From assembly GCF_947488135.1 (NCBI RefSeq), contig NZ_CANKYW010000007.1:124001-188000 (forward strand): a stretch of 64,000 bases of DNA. The letters are read 5' to 3'. The DNA is from an uncultured Marivita sp. (GTDB lineage Bacteria > Pseudomonadota > Alphaproteobacteria > Rhodobacterales > Rhodobacteraceae). Positions 1 through 64,000 of this stretch are shown here, piece after piece (the stretch's first letter is position 1; each line of letters opens with the position of its first letter). The notes beneath the pieces are model-generated. The model was given only the letters and a program-made list of their open reading frames with translations. It did not search any database and had not been told where the DNA came from. A program made the position numbers and the translations under genes.

Positions 1-996
1 CACCGGACGCCCGTCCTCGACCGGCACCAAACCAGCATCGGCGCGCTCCAATCCGCTGACCGTCCACGGCATGTCGGCGCTGTCACGCTGGGTCTGCTCC
101 ACCTTCGGCTGGATCACACACTCCCCACAGCGCAGATCGCTGCCGAACCAGCTCACCACCAGCGACGCCGACCCGCAATCCGGCACCTCGTCCTGCAAAT
201 GCTTGAGAGACGTCACGAAATCGGGCCGGTCCGACGGGCTGTTGACGTTTATGACGTCCGACTTGCCCGCACCGCCATCCAGCGCAACCGGCTCGGTCGC
301 CAGCGCATACTCACCCGTCCCGGGGATCATCGCCACCCCGCGGATATTGAACGGCACGTCCTCGGGATCGTCCTGCACCGGCCGCGTCACTTCGAAGGAA
401 AACTGCGGCACGCGGTTGCCGAACCGCTCCAGATCAAGGTCCTCAAAGACGACATACGCCGTGCCGCGATAGGCGGGCACCATGCCCACACCCTCAACAG
501 CTTCCATCTTCGGATCCGGCTGTTGATCGCGCGATCCGGGATACATCCGCATCGTCACGTCATAGATCGAGATCTCGGCCCCATCCGCCCAGATCCGGTT
601 CACGCTGGTGATCTCACCTTCGCAAAGTGCAACCGCGAGGCTGACCGAATAGCTATATTCCTTGATCGTCGGCTGCTGCGACGGCCCCTTTCCGCCACCG
701 CCCGATTTCGACACCTTTTCCTTGAACTGCGTGGCCCAGATGATGTGTCCGCCGACCCGCATCCGTCCGTAGACCTGCGCGATCGGCTGGCCTTCCCCGG
801 CGGTGCTCAATCGCAGCCGGTCCAGCCTCCCGGTCTCGATGGTGCGCCCGCCGGCCCCCAGTATACGCTGATCGATCGCACGACCCAGAGTAGCCCCCGC
901 AAACCGCCCCACCGCCGTCATCGACAGCCCGAGCACCGATCCGCCAAGACTGCTGCCCAGCGCCGCGCCCGCAGCCGAAAGAACCAGTGTCGCCAT
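1..996 (-). CDS. GTA host-interaction/tail tip protein (RcGTA gp15-like), partial
   Basis: This is the N-terminal 332 codons of the last and largest structural gene of the gene transfer agent; the rest lies before the window. The ATG at 996 opens MATLVLSAAG, followed by a Gly/Ala-rich hydrophobic stretch (residues 1-36) and the phage-tail-like phrase GQPIAQVYGRMRVGGHIIWA around residues 70-90. The family (RcGTA gp15, the 'megatron') forms the tail tip and is thought to contact the recipient envelope and guide DNA entry. It begins 5 bp after the NlpC/P60 gene. Assignment rests on sequence style plus invariant gene order. Confidence 0.9.
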   Translation of the reverse strand, partial: MATLVLSAAGAALGSSLGGSVLGLSMTAVGRFAGATLGRAIDQRILGAGGRTIETGRLDRLRLSTAGEGQPIAQVYGRMRVGGHIIWATQFKEKVSKSGGGGKGPSQQPTIKEYSYSVSLAVALCEGEITSVNRIWADGAEISIYDVTMRMYPGSRDQQPDPKMEAVEGVGMVPAYRGTAYVVFEDLDLERFGNRVPQFSFEVTRPVQDDPEDVPFNIRGVAMIPGTGEYALATEPVALDGGAGKSDVINVNSPSDRPDFVTSLKHLQDEVPDCGSASLVVSWFGSDLRCGECVIQPKVEQTQRDSADMPWTVSGLERADAGLVPVEDGRPV

Positions 997-1001
997 TCCT
1001 C

Positions 1002-1445
1002 TTATCCTTCCTGAAGGTCCGCGAACGCAAACCGCGCCACGATACGCCGCTGCCACGGCGCGCTGAGCGAGGTCTCAAGAACCCCGTTCCCCGAATACGC
1101 GTGAACAAACCGCGCCAACGCGCCGATCCGCGTCTGTATCCCAAGATGTTTCGCGATCCCGCGATCCCGCATCCGGAACAGGATCACGTCGCCCTCGCTC
1201 TCGTCATCGACGTGTTTGGCCGCCATCCGTTGAGACAAAGCCTGCCAGAGAACCTCGTCCCCCTGCGGCTCACCCCAATCCTGCGTGTAGCTCGGAACGG
1301 ACCCTGGCTCGCAGCCGTAAAGCTCGCGCCAGACCCCGCGCAGCAGGCCAAGACAATCAGCCCCGGCGCCGCGCAGGCTCGCCTGATGCACATAGGGCGT
1401 CCCGATCCATCCACGCGCCGCGGCCACGATCTCCAGCCGCGTCAT
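1002..1445 (-). CDS. GTA NlpC/P60 cell-wall peptidase (RcGTA gp14-like)
   Basis: A 147-residue NlpC/P60 cysteine peptidase, expected to open recipient peptidoglycan during GTA delivery. The likely catalytic Cys31 sits in GADCLGL and the His in AKHLGI (H100), with a further His in FVHAY (H115). The chosen ATG at 1445 overlaps the upstream gene's stop by four bases, implying translational coupling; longer upstream starts would run far into that gene. The order DUF2460 - DUF2163 - NlpC/P60 - large tail protein is diagnostic of Rhodobacterales GTAs. Confidence 0.95.
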   Translation of the reverse strand: MTRLEIVAAARGWIGTPYVHQASLRGAGADCLGLLRGVWRELYGCEPGSVPSYTQDWGEPQGDEVLWQALSQRMAAKHVDDESEGDVILFRMRDRGIAKHLGIQTRIGALARFVHAYSGNGVLETSLSAPWQRRIVARFAFADLQEG

Positions 1446-2329
1446 CGCAAGCTCCCGCCGCCGCGCGACTTGGCCATCGTCGGATGGATCATGACCCATT
1501 CCTCTTGCGGAATATCGGGAAAACCCTGAAAATTGAGAACGTTGTCGAATTTGGCGCGACAGGTCTCGAACCGCTTGTCGCACCCGACAATCAGCTTGAG
1601 CCTGTCGCCCACAGCCAAACTGGCCCGCAAAGGCTCCCAAAGGTCGATCCCACGCGACCCATCATCGTAAAGCACGTCCCGCTTGATCGCCGCCCAAAGC
1701 CCTTCGGCGGCCCCACTGATCACCGTCATCCGCCCGCGCTGAAACCAGCCGGGCTCAAACCCGGACGCACCGACCACGGTCAGCGCCCCCGTGGCGCCGA
1801 CCTCCGTCACCGTCACCTCGGCCCACATGCCATCGGCAGTGGTATCCACACCGCAAGACGCATCGCCCAGTACCGCCAGGCAAGGGGCCTGATACACCCG
1901 ACCCACCGGACGGTTGAGCCATTCCGTCAGTCCACGCAGCTCTGCCGAAAACGCACCGCCGCTGCGCGTGATGTCCCCCAAGGATCCGCGAAACAGCAGC
2001 TTGCGTTCAGACACATCCGCCCAGTTCACCAGCCAGGCCGTTACCTCGGCCCCATCGAACCGCCCCGCGGCGATATCCGCCTCGGTGACACTGGCATCGC
2101 TCAAAGCGCCGATGGCCTCGGTATTGTCCACCGACAGCCCCGTGCCCTGCTGGATCGCCGCAGCGCTCATCCCGGTATCTGCCCGAAAGACGACACCGTC
2201 AAAACTCAGGTCGCGGTCGTGGTCCGTAAACCCGAAGCGCCGCCCGTCCTTGCGCGTCACCTCCCAGGCGCGCGCCACCGTCGTGACCCCCGTGGCCAGA
2301 TGCGCGGCCAGCGCCTCAGCGCCCGGCAT
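1442..2329 (-). CDS. GTA tail hub protein, DUF2163 family (RcGTA gp13-like)
   Basis: A 295-residue DUF2163 protein, the tail-hub component of the GTA baseplate. The N-terminal half is beta-rich (GRRFGFTDHDRDLSFDG near residue 30). Cysteines cluster in two places: CLAVLGDASCG near residues 150-160 and CDKRFETC near residues 250-258. I recall an iron-sulfur cluster being reported in the RcGTA hub, and these cysteines would be natural ligands, but that is inference here. The start shares one base with the preceding stop and the end overlaps the peptidase start. Confidence 0.93.
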   Translation of the reverse strand: MPGAEALAAHLATGVTTVARAWEVTRKDGRRFGFTDHDRDLSFDGVVFRADTGMSAAAIQQGTGLSVDNTEAIGALSDASVTEADIAAGRFDGAEVTAWLVNWADVSERKLLFRGSLGDITRSGGAFSAELRGLTEWLNRPVGRVYQAPCLAVLGDASCGVDTTADGMWAEVTVTEVGATGALTVVGASGFEPGWFQRGRMTVISGAAEGLWAAIKRDVLYDDGSRGIDLWEPLRASLAVGDRLKLIVGCDKRFETCRAKFDNVLNFQGFPDIPQEEWVMIHPTMAKSRGGGSLR

Positions 2330-2967
2330 CAGACCCGAAGCTCCACGACAGGCACATCCGGAACGTCACCCGCCTGGAACGTCGCCGCACTGGTGTGAAT
2401 GCGGTCCGTATCGAACCGCACCGGCACGTCGAATTCGAACCCGGCGGTGATCGACACCCCCGCCGGAGGGGCGACGACGAAAGTCACGACACCGGTCGCG
2501 GGCTCAACGTCGAAATCCGCCCCCTCGACCTGCGGAACGCCGTCAACGGCGACCATCACTGTTCCGGCCACCGGCTTGGCCACCGGTCGCGCATAGTCGG
2601 CCCCGCCCGAGGCATAGAGCTTGCTCAACTGAAACTCTGTCACCAATCCATCCCCGGTCCCGATCACCTGGTCCGTCGCCGCCACCTGTGCCGACGGCTT
2701 GCACGATTTGAAATCCGCCCAGTCCTTCCAGCGGAACCCGTACATCTGCCCGCGCCGCGCTTCGAAAAACGCGATCAGCGTGTCGATATCGTCCATCGAC
2801 CGCAGCCCGATCCCCGCGTCATACCGCCTGCGCGAATGCGCCCACGGCGTATTGCGCTCTTCGAACCCGCTGGCCAGCGTGACCACGTCCGTCCGCCGCT
2901 CCGGCCCACCGATGGAGCCGAAACTCAAGGCCGTCGGAAACCTCACCTCATGAAACTGCATGACCAA
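2329..2967 (-). CDS. GTA distal tail protein, DUF2460 family (RcGTA gp12-like)
   Basis: A 212-residue DUF2460/TIGR02217 protein, the distal-tail component joining tail tube to baseplate. The typical opening FHEVRFPTALSFGSIGG is present, as is GFRWKDWADFKS around residue 80. An ATG two codons inside the one used is also possible. It follows the tape-measure gene closely and couples to the hub gene. Only family membership and position support the role. Confidence 0.93.
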   Translation of the reverse strand: MVMQFHEVRFPTALSFGSIGGPERRTDVVTLASGFEERNTPWAHSRRRYDAGIGLRSMDDIDTLIAFFEARRGQMYGFRWKDWADFKSCKPSAQVAATDQVIGTGDGLVTEFQLSKLYASGGADYARPVAKPVAGTVMVAVDGVPQVEGADFDVEPATGVVTFVVAPPAGVSITAGFEFDVPVRFDTDRIHTSAATFQAGDVPDVPVVELRV

Positions 2968-2973
2968 TCCTCC

Positions 2974-3624
2974 TCACAGGTTCCGCTGACCGGACCCAAG
3001 CACCCGGCCCATCTGCGCCGCGATCTGGCTTTGCGACCGCCGGAACCCCTGCACATCGGGCGTCGAGATATTCATGACCACGTTCACCGCCCGCCCGCCG
3101 CCGCCCGCGCGCACGCCCAGCTTGCCATCGGCACCCCGCGCCAACGGCATGATCGCCTCCGGTCCCGCCTCGCCCATCAGGCCGACACCGCCCCGCATCG
3201 GAAAGGTCGTCGGCCCATGCACGACACCGCCATCCGCAAAGGGCATCACCCGCGCTTGGGCAAAACTCCCGCCATTGGCAAAGGGCAGCAGGTTGCTGAT
3301 TCCCTGCATCACCATCCCGCTCAGGTGCTCTTTCACCGGGTTCACTGCCGCGCGGTAACTCGCGCCGATCATCGACTGCGCAATCGTGCCCAGCGCATCC
3401 GACAGCTTCATCCCGTCGAACACGACCCCGTCGATGGCCTTGCTCAGCCCCCGGTTCAGCGCACCTTCGAGCTTCGACGCCCCCTTGCCCGTCTCCGAGA
3501 GCGAGTCGCGCACCTTGGCCATTTCGGCCTGGAAGCCGCCCGCCATCGTCGAGGCCCCCACCAGCGCCTCTTCCAGCGCACTCACCTGCGCCTCGAACCC
3601 GTCGATCCCGTCCAATTCAATCAT
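2974..3624 (-). CDS. GTA tape measure protein (RcGTA gp11-like)
   Basis: A 216-residue tail tape measure protein. It is much shorter than phage tape measures, as expected for the short GTA tail. An N-terminal helical region (residues 1-60) is followed by the family hallmark of repeated Gly/Phe phrases such as FANGGSF, FADGGVVHGPT and GLMGEAGPEAIMPL (residues ~115-160). The start overlaps the end of the small chaperone gene by eight bases. Confidence 0.92.
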   Translation of the reverse strand: MIELDGIDGFEAQVSALEEALVGASTMAGGFQAEMAKVRDSLSETGKGASKLEGALNRGLSKAIDGVVFDGMKLSDALGTIAQSMIGASYRAAVNPVKEHLSGMVMQGISNLLPFANGGSFAQARVMPFADGGVVHGPTTFPMRGGVGLMGEAGPEAIMPLARGADGKLGVRAGGGGRAVNVVMNISTPDVQGFRRSQSQIAAQMGRVLGSGQRNL

Positions 3625-3826
3625 TCTGTTCTCCCCGGTCGTCCGACCGATTGTCCGGATACGCCGCCATCAGCGCGTCCAACCCGCTCCGCCTCAAAGG
3701 GGCCGCACCACCGCCCCCCAAAAGCAGGTGCAGCTCCGCCGGTGTCAGCGCCCAGAACTCCTCCGGGCGCAGTCCTAACCCGCGCATCCCGGCGCGCATC
3801 AAACCGGGCCAGTCGAACCGGCTCAC
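3617..3826 (-). CDS. GTA small tail assembly chaperone (RcGTA gp10.1-like)
   Basis: A 69-residue protein, SRFDWPGLMRAGMRGLG... with WALTPAELHLLL near the middle, typical of the short tail-assembly chaperone encoded before the tape measure. The start is a GTG at 3826 that overlaps the stop of the preceding gene (GTGA), so it depends on coupling. In tailed phages this position often encodes a chaperone pair; here the two are separate overlapping genes. Confidence 0.85.
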   Translation of the reverse strand: MSRFDWPGLMRAGMRGLGLRPEEFWALTPAELHLLLGGGGAAPLRRSGLDALMAAYPDNRSDDRGEQND

Positions 3827-4143
3827 GCCTCGCCCACCGGCACAAAGGCCCGTGCCAGCAATTCCGCCGCCACCCGCGCCGCCATCAGTGGCCCGCCCTC
3901 GATCTCCGCTGCCAGCAGGTCCGCCGCCGTCCCGCGCCAACCACCACCGCGCAAACCCGCCACGATCAACGCCAATACATCCCGGCTCGAACAGGCGCTG
4001 CCCTCGAACCGCGCCACCAGATCAACCAGCGTGTCCGCCCCCAATCCGGCCTCAAGCTCCGCCAGCGCCCCCAGCGTGAGACGCAGCACATGCGGCTCGC
4101 CGTCGATCACCAGCGTCACCTCTCCACGCCAGGGGTTCGCCAT
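3823..4143 (-). CDS. GTA tail assembly protein (RcGTA gp10-like)
   Basis: A 106-residue GTA family protein with beta-rich N-terminus (NPWRGEVTLVIDGEPHVLRLTLGALAELEAGLG) and helical C-terminus. The phrase LTLGALAELE is a landmark of the GTA_TIM-type tail-tube chaperone family. It lies two bases after the major tail gene and overlaps gp10.1. The role as tail assembly chaperone is inferred from position and family. Confidence 0.88.
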   Translation of the reverse strand: MANPWRGEVTLVIDGEPHVLRLTLGALAELEAGLGADTLVDLVARFEGSACSSRDVLALIVAGLRGGGWRGTAADLLAAEIEGGPLMAARVAAELLARAFVPVGEA

Positions 4144-4145
4144 GC

Positions 4146-4562
4146 TCAGACCGCCGCCGTGAAGGAAACCGCGCCCGCCGACGCCAGCGACAACTCGTAT
4201 GTCGCCTCGCCATTATGAGACCCGGCATATTCCAGCCCCGTCACCTGGAACGGTGCCTGAACCACGCCGAAATCCGGGATGATGACCTGGAACGCAGGCG
4301 TCTGACTGTCGAAGAAAATCTGTCGCGCGCGCTCATCAGTGCTGGCATCCTTGAACACGCCCGCACCCGAGATCGCCACGCTGCGCACGCCCGCACCCGC
4401 CAGCAATTCGCGCCAGCCGCCCTCGCTTTCCAGCGACGTGACATCCACCGCTTCGGCATTGAAACTGATCCGCGTCGCCCGCAGCCCGGCCAGCGTTTCG
4501 AACGTGCCGCTGCCATCCACATCGACCTTGATCAAAAGGTCTTTTCCGTTCTGAGCACCCAT
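4146..4562 (-). CDS. GTA major tail tube protein (RcGTA gp9-like)
   Basis: A 138-residue TP901-1-type major tail protein that stacks as rings to form the GTA tail tube. It starts MGAQNGKDLLIKV, followed by RATRISFNAEAVDVTSLESEGGWRELLAGAGVRSVAISGAGVF, a standard tail-tube beta core. The ATG at 4562 is preferred over the one seven codons upstream because it matches the usual family opening. The gene follows the tail terminator by 36 bp. Confidence 0.94.
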   Translation of the reverse strand: MGAQNGKDLLIKVDVDGSGTFETLAGLRATRISFNAEAVDVTSLESEGGWRELLAGAGVRSVAISGAGVFKDASTDERARQIFFDSQTPAFQVIIPDFGVVQAPFQVTGLEYAGSHNGEATYELSLASAGAVSFTAAV

Positions 4563-4598
4563 CGCCCACACTCCCTTTTCCAAAAAACCAAGACGTCC

Positions 4599-5009
4599 TC
4601 AGACGTCGTCCTCGACCCGCGCCCGGAAGATCAGGTCGACCCGCCGCCGCCCCGCCTTTTCCCGCTGCGCCACGGCCCGCTTGAAGTTCAGCGCCACCAA
4701 TCGGCCCCGCTCGAGCACCATTTCCGCGTCGATCAGCGCGTCACAGATCGCCGCCGACACTTCCTTGGCGGTCTGGAACCCCGCATCGTCCGAGATCACC
4801 GACACGACGAACTCGTGCCACGCCCCGCGCCCGGTCTTGTCGCTCGCATCCACCGCCCGCTCCGGGCCCAGCGCCACGTAAAGGTCCGGCAATCGCCCTT
4901 TGGGCACCGCGTCATAGACCCGGTTGCCGACCAGAACCGACAATCCCGCGTCGTTCTGCAATTCCTGGTACACCGCGCCCTGCAACGCTGCCGCCACCGC
5001 ATAACTCAT
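4599..5009 (-). CDS. GTA tail terminator, DUF3168 family (RcGTA gp8-like)
   Basis: A 136-residue DUF3168 protein that caps the tail tube at the neck. Recognisable phrases are LQGAVYQELQNDAGL, RVYDAVPKG and LPDLYVALGPE in the first half and VALNFKRAVAQREKAGRRRVDLIFRARVE at the C-terminus. The ATG overlaps the preceding stop by four bases, as for most head and neck genes of this cluster. Confidence 0.93.
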   Translation of the reverse strand: MSYAVAAALQGAVYQELQNDAGLSVLVGNRVYDAVPKGRLPDLYVALGPERAVDASDKTGRGAWHEFVVSVISDDAGFQTAKEVSAAICDALIDAEMVLERGRLVALNFKRAVAQREKAGRRRVDLIFRARVEDDV

Positions 5010-5344
5010 GTCGCCAACTCCTCGTCACAGATGCAGGACAGGAACCGCCCGCCGGGATCGGCCTCTGTCACCGAATTGATCCGAAACACCCGCGCCCCAT
5101 CGCGGAACCGCTGTTCAGGCAGGGGCCGTGCCGAATGGCCCTGCGGTGCCGCGCGCACGGTGATCCGAAACCCGGTCACGGAAACCTGCCCGGCCTCGCC
5201 GACGCTCTCCCGACCCGAGCGGGGCTTCACCTCGCCCCAGATCACGCCCAGCGCGACCCAGCTCTCGTGCTGTCCGCCCGCGCCATCTGGCACCGCCTCC
5301 AGCCGTTCAAGCACAAGCTTCGAGGTCAGCCTCGGACCGCTCAT
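5006..5344 (-). CDS. GTA head-tail stopper (RcGTA gp7-like)
   Basis: A 112-residue phage head-tail joining protein (SPP1 gp16-like family), MSGPRLTSKLVLERLE..., with the family phrase WGEVKPRSGRE near residue 40 and FRINSVTEADPGGRFLSC near the C-terminus. Of several upstream starts, the ATG at 5344 overlaps the connector gene's stop (ATGA) and gives the normal family length. The role is sealing the portal exit until the tail joins. Confidence 0.92.
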   Translation of the reverse strand: MSGPRLTSKLVLERLEAVPDGAGGQHESWVALGVIWGEVKPRSGRESVGEAGQVSVTGFRITVRAAPQGHSARPLPEQRFRDGARVFRINSVTEADPGGRFLSCICDEELAT

Positions 5345-5934
5345 GCGCCAAACCCCAGCCGCACCGGGCGATAGCGCGCGATCAGGCTGGTGACACCGAA
5401 CGGCATACAGCCCTGCCCCAACGCGGTTTCGTCGCGGTACTCGTAGTAATGCGCGGCCAGCAGCATCACGGCCTGCGCCAGATCGGCGGGCAGATCGCCA
5501 AAGGCCTCCGCCATCCCCGCCCGGAACCGGACCTCCACGCTCCCATGTTCGGGGATCGACGGCAGGCACGCGCCCATCGGGCACAGCTTCGGGGCCTCGC
5601 CATCGGCGACCAGAACATACCGCGCCGGATCGACGACCGCGCCCGCGCCGAACGCATCGACCAGCGTGACCTGGCTCACCGCACGCACCGGCCCAATCGG
5701 CAACACCTGGCCCGTCACGTCCCGCCAGCGATGCAGGTTGCACAGGAAATCCCGCACCAACAGCGCCTTGCCGGTCCGCGCCTCGACCGCCGCAATCGCC
5801 GCGCGCAGAAACCCGCCCAGCAACCCGTCCTGAAGCCCGTCTTCCACGAACCCGCTGCCCAGTCGCAAATGGTCTCGCAAACGCGCCACCGGCAAAGCCG
5901 CTTCGGGTATCTGGCTTTCTTCAATCAAATACAT
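5341..5934 (-). CDS. GTA head-tail connector/adaptor (RcGTA gp6-like)
   Basis: A 197-residue gp6-like connector that forms the ring below the portal. The N-terminal helical part carries LPVARLRDHLRLGSGFVEDGLQDGLLGGFLRAAIAAVEARTGKAL, the standard family pattern; the C-terminus has LLAAHYYEYRDETALG. It is separated from the capsid gene by 166 bp that I could not assign, with a small GC hairpin (CCGGC arms near 6030-6050) and no convincing ORF. Confidence 0.93.
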   Translation of the reverse strand: MYLIEESQIPEAALPVARLRDHLRLGSGFVEDGLQDGLLGGFLRAAIAAVEARTGKALLVRDFLCNLHRWRDVTGQVLPIGPVRAVSQVTLVDAFGAGAVVDPARYVLVADGEAPKLCPMGACLPSIPEHGSVEVRFRAGMAEAFGDLPADLAQAVMLLAAHYYEYRDETALGQGCMPFGVTSLIARYRPVRLGFGA

Positions 5935-6100
5935 CTTCAGTTCTCCGCAAACCTATCCCTCGGTGGGGCCGACCTGTTGTCGGACGCGCGCCGCCGCCGT
6001 TGCTCGGACGGAGGGGAGCGGCTAGACAACGCCGGCACTCCGGCGCGCGCCCCATGAGGAAGACGGCCCGCACCGCCTTCCCCATGTCCGCCATCACCGT

Positions 6101-7282
6101 TTAGGCAACGGCAAAGCGCAGCAGCTTGATCGCAGCGAAATCGCTCACGTCACCGCCCACACGCTTGGTCGCGTAGAACAGCACATGCGGCTTGGCGCTG
6201 AACGGATCGCGCAGCACGCGCAGATCGGGGCGTTCCGCGATGGTGTAGCCCGCACGGAAATCGCCAAAGGCAATCGCGTCAGCGCCTGTGCCGATATCCG
6301 GCATGTCCTCGGCAACCAGCACCGGATAGCCCAGCAGTCGCGCAGGCTCGCCCGACGTGAACCCGTCCGACCACAGATGACGGCCATCCGCATCCTTCAG
6401 CTTGCGCAGCGCACCGGCGGTCTTGGAGTTCATCACGAAGGCCGCATTCGCGCGGTATTCCGCCCCCAGCGCGTAGACCAGCTCGATCAGCGCATCGCCG
6501 TTGCCGATATCGCCGTCCACACCCGTCGGGATGTAGCCAAGGTTACCCCAGGTCCAGACATCGTTGTCCACCGCCCCGTGGTTCAGGATACCGCGCGGCT
6601 TGTCATTGCCGTCCCCAGTGATGAAGGCCCCCGCCTCGGCGCGGCTGAACGTGTCCGCGATCCGGCCCGCAAGCCAGGTCTCGATATCGAACGCCGTATC
6701 GTCCAGCAAACGCTGGCTGGCCTTGGGCATCGCGCTCAGCTCATGCAGCTTGATCGAAATGCGGTCGATGGTCGGCGTTCCGGTCTCGGTGCGCGCACCG
6801 ATCTCGTCGGCCCAGCCCGCGCCGGTGTCGCCCTGGTCGATCAGAACGTCATAGCTCGACGCCTCGACATTGACGACCGACGCCACCGCCCGCAGCGACG
6901 CCGACGAATTCAGCACGCCGTGGATGGTCTCGGATGTCACCGGGTCGATCAGGAACCCGCCATCCCCGTTCACCACCGTGGACATGGATTTCACATCCAT
7001 CTCCAACCCGCGCAGCGCATCGTCGTCGCCGGTGCGCAGATAGGCGTCGAACGCCTTGAAATGCATGTCTTGGGTGCTCACACCACCCGCCAGCGCAGGA
7101 CGCCCCGCAAAGGCTGTCTTCTTGTCGATCTTGGTCATTCGCTCTTCCTGTTCCTGTAGCTTTCTGTCGAAGTCTTCCCGCTGGCGGCGCAGATCGCCCA
7201 CCAACCCTGCCAACGCGGCACCCACCTGGGTGAACGGAGACACATCTTCCCCGCTCCGCGACGTTGTCCCGGTCTCACTCAT
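6101..7282 (-). CDS. GTA major capsid protein, HK97 family (RcGTA gp5-like)
   Basis: A 393-residue HK97-fold major capsid protein. A charged, coiled-coil-like N-terminal scaffold (residues ~25-55, LRRQREDFDRKLQEQEERM) is expected to be removed by the prohead protease. The core shows NGDGGFLIDPVTSETI, IDRISIKLHELSAMPKASQRLLDD and ITGDGNDKPRGIL, all classical for the family. The ATG at 7282 is chosen because longer versions run into low-complexity sequence from the protease gene. It builds the small GTA head. Confidence 0.96.
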   Translation of the reverse strand: MSETGTTSRSGEDVSPFTQVGAALAGLVGDLRRQREDFDRKLQEQEERMTKIDKKTAFAGRPALAGGVSTQDMHFKAFDAYLRTGDDDALRGLEMDVKSMSTVVNGDGGFLIDPVTSETIHGVLNSSASLRAVASVVNVEASSYDVLIDQGDTGAGWADEIGARTETGTPTIDRISIKLHELSAMPKASQRLLDDTAFDIETWLAGRIADTFSRAEAGAFITGDGNDKPRGILNHGAVDNDVWTWGNLGYIPTGVDGDIGNGDALIELVYALGAEYRANAAFVMNSKTAGALRKLKDADGRHLWSDGFTSGEPARLLGYPVLVAEDMPDIGTGADAIAFGDFRAGYTIAERPDLRVLRDPFSAKPHVLFYATKRVGGDVSDFAAIKLLRFAVA

Positions 7283-7311
7283 CCCGATTTTCCCATCTCT
7301 GAAGGGTGGCC

Positions 7312-7854
7312 CTACCCGTCCACCAATATCCGGCGCGCCTCTTCGATCAGGCGTGCCATCTCCCGCAGATCCACCGCCTCCGGGGTCTCCCCCTTGGCCG
7401 CAACCCGCGCACTGGGCAGCATCGGAAAGGTCACAAGCGACACCTCCCACAGCTCCAGTTCCGTCAGAACCCTGCGGCCCTGCTTGTCCTTCGTCGCGGC
7501 TTTGGTGCGATAGCCGATCGACAACCCGTCAATCGCGCCCGCCGCCACAAGCGCTGCGGCCTCCCGGCCCCGCGCCACGCTGTCCAGCAACCGGCCCTTC
7601 ACGTACAATCCCGTTGCGTCCTCTCGCACCTCGTCCCAGATGCCGATGGGCTGCGCCGGATCGTGCTGCCACAGCATCTTGACCGCGCGACCACTTTCGG
7701 CCAGCCGCTTCAACGACGCGCCGTAAGCCCCTGTTGCCACGACATCATTGCCCTGGTCGCACTGCCCGAACCGCGACGCGTAGCCTTCGATCACGCAGCC
7801 ATCCGTCACGGTCACATCCGCATCGAACCGGCAAAACTTCCGTTCCAAATCCAT
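7312..7854 (-). CDS. GTA prohead protease, HK97 family (RcGTA gp4-like)
   Basis: A 180-residue peptidase U35/S78 protein that matures the capsid. Landmarks are IEGYASRFGQCDQGNDVVATGAYGASL, MLWQHDPAQPIGIW (probable catalytic His), GLSIGYRT (probable catalytic Ser) and ELELWEVSLVTFPMLPSA. An ATG five codons upstream overlaps the preceding stop; I prefer the one at 7854 because AGGGAG lies just ahead of it. The product is 29 bp upstream of the capsid gene. Confidence 0.94.
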   Translation of the reverse strand: MDLERKFCRFDADVTVTDGCVIEGYASRFGQCDQGNDVVATGAYGASLKRLAESGRAVKMLWQHDPAQPIGIWDEVREDATGLYVKGRLLDSVARGREAAALVAAGAIDGLSIGYRTKAATKDKQGRRVLTELELWEVSLVTFPMLPSARVAAKGETPEAVDLREMARLIEEARRILVDG

Positions 7855-7865
7855 CCTGTTCTCCC

Positions 7866-8093
7866 TCATGGCGTCACCTGAACAAATTTCAGGAACACAT
7901 CCGCCAACACCGCGGCGGCGACGCCATAGACCGCCAGCCACATCCGCCGCTCCAGCCGCTCGATCGCGCCCTCGATCCGATCCAACCGCGACGAAATCCC
8001 CTCGAACCGCAAAACTGTCACCCGCTCATGCGCGTCCAACCGCAGCGCAGGCGCGCAATCGAACGGCTCGTACCCCCCGCGCGCGTCATTCAT
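7866..8093 (-). CDS. Small GTA head-formation protein (RCAP_rcc01685-like)
   Basis: A 75-residue protein encoded between portal and protease, as in other Rhodobacterales GTA clusters. A basic/acidic helical part (residues 25-50, ERVTVLRFEGISSRLDRIEGAIERLERRM) is followed by a single hydrophobic segment (~51-70, WLAVYGVAAAVLADVFLKFV) that could span a membrane. The start overlaps the end of the portal gene. Its molecular role is unknown beyond the association with head formation. Confidence 0.82.
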   Translation of the reverse strand: MNDARGGYEPFDCAPALRLDAHERVTVLRFEGISSRLDRIEGAIERLERRMWLAVYGVAAAVLADVFLKFVQVTP

Positions 8094-9270
8094 CGGCCAG
8101 CACCGGCAGACCCAACAGCGCCCGCTTCTCGGCATTCGTCAGGAACTCCGCCCCCGCGACCCGCGCCCATTGCGCATCCCGCTCCGCCGCCAGCGCAGGC
8201 ACCTGGTCCAGATCGGGCTTGAGCACCACATCCGCCCCGATATGCCCCGACAGCCACACACTCACCGCCGCGGACACCCGCGACACCAGCGGCAACACTG
8301 TCAGCCGGTAAAACGCCCGATGCGCCTCGGCATAATTGGCAAACGTCGCCTCGCCCGGAATGCCCAAGAGCATCGGAGGCACCCCGAACGCCACCGCGAT
8401 CTCGCGCGCGGCCGCTTCCTTGGTCTTCTGGAACTCCATGTCCGAGGGCGAAAACCCCATCGGCTTCCAGTCCAGCCCGCCTTCCAGCAGCATCGGCCTC
8501 CCCGCATTGCGCGCGCCCATGTGATGCGACTCGATTTCCTCGACCAGCCGCTCGTACTGGTCGTTGCCCATCCCCGACACACCATCCGTGCCGCGATAGA
8601 CAATCGCCCCCGAGGGCCGCGCCGCGTTGTCCAGCAATCCCTTCGACCACCGCGAGGCCGCGTTATGCACGTCCAACGCCTGCGCCGCCGCCACCATCGG
8701 GCTCAGCCCGTAATGGTCGTCCTGCGGGTGAAACGCCTTCACGTGACAGACAGGTGCCGGGCCCTCACCCATCTCGAACCGATGCGCCTTGCCGCCAACA
8801 CCGTACTCATAGGCCACAGGCCAACCATCTTGCCCCGGCACCAGCTTCATCCGGTCCGACCGCAGCACATGCAGCTCACCGGGAACACCACCGGCACCCA
8901 CCGCTTCGAAATACCCGTCGCCAGACAACAAAAGCTGCCCGTAAAACGCCTCGAACAACTCCGCCTGCCCCTGCACGGGGTTCGGACGGCGCAACAGGTC
9001 CAGCACCGGATGAACCTCGTAGCGTTGCTGCGCATCCTGCAACACCAAGGGCACCGCCGCCGACGCTTCCGCGATCAGCTTGACCGCGCGAAACCCCACC
9101 GGGTTCCCGACAAATCCCGTGCGCGTTAGGGACGACGTATCCCGCGCCGACCACGCCACGCGGCCCATGTTCTGCCAGGCCACGACCGGCCCGGTGGCAC
9201 TTGCCTTGGCCTCGACCCCGGCCTCTTGCTTGCGTCCTCGCCGAAAGACATCCCACACCATGCTGACCAT
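8086..9270 (-). CDS. GTA portal protein (RcGTA gp3-like)
   Basis: A 394-residue phage portal protein, HK97 type, forming the dodecameric DNA channel at one head vertex. Family landmarks: GNPVGFRAVKLIAEASAAVPL, LLRRPNPVQGQAELFEAFYGQLLLSGDGYFE, GLSPMVAAAQALDVHNAASRWSKGLLDNAARPSG and IAVAFGVPPMLLGIPGEATFANYAEA. The start is one of two nearby ATGs (9270 or 9261). It is separated from the terminase gene by about 260 bp, the largest gap inside this otherwise tightly packed cluster. Confidence 0.95.
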   Translation of the reverse strand: MVSMVWDVFRRGRKQEAGVEAKASATGPVVAWQNMGRVAWSARDTSSLTRTGFVGNPVGFRAVKLIAEASAAVPLVLQDAQQRYEVHPVLDLLRRPNPVQGQAELFEAFYGQLLLSGDGYFEAVGAGGVPGELHVLRSDRMKLVPGQDGWPVAYEYGVGGKAHRFEMGEGPAPVCHVKAFHPQDDHYGLSPMVAAAQALDVHNAASRWSKGLLDNAARPSGAIVYRGTDGVSGMGNDQYERLVEEIESHHMGARNAGRPMLLEGGLDWKPMGFSPSDMEFQKTKEAAAREIAVAFGVPPMLLGIPGEATFANYAEAHRAFYRLTVLPLVSRVSAAVSVWLSGHIGADVVLKPDLDQVPALAAERDAQWARVAGAEFLTNAEKRALLGLPVLADE

Positions 9271-9529
9271 GCTCCTCGCAATTCCATTTCGTTCCGGCAC
9301 AGCCGGGACGGTCTCTCGAACCGTCCCGACCGGCCACCTGCCAAAGGCCCAAGCCCCCAAAGGCCCCTGGCGCCCCAGACACGGCTCCCTCGTCCGCAGC
9401 CCGCCGTATCGAAGGGCCCCGCTCCCAATTCACCGTTTCCGTCTAACCCTGCTGCGGTCCCACACCGCGTCGTTTTGATGAAACCAACCTACCGATCAAA
9501 GGTTAACGGCTGGAAACCATACCGTGCGC
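9271..9529. other. Non-coding gap inside the GTA cluster with an inverted repeat
   Basis: Between large terminase and portal there are 259 bp with no credible gene. The visible element is an 8-bp perfect inverted repeat GGGACGGT/ACCGTCCC at 9305-9327 with a 7-base loop and no following T-run, so it is not a standard terminator. It may shape or process the polycistronic GTA transcript. Confidence 0.4.
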
Positions 9530-10954
9530 TCACCGTTGCAACGTCCGAACACGCGGCACACGCCATTCCGCCGCCCGTGCAATGACCAGATCGGTCAGCG
9601 CCCAGACCAGCGCATCCAGCCGGTCTGGCGATCCAGCGCCCTCGAAGCCCGTCCGCGTCATCCGGCACATTTCGTCCTCCAAAGCGTCGAACACCCCGTG
9701 ATGCGCCACGCGCCCCTGCTCATACAAAGCCGCCACAGGCTCCGCTCGCGCGCCCTTGGATTTCGACGCGTGCACCCGAACCACCGGCACCAGCGGATCG
9801 ACCTGCCGCAACACGGCTTCCACCATGTCGCCGCCCTGGTTGACCTCGGCCACCAGCGCCTGCGCCCCCCAGCGTTCCATCGCCGTAATCGCACGCCGCG
9901 CCCAAACCAAGGGCGACACCCCCTGCACCGACGCATCCTCCAGCACCACCGCCCGCCAATCCTGCGGCGGCCCGTCCGTCACAACGCCGGCCACCACGAT
10001 CCCGCAGGCATCCGACCGCTTGGACGACCCCGCAGGCGGGTCCACCGCAACCACGATCCTGTCGAACTCCGGCAACGCTTCGCAACGCGACTGCTCCAAG
10101 GTCTCAAGCGACCACAACGCGCCATCCACCTGGTCCAGCAGATCACCGTCCAATTCCTGCCGCCCCAACCGCGTGCCCGCGTACCGTTCGCGCACCTCGT
10201 CCAGAAACGACGACGCCAGATAGGCCCGGTTCGCCTCGGTCGGCGCGTGCGTCACCACGGTCGAAGGCGACGCCAGCAAGGCCTTCAGAACCCCCACGTT
10301 GCGCGGCGTCGTCGTCACGCAAATGCGCGGATGCGACCCCAGCCGTAGCGTGAACTGCAACATGTCCCAGGCTTCCTGCGCACGCTTCCACTTGGCCAAC
10401 TCATCCACCCAAGCCGCGTCGAATTGCGGCCCGCGCAAGCTTTCGGGGTCATGCGCCGAACAGGCCACCGCCTCCGCGCCATTGGGCCACCGCAACGTCC
10501 GTCGCGTTGCCAGCCACTCGGGTCGCCGGTCGGGCGGCGCACAGGCCATGATCCCGCTATCGCCGAAAATCATCACTTCGCGCACCTGGTCCAGTGTTTC
10601 GCCCACCAGCGCCACGCGCCGGGCCGCGCCCTTGTCCAAGGGCCGCGCGCCCTCGACCATGCTGCGCACCCATTCGGCACCGGCGCGGGTTTTCCCCGCG
10701 CCGCGCCCACCAAGGATCACCCAAGAACGCCAGTCCCCCTCTGGGGGCAACTGGTGCGGATGGGCCCAGAACTCGAACAGGTACGGCAACGCCAGAAGCG
10801 CCCCGTCCACCTCTTCAAGACTGGTCAGAAACGCGTGCCTCTCGGCAACACTTGCGGAGGCGATCAAGTCGGCACCCGACCGCAACCCGTGCCGCATCGA
10901 GGTCAAGCCCGTAGGCCCCCGCAATACCGGCATGTTCTCGGCGATGTCGTTCAA
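9530..10954 (-). CDS. GTA large terminase / DNA packaging ATPase (RcGTA gp2-like)
   Basis: A 474-residue terminase large subunit. The ATPase domain has Walker A GGRGAGKT (residues 82-89) and Walker B FDAAWVDEL (178-186); the nuclease domain has VVAVDPPAGS with Asp305 and the acidic DRLDALVWALTD near 444-455. In GTAs this enzyme packages random host DNA. The frame overlaps gp1 by 140 bp; an internal ATG at residue 20 (10897) would shorten the overlap and may be the true start because similarity begins around there. Confidence 0.95.
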   Translation of the reverse strand: MNDIAENMPVLRGPTGLTSMRHGLRSGADLIASASVAERHAFLTSLEEVDGALLALPYLFEFWAHPHQLPPEGDWRSWVILGGRGAGKTRAGAEWVRSMVEGARPLDKGAARRVALVGETLDQVREVMIFGDSGIMACAPPDRRPEWLATRRTLRWPNGAEAVACSAHDPESLRGPQFDAAWVDELAKWKRAQEAWDMLQFTLRLGSHPRICVTTTPRNVGVLKALLASPSTVVTHAPTEANRAYLASSFLDEVRERYAGTRLGRQELDGDLLDQVDGALWSLETLEQSRCEALPEFDRIVVAVDPPAGSSKRSDACGIVVAGVVTDGPPQDWRAVVLEDASVQGVSPLVWARRAITAMERWGAQALVAEVNQGGDMVEAVLRQVDPLVPVVRVHASKSKGARAEPVAALYEQGRVAHHGVFDALEDEMCRMTRTGFEGAGSPDRLDALVWALTDLVIARAAEWRVPRVRTLQR

Positions 10955-11162
10955 TCTGAACCTCCGTTTCCTTGGCGTGTTTCAGCCAGGCACGCAGATC
11001 GGCAAGCGCCTTGGCCGCCTCACTCGACGTGCCGGTTTCCCCGGCCTCCACCTTTTCGCGCAGGTCCGCCACCATCTTGCGAATGGCCCGCAATTCCTGC
11101 GCGATGGCCTCGCGCTCGGTCTCGAGCGCGCTGCTCTCTTCTTCCGCAGTGATCAAAACCAT
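10815..11162 (-). CDS. GTA small terminase (RcGTA gp1-like)
   Basis: A 115-residue, highly charged helical protein: residues ~7-50 form a likely coiled coil (EEESSALETEREAIAQEL...), followed by LRAWLKHAKETEVQIERHRREH and the family ending GLDLDAARVAVGCRLDRLR. This is the position and shape of RcGTA gp1, reported as a small terminase that lacks phage-like DNA sequence specificity. It is first in the cluster, so its upstream region should hold the GTA promoter. Confidence 0.8.
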   Translation of the reverse strand: MVLITAEEESSALETEREAIAQELRAIRKMVADLREKVEAGETGTSSEAAKALADLRAWLKHAKETEVQIERHRREHAGIAGAYGLDLDAARVAVGCRLDRLRKCCREARVSDQS

Positions 11163-11410
11163 GCGATCCTTGCCTCCTGTGCTGAATGGATCTCCGTCCA
11201 TTGACGCACCGGCAGAGCACGAAGCTGTCGCCCGTGATCTGATGATGCCTAGCAGGCATGAAGCACATGACAGGAAAACCGGTAAGACGCGCCTAACGCC
11301 GCGCGCGACGGCTTAAGACTTCGACAAGATTTGCCGAAGTCCACCACTAAATCCATGAGAGAGCCACAAATTGAAGTGATTCAGCTTTGCTTAACCACAA
11401 AGCACGTCGC
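11163..11410. promoter_or_regulatory. Upstream region of the GTA cluster (probable promoter region)
   Basis: These 248 bp separate the TauE/SafE gene from gp1, both on the minus strand, and must contain the GTA promoter. Two inverted repeats are visible: ATGCCT-AGC-AGGCAT (11245-11259) and GACTTCG-N11-CGAAGTC (11317-11341); the second may be the terminator of the permease gene. I looked for tandem TTAA half-sites spaced by seven (CtrA type) and did not find any. No precise -10/-35 can be given. Confidence 0.45.
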
Positions 11411-12154
11411 TCAGAACAACCCGCGCCGCAACAGGTTCAGCCCCAAAAGCAGGAACACGTAAAGCACCACCTTGCGGAATTTCTCGTTCGACATCCGCGT
11501 CCGCAACCGCGCCCCGAGTGAGAACCCAAGCAAGGTCGGAATGACCAGACCCAGCGACACCACCGCAAGGTCCGGCGTCAGAAACCCCTGCTGGATGTAC
11601 GCCGTCACGAACGGCAAACTCCCGATGAACAAAAGCAATCCGGTGGCCCGCACGAACTCGTCCTTCGGCACCTGACGCGAACTCATATACATGATGACCG
11701 GCGCCACCCAGACACCGGACAAACCGCCCAGAATGCCCGAGATGGTCCCGAACCCAAGCTGTGCGACCCCGTCGAACCGGTCCGGGATCCGTGGCATGAC
11801 AAACCGCAGGTTCAGCAGCGCAAAAGACACGATCGACAGACCGAGCGCCAGAAAAATCACCCGGTCGGACACCTCTGCCGACAAAGAGACCGTCAGAAAA
11901 ACGCTCACCGCCAGGGCCAGCGCGAAAATCCAGTAGCGGCTGAACGCGCCCCGGATGTCGCCCATGCTCCAGACCTGCCAGGCGTTCGACACCACGATCG
12001 GCCCCAGCCCCAGCGCAATCGCCGTGCGCGGGTCGATCACCATGGTCAACATGCTGATCGCCGCCGTCGGCAATCCGATGCCCACAAGACCTTTGACCGA
12101 ACCGGCGATCACGAAGACCACCGCTCCGATCAGCAGCAGCTCGGTCATGCCCAT
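11411..12154 (-). CDS. TauE/SafE family sulfite/anion permease
   Basis: A 247-residue membrane protein of the TauE/SafE (DUF81) family with about eight hydrophobic segments, starting MTELLLIGAVVFVIAGSVKGLVGIGLPTAAISML. The repeated motif G-hydrophobic-GG-P-T/S appears as GLVGIGLPT and ISGILGGLSGVW, one in each half. Members export or import sulfite, sulfonates or other small anions; the substrate here cannot be read from sequence. It lies 31 bp downstream of mltG on the same strand. Confidence 0.85.
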   Translation of the reverse strand: MGMTELLLIGAVVFVIAGSVKGLVGIGLPTAAISMLTMVIDPRTAIALGLGPIVVSNAWQVWSMGDIRGAFSRYWIFALALAVSVFLTVSLSAEVSDRVIFLALGLSIVSFALLNLRFVMPRIPDRFDGVAQLGFGTISGILGGLSGVWVAPVIMYMSSRQVPKDEFVRATGLLLFIGSLPFVTAYIQQGFLTPDLAVVSLGLVIPTLLGFSLGARLRTRMSNEKFRKVVLYVFLLLGLNLLRRGLF

Positions 12155-12185
12155 CGGGCAAGACCACGGTCAGGTGTGAAAAAGC

Positions 12186-13346
12186 TCAATTGTCCCGCTG
12201 CGCCTCAAGCGCTCGGTACGCCGCCACGTTCTCATTATGCTCCGCCAATGTGACCGCGAAATTGTGCCCATCCGCCGGATCGAGCGTCTTTGCCACGAAG
12301 AAGATGAAATCCGTGTCCTCCGGGTTCAGCGCCGCCTCGATGCTGGCCCGCCCCGGATTGGCGATCGGGGTGGGAGGCAGACCGTCGATCACATAGGTGT
12401 TCCAAGGCGTCTCGCGCCGCAACTCGCTCTGACGCAGACCGCGGCCCAGCACGCCTTCTCCGCGCGTGATCCCGTAGATCACCGTCGGGTCGGTCTGAAG
12501 CCGCATGCCCTGCTCAAGACGATTGTTGAACACGCTGGAGACAAGGAACCGCTCTTCCGGCGTGCCTGTTTCTTTCTCGATGATCGACGCAAGAATCAAC
12601 GCCTCCTCCGGGCTGTCCAGCGGCAACCCGTCTTGCCGGTTCGCCCAGGCCTCGGCCAGAATGCGCTCCTGCGCCGACTCCATCCGCGCCAGCAACTCGG
12701 ACCGGCTGCCGCCCGGCGTGATCTCATAGCTATCGGGCGCCAAGGACCCCTCGGCCGGGACCTCTTCGATCTCGTCCTCCAGAACGTCGATCTGCCCCAG
12801 CTCCTGCACGATCTGCCAGCTGGTCACACCCTCTGCCAGCGCCACGCGGTAGCGCGTATCCGCCTCCGCCTTCACCTCGGCATATTCCTCGGGCGCCGCG
12901 CCTTCCGCCGGATCGAACTCGGCAATCTCCTCGAACCGGCCCGTCGCCGGGTCAAGCTCGCGCACCTGCACGGTCGCGCTTGTGATGCCGATCCGGTAAA
13001 CCACCTCGGTGCCGCAGGTGCTCGCCCCGCCGCGCGTGACGATATCGACGATCTGCTGCATCGACGCGCCTTCCGGCACCAGGAACGACCCGGCCTTTAG
13101 CTCCGATGTCTTGCCCGCGTACTCCGCCCCGATCCTGAGCAGCGCGGCACTCGACACCGCGCCATCGTCGGCCAGGCTCTCGGACACGCGGCGGAAATTC
13201 GATCCACGCTCCACCTGCACGCAGATCGGCTGTTCCAACGGCCCTTCCGAGACATAGGTGTTCTGCGCCCAGATCAGCGCGCCGCCGAACAGGAAAACGA
13301 GAACGACAAGAAAAGTCAGCGCGTTGGACGCGATGTGACGCCACAT
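12186..13346 (-). CDS. mltG: Endolytic murein transglycosylase MltG
   Basis: A 386-residue MltG (YceG-like) protein that cuts nascent peptidoglycan glycan strands in the periplasm. An N-terminal membrane anchor (residues 10-27, LTFLVVLVFLFGGALIWA) is followed by a LysM-like region and the catalytic domain with ASIIEKETG (probable catalytic Glu257), SSVFNNRLEQGMRLQTDPTVIYG and YVIDGLPPTPIANPG. It follows fabF by three bases, the usual fabF-mltG pairing of Alphaproteobacteria. Confidence 0.95.
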   Translation of the reverse strand: MWRHIASNALTFLVVLVFLFGGALIWAQNTYVSEGPLEQPICVQVERGSNFRRVSESLADDGAVSSAALLRIGAEYAGKTSELKAGSFLVPEGASMQQIVDIVTRGGASTCGTEVVYRIGITSATVQVRELDPATGRFEEIAEFDPAEGAAPEEYAEVKAEADTRYRVALAEGVTSWQIVQELGQIDVLEDEIEEVPAEGSLAPDSYEITPGGSRSELLARMESAQERILAEAWANRQDGLPLDSPEEALILASIIEKETGTPEERFLVSSVFNNRLEQGMRLQTDPTVIYGITRGEGVLGRGLRQSELRRETPWNTYVIDGLPPTPIANPGRASIEAALNPEDTDFIFFVAKTLDPADGHNFAVTLAEHNENVAAYRALEAQRDN

Positions 13347-13349
13347 GAT

Positions 13350-14612
13350 CTAGCGATCCATCCGACCGAAAACGACACTGGCATTGGTTCCGCCAAACCC
13401 AAAGCTATTGGACAGGGCATACCGGATCTCGCGTTCACGCTTGGCGTTTGGCGCCAGATCGACAGGCGTGTCCACCGCAGGCGTATCGAGGTTCAGCGTC
13501 GGCGGCGCCACCTGATCGCGGATCGCCAGGATCGAGAAAATCGCCTCGATCGCCCCCGCAGCCCCCAGCAAGTGCCCGGTGGCCGATTTGGTCGACGACA
13601 TCGTGACCTTCGAGGCCGCATCCCCCATCATCCGCTCGACCGCACCCAGCTCGATAACATCCGCCATCGTCGAGGTGCCATGCGCGTTGATGTAATCCAC
13701 GTCCTTGGGCTCGATGCCCGCATGCTTCAATGCCGCGCGCATCGACCGCTCGCCGCCTTCGCCGTCCTCGGAGGGCGCGGTGATGTGATAGGCGTCGCCC
13801 GACAGCCCGTATCCACAGACCTCGGCATAGATCTTGGCACCCCGAGCCTTGGCGTGCTCGTATTCCTCAAGCACCACGATGCCAGCACCTTCGCCCATGA
13901 CGAACCCGTCGCGGTCCGCGTCATAGGGACGGCTCGCCGCCTGCGGATCGTCGCCCCGCTTGGTCGACAGCGCCTTACATGCGTTGAATCCGGCAATTCC
14001 GATCTCGGAAATCGCCGCTTCGGCCCCGCCCGCGATCATGACATCGGCATCGCCAAACATGATCAACCGCGACGCATCACCAATCGCGTGCGCGCCCGTC
14101 GAACAGGCCGTCACAACCGAATGGTTCGGCCCCTTGAAGCCGTACTTGATCGACACATTGCCCGAGATCAGGTTGATGAGCGCACCGGGGATAAAGAACG
14201 GCGACACCCGCCGCGGCCCCTTGTCCCGGATCAGAAGCGCCGTCTCGGCAATCGAATTAAGCCCGCCGATCCCCGATCCGATCATCACACCGGTGCGCAA
14301 CCGGCTTTCCTCGTCCTTGGGCATCCAATCCGCATCGCGCACCGCCTGATGCGCCGCCGCCAGACCGAAGAGTATAAACTCATCCACCTTCCGCTGCTCT
14401 TTTTTCTCGAGGTAGGTGTCGGGGTTGAATGTCCCGTCGCTGCCGTCACCATAAGGCACTTCGCAGGCATAGGTCGTGGCAAGATGGCTTGCATCGAACT
14501 TGGTGATCGTGCCCGCCCCGGACTGCCCGTCCAGAATGCGGCTCCAGCTCGCCTCGACCCCGTCGGCCAGCGGTGTCACCAATCCCAAGCCTGTCACAAC
14601 TACTCGACGCAT
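13350..14612 (-). CDS. fabF: Beta-ketoacyl-ACP synthase II
   Basis: A 420-residue KAS II that condenses malonyl-ACP with acyl-ACP in fatty acid elongation. The catalytic triad is intact: Cys170 in VVTACSTGAHAIGDA, His311 in NAHGTSTMADVIELGA, and His347 with Lys342 in STKSATGHLLGAAGAIEAI. The start MRRVVVTGLGLVTPLADG is canonical. The acyl carrier protein gene usually found just upstream is absent; a repeat-bearing intergenic region and a glycosyltransferase gene lie there. Confidence 0.97.
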   Translation of the reverse strand: MRRVVVTGLGLVTPLADGVEASWSRILDGQSGAGTITKFDASHLATTYACEVPYGDGSDGTFNPDTYLEKKEQRKVDEFILFGLAAAHQAVRDADWMPKDEESRLRTGVMIGSGIGGLNSIAETALLIRDKGPRRVSPFFIPGALINLISGNVSIKYGFKGPNHSVVTACSTGAHAIGDASRLIMFGDADVMIAGGAEAAISEIGIAGFNACKALSTKRGDDPQAASRPYDADRDGFVMGEGAGIVVLEEYEHAKARGAKIYAEVCGYGLSGDAYHITAPSEDGEGGERSMRAALKHAGIEPKDVDYINAHGTSTMADVIELGAVERMMGDAASKVTMSSTKSATGHLLGAAGAIEAIFSILAIRDQVAPPTLNLDTPAVDTPVDLAPNAKREREIRYALSNSFGFGGTNASVVFGRMDR

Positions 14613-14727
14613 GGTGTTGCCCTTCCCTCGAATGCACTTGCCCGCTCTTACCCCGTTCGCGCCGGAAGCCGCAAGAGTCGAGCCGACCCCGTGGACATTC
14701 TTCTCAGCCTCCGCCGCAGAGCCCCGA

Positions 14728-14767
14728 TGTTTCCGTCAACGGAAACAGACGATGCGTCAACGCATCG
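14728..14767. repeat. 40-bp twin-palindrome repeat, copy 1
   Basis: Two adjacent perfect palindromes two bases apart: a 20-bp one (TGTTTCCGT-CA-ACGGAAACA, 14728-14747) and an 18-bp one (CGATGCGT-CA-ACGCATCG, 14750-14767). Both share the core CGTCAACG. The same unit occurs again 104 bp away and, in reverse orientation, at 46765-46804. It lies in the gap between fabF and the glycosyltransferase gene. Confidence 0.85.
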
Positions 14768-14831
14768 CCACACCCCCAAACTATAGTGGAAAACCCACAC
14801 GGCGCACCCCGACAAACCGTCCCCAAGACCC

Positions 14832-14871
14832 TGTTTCCGTCAACGGAAACACACGATGCGTCACCGCATCG
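14832..14871. repeat. 40-bp twin-palindrome repeat, copy 2
   Basis: Same architecture and length as copy 1. The 20-bp palindrome (14832-14851) is identical; the second palindrome CGATGCG-TCAC-CGCATCG (14854-14871) has one changed base in the loop. It ends five bases from the stop codon of the glycosyltransferase gene, so it could act as a terminator-like or mRNA-stabilising stem there, though no T-run follows. Confidence 0.85.
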
Positions 14872-14876
14872 TCGCG

Positions 14877-15683
14877 CTAGCCCCACCGCGCGCCCAGATC
14901 GGTCTTGGCCCGGTCCACCCAGTGCTCCTGCAACCACGGCGTCGGCTTGGCGTACCGGATAAACGACCCGCGATATCCCGCGATCGCTTCGGGCATCTTC
15001 GGTCGTCCATGGAAACAGACCACTTTCGCCTCTTCGGGCAGGCGCGCCGCGTGCAGGTAATTGCCCGGAAACGGGTTGCAGTCGTACTTGAAGCTCACCA
15101 CCCAATTATCTGGGATATATGCGAAAACACCGTTTCCCATTGCCTTGTGCGACGTGTAGCGCTGCTCCGATCCCCGCGCGATTTCAACCTCGCGATAGGC
15201 GTCCGCCGCAAGATCGTCATAGAGGAACCCATGCACCGCCGGATCATACCGAAACACCGATCCGTGCCCCGTGGGCCGCCCCTTGCGCGCTTCGGTCCAG
15301 TCATGCCGCATGACCACATGCCCCGGTGCCAGCGTCAGGAGATCGTCCAGCGATCCGGTGATGACCACGTCCAGATCGAAGCCCAGAACCGGCCCCTCCA
15401 GATCCGGGATCAGCCCCGGCCTGAACAGCGAAACCTTGCGCATCGCCCCCTGCCGGTTGGCGACTTTCAGCGCGGCGGCCATCGGCTCGGCAAAGGGCTC
15501 CACCGGCAGGTCCAGCACCTCGACCTCCGGATGCAATCCCTCGGCATGGTCCGTCATGCACAGAAACCGCACCGGACAGGACAGGTTGCGCCGCACCCCG
15601 GAATAGAGCCGGTTCACGTATTCCGGCCCGAAAAGTGTGCCCCACTTGATGCAGGCGACTGTGGCGATGGATGGCATGGTCAT
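14877..15683 (-). CDS. Putative glycosyltransferase (GT8-like, DxD motif)
   Basis: A 268-residue protein with features of a nucleotide-sugar glycosyltransferase: N-terminal ATVACIKWGTLFGPEYVNRLYSGVRRN, then GFDLDVVITGSLDDLL with a DxD-type motif (residues 103-105) expected to bind metal and sugar nucleotide, and VVCFHGRPKMPEA near the C-terminus. Two ATGs two codons apart compete; I use 15683. No signal peptide is seen, so it should act in the cytoplasm on envelope or surface glycans. Acceptor and donor are unknown. Confidence 0.7.
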   Translation of the reverse strand: MTMPSIATVACIKWGTLFGPEYVNRLYSGVRRNLSCPVRFLCMTDHAEGLHPEVEVLDLPVEPFAEPMAAALKVANRQGAMRKVSLFRPGLIPDLEGPVLGFDLDVVITGSLDDLLTLAPGHVVMRHDWTEARKGRPTGHGSVFRYDPAVHGFLYDDLAADAYREVEIARGSEQRYTSHKAMGNGVFAYIPDNWVVSFKYDCNPFPGNYLHAARLPEEAKVVCFHGRPKMPEAIAGYRGSFIRYAKPTPWLQEHWVDRAKTDLGARWG

Positions 15684-15725
15684 GCGTCCGCTTAGCAACG
15701 GTTTGGCCGAATGACCAGATGCCGC

Positions 15726-15754
15726 TTGGCGCGGTTCAACTGCGCACGTATAAT
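15726..15754 (+). promoter_or_regulatory. Sigma-70-type promoter ahead of rsgA
   Basis: TTGGCG (15726-15731) and a perfect TATAAT (15749-15754) are separated by exactly 17 bases, a near-ideal housekeeping promoter on the plus strand. It would transcribe the small ORF at 15787 and rsgA. Confidence 0.6.
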
Positions 15755-15786
15755 ATCCCCCAATCGAAGCTGAGATGCAGGAGGAC

Positions 15787-15825
15787 ATGATGGAGATTGT
15801 GCGCACCCTGCGGGTGTCAGGCTGA
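15787..15825 (+). CDS. Possible 12-residue leader ORF upstream of rsgA
   Basis: ATG ATG at 15787 is preceded by a strong GCAGGAGG ribosome-binding site and reads MMEIVRTLRVSG before a TGA. It sits about 33 bases after the TATAAT box and 77 bases before the likely rsgA start, in a different frame. The coding sequence contains a CACCC-TGC-GGGTG mini-hairpin. It may be a leader peptide or merely a decoy site; nothing but the strong ribosome-binding site supports translation. Confidence 0.35.
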   Translation: MMEIVRTLRVSG

Positions 15826-15901
15826 TCGCCGCACCCGGCCAGACACGAGGCCTGAACATATGCTCCACCGGGGCAGGTTTCTCAGCGACAGGAACAAAAC
15901 C

Positions 15902-16936
15902 TTGACCACGTATACCCTCGCCGATCTTGGATGGTCGGACCATTTCGCACGTCAACTGACCGAAGACGACGCAGACCTCATCCCCGCCCGCATTTCCGAG
16001 GTGCATCGTAGCCAGCTCGTTGCCCTGACCGAAGCGGGCGAATTGCGATTGACCCCGGCCGAGGCCGCCGGTGCATATGCCGTAGGCGACTGGGTGCTGA
16101 CCGACGGCGCTTCCGCGCTGCGGCGGCTCGATCCGGTGACCGACCTGCACCGCCGCGCCGCCGGTCACGCCGTCGGCAGTCAGCGCATCGCGGCCAATGT
16201 CGATACCGTCGGCCTGGTCACAAGTTGCAACGCCGATTTCAACGTCGCCCGCCTGGAACGGTATCTGGCTCTGGCGCTGGCCTCGAACGCATTGCCGCTG
16301 GTGATCCTGACCAAGGCCGACCTCTGCGACGACCCCGACAGCTTCAAACGACAGGCCGAACGCCTGTCACCACTTGTCACCGCGATCACGATCAACGCCA
16401 AGGATCCCGAGGACGTGAAGCGCCTCAACCCCTGGTGCAGCAAGGCGCAGACGCTGGCCCTGCTCGGCTCCTCCGGCGTCGGCAAGACCACCCTGCGCAA
16501 CGCGCTGGCAGGTGAGACCGAAGCCACTCAGGACATCCGCGAGGATGACGCCAGAGGCCGCCACACGACGACACACCGCGCCCTGCGCCCCACCTTGGCG
16601 GGCGGCTGGCTCATCGACACGCCGGGGATGCGCGAATTGCAGTTGTCCGGCACCAGCGAAGGGCTGGAAGAGCTTTTCGACGACATCGAAACCCTCGCCG
16701 CCCAGTGCAAATTTTCGGATTGTGCGCACGAAAGCGAACCCGGTTGCGCCGTCAAGGCAGCCTTGGCTTCAGGCGCCCTCGACCGCGCCCGCTTCCTGCG
16801 CTGGCAAAAATTGAACCGTGAAGATCAATACAACTCCGAAACCATCGCGGCCGCCCGCGCCCGCCAGAAATCCTTTGGCCGCGTCGTCAAAGAAGCAATG
16901 GCCAAAAGCCGCCACAAGCGCGGGTACGAGGATTAA
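15902..16936 (+). CDS. rsgA: Ribosome small-subunit-dependent GTPase A
   Basis: A circularly permuted GTPase that helps mature the 30S ribosomal subunit. Order of motifs: N-terminal OB-fold, G4 (ILTKADLCDD), G1 P-loop (LLGSSGVGKTTLRNAL), G3 (IDTPGMRELQL), then the zinc-binding tail CKFSDCAHESEPGC. The start is uncertain: a TTG at 15902 gives the usual opening TTYTLADLGWSDHFARQL, while an in-frame ATG at 15860 would add 14 residues without family resemblance. About 344 residues from the TTG. Confidence 0.92.
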   Translation: MTTYTLADLGWSDHFARQLTEDDADLIPARISEVHRSQLVALTEAGELRLTPAEAAGAYAVGDWVLTDGASALRRLDPVTDLHRRAAGHAVGSQRIAANVDTVGLVTSCNADFNVARLERYLALALASNALPLVILTKADLCDDPDSFKRQAERLSPLVTAITINAKDPEDVKRLNPWCSKAQTLALLGSSGVGKTTLRNALAGETEATQDIREDDARGRHTTTHRALRPTLAGGWLIDTPGMRELQLSGTSEGLEELFDDIETLAAQCKFSDCAHESEPGCAVKAALASGALDRARFLRWQKLNREDQYNSETIAAARARQKSFGRVVKEAMAKSRHKRGYED

Positions 16937-17000
16937 AAAGCAATCATTGGACCGCTGGGCTGGCCGAATTCATCTGACAGCATAATTGAAGTGTCGCTCA

Positions 17001-17025
17001 CCCAAAGCGCGGTGCGCGCTTTGGG
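17001..17025. terminator. Hairpin between convergent rsgA and MFS genes
   Basis: An 11-bp perfect stem CCCAAAGCGCG/CGCGCTTTGGG with a three-base loop lies in the 138-bp gap between two converging genes. It lacks a T-run in either direction, so it is a strong stem of terminator type but possibly not intrinsic. Confidence 0.5.
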
Positions 17026-17074
17026 CCCAAGATGACACATGCTGCAATCTGAACGAATGTCGGCGTTTATGCGA

Positions 17075-18253
17075 TCACGACGAGCCCGCCTTTCGCAAAA
17101 CCATGCCGTAGTCTTCTCGGATGAATTTGAACGCAACCGCGAATGGAACGACGCTCGCGAAGAGGACCATGGCCAGCCAGATCGGACCTTGAGGTTGCCC
17201 CGTTGCATCCAGGATCGCTCCGGCTGTTGGTGGCGTGGCAAGCATGAAGGCGTAATAAATCGTGAAGAAGACCCCCATGCCAAAAGCGCGTACCTCTGAC
17301 CGTAGGGCCAGACCGGCAAGCGCCATGATGACACCAGCGGGCGCCATCCCGATCAACCCGAAGAGCAAGCTTGCCGTAAGCCCGGCGCCAGGGTAACTCA
17401 GCAACCAAAGGGCGATCACTGCACCGGTCATGCATACCGACAAGACGAGATTGCGGCGGCCAAACCGATCAACAATCTGACCGCATAACGCCCCAGAGCC
17501 GATCATCAACCAACTCGCGATACTAATGACCGCCGCGGCGGCAATTGCCGTCTGTCCAAGGTCCTCCAAAACCTTTGGGCCGAAAGACAAGTACGTCACA
17601 TAGGCCGCATTGAAAGCACCCCAAGCTCCACCAGCACAGAACACCAAACGCCACTCCTGCCGGGTCAATCGCGCCGCGCCGCCTGGTTTTGCGGTGGGCA
17701 GGTCGCCCGGCGCGCGATAGAAGAGATAAACTGCCGCCGCTGCGAGCAGGCAATAGGCGGATGCAATGTGGAACGGCACCCGCCAGCCATAAACTTCGCC
17801 CAGCCAGACATGCCCCACTTGTCCCATCGCGATGCCGAAAGGCCAGGACATGACGAGGATGCTCATTGCGGTTGCGATCTCGTGGCCTTCGAACCAATCG
17901 ACGACCATCTTGGTGAGATAGAGATTGATGATGAGAAACCCGATACCAGCGACCACACGTCCGGCCCCGATTCCGGTGCTGCCACCCGCAAGCCCTGAGA
18001 CGAGTCCCCCCACGGTCAAGGCCATCAGCCCCAGAACCGCCATCTCGCGATCCGAAATCAGCCGTCCAAGGTACCCCGCCGGAAGTGCGAGGATCAGCCC
18101 CGGAGCCATGAAAATCCCAATCAGCAGGCCAACGCTTGCGTAGTCAAGACCGAAGGCGATGGTCAGGCTATCGCCCACAGAGGCCAGCGTCTGGAACTGA
18201 AATCCAGTCCCGATCCGGGCAAGAAAGAGCAGAGCGAGGATGCGCCAGCGCAT
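17075..18253 (-). CDS. MFS transporter
   Basis: A 392-residue major facilitator with about twelve hydrophobic segments. It starts MRWRILALLFLARIGTGFQFQTLASVGDSL; the loop between segments 2 and 3 reads GYLGRLISDREMAV, and the repeat half has GQIVDRFGRRNLVL. The start ATG overlaps the preceding TAA (TAATG), so translation is coupled to the NTF2-like gene. Substrate is unknown; resemblance is to the CynX/NimT-like or anion:cation symporter groups rather than drug efflux. The codon mix looks less GC-rich than in neighbouring genes. Confidence 0.85.
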   Translation of the reverse strand: MRWRILALLFLARIGTGFQFQTLASVGDSLTIAFGLDYASVGLLIGIFMAPGLILALPAGYLGRLISDREMAVLGLMALTVGGLVSGLAGGSTGIGAGRVVAGIGFLIINLYLTKMVVDWFEGHEIATAMSILVMSWPFGIAMGQVGHVWLGEVYGWRVPFHIASAYCLLAAAAVYLFYRAPGDLPTAKPGGAARLTRQEWRLVFCAGGAWGAFNAAYVTYLSFGPKVLEDLGQTAIAAAAVISIASWLMIGSGALCGQIVDRFGRRNLVLSVCMTGAVIALWLLSYPGAGLTASLLFGLIGMAPAGVIMALAGLALRSEVRAFGMGVFFTIYYAFMLATPPTAGAILDATGQPQGPIWLAMVLFASVVPFAVAFKFIREDYGMVLRKAGSS

Positions 18254-18666
18254 TACGCCCAACCGAGCCCACGCAGCGCCTGCACATCGTTCCAGATCTT
18301 GGTCATATGGCTGATCTTGTCGCCGTCGAATTGCATCACATAGGCATAGTCGGACACCACGGCCTTTCCGGTCGGCGCCGCTGGCCCGCCCGGTCCCGTC
18401 TGCGTGCCATGGAATTCGGCAGTTGCCACAGCGGTGGCACGCGCCTCATCCATCGCGAAGGACGTGAGCTTGTAGCGTCCATCAGGCACTGGGGTCAGCA
18501 ACCCCTTCATCCACTCGCAATACTCTGCAAGCGTCCTGGTTTCGGCCAGAGAGTCAGCTTGGCACGCGAAAGTCGCGCCTTCTGTGCACCAGTCTTGGCA
18601 GACATCCCATCCTTTGCCGGTTTCGCAGGCATCAAAGAAAGCTTTTGCGGTATCGAACTGAGTCAT
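18253..18666 (-). CDS. NTF2-like / SnoaL-type small protein
   Basis: A 137-residue cone-fold (NTF2/SnoaL-like) protein, MTQFDTAKAFFDACETGKGWDVCQDWC..., with YVMQFDGDKISHMTKIWND at the C-terminal end, typical of the superfamily. Members are either small isomerases/hydratases or non-catalytic binding proteins. It is co-translated with the MFS permease and divergent from the LuxR-type regulator, suggesting the three act on one small molecule. Confidence 0.75.
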   Translation of the reverse strand: MTQFDTAKAFFDACETGKGWDVCQDWCTEGATFACQADSLAETRTLAEYCEWMKGLLTPVPDGRYKLTSFAMDEARATAVATAEFHGTQTGPGGPAAPTGKAVVSDYAYVMQFDGDKISHMTKIWNDVQALRGLGWA

Positions 18667-18850
18667 CTGGGTATCCTCCAAGCTGGTTTTCCAGAAGCAG
18701 CTTAAGAGAAAGTCAGGCAGTCGAAGTATCGTGCAGATGCATTATTCTGCGAAGACGTGGTGCAGTATTTGACTACAGCATTTGCTGGATTGCGTGTTGT
18801 GTCGACACTGCTCACACTGTCTCTCAAGGATTTTTTGCAAGGCGGCGGCC

Positions 18851-19657
18851 ATGTCAGCACAAATCGAATTAAGTCCACGGGAACTGGAAATCGCACAATC
18901 CTATGCAAGTGGTGCGACGTACCAAAGGATCGCAGACACCCTTTGCATTGCGCCATCCACGGTGCGCACGCATCTCGCGACGATCTACCGAAAACTCGAA
19001 GTGTCGTCCAAACAGGAACTGGCCACGCGACTGAGCGGCGAAGTCCCGCAGCCTCGCAATCAGTCTGAAATGGCTGCTGTCATCTCGGAACTGGCTCTGA
19101 GCCTCGAAGAAGCGATCAGTCGTGAAAAAGCACTCAGTGAGGTGCTACGGATCATCGGGGCAGCAAAAGGCAACTTGGACGCCGTGATGCCCTTGATCCT
19201 CGGCCATGCGCTTGAATTGTGTGACGCGGAATATGGCATCCTTTTCGAGTACGGGCAGAACGGGAAATTCCACGCAACATTCACGCTCGGGATTCCGTCT
19301 GATTTCGAGACATGGTTCGAAGATAAAGGCTGGTTCGCCGTGAGCCCTGAAACAGGCCTCGGCCGCATGGATGCCCAGCGTGACGTCATCAATATATTCG
19401 ACGTGAAATCGGAGGCTGTCTACAAGACCAATGATCCCTTACGCCATGCAACCGCCGATTTGGGCGGTGCACGATCCTTCGTCGCCATACCGATGTTGGC
19501 CGCTGACGACCTGGTCGGTGCATTTGCACTGTACAGACAGACCGTCCGTCCATTCTCAGACGATGCCACCAGACTGGCGCAGCTTTTTGCAGCACAAAGC
19601 GTGATCGCGCTGGAGAATGCGCGGATGATCAGAACCATGCAGGACGCGAGCGATTGA
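18851..19657 (+). CDS. GAF-domain regulator with N-terminal LuxR-type HTH
   Basis: A 268-residue transcription regulator with reversed domain order: an N-terminal LuxR-type helix-turn-helix (residues 5-60, LSPRELEIAQSYASGATYQRIADTLCIAPSTVRTHLATIYRKL), a short helical linker (~75-100), then a GAF domain (~105-260) with SFVAIPMLAADDLVGAFALYRQ and AQSVIALENARM. The start at 18851 follows an AAGG ribosome-binding site and is the normal opening MSAQIELSPRE. It is divergent from the NTF2-MFS pair, its likely target. Confidence 0.85.
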   Translation: MSAQIELSPRELEIAQSYASGATYQRIADTLCIAPSTVRTHLATIYRKLEVSSKQELATRLSGEVPQPRNQSEMAAVISELALSLEEAISREKALSEVLRIIGAAKGNLDAVMPLILGHALELCDAEYGILFEYGQNGKFHATFTLGIPSDFETWFEDKGWFAVSPETGLGRMDAQRDVINIFDVKSEAVYKTNDPLRHATADLGGARSFVAIPMLAADDLVGAFALYRQTVRPFSDDATRLAQLFAAQSVIALENARMIRTMQDASD

Positions 19658-19926
19658 TACGGAAACCCTCAGAACCCCACAGTGATTAACGAGGCGCGCG
19701 CCCCTGACAAGCTTGCTGCCTTACTGGATGAAAGAGGACCGTGCGAAAGCGACCAATGCTTTCAGCCCAGCGAAAGTCTCGTGAGTCCGCCCAGCGGTCA
19801 TTTTGTTTCCTAAACCGAAAACGATCTCGCGCGGTTAGGACTTTGAAAACAGCTCGCCAATCCAAACAAAATAAGCAATACGGCGGGCCACCACAGCCTG
19901 CCGTGCCAAAATCTCCGTCGCAAAGG
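19658..19926. other. Intergenic region between convergent genes, nothing recognised
   Basis: 269 bp between the regulator and the amidohydrolase gene. The AT content is somewhat higher than the surroundings. No ORF, repeat, tRNA or convincing terminator was found. Confidence 0.5.
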
Positions 19927-21099
19927 TTAAGCCGCAGGCATCCGCCGCTCGACGATCTCGGCCCACCACGAGCAACCCGCCGGGATCGCCTCATCGTTGA
20001 AGTTGTACTCCGGGTGGTGCACCGCTGCCGTGTCGCCGTTGCCGACAAGGATATACGCTCCGGGACGCTCTTCCAGCATGAAGGCGAAATCCTCGCCGCC
20101 CATGACCAATGGCGCGTCGTCGCAGGCTCCCGATACCGATTTCGCCACCTCCGCCGCGAATTCCGTCTGTTCCTCGTGATTGACCATGACCGGGTAGCCC
20201 CGGTGGTAATCGACCGTCACGGACCCGCCGAAGGTGGATGCGATCCCGGCGCAGATGTCCTTGATCCGGCGCTCCGCCAGATCGCGCATCTCGGTGGACA
20301 GCGTGCGCACCGTTCCTTTGAGATGCACCCGCTGCGGGATCACGTTAAACGCCTTTGACGAGGTCTCGAACGACGTCACCGACACCACGACCTGGTCGAT
20401 CGGATCGGCATTGCGGCTGGCGATGGTCTGAAGTGCCAGCACCGCCTGCGAGGCCATCACCGTCGTGTCCACGGTCTCGTGCGGCTTGGCGGCGTGGCCA
20501 CCTTTGCCCTCGAAGGTGATGTCGAACTGATCGGTCGCGGCAAAGAACGCGCCAGGCCGGATCGAGAAACTGCCCACCGGATGGCCGGGCCAGTTGTGCA
20601 TCCCGTAGACCTCCTGGATGCCCCAACGCTCCATCAGCCCATCCTCGCACATCTCGCGTCCACCGCCGCCGCCTTCTTCGGCGGGCTGGAAGATCACCAC
20701 GACAGTCCCGTCGAAATTGCGCGTCTCGGCCAAGTACTTGGCCGCTCCCAAGAGCATCGCGGTATGCCCATCATGCCCACAGGCGTGCATCGCGCCATCG
20801 GTCTTGGAGGCATAGTCCAAACCCGTCTGTTCATGGATCGGCAACGCGTCCATGTCGGCGCGCAAGCCTATGACCTTGCCCGAAGAATCGGTCTTGCCCT
20901 TGATCACGCCAACGACACCCGTACGCCCGATGCCCGTCACGATCTCGTCGCAGCCGAACTCCTTGAGGCGATCCGCAACAAGCGCGCTGGTGCGGTGGGT
21001 CTCGAACAGGATCTCGGGGTTCTCGTGCAGATCGCGCCGCCACGCGGTGATTTCGTCCTGCAATTCGGCAAAGCGGTTCTTGACCGGCATTTTGGTCAT
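19927..21099 (-). CDS. M20 family amidohydrolase (hippurate hydrolase-like)
   Basis: A 390-residue M20D metallo-amidohydrolase, cytoplasmic, that hydrolyses N-acyl amino acids. Metal and catalytic motifs are visible: GLRADMDALPIHE, MHACGHDGHTAMLLGAA, FQPAEEGGGGGREM, YGMHNWPGHPVG and MGGEDFAFMLEERPGAY. It is the last gene of a five-gene minus-strand operon behind a peptide-type ABC importer, which suggests a role in breaking down an imported N-acylated or dipeptide-like compound. Exact substrate unknown. Confidence 0.9.
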   Translation of the reverse strand: MTKMPVKNRFAELQDEITAWRRDLHENPEILFETHRTSALVADRLKEFGCDEIVTGIGRTGVVGVIKGKTDSSGKVIGLRADMDALPIHEQTGLDYASKTDGAMHACGHDGHTAMLLGAAKYLAETRNFDGTVVVIFQPAEEGGGGGREMCEDGLMERWGIQEVYGMHNWPGHPVGSFSIRPGAFFAATDQFDITFEGKGGHAAKPHETVDTTVMASQAVLALQTIASRNADPIDQVVVSVTSFETSSKAFNVIPQRVHLKGTVRTLSTEMRDLAERRIKDICAGIASTFGGSVTVDYHRGYPVMVNHEEQTEFAAEVAKSVSGACDDAPLVMGGEDFAFMLEERPGAYILVGNGDTAAVHHPEYNFNDEAIPAGCSWWAEIVERRMPAA

Positions 21100-21167
21100 C
21101 CTTGTTTCTGATGAGTGGAGTCTCTGCCCCAGAACGTGGCGCAGACCGCGCCGGGCTTCAAGGGGGA

Positions 21168-22517
21168 CTAGAGCGCAGGGCCAAGCTCCATCCGGCTGCC
21201 ATCGCTGAACCGCGTGAGCCGAAACCGCCGCAAGTCATGCCCCGGCGCGTCGCCGCAGACCAGATCGGCCAGCACGCGCCCCATGCCCGGCCCGATCCCG
21301 AATCCATGCCCGCTCATCCCGGTGCCGATGGTCAGGCCGGGAATCGCATCGACCCGGTCCACCACCGGAACCACGTCCGGCATCGTGTCGATCATCCCCG
21401 CCCACATCGCGCGGTAGCGGATCGGTCCGACCTCGGGGAACAGAGTTTCCACCTCCGCCGCCACCTTGCGCAGCTTCTTCGCATTGGGCTTGGGGTTCAG
21501 CACCCGCAGGCGCTCGAACGGGCTGACCTCGTCTTCGGCCCACTGCCGCTTGGTGCCCCAGGCATCTGGATAGCCCTTGGGGGCTGCCGGAAGCAGCCGG
21601 GTACCGAACGGATCGGCCATCAACTGCGTGCGGTATTTCGGCAAGGCGCGTACCGCGTCCGGCCCGACGAACAGTTCCCTGAACCCGCCCGGTGCCAGGG
21701 TTGCACCACCGTCGCCGCGGGTTCGAAACGCATAGGCTCCCCCCGCAGCCGCACCCGTATGCGGCAGATGCACAGCCTCCGTGGCCCCGACGCTCGACCG
21801 CACCGAAAGCTGCGGGATGTCGACCCCATGCGCCCGCAGGAACAGCGACGACCAAGCGCCACCGGCAACCACCACATCGGAGCAAGCGATCCGCCCGGCC
21901 TCGGTGAACAGGCCAGTGACGCGCCCGGCTGCGATATCCAACTTGCGCGCGGCAACACCCTCGACGATCACCGCCCCCTCGCGCACCGCGATCCCGGCCA
22001 GCGCGGGCACCGCGACCCAGGGTTCGGCCCGCATGTCCGAAGGTGTCGTGATCGCGCCGACATAGCCGCCCTTGGCCAGTTCCGGGAAGCGCGCCTTGAG
22101 CGCCGCGCGGTCCAGCAATTCCGTATCCACCCCCTGCGCCGAGGCATGAGTTAGCCAATCCGCATAGCCCTGAAGCTCTCGCTCGCTTTCGGCCAGATAG
22201 GTCACGCCCTGCCGCACCAGACCGATATCCACGTTGGTCTGGCTGGCAAGCTCGGTCCAAAGCCGGTTTGCCTCGACCATGATCGGCAATTCATGCGGGT
22301 CGCGCCCCTGCTGTCGGATCCAGCCCCAGTTGCGCGACGACTGCTCGCCCGCGACGCGCCCTTTTTCCAGCACGACCACCCGCCGCCCCTTGCGCGCGAG
22401 AAACAGCGCGGTGCAGACCCCGATCACGCCGCCGCCGATGACCACGACATCGGTCTCGTCCGGGAGAGGTCCGGGAAAGGCAATCGGCGTAGCCTCGGAA
22501 ATCGGGAACGGGATCAT
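21168..22517 (-). CDS. FAD-dependent amino acid oxidase/dehydrogenase (DadA-like)
   Basis: A 449-residue DAO-family flavoenzyme with a Rossmann dinucleotide motif VVVIGGGVIGVCTALFLARKGRRVVVLEKG (residues ~25-54) and the C-terminal FAD-contact phrase IPGLTIGTGMSGHGFGIGPGMGRVLADL. Such enzymes oxidise D-amino acids, glycine derivatives or secondary amines such as opines. The ATG overlaps the argE-like stop by four bases, so the two are co-translated. It fits a pathway that deacylates and then oxidises an imported amino compound. Confidence 0.9.
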   Translation of the reverse strand: MIPFPISEATPIAFPGPLPDETDVVVIGGGVIGVCTALFLARKGRRVVVLEKGRVAGEQSSRNWGWIRQQGRDPHELPIMVEANRLWTELASQTNVDIGLVRQGVTYLAESERELQGYADWLTHASAQGVDTELLDRAALKARFPELAKGGYVGAITTPSDMRAEPWVAVPALAGIAVREGAVIVEGVAARKLDIAAGRVTGLFTEAGRIACSDVVVAGGAWSSLFLRAHGVDIPQLSVRSSVGATEAVHLPHTGAAAGGAYAFRTRGDGGATLAPGGFRELFVGPDAVRALPKYRTQLMADPFGTRLLPAAPKGYPDAWGTKRQWAEDEVSPFERLRVLNPKPNAKKLRKVAAEVETLFPEVGPIRYRAMWAGMIDTMPDVVPVVDRVDAIPGLTIGTGMSGHGFGIGPGMGRVLADLVCGDAPGHDLRRFRLTRFSDGSRMELGPAL

Positions 22518-23680
22518 GACGCGAGATGTTCCAGCAAGCGTTCCATGAACGCCTGCCCCTTGGTGAACTGATCGACCGTGATGTATTCATCCGGCTGATG
22601 CGCCACAGCGATATCCCCGGGGCCGCAGACCACGACCGAATATCCCGCATTCTGAAAATGGCTCGCCTCGGTCCCATAGGACACGTATTGTTTGCCATTA
22701 TCGCCGGTCAGTTGCCGCACCAGTGTTTCGGCACTGCCTGCATCGTCCGACTTGAACGGCGGAAGGTCTGAATTTGGCGTCACCTCGATCCAGGTCTCGG
22801 GGCGAACCGCCTGCATCTGCGCCTCCACCTCGGCCACGGCGGCGCGCAGCTTGGCATCCCACGCTTCAACCGTTTCACCGGGAACAACGCGGATGCCCAT
22901 GACCAACTCGCAATCCTTGGCTGTAATGTTGTGCGCCGTTCCGCCATGGATCTCGCCAACATGCACATTCGTGTAGGGCGGATCGAACATCGCAGCGACA
23001 GGCGCAGGTGTGGCGACGGCGCTTTCGGCGTTCATCCTGTTGGCCCATTCAATCAGCTTGGCACCATACATGATCGCACTCACGCCCGTGTGCAGAACCG
23101 AGGAATGCACCTCATACCCATGCACATGAATGTTGTATGTCACACTGCCCTTATGACCCGTCACCGCCTTGAGCATCGTCGGCTCACCCACGATGACCGT
23201 ATCCGCCTTGGGCACCACGCCTTGCATCGCGTCGATCAAAGGCGGCGCGCCGGTGCAGCCGATTTCCTCGTCATAGCTGAGCGCGATCTGCAAAGGTCGG
23301 GTCACTCCGCGATGATGCGCCTCGACAAGCGTCCAGATGGCCAGCGCGTCAAAGCCTTTCATATCGGTGGTGCCACGGCCATAGAGCTTGCCGGCCCTTT
23401 CGGTCACGGTGAACGGATCGGTGGTCCACGGCTGACCATCGGTCGGCACCACATCCGTATGGCCCGAAAGCACCACGCCGCCCTCGACCTCTGGCCCGAC
23501 ATGGGCAAAAAGCCCCGCTTTCATCGGATCGTCGGATTTGACGTGCCGGTGGCTGGCGACTCCATGTTCCGATAGGTATCCCTCGACCCAGTCGATCAGC
23601 GGCAGGTTCGTATCACGGCTGACGGTTGGGAATTTTACCAAATGGTCAAGAATGTCGCGCGGGGTCAGACGGTTGTGCAT
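22514..23680 (-). CDS. argE: Acetylornithine deacetylase (ArgE/M20A family)
   Basis: A 388-residue M20A zinc hydrolase with VVLSGHTDVVPTDGQPWTTDPF (metal His and Asp), YGRGTTDMKGFDALAIW, ALSYDEEIGCTGAPPLI (catalytic Glu pair) and VVCGPGDIAVAHQPDEYI. It best fits the ArgE group that removes acetyl from N-acetylornithine, but in this catabolic setting it may act on another N-acyl amino acid. The ATG at 23680 is preferred because the longer frame begins in unrelated sequence. It lies 4 bp after the phosphoesterase gene. Confidence 0.88.
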   Translation of the reverse strand: MHNRLTPRDILDHLVKFPTVSRDTNLPLIDWVEGYLSEHGVASHRHVKSDDPMKAGLFAHVGPEVEGGVVLSGHTDVVPTDGQPWTTDPFTVTERAGKLYGRGTTDMKGFDALAIWTLVEAHHRGVTRPLQIALSYDEEIGCTGAPPLIDAMQGVVPKADTVIVGEPTMLKAVTGHKGSVTYNIHVHGYEVHSSVLHTGVSAIMYGAKLIEWANRMNAESAVATPAPVAAMFDPPYTNVHVGEIHGGTAHNITAKDCELVMGIRVVPGETVEAWDAKLRAAVAEVEAQMQAVRPETWIEVTPNSDLPPFKSDDAGSAETLVRQLTGDNGKQYVSYGTEASHFQNAGYSVVVCGPGDIAVAHQPDEYITVDQFTKGQAFMERLLEHLAS

Positions 23681-23684
23681 AGGC

Positions 23685-24620
23685 TCACTGTTTGGCTGAG
23701 GGCAGCAGGTAATCGGCGTAGACCGGATGATGATCCGATGGCCATGCGCCGTCAAACCTCTCTTGCACGACCACCGGCCCGGCCACCAGATCGACATCTG
23801 GCGTGCGGCTTAAATGATCAATTGCCCCAATGAGATGCACACCCCTGTTCAAGTGATATGTGGCCCCGGGTGTGCGGTCGAACGTCACGCCCGCCTCTTC
23901 AAGAATTTCCATCGTCCGCGCGCCATGCAGCGCGTTCAGGTCCCCGACCAGGAACACCGTTTCTCCGGCATCGACCCAGGGCTTCAAGCGATCCCGAACC
24001 AGAGCTGCGGATTGCAACTTGTTGGACCTACTGGAATATTCGAAATGCACATTCGCCACGCGGAACCTGTCACCGGTGGTGCGATCCTCGAACTGCACCC
24101 AGGACGCGAAGGCCGGGAACGACCCGTTGAAAGTACGCGAATAGATCACGTCCGGCGTATCCGAAAAGAAAAACCATCCCTGATCAATGGGTTGTAGTCG
24201 GTTCTTGAGGTAGAATATCGGCTGCGTCGTCGGAAAGTTCCGCCAATCCCCCGTTGCGGCCACGCCATAGGCCGGGTTGCGCTCTACCAGGAAATCCCGC
24301 GTGAGGTTCACAGACCCGTCCGATCCCCGCGACCAGCTCTCCATCTCTTGAAACGCCACAAGATCGGCCTGTAATGCCTTGAACGCGCTGTCAAAAGGCC
24401 CTTTTCGACGTTCCCAATCGCCCACCGACCACGCACCGGTTTGCTGGTTCAGAATGATGTAGTGCACATTGTAGGTCGCGATTCGAAGCACACCGTCACC
24501 CGGGGCCTGCACCGCGACATCGCGTTCGGTGTTGGTCACGTGCAACGCGCAGGCCACGAGCGTCAGCAGTGCCAAAAGCCCTACGGCACCGCGAAACATC
24601 CACTGAAAGACTCGTTTCAT
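23685..24620 (-). CDS. Endonuclease/exonuclease/phosphatase (EEP) family protein
   Basis: A 311-residue EEP-fold protein with an N-terminal membrane segment (residues 8-28, MFRGAVGLLALLTLVACALHV) ending in a lipobox-like LVAC, so it is likely exported and perhaps lipid-anchored. EEP motifs: LRIATYNVHYI, LVAFQEMES, RVANVHFEY, FLVGDLNALHG and WPSDHHPVYADY. It sits inside a transport/catabolism operon, so a phosphodiesterase role is possible, but no substrate can be given. Confidence 0.85.
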   Translation of the reverse strand: MKRVFQWMFRGAVGLLALLTLVACALHVTNTERDVAVQAPGDGVLRIATYNVHYIILNQQTGAWSVGDWERRKGPFDSAFKALQADLVAFQEMESWSRGSDGSVNLTRDFLVERNPAYGVAATGDWRNFPTTQPIFYLKNRLQPIDQGWFFFSDTPDVIYSRTFNGSFPAFASWVQFEDRTTGDRFRVANVHFEYSSRSNKLQSAALVRDRLKPWVDAGETVFLVGDLNALHGARTMEILEEAGVTFDRTPGATYHLNRGVHLIGAIDHLSRTPDVDLVAGPVVVQERFDGAWPSDHHPVYADYLLPSAKQ

Positions 24621-24651
24621 ACGGTCGTCATGACAGACGACAGAACCAAGG

Positions 24652-26472
24652 TCAGTAGCCGCTGTCGGTGATCAGCACTTTGTGACCGGGCTCCACCTCG
24701 CGGTAAACCGATGGCTCGGGTTCGTAGTCGAGACCGTGGATCGGCGACGGAATGGGTTTGAAATTCAAATCCTTCTCGGATTTGCGCTTGCGCGGATCGG
24801 CAATCGGCACCGCCTTCATCAAGGCCTGCGTGTACGGGTGCTGCGGGTTCTCGAACACCGCGCGGCGGGGGCCGAGTTCGACGATCCGGCCCAGATACAT
24901 CACGCCAACTTGGTGGCTGACGCGTTCGACCACCGCCATGTCGTGGCTGATGAAGAGAAACGAAATCCCCAGCTCCGCCTGCAATTCCAGCATCAGGTTC
25001 AACACCTGCGCCTGCACCGACACGTCGAGCGCCGACACCGCCTCGTCCGAAACGATGAGCTTGGGGTTCAAGGCGAGCGCCCTCGCAATCGCGATCCGCT
25101 GCCGCTGTCCGCCGGACAATTCGTGGGGATAGCGCTGCATGAAGCTGCGCGGCAGTTCCACGCGATCGAACAGCATCTCCACGCGCTTCTGCATCTCCGC
25201 GCTGGATCCCATGCCGAAATTGCGCATCGGCTCGGACACCTGATCGGACAATTGCATCTGCGGGTTGAGCGACGCGAACGGGTCCTGAAACACCATCTGC
25301 ATGTCGCGCCGCGCCTCGCGCAACTCGGACTGGTTCAGCGCCATGATGTCCTTGCCATCAAGGAAAATGCTGCCTGCCATCGGTTCGACCAACCGCAGGA
25401 TCGACCGCCCGGCAGTGGATTTACCGCAGCCGGACTCGCCGACCAGACTCAGGGTCTGCCCCTTGTTGACCGAGAACGACAGGTCCTCCACCGCGTGCAC
25501 ATTGGCGACCGTCCGGCGGAAGAACCCGCCCTTGACCGGAAAGCGTGTCGTCAGGTTCTTGACCTCGAGCAGCACCTCTTCCGACCCGGTGATCGGCGGC
25601 ACTTCGGACCCGTCCTTGCCCAAAAGGCGCATTGGTCGCGGCAGATCGGTGCCGGTCATCTCACCCAGCTTCGGCACCGCCGCCAGAAGGGCCTGCGTAT
25701 AGGGATGCTGCGGGTTCTCGAAGATCTCCTCGACCGTGCCTTCCTCGACCTTGTTGCCGCGGAACATGACCACGACGCGATCCGCCATCTGCGCGACCAC
25801 CGCCATGTCATGGGTGATGAACATGACCGCCGTGCCCGTCTCGCGCTTGAGCCGGTCCATCAGTGCAAGGATCTCGGCTTGAATCGTCACGTCCAGCGCC
25901 GTCGTCGGCTCGTCCGCGATCAGCAGGCGCGGCTCGCAGGCCAGCGCCATCGCGATCACCACGCGCTGCCGCATCCCGCCGGACAGTTCGTGCGGATACT
26001 GCTTGAGCCGCCGCTCGGGTTCGGGGATGCGCACCTGCCGCATCAATTCCAGCGCCCGCGCCTCGGCCTGCGATTTGGACATATTCTTGTGCAGCCGCAG
26101 CCCTTCGGTCAGCTGCTTGCCCACGGTGAAGACCGGGTTCAGGGCCGTCATCGGTTCCTGGAAGATCATCCCGATCTCGTTGCCGCGGATCGTCCGCATC
26201 AAATCCTGATCGGTATTCGACAGATCAATGGTCCCATCGTCCTTGCGATCGAAGAGCAGCCGCCCTCCGGCGATGTCCCCGCCGCCGTATTCAATGAGCC
26301 GCATCAGCGCGAGCGACGACACCGACTTGCCCGACCCGGATTCGCCCACGACGCAGACGGTTTCGCCGGGATTGATCTCGAAGGACACATCCTCGACACC
26401 CACGACAGTCCCGGATTTCGTCTGAAATTCGACCCGCAGGTTTTCGATTTTTGCGATGCTGCCATCGGGCAT
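24652..26472 (-). CDS. Peptide-type ABC transporter, fused dual ATPase (DppD-DppF-like)
   Basis: A 606-residue ATPase with two complete nucleotide-binding domains in tandem, powering the importer encoded divergently. First domain: Walker A GESGSGKS, signature ELSGGMRQR, Walker B LLIADEPTTALD. Second: GESGCGKS, ELSGGQRQR, LIVSDEAVSALD (Glu of the usual DEP followed by Ala). Each ends with an oligopeptide-transporter tail, with PHPYTQALLAAVP-type phrases. The start MPDGSIAKIENLRVEF at 26472 is chosen over one ten codons upstream. Confidence 0.95.
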   Translation of the reverse strand: MPDGSIAKIENLRVEFQTKSGTVVGVEDVSFEINPGETVCVVGESGSGKSVSSLALMRLIEYGGGDIAGGRLLFDRKDDGTIDLSNTDQDLMRTIRGNEIGMIFQEPMTALNPVFTVGKQLTEGLRLHKNMSKSQAEARALELMRQVRIPEPERRLKQYPHELSGGMRQRVVIAMALACEPRLLIADEPTTALDVTIQAEILALMDRLKRETGTAVMFITHDMAVVAQMADRVVVMFRGNKVEEGTVEEIFENPQHPYTQALLAAVPKLGEMTGTDLPRPMRLLGKDGSEVPPITGSEEVLLEVKNLTTRFPVKGGFFRRTVANVHAVEDLSFSVNKGQTLSLVGESGCGKSTAGRSILRLVEPMAGSIFLDGKDIMALNQSELREARRDMQMVFQDPFASLNPQMQLSDQVSEPMRNFGMGSSAEMQKRVEMLFDRVELPRSFMQRYPHELSGGQRQRIAIARALALNPKLIVSDEAVSALDVSVQAQVLNLMLELQAELGISFLFISHDMAVVERVSHQVGVMYLGRIVELGPRRAVFENPQHPYTQALMKAVPIADPRKRKSEKDLNFKPIPSPIHGLDYEPEPSVYREVEPGHKVLITDSGY

Positions 26473-26502
26473 GGGCGAGATCCTTTTGCTGACCTTGCCC
26501 AA

Positions 26503-26732
26503 ACGCTAACCACAGTTCCGCCAGAGTCAAACGGTGTCTCGACGTCGCAGATGTTATCGCTCCCACGGGACTTGCATTTTGCTCAAAAGCTGTTTCGATG
26601 CGCAATCAGGGGATAGTTCCGAGTGATTTTGACGTTGTGCCCGCTTCGACGGCATGAGGCGCACTTCAAGAACGCTGGACGGTCCGCCAATGACAACGAC
26701 ACGGGGAAACTGTGTCCAACAAGGAGAGACGA
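26503..26732. promoter_or_regulatory. Divergent promoter region of the peptide ABC locus
   Basis: 230 bp between the ATPase operon (minus) and the binding-protein operon (plus) must hold both promoters. The plus-strand ribosome-binding site is clear (AAGGAGAGACGA before the ATG at 26733). I could not identify a definite operator. Confidence 0.5.
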
Positions 26733-28439
26733 ATGAAACTCACATCCCTACTCATGGGTGCCGCAGCAGCCGTGGCGCTCGCGCCCGCCGCGTTCGCGGA
26801 GCGCGGATCCGACGGCGAAGTCAGCATCATCTACTGGCAAGCCCCATCGATCATGAATCCGTTCCTTTCGGGTGGAACCAAAGACATCGAAGCCGCCTCT
26901 TTGGTGATCGAACCTCTTGCTCGTTACAACGAACGCGGCGAGCTCGTGCCTTGGCTCGTGGACGAAATTCCAACGGTCGAAAACGGCGGCGTCAGCGAAG
27001 ACCTGAAGTCGATCACATGGAAGATCACACCGGGACTGGTTTGGTCCGATGGCACGCCTTTCACATCGGCAGATGTCGCGTTCACCCACGAATACTGCAC
27101 GCATCCCGAAGGTGGTTGTGCCCAGATCACCAAGTTCGAAGGGGTGGAGTCGATCGAAACCCCGGATGACCTGACCGTTATCGCGCGTTTCTCGGAACCG
27201 ATGCCCAATCCTTACCAATTTTTCGTCGGCGGTGAGAGCCCGATTCTGCAAAAAGCGCAGTTCGAAAGCTGCCTTGGTGCCGCAGCAACCACCTGCACCG
27301 ACCAAAACTTTTATCCAATCGGGACGGGGCCTTTCGTTGTCGATGATTTCCGTCCCAACGACGTCATCACACTCTCGGCAAACCCGAATTATCGCGATCC
27401 AGCAAAGCCTGCTTTCGCCACGGTGAACTTCAAAGGCGGCGGCGATGCCCGCGCGGCCGGTCAGGCGGTCATGGAAACCGGAGAATTCGATTATGCCTGG
27501 AACCTTCAGCTTGCGCCCGACGTGATCGCGCAGATGGAAGCCGGCGGAAAAGGCGTGCCGATCGCGGGCTTCGGTCCGCTGCTCGAGCGCATCATGATCA
27601 ACCAGACCGACCCGAGCCCTGACCTTCCGGAGGGCGAGCGCTCCACCGCGGCGCATCCGCACCCGTTCCTGCGCGAACCGGCGGTCTACAAAGCCATGTC
27701 CATGGCGATCGACCGCCCGCTGCTGGTGGAAATCGGCTACGGCCAGGCGGGTAAGATCGGCTGCTCCTGGGTGCCGGCACCCGAGGCCTTCGCCTCCACA
27801 TTCGACGGCTGCGACACGCAGGACATCGAAGGCGCCAAGGCGCTGCTCGATGAGGCTGGCATCGTCGACAGCGATGGCGACGGCGTGCGCGAGCACAATG
27901 GCGTGCCGCTCTCGATCCTCTACCAATCCTCCACCAACGCCGTCCGTCAGGATTTCCAGGCGCTGATCAAGGAATGGTGGGAACAGATCGGCATGGAAGT
28001 CGAACTGCGCAACGTCGACTCCTCGGTGTTCTTCGGCGGTGATCCCGGTTCGCCCGACACCTTCCAGAAATTCTACGCGGACGTGGAAATGTACGCGAAC
28101 ACCTTCAACGGGACAGACCCGCAAGCGTATCTGGGCAACGGCCTGTGCGACAAGGCACCGCGTCCGGAAACACAGTGGCAAGGTGAAAACATCAGCCGCT
28201 TCTGCATGGAGGAATATGACGCGCTTCACGCCGAGCTGACACAGACCGCCGATATGGCCGAACGTCAGCGCATCGGTCGCGAACTCAGCGCCATGATGGT
28301 CGACAATGGCGGGATGATCCCGCTGGTGCACCGTGGCCGTCTGTCCGCACATTCCAACACCCTTGGCGGTGTGGTTCTGAACGTGTGGGACAGCGAGCTT
28401 TGGAACGTCGCGGACTGGTATCGCATCGAATCCAACTGA
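26733..28439 (+). CDS. Peptide-type ABC transporter substrate-binding protein
   Basis: A 568-residue family 5 solute-binding protein. A Sec signal peptide (residues 1-22, ending PAAFAERG) exports it to the periplasm. Family landmarks: WQAPSIMNPFLSGGTKDIEAASLVIEPLARYNERGELVPWLVDEIP, ITWKITPGLVWSDGTPFTSADVAFTHEYC, GTGPFVVDDFRPNDVITL and AMSIAIDR-type AMSMAIDRPLLVEIGYG. It contains several cysteines, unusual for this class. Ligand could be a peptide, opine or related amino compound, judged from neighbouring hydrolases and oxidase. Confidence 0.94.
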   Translation: MKLTSLLMGAAAAVALAPAAFAERGSDGEVSIIYWQAPSIMNPFLSGGTKDIEAASLVIEPLARYNERGELVPWLVDEIPTVENGGVSEDLKSITWKITPGLVWSDGTPFTSADVAFTHEYCTHPEGGCAQITKFEGVESIETPDDLTVIARFSEPMPNPYQFFVGGESPILQKAQFESCLGAAATTCTDQNFYPIGTGPFVVDDFRPNDVITLSANPNYRDPAKPAFATVNFKGGGDARAAGQAVMETGEFDYAWNLQLAPDVIAQMEAGGKGVPIAGFGPLLERIMINQTDPSPDLPEGERSTAAHPHPFLREPAVYKAMSMAIDRPLLVEIGYGQAGKIGCSWVPAPEAFASTFDGCDTQDIEGAKALLDEAGIVDSDGDGVREHNGVPLSILYQSSTNAVRQDFQALIKEWWEQIGMEVELRNVDSSVFFGGDPGSPDTFQKFYADVEMYANTFNGTDPQAYLGNGLCDKAPRPETQWQGENISRFCMEEYDALHAELTQTADMAERQRIGRELSAMMVDNGGMIPLVHRGRLSAHSNTLGGVVLNVWDSELWNVADWYRIESN

Positions 28440-28453
28440 TCCGACCTGTCCAC

Positions 28454-28517
28454 GGGGTGCGTGATTTCACGCACCCCACCGCTTTTCGGCGGGGCACGCG
28501 TCTGATACTGCCCCGCC
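28454..28517 (+). repeat. Two consecutive hairpins after the binding-protein gene
   Basis: A 10-bp perfect stem GGGGTGCGTG/CACGCACCCC (28454-28477) is followed by an 8-bp stem GGCGGGGC/GCCCCGCC (28488-28517). Neither has a T-run. Stems here commonly protect the binding-protein part of an operon mRNA and lower permease expression. Confidence 0.5.
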
Positions 28518-28551
28518 AGCCACCAAGACTCATGACCCGAGGCGCCATCCG

Positions 28552-29589
28552 ATGCTGACCTTCGCCGTCCGACGACTCGTTCTTGCCGTTCCGACGCTTC
28601 TGTTCATCAGTTTTGTCATCTTCATGCTGCTCCAACTCGCCCCGGGCGATCCCATGGCGCAGGTTCCCCTGACCGTTCCACCAGAGGTCAAGGAAAAGAT
28701 GCGCCAGGCGCTTGGCGTCGGAGAACCCGCGCTGGTGCAATACTGGAAATGGCTGGTGCAGGTCTTCTGGATCGAGCCCAAGGTCTTCATCGATTACCTC
28801 ACCAATTCGAGCAGCTTGCTCGGCTGGTTGCCCGACACCCAGCTTTACCAGAACGAACTGCGCGTCATCTCCTGGCAGACCCGCAGCCCCGTCATGGACA
28901 TCGTGATCCAGCGCATCCCGCAGACGCTCTGGGTTGTGGGCATGGCCTATGTGGTGGGCATCCTGATCGCCCTGCCCATCGGCATCTACTCGGCGTATCG
29001 CCAATATTCGGTGTTCGACCAAACCGGCACGTTCATCACCATGATCGGCTTTTCGATCCCGCCGTTCTTCACCGGACCGCTGCTGATCGTGATCTTCTCG
29101 GTCCAGTTGGGATGGTTCCCGTCGATCTATGACACGACCCATGTCGTGAACGACTGGGCCAGCTTCAAATACCAATTGTCGCAGATGATCCTGCCGGTCA
29201 TGGTCCTGGCGCTGCAAACCACGGCGCAGATCAGCCGCTACATGCGCGCCTCCATGCTGGACAACCTCAACCAAGATTACGTCCGCACCGCCCGCGCCAA
29301 GGGTCTGGGCGAGGCGGTGGTTGTCACAGTCCACGTGCTGCGCAACTCGATGATCCCGGTCATCACGGTGATCGCGCTGAACGTACCGGCGATTTTCGGC
29401 GGTGCGATCATCACCGAAAACGTGTTCAAGGTGAACGGGATCGGACAGTTGCTGATCACCGCGCTTTTCGCGAATGACCTGCCGATGGTGATGACCCTGA
29501 CCTTCATCTTCGCGGTGCTGATCGTTCTCTTCAACCTGATTGCCGATATCCTCTACGGCCTTCTCGACCCGAGGATCCGCTATGACTGA
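28552..29589 (+). CDS. Peptide-type ABC transporter permease (DppB-like)
   Basis: A 345-residue inner-membrane permease. The first segment (LVLAVPTLLFISFVIFMLLQLAPGDPM) is the standard DppB opening, and the ATPase-docking EAA loop is DYVRTARAKGLGEAVVVTVHVLRNSMIPVIT. A long periplasmic insert (residues ~60-115) includes a tryptophan-rich segment and is typical of this subfamily. The stop overlaps the next gene's start by eight bases. Confidence 0.93.
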   Translation: MLTFAVRRLVLAVPTLLFISFVIFMLLQLAPGDPMAQVPLTVPPEVKEKMRQALGVGEPALVQYWKWLVQVFWIEPKVFIDYLTNSSSLLGWLPDTQLYQNELRVISWQTRSPVMDIVIQRIPQTLWVVGMAYVVGILIALPIGIYSAYRQYSVFDQTGTFITMIGFSIPPFFTGPLLIVIFSVQLGWFPSIYDTTHVVNDWASFKYQLSQMILPVMVLALQTTAQISRYMRASMLDNLNQDYVRTARAKGLGEAVVVTVHVLRNSMIPVITVIALNVPAIFGGAIITENVFKVNGIGQLLITALFANDLPMVMTLTFIFAVLIVLFNLIADILYGLLDPRIRYD

Positions 29590-30562
29590 ACCTGTCCCCG
29601 CAAGCCCCACCCCGATCGAAGCCCTGGCCGACAAGGGCCCGCTGGAGCCGCCGCGCAGCCAGTGGAAAGACGTCTGGGACCAGTTTCGCAAACACAAGGG
29701 CGCCATGTTCGGCGGAGGGTTCCTGGTGTTCATCACGCTGGCGGTCGTGCTTGGTCCGTGGATCTGGCAGGTGGACGCGCAAAAGCTCGATATCCGCAAC
29801 AAGGACATGCGTCCGATCTGGACCGCGCTTTGGGACAGCACCGCCAAGGTCGGATGGAACCGCCCCTTCGGCACCGACCAGCTGGGCCGCGATCAACTGG
29901 CGCAGATCATCCAGGGGGGACGCACCTCGATGGCGGTCGGCTGGGCCGCCATGATCCTGAGCCTCATCATCGGCACGACCGTGGGCGTGCTTGCCGGGTT
30001 CGTCAGAAAAGCCGACGGGCTGTTGATGCGCCTCACGGATCTGTTCCTGTCGCTGCCGATCCTGCCGCTGCTGCTGGTCGCCGTGACCCTGTTCCGTCAA
30101 CCCTTGCGCGAAGCCTTCGGGCCAGAAGGCGGCATGTTCGTCCTGATCGTCGGCATCATCGCGATCACAAGCTGGATGCCTACCGCCCGTATCGTGCGGG
30201 GCGATATCTTGGCCCTCAAGGAACGGGAATTCATCCTCGCGGCGCGCTCCATCGGCACCACACCGTTCCGCATCGTGCAACGCCACCTGCTGCCCAATGT
30301 GCTCTCGCCGATCATGGTCTCCGCGACACTGGGCCTTGCGACCGCGATCATCACCGAATCCGCGCTGAGCTTCCTGGGCGTCGGCTTCCCGTCGGACTTC
30401 CCGACCTGGGGCAAGATGCTGGCGGACGCGGTGCAGCGGATGCAGCAGTTCCCCGAACGCGTCTACCTGCCCGGCATCGCGATCTCGCTCACCGTGCTGA
30501 GTGTGAACTATCTCGGCGATGGCCTGCGCGACGCGCTCGATCCGCGCATCCGGGGGCGCTGA
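29582..30562 (+). CDS. Peptide-type ABC transporter permease (DppC-like)
   Basis: A 326-residue second permease. The cytoplasmic N-terminus (SQWKDVWDQFRKHKGAMFGGGFLVFI) leads into segment 1, and the EAA loop is REFILAARSIGTTPFRIVQRHLLPNVLSPIMV. The family phrase NRPFGTDQLGRDQLAQIIQGGRTSMAVG is present. The ATG at 29582 lies within the end of the DppB-like gene, so the pair is co-translated. Together they form the membrane channel of the importer. Confidence 0.93.
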   Translation: MTEPVPASPTPIEALADKGPLEPPRSQWKDVWDQFRKHKGAMFGGGFLVFITLAVVLGPWIWQVDAQKLDIRNKDMRPIWTALWDSTAKVGWNRPFGTDQLGRDQLAQIIQGGRTSMAVGWAAMILSLIIGTTVGVLAGFVRKADGLLMRLTDLFLSLPILPLLLVAVTLFRQPLREAFGPEGGMFVLIVGIIAITSWMPTARIVRGDILALKEREFILAARSIGTTPFRIVQRHLLPNVLSPIMVSATLGLATAIITESALSFLGVGFPSDFPTWGKMLADAVQRMQQFPERVYLPGIAISLTVLSVNYLGDGLRDALDPRIRGR

Positions 30563-30741
30563 CCACCGGGATTGGCAAATAAGATCATTCGGTTGGGGAC
30601 TTGCCCACCCGACCGAACGCTCTGCGCGTCAGACCTTGGGAAACGAAACACCGTTCCACCGCCCTGCCGGATCCGCGAATACCGTCCCTCAAAGACGGCA
30701 CCCGCCCGCCTTGATCTGGCTTGCCACAGGAACAATCTCCC

Positions 30742-30766
30742 TCCATCTGCGCTTGTGACAGATGGA
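30742..30766 (+). promoter_or_regulatory. Stem-loop overlapping the ribosome-binding site of the YeeE/YedE gene
   Basis: TCCATCTG (30742-30749) pairs perfectly with CAGATGGA (30759-30766); the second arm runs into the GGAAGGAG ribosome-binding site that serves the ATG at 30778. Folding would partly hide that site. Confidence 0.4.
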
Positions 30767-30777
30767 AGGAGCGACCG

Positions 30778-31830
30778 ATGTTCGAATCCCTTGGCTTTGA
30801 GAATTTCACCGCGCCGCAGGTTGCGGTCGGGCTTGCACTGATCCTTGGTGCCGCTTTCGGTCTTCTGGCCGAGCGCACGAAATTCTGCTTCCGTCGCGGC
30901 CTTGTCGGCGACGATCGCAAGCAGGCGATGGGCGTCTGGCTGACCGCGCTGGCCGTTGCCGTTCTGGGCACACAGGCAGGCGTCCTGTCGGGCCTCATCA
31001 CGTTCGACGAGCATCGCTTCATGGCGGGCGACCTGCCGATCCTCGCCATCGTTTTGGGTGGTCTGATGTTCGGTGCTGGCATGGTGCTGACGCGCGGCTG
31101 CGTGTCCCGCCTCACCGTTCTGTCGGCAAGCGGTAACCTGCGGGCGGTCTTCGTGCTGCTGGTCTTCGCGATCACCGCGCATGCAACCCTCAAGGGCGTG
31201 CTGGCTCCCGTGCGGACGGCACTCGGCTCTGTCACCGTTCCTCTGGGCGACACCGTGTCCCTGGCTGGCCTGCCGGGCGGCGCGTTGATCTGGTCCGGAC
31301 TGATCGCGCTTGCGGCGCTGATCGTTGCGCTGCGTTCGGGCAACCGCGCCTCAACGCTGGTCCTGGCGGCGCTGCTGGGCGCGTTGGTGCCTGCAGGCTG
31401 GATCGGCACAGGCTTTGTCCTCTTTGACGATTTCGACCCGGTCGCGCTGCAAAGCCTGTCCTTTACCTCGCCCTATGCGGACACACTGTTCTGGACGGTC
31501 GCCTCCACCTCGATCCCGGCCAATTTCGGCGTCGGCCTGATCGGCGGCGTGCTGATCGGCGCACTTTTGTCCGCCCTGATCTTCGGCAGTTTCCAGTGGC
31601 AATCGTTCCACGCACCGGCGGAAACCGGTCGCTACGCGAGCGGCGCGGTCCTGATGGGCGTCGGCGGCGTGCTGGCGGGTGGCTGCACGGTAGGCGCAGG
31701 CTTGGCGGGGGTTCCGACCCTGTCCTTCGCGGCGCTGCTGGCGATCCTGTCCATCGCGGCCGGGGCGCTCCTGACCAACGCGGCGCTCAAGCCGTCGCGG
31801 CAAACTGCCTACGCACAACCGGCCGAATAA
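30778..31830 (+). CDS. YeeE/YedE family sulfur-compound transporter (full-length)
   Basis: A 350-residue membrane protein of the YeeE/YedE (TsuA-like) family, with about nine to ten hydrophobic segments in two homologous halves. Conserved cysteines mark each half: ERTKFCFRRGLVGD (near residue 36), GMVLTRGCVSRL (~110) and GGVLAGGCTVGAGLAG (~305). The family imports thiosulfate or related sulfur species. It stands alone on the plus strand after the ABC operon and is converged on by a small secreted protein gene. Confidence 0.9.
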   Translation: MFESLGFENFTAPQVAVGLALILGAAFGLLAERTKFCFRRGLVGDDRKQAMGVWLTALAVAVLGTQAGVLSGLITFDEHRFMAGDLPILAIVLGGLMFGAGMVLTRGCVSRLTVLSASGNLRAVFVLLVFAITAHATLKGVLAPVRTALGSVTVPLGDTVSLAGLPGGALIWSGLIALAALIVALRSGNRASTLVLAALLGALVPAGWIGTGFVLFDDFDPVALQSLSFTSPYADTLFWTVASTSIPANFGVGLIGGVLIGALLSALIFGSFQWQSFHAPAETGRYASGAVLMGVGGVLAGGCTVGAGLAGVPTLSFAALLAILSIAAGALLTNAALKPSRQTAYAQPAE

Positions 31831-31833
31831 GGC

Positions 31834-32199
31834 TCAGATGTCGATCTCGCCGTCCTCGCGCGGCGGGAGCCCCTCGAGCGGTGGCGCATCCTGTTTCCGC
31901 TTCAACAGGATGTCGCCATTCGGCAAGACGACCGGTGGCTCGTAGGCCGACCAATCCTCCACCTGCTCCATCAGGTCGCGCAAGGCGGGTCCCATCTCTT
32001 GGGCAAAACTACGAATGGCCGGTTCGATATCCTCGGCCAATCCTTCGAGCTCGCGCAAGGCGGGCTCCATCTCTTCCATCAGCCCCCGAAAGAAAAGCTT
32101 TGCGCCTTCCTCCATGAGGCTGGTGCCCTCACCCTCCTGCGCCATCGCGCCAGAGGTGGCCAAGCCAAGAGCCAGTGCAACTGCGGATATCTGTTTCAT
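31834..32199 (-). CDS. Small secreted Rhodobacterales protein
   Basis: A 121-residue protein with a signal peptide (MKQISAVALALGLATSGAMAQ) and a mature part of amphipathic acidic helices (LMEEMEPALRELEGLAEDIEPAIRSFAQEMGPALRDLMEQVEDW) before a Pro-rich tail (PPVVLPNGDILLKRKQDAPPLEGLPP). Similar proteins in the order are often labelled AAA+ ATPase, but no Walker motif is present, so that label is not justified. Function unknown; probably periplasmic. Confidence 0.75.
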   Translation of the reverse strand: MKQISAVALALGLATSGAMAQEGEGTSLMEEGAKLFFRGLMEEMEPALRELEGLAEDIEPAIRSFAQEMGPALRDLMEQVEDWSAYEPPVVLPNGDILLKRKQDAPPLEGLPPREDGEIDI

Positions 32200-32234
32200 G
32201 GAGCCAATATAGGCGATCCCGCCACGAATTTCAC

Positions 32235-33266
32235 CTACAGGTCGATATCGAGGCTGATCGGGAAATGATCCGACGCGGTCAACAGCGCCTCGCGCAGTTC
32301 AGGCGTCTTCCAACAAGCCGGGTCGTCGAACGGATGCCAGATGCGCCACCGCCGCGCCTTCGGCTTGAGATCGGGCGACACCATCACGTAGTCCAGAAGC
32401 GCCTGCAAGAACCGCTCTTCCTTGGGGATGTAGAAACGCGCCGAGGTGGGCTGCGGCCCGATCCGCCTCTGTAGCGCTCTGGAGGCGTGCGGATCGTAAA
32501 GGACCAGATCGGCTGTCCCCAGAATGATCTCGACCGAACTGCGACCGAACAGGTTTTCGTACTCGTCCAACCCCGGACCGTCGTTGAGATCCCCCATGAC
32601 GATCAACGGATCGCCTGCGTCCAGATGCTCCGCCACCCGGTGCCGCAGCCAGATCGCCTGCGCCAACTGCTTGCGCCGGTTGGCAATGGATAGGCGCATC
32701 ACCTCGTCCCGGTTCGTCGCGCCGTGCGGGGCCTTGGATTTCAGGTGGGCACCGATTAGGCGGATGACCTCACCGGTCGCCCGCACCGTCATCTCGATCT
32801 CCAGAGGTGGTTTCGAGAACACCACCCTGTCCTCGGTCGCGTCGATATCCAGATCGATGCGGAACGTCCCGTCGAACCGGGGCGCCGCCGTGGATTGCGG
32901 CGCGCCCGGCACCGGCGCCCAGCCGATCGGGTCGTGCCGCGCCGAGACCAGATCGGGATCGTAGAGCAACGCGATTTCCTGCTGGGTTTCGTTGCTGAAT
33001 CCCATGACAGCCTTCCGGGCCCGCAATTCGAACGCCTCGGCAAAGGATTCGAGCGCCCGCACCGTGCTGCGCTGACGATTCGTGTCCGGCGCTTCGATCA
33101 CCATGACCACATCCGCATCCAACGCGGTAAAGACGATCCCCAGCGCTTCGGTCTGCATGGCTTTGGTCACATCGTGCCGCGCCGACCATGACCCATCCGC
33201 GATCAGGTTCCCCGCATCGTCGAACAACGCATCGAACCATTCGACATTGTAGGTGGCCAATCTCAT
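32235..33266 (-). CDS. EEP family nuclease/phosphatase
   Basis: A 343-residue endonuclease/exonuclease/phosphatase-fold protein without a signal peptide, hence cytoplasmic. Motifs: MRLATYNVEWFDALF, ADVVMVIEAPDTNRQ, VIRLIGAHLKSKAPHG, IVMGDLNDGPG and the C-terminal catalytic SDHFPISLDI. It differs from the membrane-linked EEP protein at 23685. Substrate may be DNA, RNA or a phosphodiester metabolite. It starts 10 bp after the DjlA-like gene, likely one operon. Confidence 0.85.
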   Translation of the reverse strand: MRLATYNVEWFDALFDDAGNLIADGSWSARHDVTKAMQTEALGIVFTALDADVVMVIEAPDTNRQRSTVRALESFAEAFELRARKAVMGFSNETQQEIALLYDPDLVSARHDPIGWAPVPGAPQSTAAPRFDGTFRIDLDIDATEDRVVFSKPPLEIEMTVRATGEVIRLIGAHLKSKAPHGATNRDEVMRLSIANRRKQLAQAIWLRHRVAEHLDAGDPLIVMGDLNDGPGLDEYENLFGRSSVEIILGTADLVLYDPHASRALQRRIGPQPTSARFYIPKEERFLQALLDYVMVSPDLKPKARRWRIWHPFDDPACWKTPELREALLTASDHFPISLDIDL

Positions 33267-33276
33267 GCAGGACGCA

Positions 33277-33960
33277 TCAGGCGTGTTCGCGGGCCGCGAT
33301 CTGTTCCCACGCGTGATTGATGTCGATCAGGCGGCGTTCGGACAGCTTGACCGCTTCTTCCGGCACCCCGCGCGCAATCATCCGGTCAGGGTGACTGTCG
33401 CGGACCAGTTGCCGCCACGTCGCGCGGATTTCATCCAGTGGCGTATCCGGATCGACACCCAGAACATCGTAAGGATCGGGATCGGCATCCGGGACGAAGC
33501 GCGATTTCAACCGCCGGAAGGACCCCTCTGGCAGTTCGAAAATCTCGGCAACGCGCAGCAGGAACGCATCTTCCCCCGGATGATAGGAGCCATCCGCCAT
33601 CGCGATATGGAACAGGCCTTCCATGAGGTCACAGAGCGTGCCCTGATCTTCCCCGAACATGGCACGGATGCGCTTGGCGTATTCCTCGAATCCGGCCACG
33701 TCCTGCCGGGCCAGGTTGAACACCCGCGCCGCACCGTCCTCGTCCTCGCGCGGAATGTGGAACACTTCGCGAAAGGCCATCACCTCGTCGCGCGTCACAA
33801 GCCCGTCGGCCTTGGCCATCTTGGCCGAGAGCGCGATCACCGCGATGGTGAAGGCCACCGTCTTTTCGGGCGGCGTGCGCAGCTTGTCGAACACCGCAGC
33901 AAGCCCTTCGCCCGAGGCGAGGGCCGACAGGGCATCCGTGATACGCGTCCAGATCGACAT
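33277..33960 (-). CDS. TerB/J-domain co-chaperone (DjlA-like)
   Basis: A 227-residue protein with an N-terminal TerB-like helical domain (residues ~30-145, VAFTIAVIALSAKMAKADGLVTRDEVMAFREVF) and a C-terminal J-domain (~160-225, DPYDVLGVDPDTPLDEIRATWRQLVRDSHPDRMI) carrying the HPD motif that stimulates DnaK. The DjlA-type membrane anchor is not obvious, so it is probably soluble. Start at 33960 gives the usual opening MSIWTRITDALSALASGEGL. Confidence 0.9.
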   Translation of the reverse strand: MSIWTRITDALSALASGEGLAAVFDKLRTPPEKTVAFTIAVIALSAKMAKADGLVTRDEVMAFREVFHIPREDEDGAARVFNLARQDVAGFEEYAKRIRAMFGEDQGTLCDLMEGLFHIAMADGSYHPGEDAFLLRVAEIFELPEGSFRRLKSRFVPDADPDPYDVLGVDPDTPLDEIRATWRQLVRDSHPDRMIARGVPEEAVKLSERRLIDINHAWEQIAAREHA

Positions 33961-34002
33961 GCATGCAGTTTAAGCGAGATGCCCGAAATTGTCAGTGCGG
34001 CA

Positions 34003-34482
34003 TCAGAGCTTTTTCTGCATCAAAACAAGGTCGATCCACCGGCCGAACTTGAACCCGACCTCGGACAGGGTCGCGATTTCCTCGAAACCGATGGCCGCGT
34101 GAAAGGCCCGGCCCGAGGGATTTTCGGCACTCACCCCGGCCCAGAGCGAATGCACCCCCTCACGGCGTGCCTCTGCCTCGAGCGCCGCCATCAGTGCGCG
34201 CCCTGCCCCTTTACCACGCGCACGAGGTGCAAGAGCGATCGAATGCTCCTTGGTGCGCGCATAGCCCGGACCGTTGCGGAACGGGAAGTAGCTGGCATAT
34301 CCGGCCGCTTCGCCGTCAAGCTCCACAACTTGAAACGCAGCACCCCGCGCCGCGATGTCGTCGCGCAGGTACTGCGCGTTCTTGCGCTCGGACGTGAAGG
34401 TGATCGTGGTGTTGTCGATCACGTCGTTCAGGATCACGGTCAGAGGTTCCGCATCCTCAGGTCGCGCGGGCCGGATGATCAC
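34003..34482 (-). CDS. GNAT N-acetyltransferase (phosphinothricin acetyltransferase-like)
   Basis: A 159-residue GNAT enzyme with the acetyl-CoA site IALAPRARGKGAGRALMAALEAEA (residues ~85-108) and the Pat-like ending SGRAFHAAIGFEEIATLSEVGFKFGRWIDLVLMQK. The family acetylates phosphinothricin, methionine sulfone or related amines; a natural substrate is likely an amino acid analogue. The start overlaps the stop of the VOC gene by four bases. Confidence 0.85.
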   Translation of the reverse strand: MIIRPARPEDAEPLTVILNDVIDNTTITFTSERKNAQYLRDDIAARGAAFQVVELDGEAAGYASYFPFRNGPGYARTKEHSIALAPRARGKGAGRALMAALEAEARREGVHSLWAGVSAENPSGRAFHAAIGFEEIATLSEVGFKFGRWIDLVLMQKKL

Positions 34483-35093
34483 GCAAGCGTCCTTGCGCCG
34501 TCGGGGCCGTGGAACGCGGCCTGCAAACGTCGCTCCGGCCCCGTGACAAACCGCACGCGCGCATCCTCGAACGCAGGAGCAAGCCGCGCGGCAAGGTCTT
34601 GGGCGTCAGGTCCGTGAACCGTCAGCGTGTCGAGCCGCAAGCCGGCGCTTGGCAGCGCCTTGCCCGGCGGCGTGTCGGTGTGCCACTGGATGATCGCGGG
34701 GAACTGTCCGCCAAAGGGCAACCGACCGTCCGGCGGCACGAGCATGGTCCAACTGATCGCGCCACGCGTCAGATGCACAGGCGCCCCGGCCTCGGGAAAG
34801 GCCGCCTGCGCCGCCGCGATGTCGTCACAGCGCAAAATCCACTTGTCGAGCCGCGCAGGCCCCCGAAAATCATCCAACCCGAACCAGCGCGGATAGGACG
34901 GTTTCGGCTGCGACGGGTCCGGCGCGATGGCCTCGAAATAAAGCCCGTCGTCCAACCCCAGAAGCTGATTATGCGTGGCATAATGGGTGTGCTGGCCACC
35001 AGCCGCCAGCGGCACGCCCAACGCCGCCTCGCTGTGCGCGACCGCGTCGTCCAACGTCTCCCCGGCAACCGCGATATGATCCAGTTCGAACAT
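34479..35093 (-). CDS. VOC/glyoxalase-like domain protein
   Basis: A 204-residue protein of the glyoxalase-like (VOC) superfamily: FELDHIAVAGETLDDAVAHSEAALGVPLAAGGQHTHYATHNQLLGL at the N-terminus and DGLYFEAIAPDP near residue 52. It resembles the Glyoxalase_3 group rather than methylmalonyl-CoA epimerase, so its proximity to the mutase gene should not be over-read. It is co-translated with the acetyltransferase. Confidence 0.75.
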   Translation of the reverse strand: MFELDHIAVAGETLDDAVAHSEAALGVPLAAGGQHTHYATHNQLLGLDDGLYFEAIAPDPSQPKPSYPRWFGLDDFRGPARLDKWILRCDDIAAAQAAFPEAGAPVHLTRGAISWTMLVPPDGRLPFGGQFPAIIQWHTDTPPGKALPSAGLRLDTLTVHGPDAQDLAARLAPAFEDARVRFVTGPERRLQAAFHGPDGARTLA

Positions 35094-35105
35094 GAGCTCC
35101 TCCTG

Positions 35106-35480
35106 TCAATCCGCCGCGACGCCCAGCATCCGCAGGTCCGCATAAACCCGCCAATCCGCGATCAATCCGTCCTCGAAGCGATAAATATCGGTGCAGGGCA
35201 ACCTGATCCGCGCCCCGTCCGAGACCCGGTCGAACAGCGAAATCACCTCGATGATGGCGACGTCCTCCGCCTCAATCTCGAGCTGCATTTCATGTCCGAC
35301 CCAGATGACGTGTCGTGCCTGATGTTCCATGTAGGCGCGCACCGCGTCGATGCCTGTGACCGCAGGCAGCGCCCCGACCCGGTAGCTGATGGCCGGATGC
35401 AGGTAGTCGTTCGCCGCCAGCCAATCGCCGCGCCCCAATGCGGCTTCCATCTCGGCCACGCGATCCACAAGCTGTCCCAT
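35106..35480 (-). CDS. NTF2-like / SnoaL-type protein
   Basis: A 124-residue cone-fold protein, MGQLVDRVAEMEAALGRGDWLAANDYLHPAISYRVG..., with the typical IYRFEDGLIADWRVYADLRML near the C-terminus. The ATG at 35480 is preferred over one 13 codons upstream. Function unknown. It forms an apparent operon with the VOC and acetyltransferase genes (12-bp gap and a 4-base overlap). Confidence 0.75.
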   Translation of the reverse strand: MGQLVDRVAEMEAALGRGDWLAANDYLHPAISYRVGALPAVTGIDAVRAYMEHQARHVIWVGHEMQLEIEAEDVAIIEVISLFDRVSDGARIRLPCTDIYRFEDGLIADWRVYADLRMLGVAAD

Positions 35481-35647
35481 GCAATGCCCCTTGCTGACAC
35501 GCAGACACCGGGCCTGCACAATGCCTGATTATAAGCGCGTTCCGTAGATTGTCTCCGGAAAAGCCACGCAGCTTGCCCTGCGGACCCCGAACGCACTTGC
35601 CCGCGCGCGCAGCATCTTCCGTCAACGCGTCCGACGCCGCCCTGATA

Positions 35648-37789
35648 TCACCCGCGCGCCTCACGGATAAGACGCAGGATATCCTGCGCCGCCTCGGGGA
35701 TGTTGGTGCCCGGCCCGAAGATCGCCTTCACCCCCGCGTCATAAAGGAACTTGTAATCCTGCTGCGGGATAACGCCGCCGCAGATCACCAGAATATCCCC
35801 CGCGCCCTGCGCCTTGAGCTCCTGCACTAGTTGCGGCGCCAGTGTCTTGTGCCCCGCCGCCTGGGACGAGATCCCGATCACATGCACATCGTTGTCGATG
35901 GCATCCTGCGCCGCCTCGGCGGGGGTCTGGAAAAGCGGCCCCACATCGACATCAAAACCGATATCGGCAAAAGCCGTGGCGATCACCTTGGCACCGCGGT
36001 CATGCCCGTCCTGGCCCATCTTGACGACCAGCATCCGGGGCCTGCGCCCCTCGTCCTCGGCAAACGCCTCGACCGAGCGCTGGATGGCGGCAAAGCCCTC
36101 GTCGCCCTCATAGGCCGCGCCGTAGACACCGGCCAGAGTTTTCACCTCGGCCCGATGCCGCCCGAACACCTTTTCCATCGCCATGCTGATCTCTCCTACC
36201 GTTGCGCGGGCGCGGGACGCCTCGACGGCTGCTTCCAACAGATTGCCACCCTCGGCTGCACGTTTCTCCAACTCGGCCAGAGCCGCATCGCAGGCCGCCT
36301 GATCACGCGTCGCGCGGATCTTCTCCAGCCGCGCGATCTGGCTCTGCCGGACCTTGACGTTGTCCACATCCAGAATGTCGAGATCGTCTTCCTTGGCGAG
36401 CCGGTACTTGTTGACGCCCACGATCACGTCCTCACCCCGGTCGATCTGGGCCTGCCGCATCGCCGCCGTTTCCTCGATCCTGAGCTTCGGCATGCCGGAG
36501 GCCACCGCCTTGGTCATGCCGCCCATCTCGTCGACCTCTTCGATCAGCTTCCAGGCCTCCTCGGCCAGATCATGGGTCAGCTTCTCGACATAGTAAGACC
36601 CTGCCAGCGGATCGACCACTTTGGTCACGCCCGTTTCTTCTTGCAAGATCAACTGCGTATTGCGTGCAATTCGCGCAGAGAATTCAGTCGGCAGGGCAAT
36701 CGCCTCGTCCAGCGCATTGGTGTGCAGCGACTGCGTGCCGCCCAGAACCGCGCTCATCGCCTCGTAGGCGGTGCGGATCACGTTGTTGTACGGGTCCTGC
36801 TCGGCCAGAGACACGCCGGAAGTCTGGCAGTGCGTCCGCAGCATCTTGGAGCGGTCATTCTTCGCGCCCAGATCGTCCATGATCCGATACCAGAGCATAC
36901 GCGCCGCCCGCAGCTTGGCCGCTTCCATGAAGAAGTTCTTGCCGATGGCAAAGAAGAACGACAGCCGCCCGGCGAAACGGTCCACATCCATCCCCCGAGC
37001 CATCGCGGTCTTCACGTATTCCTTGCCGTCCGCCAGCGTATAGGCCAACTCCTGAACAAGGTTCGCGCCCGCCTCCTGCATGTGGTAGCCGGAGATCGAG
37101 ATCGAGTTGAACTTCGGCATGTTGTCCGAGGTGTATTCGATGATATCCGCGATGATCCGCATCGACGGCTCCGGCGGGTAGACATAGGTGTTGCGGACCA
37201 TGAACTCCTTGAGGATGTCGTTCTGGATCGTGCCCGACAGCACCGACCGGTCATGGCCCTGCTCTTCCCCCGCCACGATGAAATTGGCGAGGATCGGAAT
37301 GACCGCGCCGTTCATCGTCATCGACACGCTGACCTGATCGAGCGGGATTCCATCGAAGAGGATCTTCATGTCCTCGACGGAATCAATCGCCACACCGGCC
37401 TTGCCTACATCGCCGACAACCCGTTCGTGATCGCTGTCATAGCCCCGGTGCGTCGCAAGATCGAAAGCGACCGACACACCCTGCTGACCCGCCGCCAGGT
37501 TGCGGCGGTAAAACGCGTTCGATTCCTCTGCCGTCGAGAACCCCGCATATTGCCGGATCGTCCAGGGACGCCCCGCATACATCGTCGCCTTCACACCACG
37601 CGTGAACGGCGCTTCGCCGGGGATCGTGCCGAGATGCGGCAGGTCCTTTACATCCTCTTCGATGTAAAGCGGCTGCACATCGATGCCTTCAAGCGTTTTC
37701 CATGTCAGCGCCTCGAGCGGTTTGCCACGCAATTCCTTTTCGGCCAGTGCGCGCCACATGTCTTTCTTGGCTGTCATTGTCTTTGTCAT
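35648..37789 (-). CDS. scpA: Methylmalonyl-CoA mutase
   Basis: A 713-residue adenosylcobalamin enzyme that converts methylmalonyl-CoA to succinyl-CoA, the last step of propionyl-CoA assimilation. The N-terminal barrel has [51 protein letters not shown]; the C-terminal B12-binding domain has [14 protein letters not shown] (DxHxxG, the cobalt-ligating His). Length is normal for the single-chain homodimeric type. It is in the same orientation as pccA and pccB but separated by a plus-strand DUF4174 gene. Confidence 0.97.
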
Positions 37790-37890
37790 CCTTTTGTCTT
37801 CACGACCCGGCCGCGCAGGCGGTCACTTTTTTGCAATCCGACGCGCTTCGTACCTTCGCAATGGGCAGAACGCGCCCTATGTTTCGACGT

Positions 37891-38364
37891 ATGAACAAGC
37901 TTTTACCCGCTCTTCTCGCCGCGCTGATGCTGAGTTTCCCCGTCACCGGGCATACACAGGACGACACCGCGACGATCGACGATCTGTCGGTGGACATGAT
38001 CCGATCGGCCGAGGACGTGACCCTGAACGAATTTCTCTGGATCAAACGGCCCATCGTCGTCTTCGCCGACAGCCCCGCCGATCCGAGATACGTGCAGCAG
38101 ATGCAGTATCTGCTCGGCGATCTGAAATCGCTCGACCTGCGTGACGTGGTTATCCTGACCGATACGGACCCATCGGCCCGGTCCGCAGCCCGCATCGCCC
38201 TGCGCCCACGCGGCTTCATGCTCGCCGTGATCGACAAGGACGGGCAGGTCAAACAGCGCAAACCGCTGCCGTGGTCCGTCCGCGAAATCAGCCGTGCCAT
38301 CGACAAGATGCCGACGCGCCAGCAGGAAATCGAGGACCGCACCGACGGCCTGCCCCGCGGATAA
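37891..38364 (+). CDS. DUF4174 domain secreted protein
   Basis: A 157-residue protein with a signal peptide (MNKLLPALLAALMLSFPVTGHTQ) and a DUF4174 domain: LNEFLWIKRPIVVFADSPADPRYVQQMQYLL, VVILTDTDPSARSAARIALRPRGFMLAVIDKDGQVKQRKPLPWSVREISRAIDKMP. The fold is thioredoxin-like, but no CxxC is present. The ATG at 37891 gives a clean signal peptide; two nearby upstream ATGs do not. It is the only plus-strand gene among the propionate genes. Confidence 0.82.
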   Translation: MNKLLPALLAALMLSFPVTGHTQDDTATIDDLSVDMIRSAEDVTLNEFLWIKRPIVVFADSPADPRYVQQMQYLLGDLKSLDLRDVVILTDTDPSARSAARIALRPRGFMLAVIDKDGQVKQRKPLPWSVREISRAIDKMPTRQQEIEDRTDGLPRG

Positions 38365-38436
38365 CGCGGGACAGCCACGGCGGAACCAATGCCCGCCGGG
38401 CCGATTTGCGATATCGTCGACGCAGCGGTCACGGGC

Positions 38437-40437
38437 TTACTCGAACTCCATGATCACATCGTCCACGGCAAGGCTGTCGCCCGCCGTCGCGTTGATCTTG
38501 GACACGGTGCCCTTGCGTTCGGCGCGCAGGATGTTCTCCATCTTCATCGCCTCCACGGTGCAGAGCGCCTGACCTTCCTGCACCTCATCGCCTTCGGCCA
38601 CATCGACCTTCACGATCAAGCCGGGCATCGGGCAGAGCAGCAGTTTCGACGTGTCGGGCGGCACTTTCTCGGGCATCTTGCGGGCCAGTTCGGCCTGACG
38701 CGGCGTGCGCACATGCACCTTGAGATCGGCCCCACGTGTGCGGATACGGAAACCGCCCGACACCTTGCCGACCTTCATCACCAATGGCGTGTCGTTGATG
38801 GTCATGCGCGCCAGTTGGTCGCCCGGTGTCCAATCGCCGCTCACCCGCATTTCGATTCCGTCGGCAAAGCGCACGGTGGATCCATCATGATCGGCTGCAA
38901 TCGTCACGTCGAAATCGGCCCCCTGCAAGGCGACGTTCCAATCCTCGCCAACATGGCGCTCGTGGTTGTCGAGCGTGCCGGAAATCCGCGCGCGCCGGAT
39001 TTCGGCCACCCGGTTCATCGCGGCACAGGCCGCAGCCACGCGTTTCAGCGCGTCTTCGCCAAGCGTCACACCTTCGAACCCGTCCGGGTATTCCTCTTCG
39101 ATGAAGGCCGTCGTCATCTCGCCCGCGATGAATTTCGGGTGATCCATGACGGCCGCGACGAAAGGCAGGTTGTGACCGATGCCCTCGACCTCGAAACTGT
39201 CCAGGGCGTTGCGCATCACCTCGATCGCCTCACCGCGTGTCGGGGCCCAGGTGCAGAGCTTCGCGATCATCGGGTCGTAATACATGCTGATCTCGCCGCC
39301 CTCGAACACGCCCGTGTCGTTGCGCACGATGCCCGCGCCCAGCTTGCCCTCTTCCGGCGGGCGGTAGCGGGTCAGACGGCCAATCGACGGCAGGAACCCG
39401 CGATACGGGTCTTCGGCGTACAGCCGGTTCTCAATGGCCCAGCCGTTGATCTTCACATCGTCCTGCGTGATCGACAGCTTTTCGCCATTGGCGACCCGGA
39501 TCATCTGTTCGACCAGATCGACGCCGGTGATCAGTTCAGTGACCGGGTGTTCCACCTGCAAACGGGTGTTCATCTCGAGGAAATAGAAGTTGCGATCGCC
39601 ATCGACGATGAACTCAACCGTGCCCGCGCTGGTGTACCCAACCGCCTTGGCGAGCGCGACCGACTGCTCGCCCATCGCCTTGCGGGTCGCCTCATCCAGA
39701 AAAGGCGACGGCGCTTCCTCGACAACCTTCTGGTTGCGGCGCTGGATCGAACATTCGCGTTCGTTCAGGTAAATCCCGTTACCATCGGCATCGCAGAGCA
39801 CCTGGATCTCAATGTGGCGCGGCTGAGTGACGAATTTCTCGATGAAAATGCGATCATCCCCGAAAGATGACGCCGCCTCGTTCTTGGACGACTGGAATCC
39901 CTCGCGCGCCTCGGCGTCGTTCCACGCGATCCGCATGCCCTTGCCACCGCCCCCGGCGGAGGCCTTGATCATCACCGGATAGCCGATCTCGTTCGAGATC
40001 TTCACCGCCTCGTCCGCGTCCTCGATCAGGCCCATGTAGCCCGGCACCGTGGACACATCCGCCTCCTGCGCGATTTTCTTGGAGGTGATCTTGTCCCCCA
40101 TCGCCTCGATGGCGCCTTTGGGTGGTCCGATGAACGCGACACCGGCGGCCTCCAAAGCCTCGGCGAATTTCGGGTTCTCCGACAGGAACCCGTAGCCCGG
40201 ATGCACGGCCTGTGCGCCGGTCAACTTGATCGCCTCCATCACCTTGTCGATGACGATATAGGACTGGTTGGCGGGCGGCGGGCCGATATGCACCGCCTCA
40301 TCCGCCATTTCGACATGCAACGCGTGTTTGTCGGCGTCCGAATAGATCGCCACCGTCTTGATGCCCATCTTGCGGGCGGTCTTGATCACCCGGCAGGCAA
40401 TCTCGCCCCGGTTGGCAATCAGGATCTTGTCGAACAT
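38437..40437 (-). CDS. pccA: Propionyl-CoA carboxylase alpha subunit (biotin carboxylase + BCCP)
   Basis: A 666-residue biotin-dependent carboxylase subunit. The N-terminal biotin carboxylase (residues 1-445) opens MFDKILIANRGEIACRVIKTARKMG, with the ATP-grasp loop KASAGGGGKGMRIAW and RDCSIQRRNQKVVEEAPSP-type ERECSIQRRNQKVVEEAPSP. The C-terminal biotinyl domain carries CTVEAMKMENIL, the lysine of which is biotinylated, and ends VDDVIMEFE. With PccB it makes methylmalonyl-CoA from propionyl-CoA. Confidence 0.97.
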   Translation of the reverse strand: MFDKILIANRGEIACRVIKTARKMGIKTVAIYSDADKHALHVEMADEAVHIGPPPANQSYIVIDKVMEAIKLTGAQAVHPGYGFLSENPKFAEALEAAGVAFIGPPKGAIEAMGDKITSKKIAQEADVSTVPGYMGLIEDADEAVKISNEIGYPVMIKASAGGGGKGMRIAWNDAEAREGFQSSKNEAASSFGDDRIFIEKFVTQPRHIEIQVLCDADGNGIYLNERECSIQRRNQKVVEEAPSPFLDEATRKAMGEQSVALAKAVGYTSAGTVEFIVDGDRNFYFLEMNTRLQVEHPVTELITGVDLVEQMIRVANGEKLSITQDDVKINGWAIENRLYAEDPYRGFLPSIGRLTRYRPPEEGKLGAGIVRNDTGVFEGGEISMYYDPMIAKLCTWAPTRGEAIEVMRNALDSFEVEGIGHNLPFVAAVMDHPKFIAGEMTTAFIEEEYPDGFEGVTLGEDALKRVAAACAAMNRVAEIRRARISGTLDNHERHVGEDWNVALQGADFDVTIAADHDGSTVRFADGIEMRVSGDWTPGDQLARMTINDTPLVMKVGKVSGGFRIRTRGADLKVHVRTPRQAELARKMPEKVPPDTSKLLLCPMPGLIVKVDVAEGDEVQEGQALCTVEAMKMENILRAERKGTVSKINATAGDSLAVDDVIMEFE

Positions 40438-40501
40438 GGATGTCCCTTTCCGTCAGTCTTTTCTTGGCCCGGGACGGATCCCGCAGCGATGGCATAAAAA
40501 A

Positions 40502-40530
40502 GACCGCCCCGGCGCGTGGCCCGGGCGGTC
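40502..40530 (-). terminator. Intrinsic terminator of the small lipoprotein gene
   Basis: GACCGCCC/GGGCGGTC stem; read on the minus strand it is followed by CTTTTTTATG, a clear T-run. It lies 40 bp after the stop of the lipoprotein gene and ahead of pccA, so pccA must have its own promoter or rely on read-through. Confidence 0.85.
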
Positions 40531-40569
40531 GAATTCCGTGAGTGGAAATGGTAGGTGCGGGTCGCTGCG

Positions 40570-40785
40570 TCAGCAGCGTTCCGGATAGGTCTGGCAATAG
40601 GCAACGTTGCCTGCGGCACCAACCGCGGCGCCCGTGACGAGATCGCCGCCCGTTGCGGCCGATACGCCCGCGCCGACGACGCCGCCGCCAAGCGCTTGTT
40701 CGCCAAGCGTGTCGCCGCAGGCCGAGAGCCCGAGGATGGCGATAAAGCCGAATGCCACTGCCGGTTTGATCCTGATCTTGTCCAT
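40570..40785 (-). CDS. Small lipoprotein with glycine-zipper-like segment
   Basis: A 71-residue protein with a lipoprotein signal (MDKIRIKPAVAFGFIAILGLSAC, lipobox LSAC) and a Gly/Ala-rich segment (GEQALGGGVVGAGVSAATGGDLVTGAAVGAAGNVAYC) resembling a glycine zipper, ending in CQTYPERC. An ATG with CAGAAGGAGCAG upstream fixes the start. It ends in a strong terminator. Similar small lipoproteins occur near propionyl-CoA carboxylase genes in Rhodobacterales; function unknown. Confidence 0.8.
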   Translation of the reverse strand: MDKIRIKPAVAFGFIAILGLSACGDTLGEQALGGGVVGAGVSAATGGDLVTGAAVGAAGNVAYCQTYPERC

Positions 40786-41122
40786 GTGTCTGCTCCTTCT
40801 GAGGTAAATGACCTTGGGAAAGTAACACCCCGGAACCGCGCCGGGTTCCAGCCATAAGCAAAAACCACACGGTTTTGGGCAAAACCCCGCCCGTGGCTGC
40901 AACACTCTGACCGACAAAAGAAAAAGTCGGGCCCTTGGCATGGGGTATGACCAAGGAGCCCGACAGGGGAAGGGTAACGGTGAACAAATGGCGCAATCTG
41001 CCAACGCCAAGTCACTAGGAACATCTGCACAGTCGCACAATCGGAAGAGGCGTCAATCGCGGGATGGATACAACCCACGGTATCGGCCTTTTCCCGCGCA
41101 TCTTGACGTTGAGTAAGCGGTA
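40786..41122. other. Intergenic region of 337 bp
   Basis: Between the small lipoprotein and the hypothetical gene at 41123. It contains the terminator at 40926-40964, a small GGAACC/GGTTCC hairpin around 40830-40850, and presumably the lipoprotein promoter. No gene is supported on either strand. Confidence 0.6.
40926..40964 (-). terminator. Intrinsic terminator after the hypothetical gene at 41123
   Basis: GTCGGGC-CCTTGG pairs with CCAAGG-A-GCCCGAC (13 bp with one bulged A, loop of 12). On the minus strand it is followed by CTTTTTCTTTTG, a good T-run. Confidence 0.8.
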
Positions 41123-41482
41123 TCATGCCCAATCTCCGTCCTCGAAGGCCTCTGGAAAGGCTGCGCGGGCGGCAATTTCGTCAATGACCAGCAGCGACTC
41201 ATAGCTTTTGGGATCGAAGGGATCGTCATAGGGCAGCACCTCGCGCCCGAAAAGCCAGCTCAGACGCCCGGCATCGAGATTGCCGCGCTCGAAGGGTTCG
41301 GTTCCGAAATGTTCCCACAGCGCCGCCATGAACGCGGCATCCGCCCGCTTGTCCGCAGGTCGGCGGTCGCGGTAGCGGTCGCGCCGGATCAGCGGGGTCA
41401 CGCCCTTGGGGTTGGGCCTGCGGATGACGAACTGGAAATCGGTGCCCGGGAGACGGCCCGGAAAGCCGCGATGCTTCAGCAT
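41123..41482 (-). CDS. Conserved hypothetical protein of the pcc region
   Basis: A 119-residue basic protein beginning MLKHRGFPGRLPGTDFQFVIRRPNPKGVTPLIRRDRYRDRRPADKR and ending in an acidic part (SLLVIDEIAARAAFPEAFEDGDWA). No domain, signal or membrane segment is recognised. The ATG at 41482 avoids a nine-codon extension that overlaps a terminator region. Its place between the carboxylase genes is the only functional hint. Confidence 0.7.
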   Translation of the reverse strand: MLKHRGFPGRLPGTDFQFVIRRPNPKGVTPLIRRDRYRDRRPADKRADAAFMAALWEHFGTEPFERGNLDAGRLSWLFGREVLPYDDPFDPKSYESLLVIDEIAARAAFPEAFEDGDWA

Positions 41483-41512
41483 GGGACACCCCCGCGAAGC
41501 ATAGGGCAAAAG

Positions 41513-41536
41513 GGGGCGGGCGCCTCGGCCCGCCCC
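41513..41536 (-). terminator. Intrinsic terminator of the 48-residue lipoprotein gene
   Basis: GGGGCGGGC/GCCCGCCCC, a 9-bp perfect GC stem with a 6-base loop, 10 bp after the stop codon at 41546. On the minus strand it is followed by CCTTTTGCCC, a short T-run. Confidence 0.75.
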
Positions 41537-41545
41537 GTTTTCAGT

Positions 41546-41692
41546 TTACTTGTACTTGCCTGTATGCATGGGCTCGTGGCTGATCGGCTCAGGGTCGATA
41601 ACCACAAACTCTTCTTCGGCCTGCTTCTGTCCGCACGCGGACAAGACTGCAAGAAGACCGAACGCGGCAAGAAGCTTGATGCTCTTTGACAT
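41546..41692 (-). CDS. Tiny lipoprotein (48 residues)
   Basis: The frame reads MSKSIKLLAAFGLLAVLSAC then GQKQAEEEFVVIDPEPISHE and ends MHTGKYK. The first 20 residues are a textbook lipoprotein signal with lipobox LSAC; the mature peptide is 29 residues and acidic. AGGAGAAC precedes the ATG. A GC-rich terminator follows directly, which supports a real single-gene transcript. Function unknown. Confidence 0.8.
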   Translation of the reverse strand: MSKSIKLLAAFGLLAVLSACGQKQAEEEFVVIDPEPISHEPMHTGKYK

Positions 41693-41909
41693 CTAGTTCT
41701 CCTGTCAGGTTCAAAAAAGGACCCAACAAGACCTGCTGGTCCTGCCTGTCCTCGTTTCGAGGTAGTGACTGCTTGGGTGCAGTCCGTCCCAGAATACCCT
41801 GAATCCAAGGCGAAAAGATATCCACAGCCGCCAACATCGCGGTCCTGTGACGCAAAAGACTCAACCCCGATTTGGCCGATCCCGGCGCTCGCAACATATT
41901 GTGGACGCA

Positions 41910-42317
41910 TCAAAAAAACTCCAAGATGCAGGTCTCGTCTTCGATGCGATAGGCCTCGAAAAACTGGATGACGTCTTCATTGGCGACGCCGAATTCGGTC
42001 TCTTTCTGGCTGAAGGAAATCACGATCTGGCTGGGCTGCGGCCCGGTGTCGGCAACCCGCGGGATCGCGAAGGATTCGCACAGAAACTGCATATCCACCT
42101 CCACATCCTGATACTCCCGACCCTCCTGCCCGATCTCGGGCGCGACAAAGCGGAAGCGGTACATCAGCCCGTTGGCCGTCGTATCCGAAAGCATCTCCAG
42201 GAAGGTCACGGGCTGCTCAGAGGGAACAGCAAGAAGGTCACCAGAGGCGAACGCGGCTGTCCCGCAAAGCGCACACGCGCCCGCTGTCAGACACCGCCAA
42301 GCTCCACCTCTCGCCAC
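41910..42317 (-). CDS. DUF6497-type secreted hypothetical protein
   Basis: A 135-residue protein. The GTG at 42317 is chosen because GAGAGGAGG lies six bases ahead and the product then starts with a signal peptide (ARGGAWRCLTAGACALCGTAAFASG). The mature part contains YRFRFVAPEIGQEGREYQDVEVDMQFLCESFAIPRVA and ends ETCILEFF. The family is an order-restricted one near pccB; function unknown, presumably periplasmic. It follows pccB by 49 bp. Confidence 0.78.
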   Translation of the reverse strand: MARGGAWRCLTAGACALCGTAAFASGDLLAVPSEQPVTFLEMLSDTTANGLMYRFRFVAPEIGQEGREYQDVEVDMQFLCESFAIPRVADTGPQPSQIVISFSQKETEFGVANEDVIQFFEAYRIEDETCILEFF

Positions 42318-42366
42318 TGATGACCTCCTCTCGCTGGATGCGTGCGCACACGCACTGGTGTTCCGA

Positions 42367-43899
42367 TCAAAGCGGAATGTTGTCGTGCTTCTTCCAGGGC
42401 ATTTCCTGCTTCTTCGACCGCAGCGCGGCAAAGGCGCGGGCCACCCGTTTGCGCGTGCTGCGCGGCTGGATCACCTCGTCGATGAACCCGCGCTCTGCGG
42501 CCACGAAGGGGTTGGCGAAACGGTCCTCATATTCCTTGGCATGCGCCGCGATCTTGTCCTCATCGCCCAGATCGGCGCGGTGGATGATCTCGGTCGCGCC
42601 CTTGGCCCCCATCACGGCGATCTCGGACGTGGGCCAGGCATAGTTCACATCAGCGCGCAGATGCTTGGACGCCATCACGACATAGGCCCCACCGTAGGAT
42701 TTACGGGTGATGACCGTGACCTTCGGCACCGTCGCCTCGCCATAGGCAAAGAGCAGTTTCGCGCCGTGCTTGATGACGCCGTTATATTCCTGTGACGTTC
42801 CCGGCAGGAAGCCCGGCACGTCCACCAGCGTCAGGATCGGAATGCCGAAGCAGTCACAAAACCGCACGAAGCGCGCGGCCTTGCGCGCTGAGTCGATGTC
42901 CAAAACCCCCGCCAGCACCATCGGCTGGTTCGCCACCACGCCCACGGTCTGTCCTTCGAGGCGGATGAACCCGGTGATGATGTTCTTGGCGAAGTCTTCC
43001 TGAATCTCGTAGAAATCGCCCTCATCCGCCAGCTTCAGGATCAGTTCCTTCATGTCATAGGGCGTGTTGGCGTTTTCCGGCACCAGCGTGTCGAGCGATT
43101 CCTCCAGACGGTCCACATCGTCGAAGAACGGCCGCACCGGCGCGGGCTGGCGGTTGTTCAGGGGAAGGAAGTCCACCAGACGCCGCACCTCGGCCAGCGC
43201 CTCCACATCGTTCTCGAACGCACCATCGGCGACGGAGGACTTGCGTGTGTGGGTCGTCGCTCCGCCCAGTTCCTCGGCCGTCACGTGTTCATTGGTCACG
43301 GTCTTGACCACGTCGGGCCCGGTTACGAACATGTAAGAGCTGTCCTTCACCATGAAGATGAAGTCGGTCATCGCCGGACTATACACCGCCCCACCTGCGC
43401 AGGGCCCCATGATGACGCTGATCTGCGGCACCACGCCCGACGCCATGATGTTGCGCTGGAACACCTCACCATAACCGGCAAGGCTGTCGACGCCTTCCTG
43501 GATGCGCGCGCCGCCTGAATCGTTGATCCCGATCACCGGCGCGCCGTTCTGCATCGCCATATCCATGATCTTGCAGATCTTCATCGCGTGGGTCGCGCTG
43601 ACCGACCCGCCCAACACGGTGAAGTCCTGTGAGAACACATAGACCATGCGGCCGTTGATGGTGCCCCAACCGGTGACGACCCCATCGCCCGCGGGGCGGT
43701 TTTTCTCCATCCCGAAATCCGTGCAGCGATGCGTGACGAACATGTCGTATTCTTCGAAACTGCCCTCATCGAGCAGCAGTTCGACCCGTTCGCGCGCCGT
43801 CAGCTTGCCGCGCGCGTGCTGCGCGTCGATGCGTTTCTGCCCACCACCCATGCGGGCATCGGCGCGGCGGGTCTCCAACTCTTGCAGAATATCTTTCAT
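42367..43899 (-). CDS. pccB: Propionyl-CoA carboxylase beta subunit (carboxyltransferase)
   Basis: A 510-residue carboxyltransferase. Landmarks: [98 protein letters not shown] (oxyanion holes), [52 protein letters not shown] and the C-terminal KKHDNIPL. It works with PccA. The upstream region carries a cluster of TGCAAA boxes that are probably bound by the PccR-type regulator encoded nearby. Confidence 0.97.
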
Positions 43900-43969
43900 G
43901 GACCGTCCCTTTGTCGCTTTGGCGCGAACATACTGCGGTGCGGCACTGGCTCAAGCTCTAAAGAGCAAA

Positions 43970-44018
43970 TTTGCAAACCATGAAAATTAATGCACTTGCA
44001 AACTGCAAAACTGCAAAT
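43970..44018. promoter_or_regulatory. Cluster of TTTGCAAA-type boxes, probable PccR/ScfR operator
   Basis: One perfect palindrome TTTGCAAA (43970-43977) is followed by three direct TGCAAA-bearing units in a row (43996-44002, 44003-44010, 44011-44018). The cluster lies 71-119 bp upstream of pccB and 58-106 bp upstream of the divergent MFS gene. The Rhodobacter sphaeroides regulator PccR is known to use TTTGCAAA-type sites, so this is its likely target. Confidence 0.75.
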
Positions 44019-44075
44019 TGTACCGTTACACCTGTGAATATGGACATTCTTCAACCGCAGGCGTAGCGATTGGCA

Positions 44076-45305
44076 ATGAGTTACGCCTCCAAGGTCCGAT
44101 TTCTCGACCGCTCCACACCGCCGCATATTGTCACACTGATCCTGCTCGCAGGGCTTTCGGCGTTGGTGATGAACATCTTCCTGCCGTCGCTGCCCAACAT
44201 GACCGCGTATTTCAACACGGAATACTACCTCATGCAGCTGTCGGTGGCGGTCTACCTCGGCGTGAACGCGGTGCTGCAACTGGTGATCGGTCCGATCTCG
44301 GACAAGATGGGCCGCCGCCCGGTGATCCTCTGGGGGATCGCGGGATTCTGCGTGGCGACGCTGGGCTGCATCTACGCGCCCGATATCTACACCTTCCTCG
44401 CCTTCCGCATGGCGCAGGCGGTGATCGTGACCGCGATGGTGCTGTCCCGCGCGGTGGTGCGCGATTGCGTGCCGCAGGATCAGGCGGCGTCGATGATCGG
44501 TTACGTGACGATGGGCATGGCCGTGGTCCCGATGATCGGCCCTGCCTTCGGCGGTGTGCTGGACCAGTATTTCGGCTGGCAGGCGAATTTCTGGCTGCTG
44601 CTGATCCTGGGCCTTGGCCTCTTCTGGCTCACCTGGACCGACCTTGGCGAAACCGCGCGGGTCAGCGGACTGCGCTTAAGCGAACAGTTCGCCCAATACC
44701 CCGAGCTTCTGACCAGCCCGCGCTTCTGGGGCTACGCGCTGGCCGCCGCGATGTCGTCGGGCGCGTTTTTCGCCTATCTCGGCGGCGCGCCCTTTGTCGG
44801 CACCGAAGTCTTCGGCATGTCGCCCGCGGTTCTGGGCTTCTTCTTCGGAGCACCGGCCATCGGCTATTTCCTCGGCAACTTCATCTCGGGCCGCTATTCG
44901 GCGCGGATCGGGGTGAACCGGATGGTCTTCGTGGGCACGCTGATCAATTGCACGGGGATCGTGCTGTCGATGCTGGTTTTCTGGCTGGGCCTGGGATCGG
45001 AATGGACCTTCTTCGGCTTCATGACCTTCGTGGGCCTGGGCAACGGCATGACCATCCCCAACGCCACCGCCGGGATGCTGTCGGTGCGCCCACATCTGGC
45101 GGGTACGGCGTCGGGCCTGGGCGGCGCGATCATGCTGGGAGGCGGCGCGGGTCTTTCGGCGCTGGCGGGCGCGCTGCTGGTTCCGGGATCCGGTCCCTGG
45201 CCGCTTTTGTGGATCATGCTGGCCACCGCCGTTTTTGCCGTGATCGCCATCCGTCTCGTGATCTGGCGCGCGGCGCAGTTGGCGGGGCTGGACAGCGCCG
45301 GGTGA
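44076..45305 (+). CDS. MFS exporter, Bcr/CflA family
   Basis: A 409-residue twelve-segment transporter of the DHA1 drug:H+ antiporter type. Signature phrases: GPISDKMGRRPVILWGIAGF (loop 2-3), LSRAVVRDCVPQDQAASMIGYVTMGMAVVPMIGPAFGGVLDQYFGW (motif C), and LGFFFGAPAIGYFLGNFISGRYSARIG. The ATG at 44076 is preferred over a TTG six bases earlier. It diverges from pccB and runs into pccR, with TGCAAA boxes on both sides, so it probably belongs to the propionate regulon; the substrate is unknown. Confidence 0.88.
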   Translation: MSYASKVRFLDRSTPPHIVTLILLAGLSALVMNIFLPSLPNMTAYFNTEYYLMQLSVAVYLGVNAVLQLVIGPISDKMGRRPVILWGIAGFCVATLGCIYAPDIYTFLAFRMAQAVIVTAMVLSRAVVRDCVPQDQAASMIGYVTMGMAVVPMIGPAFGGVLDQYFGWQANFWLLLILGLGLFWLTWTDLGETARVSGLRLSEQFAQYPELLTSPRFWGYALAAAMSSGAFFAYLGGAPFVGTEVFGMSPAVLGFFFGAPAIGYFLGNFISGRYSARIGVNRMVFVGTLINCTGIVLSMLVFWLGLGSEWTFFGFMTFVGLGNGMTIPNATAGMLSVRPHLAGTASGLGGAIMLGGGAGLSALAGALLVPGSGPWPLLWIMLATAVFAVIAIRLVIWRAAQLAGLDSAG

Positions 45306-45306
45306 A

Positions 45307-45344
45307 TTTGCAAACTCGATCCTGACAGATTGCAAAGCTGCAAA
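45307..45344 (+). promoter_or_regulatory. TTTGCAAA-type boxes upstream of pccR, probable autoregulation
   Basis: TTTGCAAA (45307-45314), ATTGCAAA (45329-45336) and GCTGCAAA (45337-45344) lie 15-52 bp before the regulator's ATG at 45359, starting two bases after the MFS stop. The pattern matches the cluster ahead of pccB, suggesting the regulator controls its own gene. Confidence 0.72.
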
Positions 45345-45358
45345 CACCCGAGGATCCG

Positions 45359-46756
45359 ATGGCCACCCAAAAACTCTATGCAGGCGCCAAACTGCGCGAG
45401 ATCCGCACCCGACTTGGCATCACACAGCGCGATTTCGCGGGCAAGGTGAACGTCTCCCTGCCCTATCTGAACCAGATGGAGAACAACAAGCGCCCGCTTT
45501 CGACCACGGTCGTGCTGGCGCTGGCGCAGGAGTTCGGCGTCGATGTCACCGAGCTGGGACAGGGCGATGCAGAACGGATGATCTCGGACATGCGCGAGGC
45601 GCTGGCCGACCCGGTTTTCGCCGATGCCGCCCCACCCATCGCCGACCTGCGCCTGACGGCCTCGAATGCGCCCGGCCTCGCCCGCGCGTTTCTTGAGCTG
45701 CACCGCGCCTACCGTCAGACCCACGAACGGCTCGCCTCGCTCGACGAGGCGTTGGGCCGCGAAGGCGCGCAGTTGCAACCGTCCCCCTGGGAAGAGGTGC
45801 GCGACTTCTTCCACTACTGCGACAACTATATCGACGCCGTGGACAAGGCGGCCGAGCGCGTGGCGACCAAGCTGACCGGCTCGGACCGGGTGCGCGCCGC
45901 CATTCGCGGGCTGGAGAACGAGGGCCTGCATGTGCGCTTCGCCAACGTGCCTGACCTGCGCCGCTTTGACGAGCTGCGTCAGGAACTGACCCTGTCCTCC
46001 CTCGCCGCACCCGAAACGCAGACCTTCCAGATGATGCTGCAATTGGCGCTGGCGCGGCACGGCAAGCTCTTGGATGCCACGCTCGATCTCGGCCGGTTCC
46101 AGTCCGACGCCGCCCGCGACATCGCGCGGTTGGGTCTGGCCAATTATTTCGCCGGAGCCGCCGTGATGCCCTATGGCCAGTTCCTTCAAGCCGCGCATGA
46201 CACGCGGCACGATCTGGAGCTGATGGCCCGCCGCTTTGGCGCGTCCATCGAACAGGTGGCGCACAGGCTGTCCACGTTGCAGCGGCCCGGTGCCAAGGGC
46301 ATCCCGTTCTTCTTCGTCCGTGTCGATCAGGCGGGCACCATCACCAAGCGCCACTCGGCGACGCGGCTTCAATTCGCCCGCTTCGGCGGGGCCTGTCCGC
46401 TCTGGAACGTGCACCGCGCCTTCGAGACGCCGGGCCGGTTCCTGCGGCAACTGGCGGAGACGCCGGATGGGGTGCGGTATATTTCACTGGCCCGCGACGT
46501 ATCCAAAACCGGCGGCCATTTCGGCGCGCCGGTGCGGCGCTACGCGATTGCGCTGGGATGCGAGGTGAAACACGCAGGCGCCTTGGTTTACGCCGACGGG
46601 CTGGACCTGACCCGTGACGGCGCGTTTGAACCCATCGGGATTTCCTGCCGCATCTGCGAGCGGGCGAATTGCCACCAGCGGTCCGTGCCACCGCTGGAGC
46701 GCAAGCTGACGATCCAGACCCACCGGCGCGGGGTTCTTCCCTACGAATTGAGTTGA
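45359..46756 (+). CDS. pccR: Short-chain fatty acyl-CoA regulator (ScfR family, PccR-like)
   Basis: A 465-residue regulator. N-terminal XRE-type helix-turn-helix (residues ~10-63, LREIRTRLGITQRDFAGKVNVSLPYLNQMENNKRPLSTTVVLALA), a central IrrE/ImmA-like region without a clear HExxH (~230-310), and a C-terminal DUF2083 domain with ISCRICERANCHQRSVPPLERKL (Cys-x2-Cys-x4-Cys). The family senses propionyl- or related acyl-CoA; location beside pccB/pccA and the TGCAAA boxes support the PccR assignment. It has 14 bp between box cluster and start. Confidence 0.93.
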   Translation: MATQKLYAGAKLREIRTRLGITQRDFAGKVNVSLPYLNQMENNKRPLSTTVVLALAQEFGVDVTELGQGDAERMISDMREALADPVFADAAPPIADLRLTASNAPGLARAFLELHRAYRQTHERLASLDEALGREGAQLQPSPWEEVRDFFHYCDNYIDAVDKAAERVATKLTGSDRVRAAIRGLENEGLHVRFANVPDLRRFDELRQELTLSSLAAPETQTFQMMLQLALARHGKLLDATLDLGRFQSDAARDIARLGLANYFAGAAVMPYGQFLQAAHDTRHDLELMARRFGASIEQVAHRLSTLQRPGAKGIPFFFVRVDQAGTITKRHSATRLQFARFGGACPLWNVHRAFETPGRFLRQLAETPDGVRYISLARDVSKTGGHFGAPVRRYAIALGCEVKHAGALVYADGLDLTRDGAFEPIGISCRICERANCHQRSVPPLERKLTIQTHRRGVLPYELS

Positions 46757-46764
46757 GCGCGGGG

Positions 46765-46804
46765 CGATGCATTGACGCATCGCATGTTTCCGTTGACGGA
46801 AACA
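46765..46804. repeat. 40-bp twin-palindrome repeat, copy 3 (reverse orientation)
   Basis: The unit appears in reverse order: the 18-bp palindrome CGATGC-ATTGAC-GCATCG (one base changed) at 46765-46782, two bases, then TGTTTCCGT-TG-ACGGAAACA at 46785-46804. It starts nine bases after the pccR stop, followed by a GGGGGT-TCC-ACCCCC hairpin. Presence here and next to another gene end suggests a 3'-end association. Confidence 0.85.
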
Positions 46805-46826
46805 CTTGGGGGTTCCACCCCCAAAC

Positions 46827-47946
<1,120 letters not shown>

Positions 47947-48609
47947 CTAGGTTGTGGCGACGGGCCAGCGCTTTGCGAGATTGGCCATGATCGCGCGGTC
48001 GGTGTCATCGAGCGGTCCGGTGGCGCCGGGGCGGAAGCGCAGGCGGAACGCGGCCAGCAGCGTGTCGCGCGGCACGTCGGCGGTGTAGCCAAAGGCGCGG
48101 ACATTGTCCGTGAAATCGCCCTCCCCCTCTGGCTCCGGCCAAATGGCAAGGCCCTGCCGCGCGAGGCGGCGCCAGTCGAACCGCGCGCCGGGATCGATCT
48201 TGCGGCCTGGCGCCATGTCGGAATGGCCGATGACCCGTTCGGGCGGGATCGCGTGGCGCGCCATGATCGCCGCCACCAGCGTGTCGAGCGCGTCCATCTG
48301 TTTCGCGGCAAAGGGCGTGCTGCCGGTATTGGCGATCTCGATCCCGATAGATCGGGAATTCACATCCGTGACCGGCCCCCACGCCCCCGCCCCGGCGTGC
48401 CAGGCGCGGTCGGCTTCATCCACCAACTGCCAGACCGTGCCATCCGGGCCGATGACATAATGCGCCGAAACTTGTGCCTCATCGTGGCACAGCCAATCGC
48501 GCGCCTTCTCTGCGCAGTCCATCGCGGTGTAGTGCAGGACGATCAAGTCAGGCCGCGCGCCGTCGCGCCGCGGCCCGCAATTGGGGGATGGGTGCCAGAC
48601 CGGCGTCAG
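47947..48609 (-). CDS. ampD: N-acetylmuramoyl-L-alanine amidase (AmpD-like)
   Basis: An amidase_2 domain enzyme for recycling of peptidoglycan fragments. Zinc and catalytic motifs: LIVLHYTAMDCAEKARDWLC (metal His), QLVDEADRAWHAGAGAWG, VNSRSIGIEIANTG, and RVIGHSDMAPGRKIDPGARFDWRRLA. The usual family opening WHPSPNCGPRRDGARPD lies upstream of the first standard start codon (TTG at 48546). The only start candidate covering it is a CTG at 48607-48609, overlapping the preceding stop, so the true start is unresolved. Confidence 0.85.
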   Translation of the reverse strand: MTPVWHPSPNCGPRRDGARPDLIVLHYTAMDCAEKARDWLCHDEAQVSAHYVIGPDGTVWQLVDEADRAWHAGAGAWGPVTDVNSRSIGIEIANTGSTPFAAKQMDALDTLVAAIMARHAIPPERVIGHSDMAPGRKIDPGARFDWRRLARQGLAIWPEPEGEGDFTDNVRAFGYTADVPRDTLLAAFRLRFRPGATGPLDDTDRAIMANLAKRWPVATT

Positions 48610-49364
48610 TTGCGCACCGCGCGGAACGGGGCCGGATCCCAGTCGCAGGCAAAACCGTCACCGTCGGGGTCAAGGTTCTGACGATCCCGCTCCGGCCCGC
48701 CATTGGCGAGGAATTCTTCCTGTGCGAGATCGGCGGAGGTGAAGGCCGCGCAATTGCGCAGGTGACGGTTTTCCGACGCGAAGGACGACCGCCGGTAGAT
48801 CGGCGCGCCCTTGGGGTTGGTCGTCTGCAACGCGTAAGCCACGATGTTGGGCGTGTCAGTGCCGGGCCGTGTCGGCAGGGCTTCGGGTTGGATGATCTGG
48901 TAGCGCGCGCGGTTCTGCGCGATCAGGGCGGCGTCGCCTTCGATGCTGCGCGTGTTGGACACGGCGTCGAAATCGTTCTCGGCCGAAATGCCGGCATCGT
49001 TTTCGACGATCTGCGGTGCCGGATTGCCCGGTGAGGCGTTCACCGGGTCGACCCCCGAATTCGCGCGCCGCGCTTCCAGCGCCACGTCATCCAGAGGGCC
49101 TGAGGGCGTGATTTGCGCACCCGACTGCGCCGCCGACACCGGCCCGGTCGCGGAAAGCGGCGCGCCCGTGACGGTGGGTGGGGCGCCAATCGTCGTCGAG
49201 GCCGCACGGCCTTCGAGAACCGCATCGCGGCGCTGCTGGTATTGATCGTAATTGTCGAAGCCGACGCCGCGGGCGCTGTCAGGCACCTGCGTGGTGCAGG
49301 CGGTCAGGGCCACGATCAGGCTGCCTCCGGCCAGCATACGGATGGAACGGTGTGTCTTGGTCAT
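48606..49364 (-). CDS. Lipoprotein with C-terminal excalibur-like calcium-binding motif
   Basis: A 252-residue protein with a lipoprotein signal (MTKTHRSIRMLAGGSLIVALTAC). The middle (residues ~40-165) is Ala/Pro/Ser-rich and probably disordered. The C-terminus has LRNCAAFTSADLAQEEFLANGGPERDRQNLDPDGDGFACDWDP, with the DxDxDGxxC motif of excalibur domains. The ATG at 49364 gives a clean signal. It overlaps the ampD reading frame at its end. Function unknown; cell-envelope location likely. Confidence 0.8.
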   Translation of the reverse strand: MTKTHRSIRMLAGGSLIVALTACTTQVPDSARGVGFDNYDQYQQRRDAVLEGRAASTTIGAPPTVTGAPLSATGPVSAAQSGAQITPSGPLDDVALEARRANSGVDPVNASPGNPAPQIVENDAGISAENDFDAVSNTRSIEGDAALIAQNRARYQIIQPEALPTRPGTDTPNIVAYALQTTNPKGAPIYRRSSFASENRHLRNCAAFTSADLAQEEFLANGGPERDRQNLDPDGDGFACDWDPAPFRAVRN

Positions 49365-49386
49365 GTCCTGCCTCGTTCGGCGCGTT

Positions 49387-50871
49387 TTACCACCATTGGG
49401 AGGGCTTCGCCACAAACCCGGCCGCCTGCTCAAGCGCGTAAGCGGTATTCAGCAAATCACCTTCTTCCCACGGATGCCCGATCAGTTGGAGCCCCAGCGG
49501 CAGCCCCTGCTTGTCGAGACCGGTGGGCACCGAGATGCCCGGGAGCCCCGCAAGGTTGACTGTCACGGTGAAGACATCGTTGAGATACATCTCGACCGGG
49601 TCGGTGTGCACTTTGCCCAGCTCGAACGCCGCCGACGGCGTGGCGGGCGTCAGGATCGCGTCGATCCCTTCGGCGAAGACATCCTCGAAGTCTTTCTTGA
49701 TCAAGGTGCGGACCTTGCGTGCGCGGTTGTAGTAGGCATCGTAGAAACCCGCGGACAGCACATAGGTTCCCACCATCACGCGGCGCTGCACCTCGGCCCC
49801 GAAGCCTTCCGCGCGGGTTTTCTCGTACATCTCGGTGATGCCGTCGCCCTGGGACAGTTTCGCGCGGTGGCCATAGCGCACGCCATCGTAGCGGGCGAGG
49901 TTCGAGGACGCCTCGGCGGGGGCGATCACGTAATAGGCGGGCAGCGCGTATTTGGTGTGCGGCAGGCTGATGTCGCGGATCACGGCGCCGGCATCTTCGA
50001 GCATCCGGCGCCCCTCGGACCAGAGCGCCTCGATCTCGTCGGGCATGCCGTCCATGCGGTATTCGCGCGGGATGCCGATCACCTTGCCCTTGATGTCGCC
50101 GGTCAGCATCGCCTCGAAATTCGGCACGGCCAGATCGGCGGAGGTGCTGTCTTTCGGGTCGTGGCCGCACATCGCTTCAAGCATGATGGCGGCGTCGCGC
50201 ACGTCCTTGGTCATCGGACCCGCCTGATCCAGCGAGGACGCAAAGGCGACGATGCCCCAGCGCGAGCAACGACCGTAGGTCGGCTTGATCCCGGTGATGC
50301 CTGTGAAGGCGGCGGGCTGGCGGATGGAGCCGCCGGTATCGGTGCCGGTGGCGGCAAGGCAGAGATCGGCTGCCACGGCGCTGGCCGAACCACCGGAGGA
50401 CCCACCGGGCGTCAGCGCCGCATCGTCATTGCCGCGCCGCCACGGGTTAATCGCGTTGCCGTAGGTCGATGTCTCATTAGACGAGCCCATGGCAAACTCG
50501 TCCATGTTGAGCTTGCCCAGCATGACCGCTCCTGCGCCGAAAAGCTGGCTGGTGACGGTGCTTTCGTATTCCGGCTTGAAGCCGTTGAGGATCGCGCTGG
50601 CGGCCTGGCTTGGCACGCCTTTGGTGCAGAAAAGATCCTTGATCCCCAGCGGGATGCCACAGAGGTCCGGCGCGTCGCCGGCCTTGATCCGGTCATCGGC
50701 GGATTTCGCCTGACCCATCGCGACCTCGGGCGTCTTGTGGACAAACGCGCCCAGCGCATCGGCTTGGTCGATCGCGACAAGGCACGCCTCGGTCAGTTCG
50801 ACGCTGGTCACCTCGCCCTTGCGCAGCGCGTCGCGGGCTTCGGAGATTTTGAGCTTGGTCAGATCGGTCAT
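49387..50871 (-). CDS. gatA: Aspartyl/glutamyl-tRNA amidotransferase subunit A
   Basis: A 494-residue amidase-signature enzyme, the glutaminase of the GatCAB complex that corrects mischarged Glu-tRNA(Gln) and/or Asp-tRNA(Asn). The Ser-cisSer-Lys triad is visible: Lys78 in [14 protein letters not shown], Ser158 in [15 protein letters not shown], Ser182 in [16 protein letters not shown]. The ATG shares one base with the gatC stop (TAATG), so the two subunits are co-translated. gatB is not in this window. Confidence 0.96.
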
Positions 50872-51158
50872 TATTCCACCACCTTCGGCACGGCGAAAAA
50901 GCCCTCGCGGGCGTCGGGCGCGTTGGACAGGATCTTGCCCTGCATGCCGCCATCGGTCACGCCGTCCTGACGCCGCTTGAGCCGCATCGGCTCCACGCTG
51001 ACCATCGGCTCGACACCGTCGACATCGACCTCGTTCAATTGCTCGATGAAACCGAGAATGTTCGAGAATTCCTGCGCCAGGGCGGGCAACGCATCGTCTT
51101 CGACGCGGATGCGCGCGAGCTTGGCCACGCGGGCGGCGGTTTCGATGTCGATGGACAT
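50871..51158 (-). CDS. gatC: Aspartyl/glutamyl-tRNA amidotransferase subunit C
   Basis: A 95-residue GatC that clamps GatA and GatB together. Sequence [71 protein letters not shown] is canonical, ending with the [17 protein letters not shown] tail. The ATG at 51158 has AGGGGAG in front of it, and the 31-codon upstream extension is not family-like. Confidence 0.96.
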
Positions 51159-51276
51159 GCGCGGACTCCCCTGAGGTTGGCGGACGTGAGATCTGTGGCA
51201 GCGTTTAGCGATACCTTGGGGTGGGTTCAAGTGGCGCGACCGACGCCTCAACGCGGCGTGAACGCGGGCCTCGGGA

Positions 51277-52476
51277 TCACTCGGCAGCCGCCGGGCCGAT
51301 ACCGTCCGGCAGCACGAAAAGCGATTGCGGAAGTGTCAGCGCGTGTTCGACACCGCCCGGGTGCCAGTCCGTGTCCAGCGTCCCGCTCATTTGCTGCGTC
51401 ACACTTGTTTCGATCAGCCTGCTGCCGAACCCCCGTTCGGTCGGCGGCGCGGAAATGGCGGGCCCCCCCGTTTCGCGCCAGACAAGGGTCAGGATATCCC
51501 CCTCCAGACGAGCGATCAGATCGACACGGCCGTCGGGAAGTGACAAGGATCCGTATTTTGCGCCATTCGTCGCAAGCTCGTGGATCACCAGCGACAGATC
51601 GGTGACGGCCTGTCCGACAACCGCCAGATCGGGCAGATCGAGCGTCACCTGCCCCCATCCTTTGGACAGATGCGGTGCGAGAAGCTGCTCGACCAGCGGG
51701 CGCAGGCCGACGCTCTGGCGATCTGTTTCCCCCTTGGCAATCGCCGGGCTGATCAGCGAATGTGCCACGTCCAGCGCCGCCAATCGTCCTTGCAGGATCT
51801 GGGCCATGTCCGTTGACGTGTCGGTGGACCGGGCCGTGAACGCGATCATGCCCCCGACGATCGAAAACAAGTTCTTCACCCGATGATTCAATTCGCGGGC
51901 CAGTGTTTCCATCGTGTCCCGCTCGTGTCGCAGCTTGAGTTCGGTCTCCAGCATCGCGGTCAGATCGGTCAGAAGCGCGACATCACTTTGTGTCCAGTCG
52001 CGGGGCTTGGTGTCGATGGCGCAGAAAGATCCGATGGTTTCGCCGGTCGGCGCGTGGATCGGGACACCCAGATAGGCAATGACGCCAAGGTCTGCGATGG
52101 CGAGGTTGGCATGCAGAAGCGGATGCGTTCGCGCGTCCGACACGGCCAGCGTCGTGTCATGGGCGACGACATATTGGCAGAAGGAATGCGACAGGGGCGT
52201 TTCACGCAGATCACCGTGGACATCGGACAAACCGCATTGCGCTTTGAAATACTGCCGTTCGTCATCGACGAAAGAGGCAAGTCCGACTGGAACACCCAGC
52301 ATCGCGGTGGCCAGACGCACGGTCCGGTCGAACGGCTCTTCGGGTGGCAAATCCATCACCCCCGTCTGGCCCAGCGCCTTGAGGCGATCCGGGTCCGTCA
52401 GACGTGCGCGCGCATCGGCCCCGCTCTCGGACGGAAACTGCGTTATCTGCTCTGGCTCGTGCGCACTCAAACCCAA
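51277..52476 (-). CDS. GAF-domain sensor histidine kinase, HWE type
   Basis: A 399-residue soluble kinase. N-terminal GAF domain (residues ~45-195, VGLASFVDDERQYFKAQCGLSD ... YLGVPIHAPTGETIGSFCAIDTKPRDW), phospho-acceptor H-box ARELNHRVKNLFSIVGGMI (~210), and an ATP-binding domain with LVIHELATNGAKYGSL (N-box) and VWRETGGPAI, the W-x-E that defines HWE kinases. No membrane segment. No response regulator is adjacent. HWE kinases often sense light or general stress; whether this one serves the neighbouring bch genes is unknown. Confidence 0.88.
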   Translation of the reverse strand: MGLSAHEPEQITQFPSESGADARARLTDPDRLKALGQTGVMDLPPEEPFDRTVRLATAMLGVPVGLASFVDDERQYFKAQCGLSDVHGDLRETPLSHSFCQYVVAHDTTLAVSDARTHPLLHANLAIADLGVIAYLGVPIHAPTGETIGSFCAIDTKPRDWTQSDVALLTDLTAMLETELKLRHERDTMETLARELNHRVKNLFSIVGGMIAFTARSTDTSTDMAQILQGRLAALDVAHSLISPAIAKGETDRQSVGLRPLVEQLLAPHLSKGWGQVTLDLPDLAVVGQAVTDLSLVIHELATNGAKYGSLSLPDGRVDLIARLEGDILTLVWRETGGPAISAPPTERGFGSRLIETSVTQQMSGTLDTDWHPGGVEHALTLPQSLFVLPDGIGPAAAE

Positions 52477-52659
52477 CCACTCCCTTACCGCGACCCGGCA
52501 AGGGCCGGGATGTGCGACCTGATGTACCCACCCCAGAGCACGGTCGCCAATTCACGTCCCAATCGGGTGTGAATACCGACCGGTTAGGGGCCGCAAATTA
52601 GTTGGGAATTCGCTGCGCGCAACGGGAAAATGTTCGCCGCATCTGAAAATCTATTGTTA

Positions 52660-53295
52660 TCAATGAGTTCCGACTGTCAGCTCAAATCGACATTGACTTT
52701 GCGCGTGCACGGCGCAGCACGTGTTTTCGACGCAGATCGCCTGTGGATGCACCAAGACCTGATAGAGTCGGGCGAAAACGGCCACATGCCAGTGACACAG
52801 CGGGATCCCGCTGCGTTCACCGCGCACGATCGGGTTGTGCGCGATCTCGAAACACCACGGCGACACGACCCGGAACGCACCCGATCCCGCGAAGGTCCAG
52901 GCGTGTTTTGCGATGGCTTTGGACAGAAGGCGGGCGGCAAGGGGCGCAGGCAAAACCTTGAGCACCGCCTGCACCGGCGTCGGGATGCGGTGGCCGAGGA
53001 TGTATTCCGCTGTGCCGCGCCCTGCCCGGGCGGCGAGTTCCGGCGCGAGCATCGGCTCTTTCCGGCGCAAAAGCTGGTGCAGGCGTGCCGCGTCGCCCTC
53101 CGGGATCATCCTCGACCCGTCGGGTACCTCGAACACCCTCGCTTCGGCCAGCATCTGCGCCACCCGCGCCTCACCGCCGAGCCGTTCGATCTGCGGCAAG
53201 AGCTGGAGAATGGCGTTCGGTCCGATCAGCGCGCCGGAAGGCCCTTCGTGGCGGACATCCTTAGACGTCCTCCATTTGCTGCGACCCTCCCCCAC
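52660..53295 (-). CDS. bchJ: Bacteriochlorophyll biosynthesis protein BchJ (4-vinyl reductase domain)
   Basis: A 211-residue V4R-domain protein: [88 protein letters not shown] and a cysteine-bearing end [10 protein letters not shown]. BchJ was first called divinyl reductase and is now thought to assist chlorophyllide or porphyrin intermediates rather than catalyse the main reduction. The GTG at 53295 overlaps the end of bchE by 35 bp, so the pair is probably co-translated. Confidence 0.85.
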
Positions 53296-54925
53296 AGGCC
53301 TTGATCTCGGCCCCGTTGGGCAGTTTGAAGTCCTGCGTCCGGATGGTGGCGCGTTCCTTCATCTGCGCCTTCACCGCCGCGCGGCGTTCCTTGGCCGCGG
53401 CGGCCTTGTCGGCGCTGGCCTCCCAATCCTCCATCTGCGCCTCGGCGATGGTGCGGGTTTCGTCAAAATGGAAGTCGAGCTTGTTCTTCGATTGCGGGCC
53501 GGTGTAGCCGACCTTGCCCAGATCGTAGAACGTCCGGCCCACGCCTGCCTTCAGGAAGGCGTAGAGACAGCCCAGAAGGTACCGCCGCCGGAACCCTGTG
53601 CCGCGCCATGGGTAATGGAACAGGGCTTTTTTCATGTAGAAGCGGCGGTAATTGTTCATCACGCCGTCCAGCAACTCCCCCCGCTCCATCGCGGCGGGCT
53701 TCATGATCGGCGTGACGAAGTTATAGCGACTGAAATCAAAGACCTCGACCTGATCCTTCATCTCCTGAAAAAGCGGCGTAAAGGGCCAAGGCGTATACAT
53801 CGACCAGTTGGCAAGATCGGGTTGCCAGTCCCACGCCATCTTGTAGGTTTCTTCCAGCGTCTCGGGCGTTTCGTTGTCCAAACCGACGATGAACTGCGCC
53901 TCGACAAGGATATCGGCCTCGCGCAGAAGGCGGATGGCTTCCTTGTTTTCCTCGACCTTTGTTTCCTTGTTGAAGATGTCGAGTTTCATCTGCGCTGCCG
54001 CCTCGGTGCCCAAGGACACATGCACCAGCCCCGCCTTGCGGTAGAACTTAAGCAAATCGCGGTCGCGGTAGATGTCCGTCACCCGCGTGTTGATGCCCCA
54101 TTTCACCCGTTTCGGCAGGCCCCTGTCGATCAATTCCTGACAGAAGGCGACAAATTTCTTCTTGTTGATGGTGGGTTCTTCGTCGGCAAGGATGAAGAAC
54201 CCGACGCCGTGGTTGTTCACCAGATCCTCGATTTCGTCCACCACGTCCTTGGGATCGCGCACGCGGTAATCACGCCAGAACTTCCACTGCGAACAGAACG
54301 AACAGGTGAACGGACAGCCGCGGGCAAGGTTCGGGATGGCAACGCGGGTGCCCAGCGGGATGTAGATGTATTTCGACCATTCCAGCACGGTCCAGTCCGG
54401 CTTGATCTTGGACAGGTCCTTGACCGTGCTGGCGGCCGGGGTCGCGACGATCTGGTCGCCGTCGAGGAAGGCCAGACCTTTAATCTTGTGCTTGTCGGCG
54501 GGCCAGCGCCCGTCTTCGATGGCCAGCATCAGCTCGGTGCAGATCTCTTCCCCCTCGCCGCGCACGATCACGTCGATCCAGGGCGCCTCGGACAGCACCT
54601 GTTTGAACATGAAGGTCGCGTGTACGCCGCCCATGACGCGCACGGCATTCGGAACCACCTCGCTCGCGATCTTGAGCACATCTTCGGCGCGGTAGATCGA
54701 CGGGGTGATGGCGGTGACGCCCACCACGTCGGGATTGATCTCTTCCATCCGACGGGCCACTTCGGCGTCGTCGAGATTGTCGGTCATCGCGTCGATGAAT
54801 GCGACATCGTCGAACCCGGCCTGGCGCAGATGCCCGGTCAGGTAGGCGACCCAGGCCGGGGGCCATGTCCCAGCGATCTCGGCCCCGCCAGAGCGGTAAT
54901 TTGGATGAACGAACAAGATGCGCAT
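53261..54925 (-). CDS. bchE: Mg-protoporphyrin IX monomethyl ester anaerobic cyclase
   Basis: A 554-residue B12-binding radical SAM enzyme forming the isocyclic ring of bacteriochlorophyll without oxygen. The N-terminal cobalamin-binding domain opens [38 protein letters not shown]; the radical SAM cluster motif is CPFTCSFC (Cys204, 208, 211). The ATG at 54925 fits the family opening. Upstream lie an FNR-type and a PpsR-type box. No other photosynthesis genes except bchJ are in the window. Confidence 0.95.
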
Positions 54926-54941
54926 GGCGAGTCTCCCTATG

Positions 54942-54959
54942 TGTAAACTCATCCTGACA
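54942..54959 (-). promoter_or_regulatory. PpsR/CrtJ-type operator (TGT-N12-ACA) upstream of bchE
   Basis: TGT (54942-54944), twelve bases, ACA (54957-54959): the exact consensus for PpsR/CrtJ, the aerobic repressor of photosynthesis genes. It begins 17 bp upstream of the bchE start codon and would overlap the transcription start predicted from the FNR box. Confidence 0.65.
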
Positions 54960-54978
54960 CCTTATGCGTCAGAAATAT

Positions 54979-54992
54979 TTGACACAGATCAA
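54979..54992 (-). promoter_or_regulatory. FNR/FnrL-type box upstream of bchE
   Basis: TTGAC-ACAG-ATCAA, one mismatch from the FNR consensus TTGAT-N4-ATCAA, centred about 60 bp before the bchE start codon. FnrL activation of bchE under low oxygen is established in Rhodobacter, which supports the reading. Confidence 0.75.
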
Positions 54993-55061
54993 AATGACGC
55001 GCCCCTTTTCCTGCACCCCCCATGTGCTAGCCTGCGTGCGAACAGCGAAGGGGAGACAGAC

Positions 55062-55754
55062 ATGAACATCATCTGGCTGGGACATGGATCGTTCCGCATC
55101 GAAATCGGCGACCAAATCCTGCTTATCGATCCTTGGATCAACGGCAATCCCATGATGGACGGTCAGGATACCGAGGCCGCCATCGCGGGGGCGACGCATA
55201 TCCTCGTCACCCACGGCCACTTTGACCACACCGCCGACATCGTGGAGATCTCGGACAAGACCGGCGCGCCGGTGTCCGGGATGGTCGAACTGGCGCAGCA
55301 CCTGCACGGGCTTGGCGCGAAAGAGGGCCATGCCTTCAACAAGGGCGGGACGATCACGCTGGGCAATGTCGCGGCGACGCTGGTGCCCGCGTCGCACTCG
55401 TCCTCCATGCAGGTCGGCGACGACAAGCGCTACATGGGGATGGAGACGGGCTTCATCCTGCGCGGCGATGGCAAGACGCTCTATTTCTCGGGCGATACGT
55501 CGATCATGGCCGACATGGAGTGGATCGGGGATTACTACAAACCCGACATCGGCATCCTGTCAGCGGGCGGATACTATACGATGGACATGGCAGGTGTGGC
55601 CTATGCTGCGAAGCGGTATTTCGACTTCAAGACGCTGATCCCTTGCCACTACCGGACCTTCCCGGCGCTGGAGCAATCGGCCGAAGGGTTAATCCGCGCC
55701 CTGCCCGACGTGGACGTGATCGAACCGCAGGTGATGCAGGCGATCTCGATTTGA
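55062..55754 (+). CDS. Metal-dependent hydrolase, UPF0173 family
   Basis: A 230-residue metallo-beta-lactamase-fold hydrolase: NIIWLGHGSFRIEIGDQILLIDPWINGNP, the metal motif VTHGHFDHTADI, later GMETGFILRGDGKTLYFSGDTSIMADMEWIG and the C-terminal TLIPCHYRTFPALEQ. The ATG at 55062 follows AGGGGAG. Physiological substrate unknown. It is divergent from bchE and ends in a strong terminator. Confidence 0.92.
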   Translation: MNIIWLGHGSFRIEIGDQILLIDPWINGNPMMDGQDTEAAIAGATHILVTHGHFDHTADIVEISDKTGAPVSGMVELAQHLHGLGAKEGHAFNKGGTITLGNVAATLVPASHSSSMQVGDDKRYMGMETGFILRGDGKTLYFSGDTSIMADMEWIGDYYKPDIGILSAGGYYTMDMAGVAYAAKRYFDFKTLIPCHYRTFPALEQSAEGLIRALPDVDVIEPQVMQAISI

Positions 55755-55805
55755 CCGCACAGGATCTCAATCACGCGCACACGGGTTGCGTTGTCGAATA
55801 AGAAT

Positions 55806-55830
55806 GGCCGGGGAACAGTGCTCCCCGGCC
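55806..55830 (+). terminator. Intrinsic terminator of the UPF0173 gene
   Basis: A 9-bp perfect stem GGCCGGGGA/TCCCCGGCC with a 7-base loop, followed by ACTTTCGTTTT. It lies 51 bp after the stop codon and could also serve the converging OmpA gene. Confidence 0.8.
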
Positions 55831-55864
55831 ACTTTCGTTTTGGCAATTTGTAAGTGTGAGCCGA

Positions 55865-57808
55865 TCAGCCGCCTTGCAGTAGCGGCGTGATCCGACGAAT
55901 GGCGGCGCGGCGATTGGCACGTTCCGACACCTGCGTTTCGATCAGAAGGTCGCTTTCACCGTAGCCCTGAAGCACCATGTTCTCGGGAGGCACGTCGAAA
56001 TATTCGGTCAGGGCAAGCGCCACCGATTCCGCCCTGCGGTCCGAGAGCGCGAGGTTGAATGCGTAGCTTCCAACCGCGTCGGTATGGCCTTCGATCAGGA
56101 ACACCTCACCCGGATTGCGTTCGATGGCAGCCCGCATCGCGAGGCCCAAGGCGCGCAATTCCTCGGCTTCCTCGGCACGGATGGCGGCGCTGCCGGATTC
56201 GAAGTTGATGTTGTTGACGGTCACTTCCGGCACGAGCTCGCGCACGCGGTCGATGTTGCGCACCTGGTTGAGCGAAAAGCGACGATTGACCGGGGTTTCG
56301 GCCTGTGCCGCCAGCGCCCGTTCCAGTTCATCTGCGTCCGACCCACCCTGGTAGATCACGCGGTTCCGGGTCCCGGCGTCTGTGGCTTGCGGCAATTCGT
56401 TGACCACCACCTGTTCGGTTTGCTGCGTGTCGTCGAACAGGACGACTTCTGTCCCATCCTGAAGGGTTCGCGTCCGGCGTAGAACCTGACCGTTGGCGGC
56501 GCGCACGGTTTCCACAACAGTGCCATCATCGTAGCTGACGACGTTACGGGTCGATCCGTCGTTGTATTCATATGTCGTGATTTCGGCACCGGGACGACGC
56601 AGAAGCACATCGTCATTGCGCAGAACACGGTACTGGCCGTTGTTTTCGATGACCACCCGATCTCCGCTGTTCGAGACCACCTCGTCATCGCCTTGCAGGA
56701 TATCGGCAAGAACAGCGGCACCGAAGGCCACGGCACCGGCGGCAAAGATCGGGTCGATGCCGTCGTCATCGTCGTCTTCAGAGCGCGCCTCTTGGGTTTC
56801 CGCGCCAGTCTCTGCATCAGGGGCCTGAGTGACGTCTGTGTCGAAATCTTCCGTGGACTGCCGCACGTTCTCTTCCGTCACGGTTTCCTGTTTGGCCTCG
56901 GGAGAGTCTTCGTCACTTGCGGATGCCGCAGCGGCGCTTTGCATGACCCTGTTTTCGCTTTCAGCCACAGCCGCAGCCTGCGCTTCGTCGTCAAGTTCGG
57001 GCACTTCCGGCGCGTCAGAAGCAGCGGTGTCGGACGCTTGATCGGCGGGCTGCTCCGCAGTCGCGTCACTTTCCGAATTCTCCGCCTGCTCGAGAGCCTG
57101 CGCCAAGTCGTCATCGGCGTTTTCCGCTTCTGCCTCGGCGGTCGGCTCTGTAGGCTCGACCGTCTCTTCAGCGGTCTCTTCTTCTGCCGGCGCATCGACC
57201 GGAGCCTCCGCAGTCGCGTCCTGGTCAGTGGCGCTTTCCGCCTCTGCCTCGGCGGTCGGCTCTGTAGCCTCAACCGTATCTTCAACGGTCTCCTCTTCTT
57301 CTGGCGCCTCGGCCGGAGCCTCCGCAGTCACGTCCTGATCAGCCGCGTCTTCCTCAGGCGCTTGTTCTTCAGGCGCTTCGGCAAGCTCTTCGGTTTCTGG
57401 CGACGCAGAGTCAGCTTCCGGCGTATCCGCTTGCGGGTCCGCGGCGTCAGCCGCCTCCGGTGCCGGGGACGCATCGCCGCCCGCCACATTGTCTTGAGCG
57501 TCCGTACCGCGTGCCAGGACTTGTTCCAGATCCACACCGGGCAATTCAACTCCCGCCTCAACCATGGACTCGGCCATGGTCACGACCTGCGCTCCCAGCG
57601 AAGGGTCGGACGTCGCAGCGGTCACGAGCGTGCAGTTGAGCGTGTCCGGCTGTTCGGCATCGGTTTCACACTGGTCTGCCAGCGCGTCCAACAATTGTTT
57701 CATTTGCCCCGGCGGCAGCGTATCGTCGGCCTGTTGGGCCGCTATTGGTCCGCTCAGGGCGATGGTCAGTGCTGTGGCCGAAGCCGTCATCAGTTTGACC
57801 GGTGTCAT
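55865..57808 (-). CDS. OmpA-family protein with long acidic repeat region
   Basis: A 647-residue outer-membrane/peptidoglycan-linked protein. Signal peptide (MTPVKLMTASATALTIALSGPIAAQQ), a small N-terminal domain with two cysteines (~40-100), then ~270 residues of Ala/Glu/Thr/Asp-rich sequence with a tandem 38-residue repeat (residues ~154-229), a hydrophobic bit (DPIFAAGAVAFGAAVLADIL, ~355), a beta-rich segment, and a C-terminal OmpA domain (INFESGSAAIRAEE..., FLIEGHTDAVGS, LSDRRAESVALALTEYF) that should bind peptidoglycan. Confidence 0.9.
   Translation of the reverse strand: MTPVKLMTASATALTIALSGPIAAQQADDTLPPGQMKQLLDALADQCETDAEQPDTLNCTLVTAATSDPSLGAQVVTMAESMVEAGVELPGVDLEQVLARGTDAQDNVAGGDASPAPEAADAADPQADTPEADSASPETEELAEAPEEQAPEEDAADQDVTAEAPAEAPEEEETVEDTVEATEPTAEAEAESATDQDATAEAPVDAPAEEETAEETVEPTEPTAEAEAENADDDLAQALEQAENSESDATAEQPADQASDTAASDAPEVPELDDEAQAAAVAESENRVMQSAAAASASDEDSPEAKQETVTEENVRQSTEDFDTDVTQAPDAETGAETQEARSEDDDDDGIDPIFAAGAVAFGAAVLADILQGDDEVVSNSGDRVVIENNGQYRVLRNDDVLLRRPGAEITTYEYNDGSTRNVVSYDDGTVVETVRAANGQVLRRTRTLQDGTEVVLFDDTQQTEQVVVNELPQATDAGTRNRVIYQGGSDADELERALAAQAETPVNRRFSLNQVRNIDRVRELVPEVTVNNINFESGSAAIRAEEAEELRALGLAMRAAIERNPGEVFLIEGHTDAVGSYAFNLALSDRRAESVALALTEYFDVPPENMVLQGYGESDLLIETQVSERANRRAAIRRITPLLQGG
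57121..57348. repeat. Tandem 114-bp coding repeat in the OmpA-family gene
   Basis: Two direct copies (57121-57234 and 57235-57348) with a period of 114 bp, coding for near-identical 38-residue acidic units such as TAEAPVDAPAEEETAEETVE. The phrase TCTGCCTCGGCGGTCGGCTC is shared exactly. It is prone to copy-number change by slippage or recombination. Confidence 0.8.
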
Positions 57809-57899
57809 GGCAATCTCCTTTGAAATGTCCAATCGGACTGGTTCAAAGAACGTGGGACCGGTCTGATTTGTTCCGCGTTGGAGGCGGAACAAAAGCAAC

Positions 57900-57930
57900 A
57901 GGCCCCGCCTGCCGTGGCAGAAAGGGGCCT
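57900..57930 (-). terminator. Hairpin downstream of the metZ-like gene
   Basis: AGGCCCC (57900-57906) pairs with GGGGCCT (57924-57930). It lies 54 bp after the metZ-like stop codon; the minus-strand side is followed by GTTGCTTTTG and the plus-strand side by GTTTTTCTCTT. It may terminate in either direction. Confidence 0.6.
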
Positions 57931-57983
57931 GTTTTTCTCTTCATAATAGACGCGTCTTTGGCCCTGAAAGCCTGAACGCAGTC

Positions 57984-59273
57984 TTACTTGACCGCGTTCA
58001 GCGCCTTGTTCAGATCGGCGATCAGATCCGTCGGATCCTCGATCCCGATGGAGATCCGCACCACGCTGGGCCCGGCACCCGCCGCTTCCTGCTGTTCCGG
58101 CGTCAATTGCCGGTGCGTGGTCGAGGCCGAGTGAATGACAAGGCTGCGCGTGTCGCCAAGGTTCGCGACGTGGCTGAAAATCTCGAGCGAGTCGACGAAT
58201 TTCACGCAGGCGTCGTAGCCGCCCTTGAGCTTGACCGTGAACAGACCACCCGCGCCCTTCGGGCAGATTTTCTCAACCCGGTGATTGTAGGGCGACGACG
58301 GAAGGCCCGCATAGGTCACGGCCTCGACCGCATCATGGGTTTCGAGCCAGGACGCCACTTCCATCGCGTTCTCGACATGGCGTTGCATCCGCAGGGACAA
58401 CGTCTCGATCCCCATGAGCGTGTAATGCGCCGCCTGCGGGTTCAGCGTCATGCCCAGATCGCGCAACCCGATGGCGATGCCGTGGAAGGTAAAGGCGAGC
58501 GGGCCGAAGGTCTCGTGGAACTTGAGACCGTGATAGGCCGGTTCCGGCGCGCTGAGCGACGGGAACTTGTCCGACGCGGACCAGTCGAACTTGCCCGAAT
58601 CCACCACGACGCCGCCGGTGACGGTGCCATTGCCGGTCAGGAACTTGGTCATCGAATGCACGACCAGCGTAGCCCCATGTTCGATGGGGCGGCACAGGTA
58701 CGGCGTGGCCGAGGTGTTGTCGACGATCAGCGGGATACCTGCGTCATCGGCCACGGCGGCAATCGCATCGAGATCGGTGATGTAGCCACCCGGATTGGCG
58801 ATGGATTCGCAGAACACCGCGCGGGTGTCGTCGTTGATCGCGGCCTTGACCGCGTCCAGATCGTCGAAATCGACAAAGGTCGCGGACCAGCCGAACCGTT
58901 TGATCGTGTGGCTGAACTGCGTGACCGTGCCGCCGTAAAGCCGCGTCGAGGCGACCACGTTCTTGCCCGGCCCCATCAGCGGGAAAAGCGCCATGATCTG
59001 CGCCGCGTGGCCCGAGGAACAGCAGACAGCACCTGCCCCGCCTTCGAGCGTCGCCATGCGTTCCTGAAGCGCGGCGACGGTCGGGTTGGTCAGGCGGGAA
59101 TAGATGTAGCCCACTTCCTGAAGGTTGAACAAAGCCGCCGCGTGATCTGCATCGCGGAACACATAAGCCGTGGTCTGGTAGATCGGCACCTGCCGTGCGC
59201 CGGTCGCCGGATCGGGCCGTGCGCCCGCATGGATCTGAAGCGTGTCGAAGCCGTAGTCGGGTCCGTCGGTCAT
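57984..59273 (-). CDS. O-acetylhomoserine sulfhydrylase-type enzyme (Cys/Met metabolism PLP family)
   Basis: A 429-residue gamma-family PLP enzyme, [38 protein letters not shown] at the N-terminus. The PLP lysine is in [19 protein letters not shown], and the cofactor ring contact in YGGTVTQF. It resembles O-acetylhomoserine aminocarboxypropyltransferase (MetY/MetZ), which makes homocysteine from sulfide. The ATG at 59273 matches the family opening. The 226-bp divergent region with the quinone oxidoreductase contains overlapping inverted repeats. Confidence 0.9.
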
Positions 59274-59344
59274 GGATATCTCCCCCATTGGTATGTCTGG
59301 TTGCGCACAGGATTAGGGCATCGCGACGAGGCTCACAACTGCCG

Positions 59345-59393
59345 CTGTTCGGGAAAGAACGCAGGTCCAGAAACGGATCGTCCGAACAGGACC
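59345..59393 (-). promoter_or_regulatory. Overlapping inverted repeats in the leader of the metZ-like gene
   Basis: CTGTTCGG (59345-59352) can pair with CCGAACAG (59382-59389), while GGTCC (59364-59368) can pair with GGACC (59389-59393). The two downstream arms abut and share one base, so the stems compete. The layout resembles an attenuator, but no known riboswitch class was recognised. Confidence 0.3.
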
Positions 59394-59499
59394 GACGTTT
59401 CGCATGCCCACGCCCCGGCAGAACTCTGTTTTCCCGGGCTTGCGGTGGACCGGCAATCTGCGACACAAGGAGACCATCCAGACAGGAGACCTGATCGCC

Positions 59500-60489
59500 A
59501 TGACCCGCCCCAGCACCATGACCGCCGTTGAAATCAGCACGCATGGCGGGCCGGAGGTACTCAAACCCGTGAGCGTTCCGGTGCCAATCCCAAAGGCGGG
59601 GGAAATTCTGATCAAGGTGGACTATGCCGGGGTCAACCGTCCCGATGCCCTGCAACGGGCCGGGCTCTACAACCCGCCGCCCGACGCGTCGCCCCTGCCC
59701 GGACTCGAAGCCGCTGGCACCGTAGCCGCGGTGGGCGCAGGTGTCTCGCGTTGGGCCGAAGGCGACGCGGTGACGGCGCTGTTGCCGGGGGGCGGTTACG
59801 CGGAATACGTGACCACATTTGCCGATCACGCCTTACCGGTGCCCGACGGCATGCCGATGGACCGGGCAGCCGCGCTCTGCGAGACGTTTTTTACCGTTTG
59901 GTCAAATGTGTTCCGGCGCGGCGGGTTGCGGGCTGGCGAGCGGTTTCTCGTCCATGGCGGATCAAGCGGCATTGGCACAACGGCGATCCAATTGGCCGCG
60001 TTGCGCGGAGCGCGGGTGTTCACCACCGCCGGGTCCGAGGACAAGTGCACCGCCTGCCTCGCGCTTGGCGCAGAGGCCGCGTGGAACTACCGCGAGGTGG
60101 ATTTCGTCGACCTCATGCAGGCCCAAGGCGGTGCGGATGTGATCCTCGACATGGTGGGCGGCGATTACATCCCGCGCAACCTCAAGGCGCTGGCCGAAGA
60201 CGGGCGTCTGGTGCAGATCGCCTTCCTGCAAGGCCCCAAGGCCGAGGTGAACTTCGCGCCGCTGATGATGAAGCGGCAGACCATCACCGGATCGACCCTG
60301 CGCCCGCAATCTGTCGCGGCGAAGGCCGCCATCGCCCGCGATCTGGAGACCGAGATCTGGCCGCATCTGGCCTCTGGCCGCATCGCGCCGGTGATGGACA
60401 GCGAGTTCGCACTGGCCGACGCCGCGAAGGCCCACACGCGCATGGAAAGCTCGACCCATATCGGCAAGATCGTGTTGAAGGTCGCCTGA
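59500..60489 (+). CDS. NAD(P)H quinone oxidoreductase, PIG3/QOR-type
   Basis: A 329-residue zinc-independent medium-chain reductase. GroES-like domain with DYAGVNRPDALQRAGLYNPPPDASPLPGLEAAGTVAAVG; NADPH-binding VHGGSSGIGTTAIQLAALRGARVFTTAGSEDKC (~150); and GGADVILDMVGGDYIPRNLKALAEDGRLVQIAF. The ATG at 59500 has AGGAGACC upstream; another lies six codons in. It reduces quinones or enals; physiological substrate unknown. It ends at a bidirectional terminator. Confidence 0.92.
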   Translation: MTRPSTMTAVEISTHGGPEVLKPVSVPVPIPKAGEILIKVDYAGVNRPDALQRAGLYNPPPDASPLPGLEAAGTVAAVGAGVSRWAEGDAVTALLPGGGYAEYVTTFADHALPVPDGMPMDRAAALCETFFTVWSNVFRRGGLRAGERFLVHGGSSGIGTTAIQLAALRGARVFTTAGSEDKCTACLALGAEAAWNYREVDFVDLMQAQGGADVILDMVGGDYIPRNLKALAEDGRLVQIAFLQGPKAEVNFAPLMMKRQTITGSTLRPQSVAAKAAIARDLETEIWPHLASGRIAPVMDSEFALADAAKAHTRMESSTHIGKIVLKVA

Positions 60490-60506
60490 ACGCGCCTCCG
60501 CCATAA

Positions 60507-60536
60507 AAAACGCCCCGGCGTGCGTCGGGGCGTTTT
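60507..60536. terminator. Bidirectional intrinsic terminator
   Basis: AAAACGCCCCG/CGGGGCGTTTT, an 11-bp perfect stem with an 8-base loop and A/T flanks on both sides, placed between the converging oxidoreductase and YeeE/YedE genes. It should end transcripts in both directions. Confidence 0.9.
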
Positions 60537-60558
60537 CGTTTCCAGACAGAGGTCGGAC

Positions 60559-61152
60559 CTACTCGGCCGGCACCTCGACGGCATCGCCTTCGCCCACAAG
60601 GCTGTCCGGCAGCGCAAAGGCCACCAGCACGAAAACAGCGCCCAGAACGATGCCCAGAACGTCCCCCGACATCGACATGAGACCGTCATAGGACGATCCC
60701 GGCACGGTCCCGAGCGTCACCTTGCCGCCTGCGACATCGTCCAGCAAACCGCTGGCTTTCCATGCCGGATAGGTCGCCATATACGCCGCAGCACCCAGCA
60801 AGCCGCCCGCGATGAAAAAGAGCGCGTCCTTGCGCCCTGTCGCCGCCGCGGCAACGCCGGTGCCGGGACAATAGCCCGACGCGGCCCAGCCAGCGCCCAG
60901 CATCAGCCCACCGATGAACACACCGACATAAGCGGCCTTGACCGACATATGGCCCACATCGACCAGCCCCAGCATCTGACCGCTGAACATCAGGATCGAC
61001 CCGACCCCGATGGCCAGAAGGATGGTTTTCATCAGGTGCAGCCGCCGCAGCGTCAACATCCCGCCGATCCAGTTGGGGTTCGTCGCCCCGATCCGGTCCA
61101 GCACGGCCCCGAAAGCCGCACCGATCACGATCGCAAGAAGAATGGAGGTCAT
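60559..61152 (-). CDS. YeeE/YedE family protein, half-size (second subunit, PmpB-like)
   Basis: A 197-residue half-transporter with about four to five membrane segments: LLAIVIGAAFGAVLDRIGATNPNWIGGMLTLRRLHLMKTILLAIGVGSI, then GLMLGAGWAASGYCPGTGVAAAATGRKDALFFIAGGLLGAAAYM. The conserved Cys is in SGYCPGTG. It pairs with the preceding half-size protein (3-bp gap) and corresponds to the second half of the fused YeeE type encoded at 30778. Role: import of a reduced sulfur species. Confidence 0.9.
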   Translation of the reverse strand: MTSILLAIVIGAAFGAVLDRIGATNPNWIGGMLTLRRLHLMKTILLAIGVGSILMFSGQMLGLVDVGHMSVKAAYVGVFIGGLMLGAGWAASGYCPGTGVAAAATGRKDALFFIAGGLLGAAAYMATYPAWKASGLLDDVAGGKVTLGTVPGSSYDGLMSMSGDVLGIVLGAVFVLVAFALPDSLVGEGDAVEVPAE

Positions 61153-61155
61153 GGT

Positions 61156-61704
61156 TCAGCCCTTTCTATACATCAGCATGGCGGTGGGAATCGCGGCAGC
61201 AAAGGCGCCCGCGGCGAAGATGTAGCCCGACAGCGCGGTCTGCATCATGCCCGACATCATGTGGCCAGAGGTGCAGCCCCCGGCCAGTCGCGCGCCGTAA
61301 AGAACGATGAAGCCACCAAGAAATGCGACCGCGTATCGCGCCACCGGCGTGTCGCCGTAATTTGCCCGCCAGATCGCGGGGACGACGCGTTCGACCGCGT
61401 CGATACCTCCACGCAGACTGGCCGAGGCAAAGGCCCCCAGCGCCATCGCGAGAACGAAAATAAAGCTGTAGTTCAACGGGTTGGCGGCGCTCTTGGCGTA
61501 GCTGCCATTCGACTTGGCCATATAGGCGTTGGTCGAGGTATACCCGTCGTCGGTTTGGGTGATGAAATCGGGGGTCACGACGTCCGCAACGATCCCGTCA
61601 AGGATCACGAACTGCGTCGACACCCCGATGGGCTTGACCAGCAGCACGGCGGCGAAAAACACCAGCCCGAGCAGCAGCCCTCCGGTTTTCCAGTTGAGTA
61701 CCAT
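61156..61704 (-). CDS. YeeE/YedE family protein, half-size (first subunit, PmpA-like)
   Basis: A 182-residue half-transporter with four membrane segments. A periplasmic part (residues ~30-85, FVILDGIVADVVTPDFITQTDDGYTSTNAYMAKSNGSYAKS) precedes AFLGGFIVLYGARLAGGCTSGHMMSGMMQTALSG with the conserved GGCTSGH cysteine. It starts 16 bp after a BigR/SqrR-type operator, which in related bacteria controls persulfide-detoxification operons that include such pairs. Confidence 0.9.
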   Translation of the reverse strand: MVLNWKTGGLLLGLVFFAAVLLVKPIGVSTQFVILDGIVADVVTPDFITQTDDGYTSTNAYMAKSNGSYAKSAANPLNYSFIFVLAMALGAFASASLRGGIDAVERVVPAIWRANYGDTPVARYAVAFLGGFIVLYGARLAGGCTSGHMMSGMMQTALSGYIFAAGAFAAAIPTAMLMYRKG

Positions 61705-61719
61705 GTGTTGCGCTCCTTC

Positions 61720-61739
61720 ATATTCTTCTTTCAGAATAT
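61720..61739 (-). promoter_or_regulatory. BigR/SqrR-type operator (ATTC-N8-GAAT)
   Basis: ATATTC, eight bases, GAATAT: a perfect 6+6 palindrome that contains the known ATTC-N8-GAAT site of the persulfide-responsive repressors BigR and SqrR. It lies 16-35 bp upstream of the first YeeE/YedE gene. The repressor gene itself is not adjacent. Confidence 0.8.
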
Positions 61740-61760
61740 CAAAAGAGCAGCTTTCCCGAC

Positions 61761-61774
61761 TTGATCTGCGTCAA
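61761..61774 (-). promoter_or_regulatory. FNR/FnrL-type box upstream of the YeeE/YedE pair
   Basis: TTGAT-CTGC-GTCAA, one mismatch from the FNR consensus, centred 38 bp upstream of the centre of the SqrR-type palindrome. Placed at -41.5 it would set the transcription start inside that palindrome, the classic arrangement for activator plus steric repressor. Confidence 0.6.
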
Positions 61775-61831
61775 ACACATGCGATTTGCCGAATTTATAG
61801 GAAGTGGGGCAGCTCATCGCGCCCAGCCCGA

Positions 61832-63322
<1,491 letters not shown>

Positions 63323-63354
63323 GTGCGGCGGGCCTCCCTTGGTCTTTGGTCAAA

Positions 63355-63381
63355 GGACCACCCGATTTCACCGGGTGGTCC
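63355..63381 (-). terminator. Hairpin between the binding-protein gene and glpK
   Basis: GGACCACCCG/CGGGTGGTCC, a 10-bp perfect stem with a 7-base loop, 33 bp upstream of the glpK start. On the minus strand it is followed only by TTTG, so termination may be partial and allow some read-through into glpK. Confidence 0.6.
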
Positions 63382-63394
63382 GTTATTTTGGTGC

Positions 63395-63547
63395 GTCATC
63401 ACCGGGACTTTGCCGATGATCCCTGCATTCAGAGGTCCTCGGGTCAAGCCCGAGGACGACGAGCGCCCCTCTATCCTCATGTCATCACCGGGCTCGCCCC
63501 GGTGATCTCTACGGTCAGAGGTCCTCGGGCCGAGCCCGAGGACGACG
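63395..63547. repeat. Two 67-bp double-hairpin repeat units
   Basis: Unit A (63395-63461) and unit B (63481-63547) have identical length and an 86-bp period. Each begins GTCATCACCGGG and ends in a hairpin CCTCGGG-N5-CCCGAGG followed by ACGACG. Unit B also keeps a first hairpin ATCACCGG/CCGGTGAT that has decayed in unit A. They resemble a dispersed palindromic repeat of Rhodobacterales genomes. Confidence 0.8.
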
Positions 63548-63559
63548 TGGTATAAAGGC

Positions 63560-64000
63560 TTACTGCCAGGACTGGATCAGCTCGTCATAGGAGACGGTCT
63601 GCGGTTCCTCGTCCTCGTTCTCCAGCTTGGGATACGGCGCACCCGGCTGGTCGAACCAGTACTGCGCATCCCGCTCTTCGTTGAGAACCGGGCCAAGATC
63701 GCCCTGGACACCTGCGCGCTCAAGACGTTCGAGTACGCGTTCCTGGTCTTCGCACAGTGCATCGAGCGCTTCCTGCGGGGTTTTCGCACCGGACATTGCG
63801 TCGCCGATGTTCTGCCACCACAGCTGTGCCAGCTTCGGGTAATCCGGAACGTTGGTACCGGTCGGAGACCATGCGACACGGGCCGGGGAACGGTAGAATT
63901 CCACCAAACCACCCAACTTGTCCGCACGCTCTGTGAAGCTGTCATGCTGCACGGTGCTTTCGCGGATGAAGGTCAGACCCACATGGGACTTCTTCACGTC
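63560..64000 (-). CDS. ABC transporter substrate-binding protein, probable glycerol importer (GlpV-like), partial
   Basis: Only the C-terminal 146 codons are in the window; the gene continues beyond 64000 with no start seen. The ending is typical of the GlpV-type solute-binding protein: TFIRESTVQHDSFTERADKLGGLVEFYRSPARVAWSPTGTNVPDYPKLAQLWWQNI, then NEERDAQYWFDQPGAP and a final VSYDELIQSWQ. Neighbouring glpK on the same strand supports glycerol as ligand. Periplasmic location is expected from the family; the signal peptide is outside the window. Confidence 0.85.
   Translation of the reverse strand, partial: DVKKSHVGLTFIRESTVQHDSFTERADKLGGLVEFYRSPARVAWSPTGTNVPDYPKLAQLWWQNIGDAMSGAKTPQEALDALCEDQERVLERLERAGVQGDLGPVLNEERDAQYWFDQPGAPYPKLENEDEEPQTVSYDELIQSWQ

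Follow-up and report, generated by a model that had tools for sequence, protein, structure and literature searches.

A dispersed twin-hairpin element past stop codons in Marivita and its possible role at mRNA ends

A stretch of 64,000 nucleotides (the window), part of the 4.47-Mb draft genome of an uncultured Marivita species, was found to carry three copies of a small element built from two hairpins. The explanation that we favor, with a probability of roughly 0.55 and resting on sequence, is that this is a Marivita-specific dispersed twin hairpin, placed past stop codons and inherited at fixed loci, which would act in the transcript to define or protect mRNA ends. We infer action in the transcript: RNA polymerase would be halted or made to pause at the hairpins, with or without the help of Rho, and/or 3′ exonucleases would be held off there, and the pair would thereby both define and protect mRNA 3′ ends. 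Each strand folds into the same pair of hairpins, which would allow a single element to serve the mRNA ends of either strand. Its ancestral spread was probably REP-like or by local duplication. More tentatively, at many of its gene ends Marivita may have exchanged classical U-tract terminators for a dispersed, orientation-neutral hairpin pair that would work in both directions without a U-tract and is maintained through compensatory evolution. It has long been asked if REP-like repeats are selfish DNA or function as mRNA ends. In Marivita, a single family can be traced locus by locus in as many as 17 genomes: copies are present or lost, multiply in tandem, and change both arms in step. These locus histories, together with the scarcity of terminators at convergent ends, make the question testable in marine bacteria.

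Architecture and distribution of the twin hairpin

The copies lie at 14728-14767 and 14832-14871, in tandem with a period of 104 bp, and inverted at 46765-46804, all as an earlier note on this DNA had described. That note took them for perfect palindromes; they are in fact stem-loops, as the centre (TCAA/TTGA) is not self-complementary. Each unit consists of two abutting hairpins with loops of 4 nt. Read in the sense of the adjacent gene, hairpin 1 (GATGCG-NNNN-CGCATC) comes first, then a short spacer and hairpin 2 (GTTTCCG-NNNN-CGGAAAC). The features are as follows:

14854..14871, minus strand: gene-proximal copy, hairpin 1 (loop GTGA), 5 nt past the end of gene 14877-15683(-)
14832..14851, minus strand: gene-proximal copy, hairpin 2 (loop TTGA)
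14750..14767, minus strand: second, tandem copy, hairpin 1 (loop TTGA)
14728..14747, minus strand: second, tandem copy, hairpin 2 (loop TTGA)
46765..46782, plus strand: third copy, hairpin 1 (one broken pair), 8 nt past the end of gene 45359-46756(+)
46785..46804, plus strand: third copy, hairpin 2
46806..46824, plus strand: optional third, G+C-rich hairpin TTGGGGGTTCCACCCCCAA behind hairpin 2, its tail separated by an IS110-type insertion

The gene at 14877-15683(-) had no Pfam match; beyond hairpin 2 of the second copy (14728..14747), position 14612(-) is the start of a fabF-type gene for a beta-ketoacyl synthase. The common CGTCAACG centre that had been proposed for both hairpins is present in hairpin 2 of all three units and in hairpin 1 only at 14728-14767. 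In the unit at 14832-14871 the centre of hairpin 1 reads TCAC, and at 46765-46804 its innermost pair is broken (GATGCATTGACGCATC). Allowing up to three mismatches, six strand matches to the hairpin 2 unit were found in the window and none in dinucleotide shuffles, while the hairpin 1 unit was matched six times against a shuffle mean of 0.29 and maximum of 2. For RNA of either strand, folding predicted a pair of distinct hairpins (-20.4 to -24.5 kcal/mol, z -4.1 to -5.8). A search of the window against Rfam gave no match at gathering scores; for 14650-14950 only ncS025 was returned, at 17.3 bits and thus far under its cut-off of 46.

A second repeat stands right behind hairpin 2 and forms a hairpin of its own, for example at 46806-46834 in the window. 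Its rough form is T(T)GGGGGCYNNGCCCCCAA-ACCCCCGRGGTATTT-NNNN-CCAAAGAAG or CCAGAGAAG. As a crude test for this third hairpin, GGGG was found within 21 nt after hairpin 2 in 50 of 209 copies from the genus. Behind the third copy, this G+C-rich element is interrupted between CCCCCGAGG and TATTTTCAGCCCAAAGAAGCC by an IS110-family insertion (about 46835-47926) whose transposase, at 46943-47809(-), matches PF02371 and PF01548. The insertion is absent from five orthologous loci. Published studies (PMC1525189, PMC11187229) have reportedly dealt with IS elements that target REPs and with target choice in IS110/IS1111.

Across the whole genome the hairpin 1 hairpin was found at 36 distinct places with up to one mismatch (none for a reversed control pattern), and 34 of these belong to 50 full twins, so the two hairpins do not occur mainly independently of each other. 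The twins were selected from matches to a covariance model (R1) built from 30 twins; the count of about 50 comprises the first 49 model matches plus the one at C1:1220355 and leaves out C1:75805, which lacks hairpin 2, as well as opposite-strand and half matches. In every one of the 30 model twins, the distance between the hairpin centres is 21 or 22 nt, where 17-26 was permitted and ties were resolved toward 21 nt. A length of always 40 bp, as first described, therefore holds for the three window units and not genome-wide.

With some 50 twins at home and matches throughout the genus, the element is far from being confined to three copies. R1 matched all 17 Marivita genomes searched and only one of 44 genomes outside the genus (G018, confirmed by a second search). 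An exact twin pattern, searched in one genome per species, was found in 104 stretches; among the 80 of these with listed titles, all that carry a genus name are Marivita, and the rest are named only as Alphaproteobacteria or Rhodobacteraceae. Among 294 other genera of the family, with one genome each and 21 candidates scored per genome, three had one or two matches (G118, G221, G263), and the G018 match was not recovered in this search; in all, at least four genera outside Marivita have sporadic matches. A core-spacing pattern limited to the 22-nt distance gave single matches in 5 of the 294 genera, a number equalled by its reversed control. When abutting hairpins of any kind were scanned for, Marivita stretches totalling 375 kb yielded 24 (shuffles 1.3), several of these stretches having been chosen around elements and at least 4 of the 24 pairs being unrelated, vs. 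none in 241 kb taken from other genera in 13 stretches (shuffles 1.0). An element common to the whole family was rejected on account of these sporadic matches, and a plasmid or phage origin was rejected since no match was found in plasmid and phage collections. Among the matches listed in searches of the open-licence literature on Marivita, Rhodobacter, and Roseobacter repeats and on Rhodobacterales and alphaproteobacterial palindromic repeats, no description of the twin element was found.

Two of the outside pairs may be distant kin of the Marivita element. In G018 (L092), directly past an apparent stop codon, as read by eye, a hairpin pair has other stems (AAATTCCG, AAATTGCG); its centres (CGTCGACG and CGTGGACG) are similar and lie 22 nt from each other. 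In G221 (L283), GTTTGCG and GATGCG stems are combined with centres 24 nt apart. In addition, a pair near 10045 of L281 has entirely different stems (AACGCCCGTCGACGGGCGTT, GAAAGCCGCGTCGACGCGGCTTTC) with the same CGTCGACG centres and 22-nt spacing.

Placement at gene ends and neighbouring terminators

Clustering at 3′ ends, which the earlier note proposed to check, was borne out in both the home genome and the genus, where copies almost always lie just past gene ends. None of the 50 twins in the home genome lies wholly within a gene, though a few overlap the last codons of one, as judged by a custom gene caller trained on the window. By context, 26 are between convergent genes, 15 are with a single gene (behind it in the direction from hairpin 1 to hairpin 2), 6 are against one (following a gene of the opposite strand), 1 is between divergent genes, and 2 have one side unknown. 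For the genus, 209 copies were collected, each required to have centres 21 or 22 nt apart and one hairpin with 7 perfect bp; 15 of them were later removed as the G+C hairpin had been paired with hairpin 2, and the remaining 194 were linked by similarity of either flank into 64 locus families. Of these families 28 are convergent, 16 with, 17 against, none divergent, and 3 unknown, and therefore the element is placed at gene 3′ ends with no favored orientation. Before filtering, the stop codon of a gene upstream in sense preceded the hairpin 1 core by a median of 12 nt (166 copies), and hairpin 2 preceded a downstream start by a median of 133 nt (80 copies).

Further analysis examined terminators at gene ends, taking any hairpin pair 20-23 nt apart and not this family alone. 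With one end counted per gene family, a separate U-tract terminator was found at 1 of 27 convergent ends with a pair vs. 19 of 61 without (p = 0.005), and at 1 of 20 codirectional ends with a pair vs. 18 of 157 without, which is not significant. The raw counts with and without a pair were 3/49 vs. 33/105 for convergent and 5/46 vs. 29/266 for codirectional ends. Before matches overlapping the pair itself were excluded, codirectional ends with a pair were the higher (18/60 vs. 38/378), and in nine gene families with both states no contrast was visible. The scarcity of terminators at convergent ends suggests that the pair does the job of a terminator or of an mRNA-end stabilizer. The pair itself mostly lacks the form of an intrinsic terminator, in which a G+C-rich hairpin is followed immediately by a U-tract; it mostly has about three Ts within the arm of hairpin 2. 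A loose hairpin-plus-T rule overlaps the pair in 24 of 125 gene ends that have one, and a minority of pairs could be read as terminators.

Tests of which strand is folded were weak. Unpaired cells comprised 25 G-T, 16 A-C, and 61 other mismatches. By orientation, "++" copies had 10 G-T vs. 3 A-C and "--" copies 4 vs. 3, which is not the reverse. A bias of the hairpin 2 loop for UUGA over UCAA (p 0.004 and 0.04) was gone once each locus was counted once. The counts by orientation, the loop-bias tests, and the flank-tag counts given below include the 15 copies that were later dropped.

Paired change, inheritance, and rival explanations

Changes in the arms of the stems were found to be matched. 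In an alignment of 30 sequences, 96.9% of cells are paired vs. 82.5% when shuffled, double-change cells number 63 vs. 18, and 9 of 16 pairs are altered on both sides; none of 500 shuffles reached these three values, with hairpin 1 being partly fixed by the search. Hairpin 1 variants in other copies include GACGCG..CGCGTC and CATCCG..CGGATG. Moreover, a pair-to-pair stem change was found in 24 of 37 locus families with several members. Within families, 8016 comparisons gave 576 cases in which both arms differ vs. 80 expected, and 484 of the 576 lead from one Watson-Crick pair to another, compared with 0-29 when the arms are slid by one or two bases; these counts include tandem copies, and the species pairs in them are not independent. 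Ungapped identity in the locus families is 94% in the core and 45% in the 20 nt outside.

Three loci were followed by eye across the genus. The fabF gap, in 17 genomes, has a single copy in 10 (altered loops or broken pairs occur in G003, G004, G005, and G016), two tandem copies in G000, the home genome, and in G001, four in G012, and a diverged but foldable copy in G011; G008 is ambiguous, and the element is absent from G006 and G015. In these last two (L129 and L130), the gap shares a different motif: TTCACCAGAATTTAATAGAGA and, behind it, a hairpin whose arms are CAGATTTTTC and GAAAAATCTG. Locus A, present in 16 genomes with no orthologue in G009, kept the element in 11, with a flawed hairpin 2 in G007, G008, G011, and G013; it has decayed in G002, G005, and G016 and is absent in G003 and G015. 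At locus B (17 genomes), it is kept in 9 (G016 with mismatches) and diverged in G008, and 7 genomes, among them G005 with remnants, are not comparable as the gap or the neighbour differs. Taken together, the three loci show that the element is inherited yet dispensable.

A selfish origin deserves the closest attention among the alternatives, although we regard it as rather unlikely. Here a REP- or MITE-like repeat, scattered by a transposase or HUH enzyme, would have landed or survived only at gene ends with no host function, its hairpins serving mobility. This agrees with a dispersed, genus-limited distribution, with tandem arrays (104 bp in the window; three copies 103 bp apart at L202), with a copy number of 0-4 at one locus, the fabF gap, and with a placement resembling that of known REPs (PMC3733652). 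However, the earlier suggestion that a transposase elsewhere mobilizes the element found no support in a search for RAYTs (Y1_Tnp, PF01797), the one transposase type covered, as the home genome gave no match. Such genes occur in 4 of the 17 Marivita genomes, and the search of 8 of the 10 RAYT loci returned (L104-L113) found no full element in any of the 8, only a single half-hairpin match (E 0.52). RAYT mobilization was rejected on these grounds. Also against a selfish origin, G001 and G012, about 90% identical, share two stretches of about 94 and 11 kb in which 4 and 2 sites coincide. In these roughly 105 kb only the number of tandem copies differs, with positions matched by arithmetic and one lone 6-bp hairpin left uncounted. 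Pair-to-pair changes at orthologous loci further imply constraint on copies already in place.

Since the strand tests for an RNA role are weak, a role at the DNA level retains some probability, albeit a low one. Two dyads 21-22 bp apart, or two helical turns, could bind a dimeric protein (gyrase-, IHF-, or ParB-like), perhaps to absorb supercoils between converging genes. The fixed centre distance, the common near-palindromic GTYRAC core, the lack of an orientation preference per locus, and the abundance between converging genes would all suit such a site, and the protein binding proposed in the earlier note likewise keeps some probability. Against it, the stem letters vary freely if both arms vary together, a matching that independent half-sites do not need; these changes at orthologous loci favor pairing within a strand. 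Template switching at quasi-palindromes, a neutral mutation process, would likewise be expected to yield paired arm changes and free loops without selection, but seems very improbable, as it leaves unexplained the gene-end placement, the constant 21/22 spacing, the 94% core vs. 45% flank identity, and the scarcity of terminators at convergent ends.

Comparison with known repeat systems

Intrinsic (Rho-independent) terminators (Miura 2018, PMC6060812) share with the element the position of inverted repeats right past stop codons. Unlike them, the Marivita element mostly has no U-tract other than some three Ts within hairpin 2 and forms two hairpins that belong to a dispersed homologous family.

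Several features support the REP-like character proposed in the earlier note: the copies are dispersed, lie at gene ends, occur in tandem, and have compensatory changes in their arms. In the broad sense, REP-like elements are palindromic, of 20-40 bp, intergenic, high in copy number, and mostly at ORF 3′ ends, all of which applies here. The usual number of REP copies is above 100 according to Nunvar 2010 (PMC2817692), and about 50 is lower. GTAG and CGTC REPs, according to Di Nocera 2013 (PMC3733652), are dispersed short stem-loops with complementary stem changes, found downstream of ORFs in convergent and unidirectional gaps and also as dimers; CGTC REPs are mostly alphaproteobacterial and have no known transposase. 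The Marivita element resembles these in size, dispersal, stem variation, and 3′-end placement, and differs from what is described there in having no conserved unpaired tag and in combining two different hairpins in fixed order and spacing. Of the 209 copies, 7 have GTAG and 1 has CTAC within 14 nt before hairpin 1; after hairpin 2 the numbers are 3 and 5. CGTC was found in 7 before and 29 after, and GACG in 22 before and 11 after, and no column of the flank profile was fixed; these counts cover CGTC and GACG, not TGTC or CCTC, and CGTC within a loop was not counted as an end tag. In addition, a RAYT gene flanked by the repeats, as in GTAG REP/RAYT systems, was found neither in G000 (no PF01797 match) nor at the eight loci.

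BIMEs and RAYT-linked REPs, in which REPs are regularly spaced and alternate in orientation (Nunvar 2010, PMC2817692), resemble the element in their composite palindromic units, tandem arrays, and taxon-specific occurrence. The Marivita element, by contrast, has two distinct hairpins, and its own genome has no RAYT. Given that it shows the features of REP-like repeats, and neither the tags nor the RAYT link, the twin hairpin is best placed as a REP-like element distinct from both the GTAG and the CGTC REPs.
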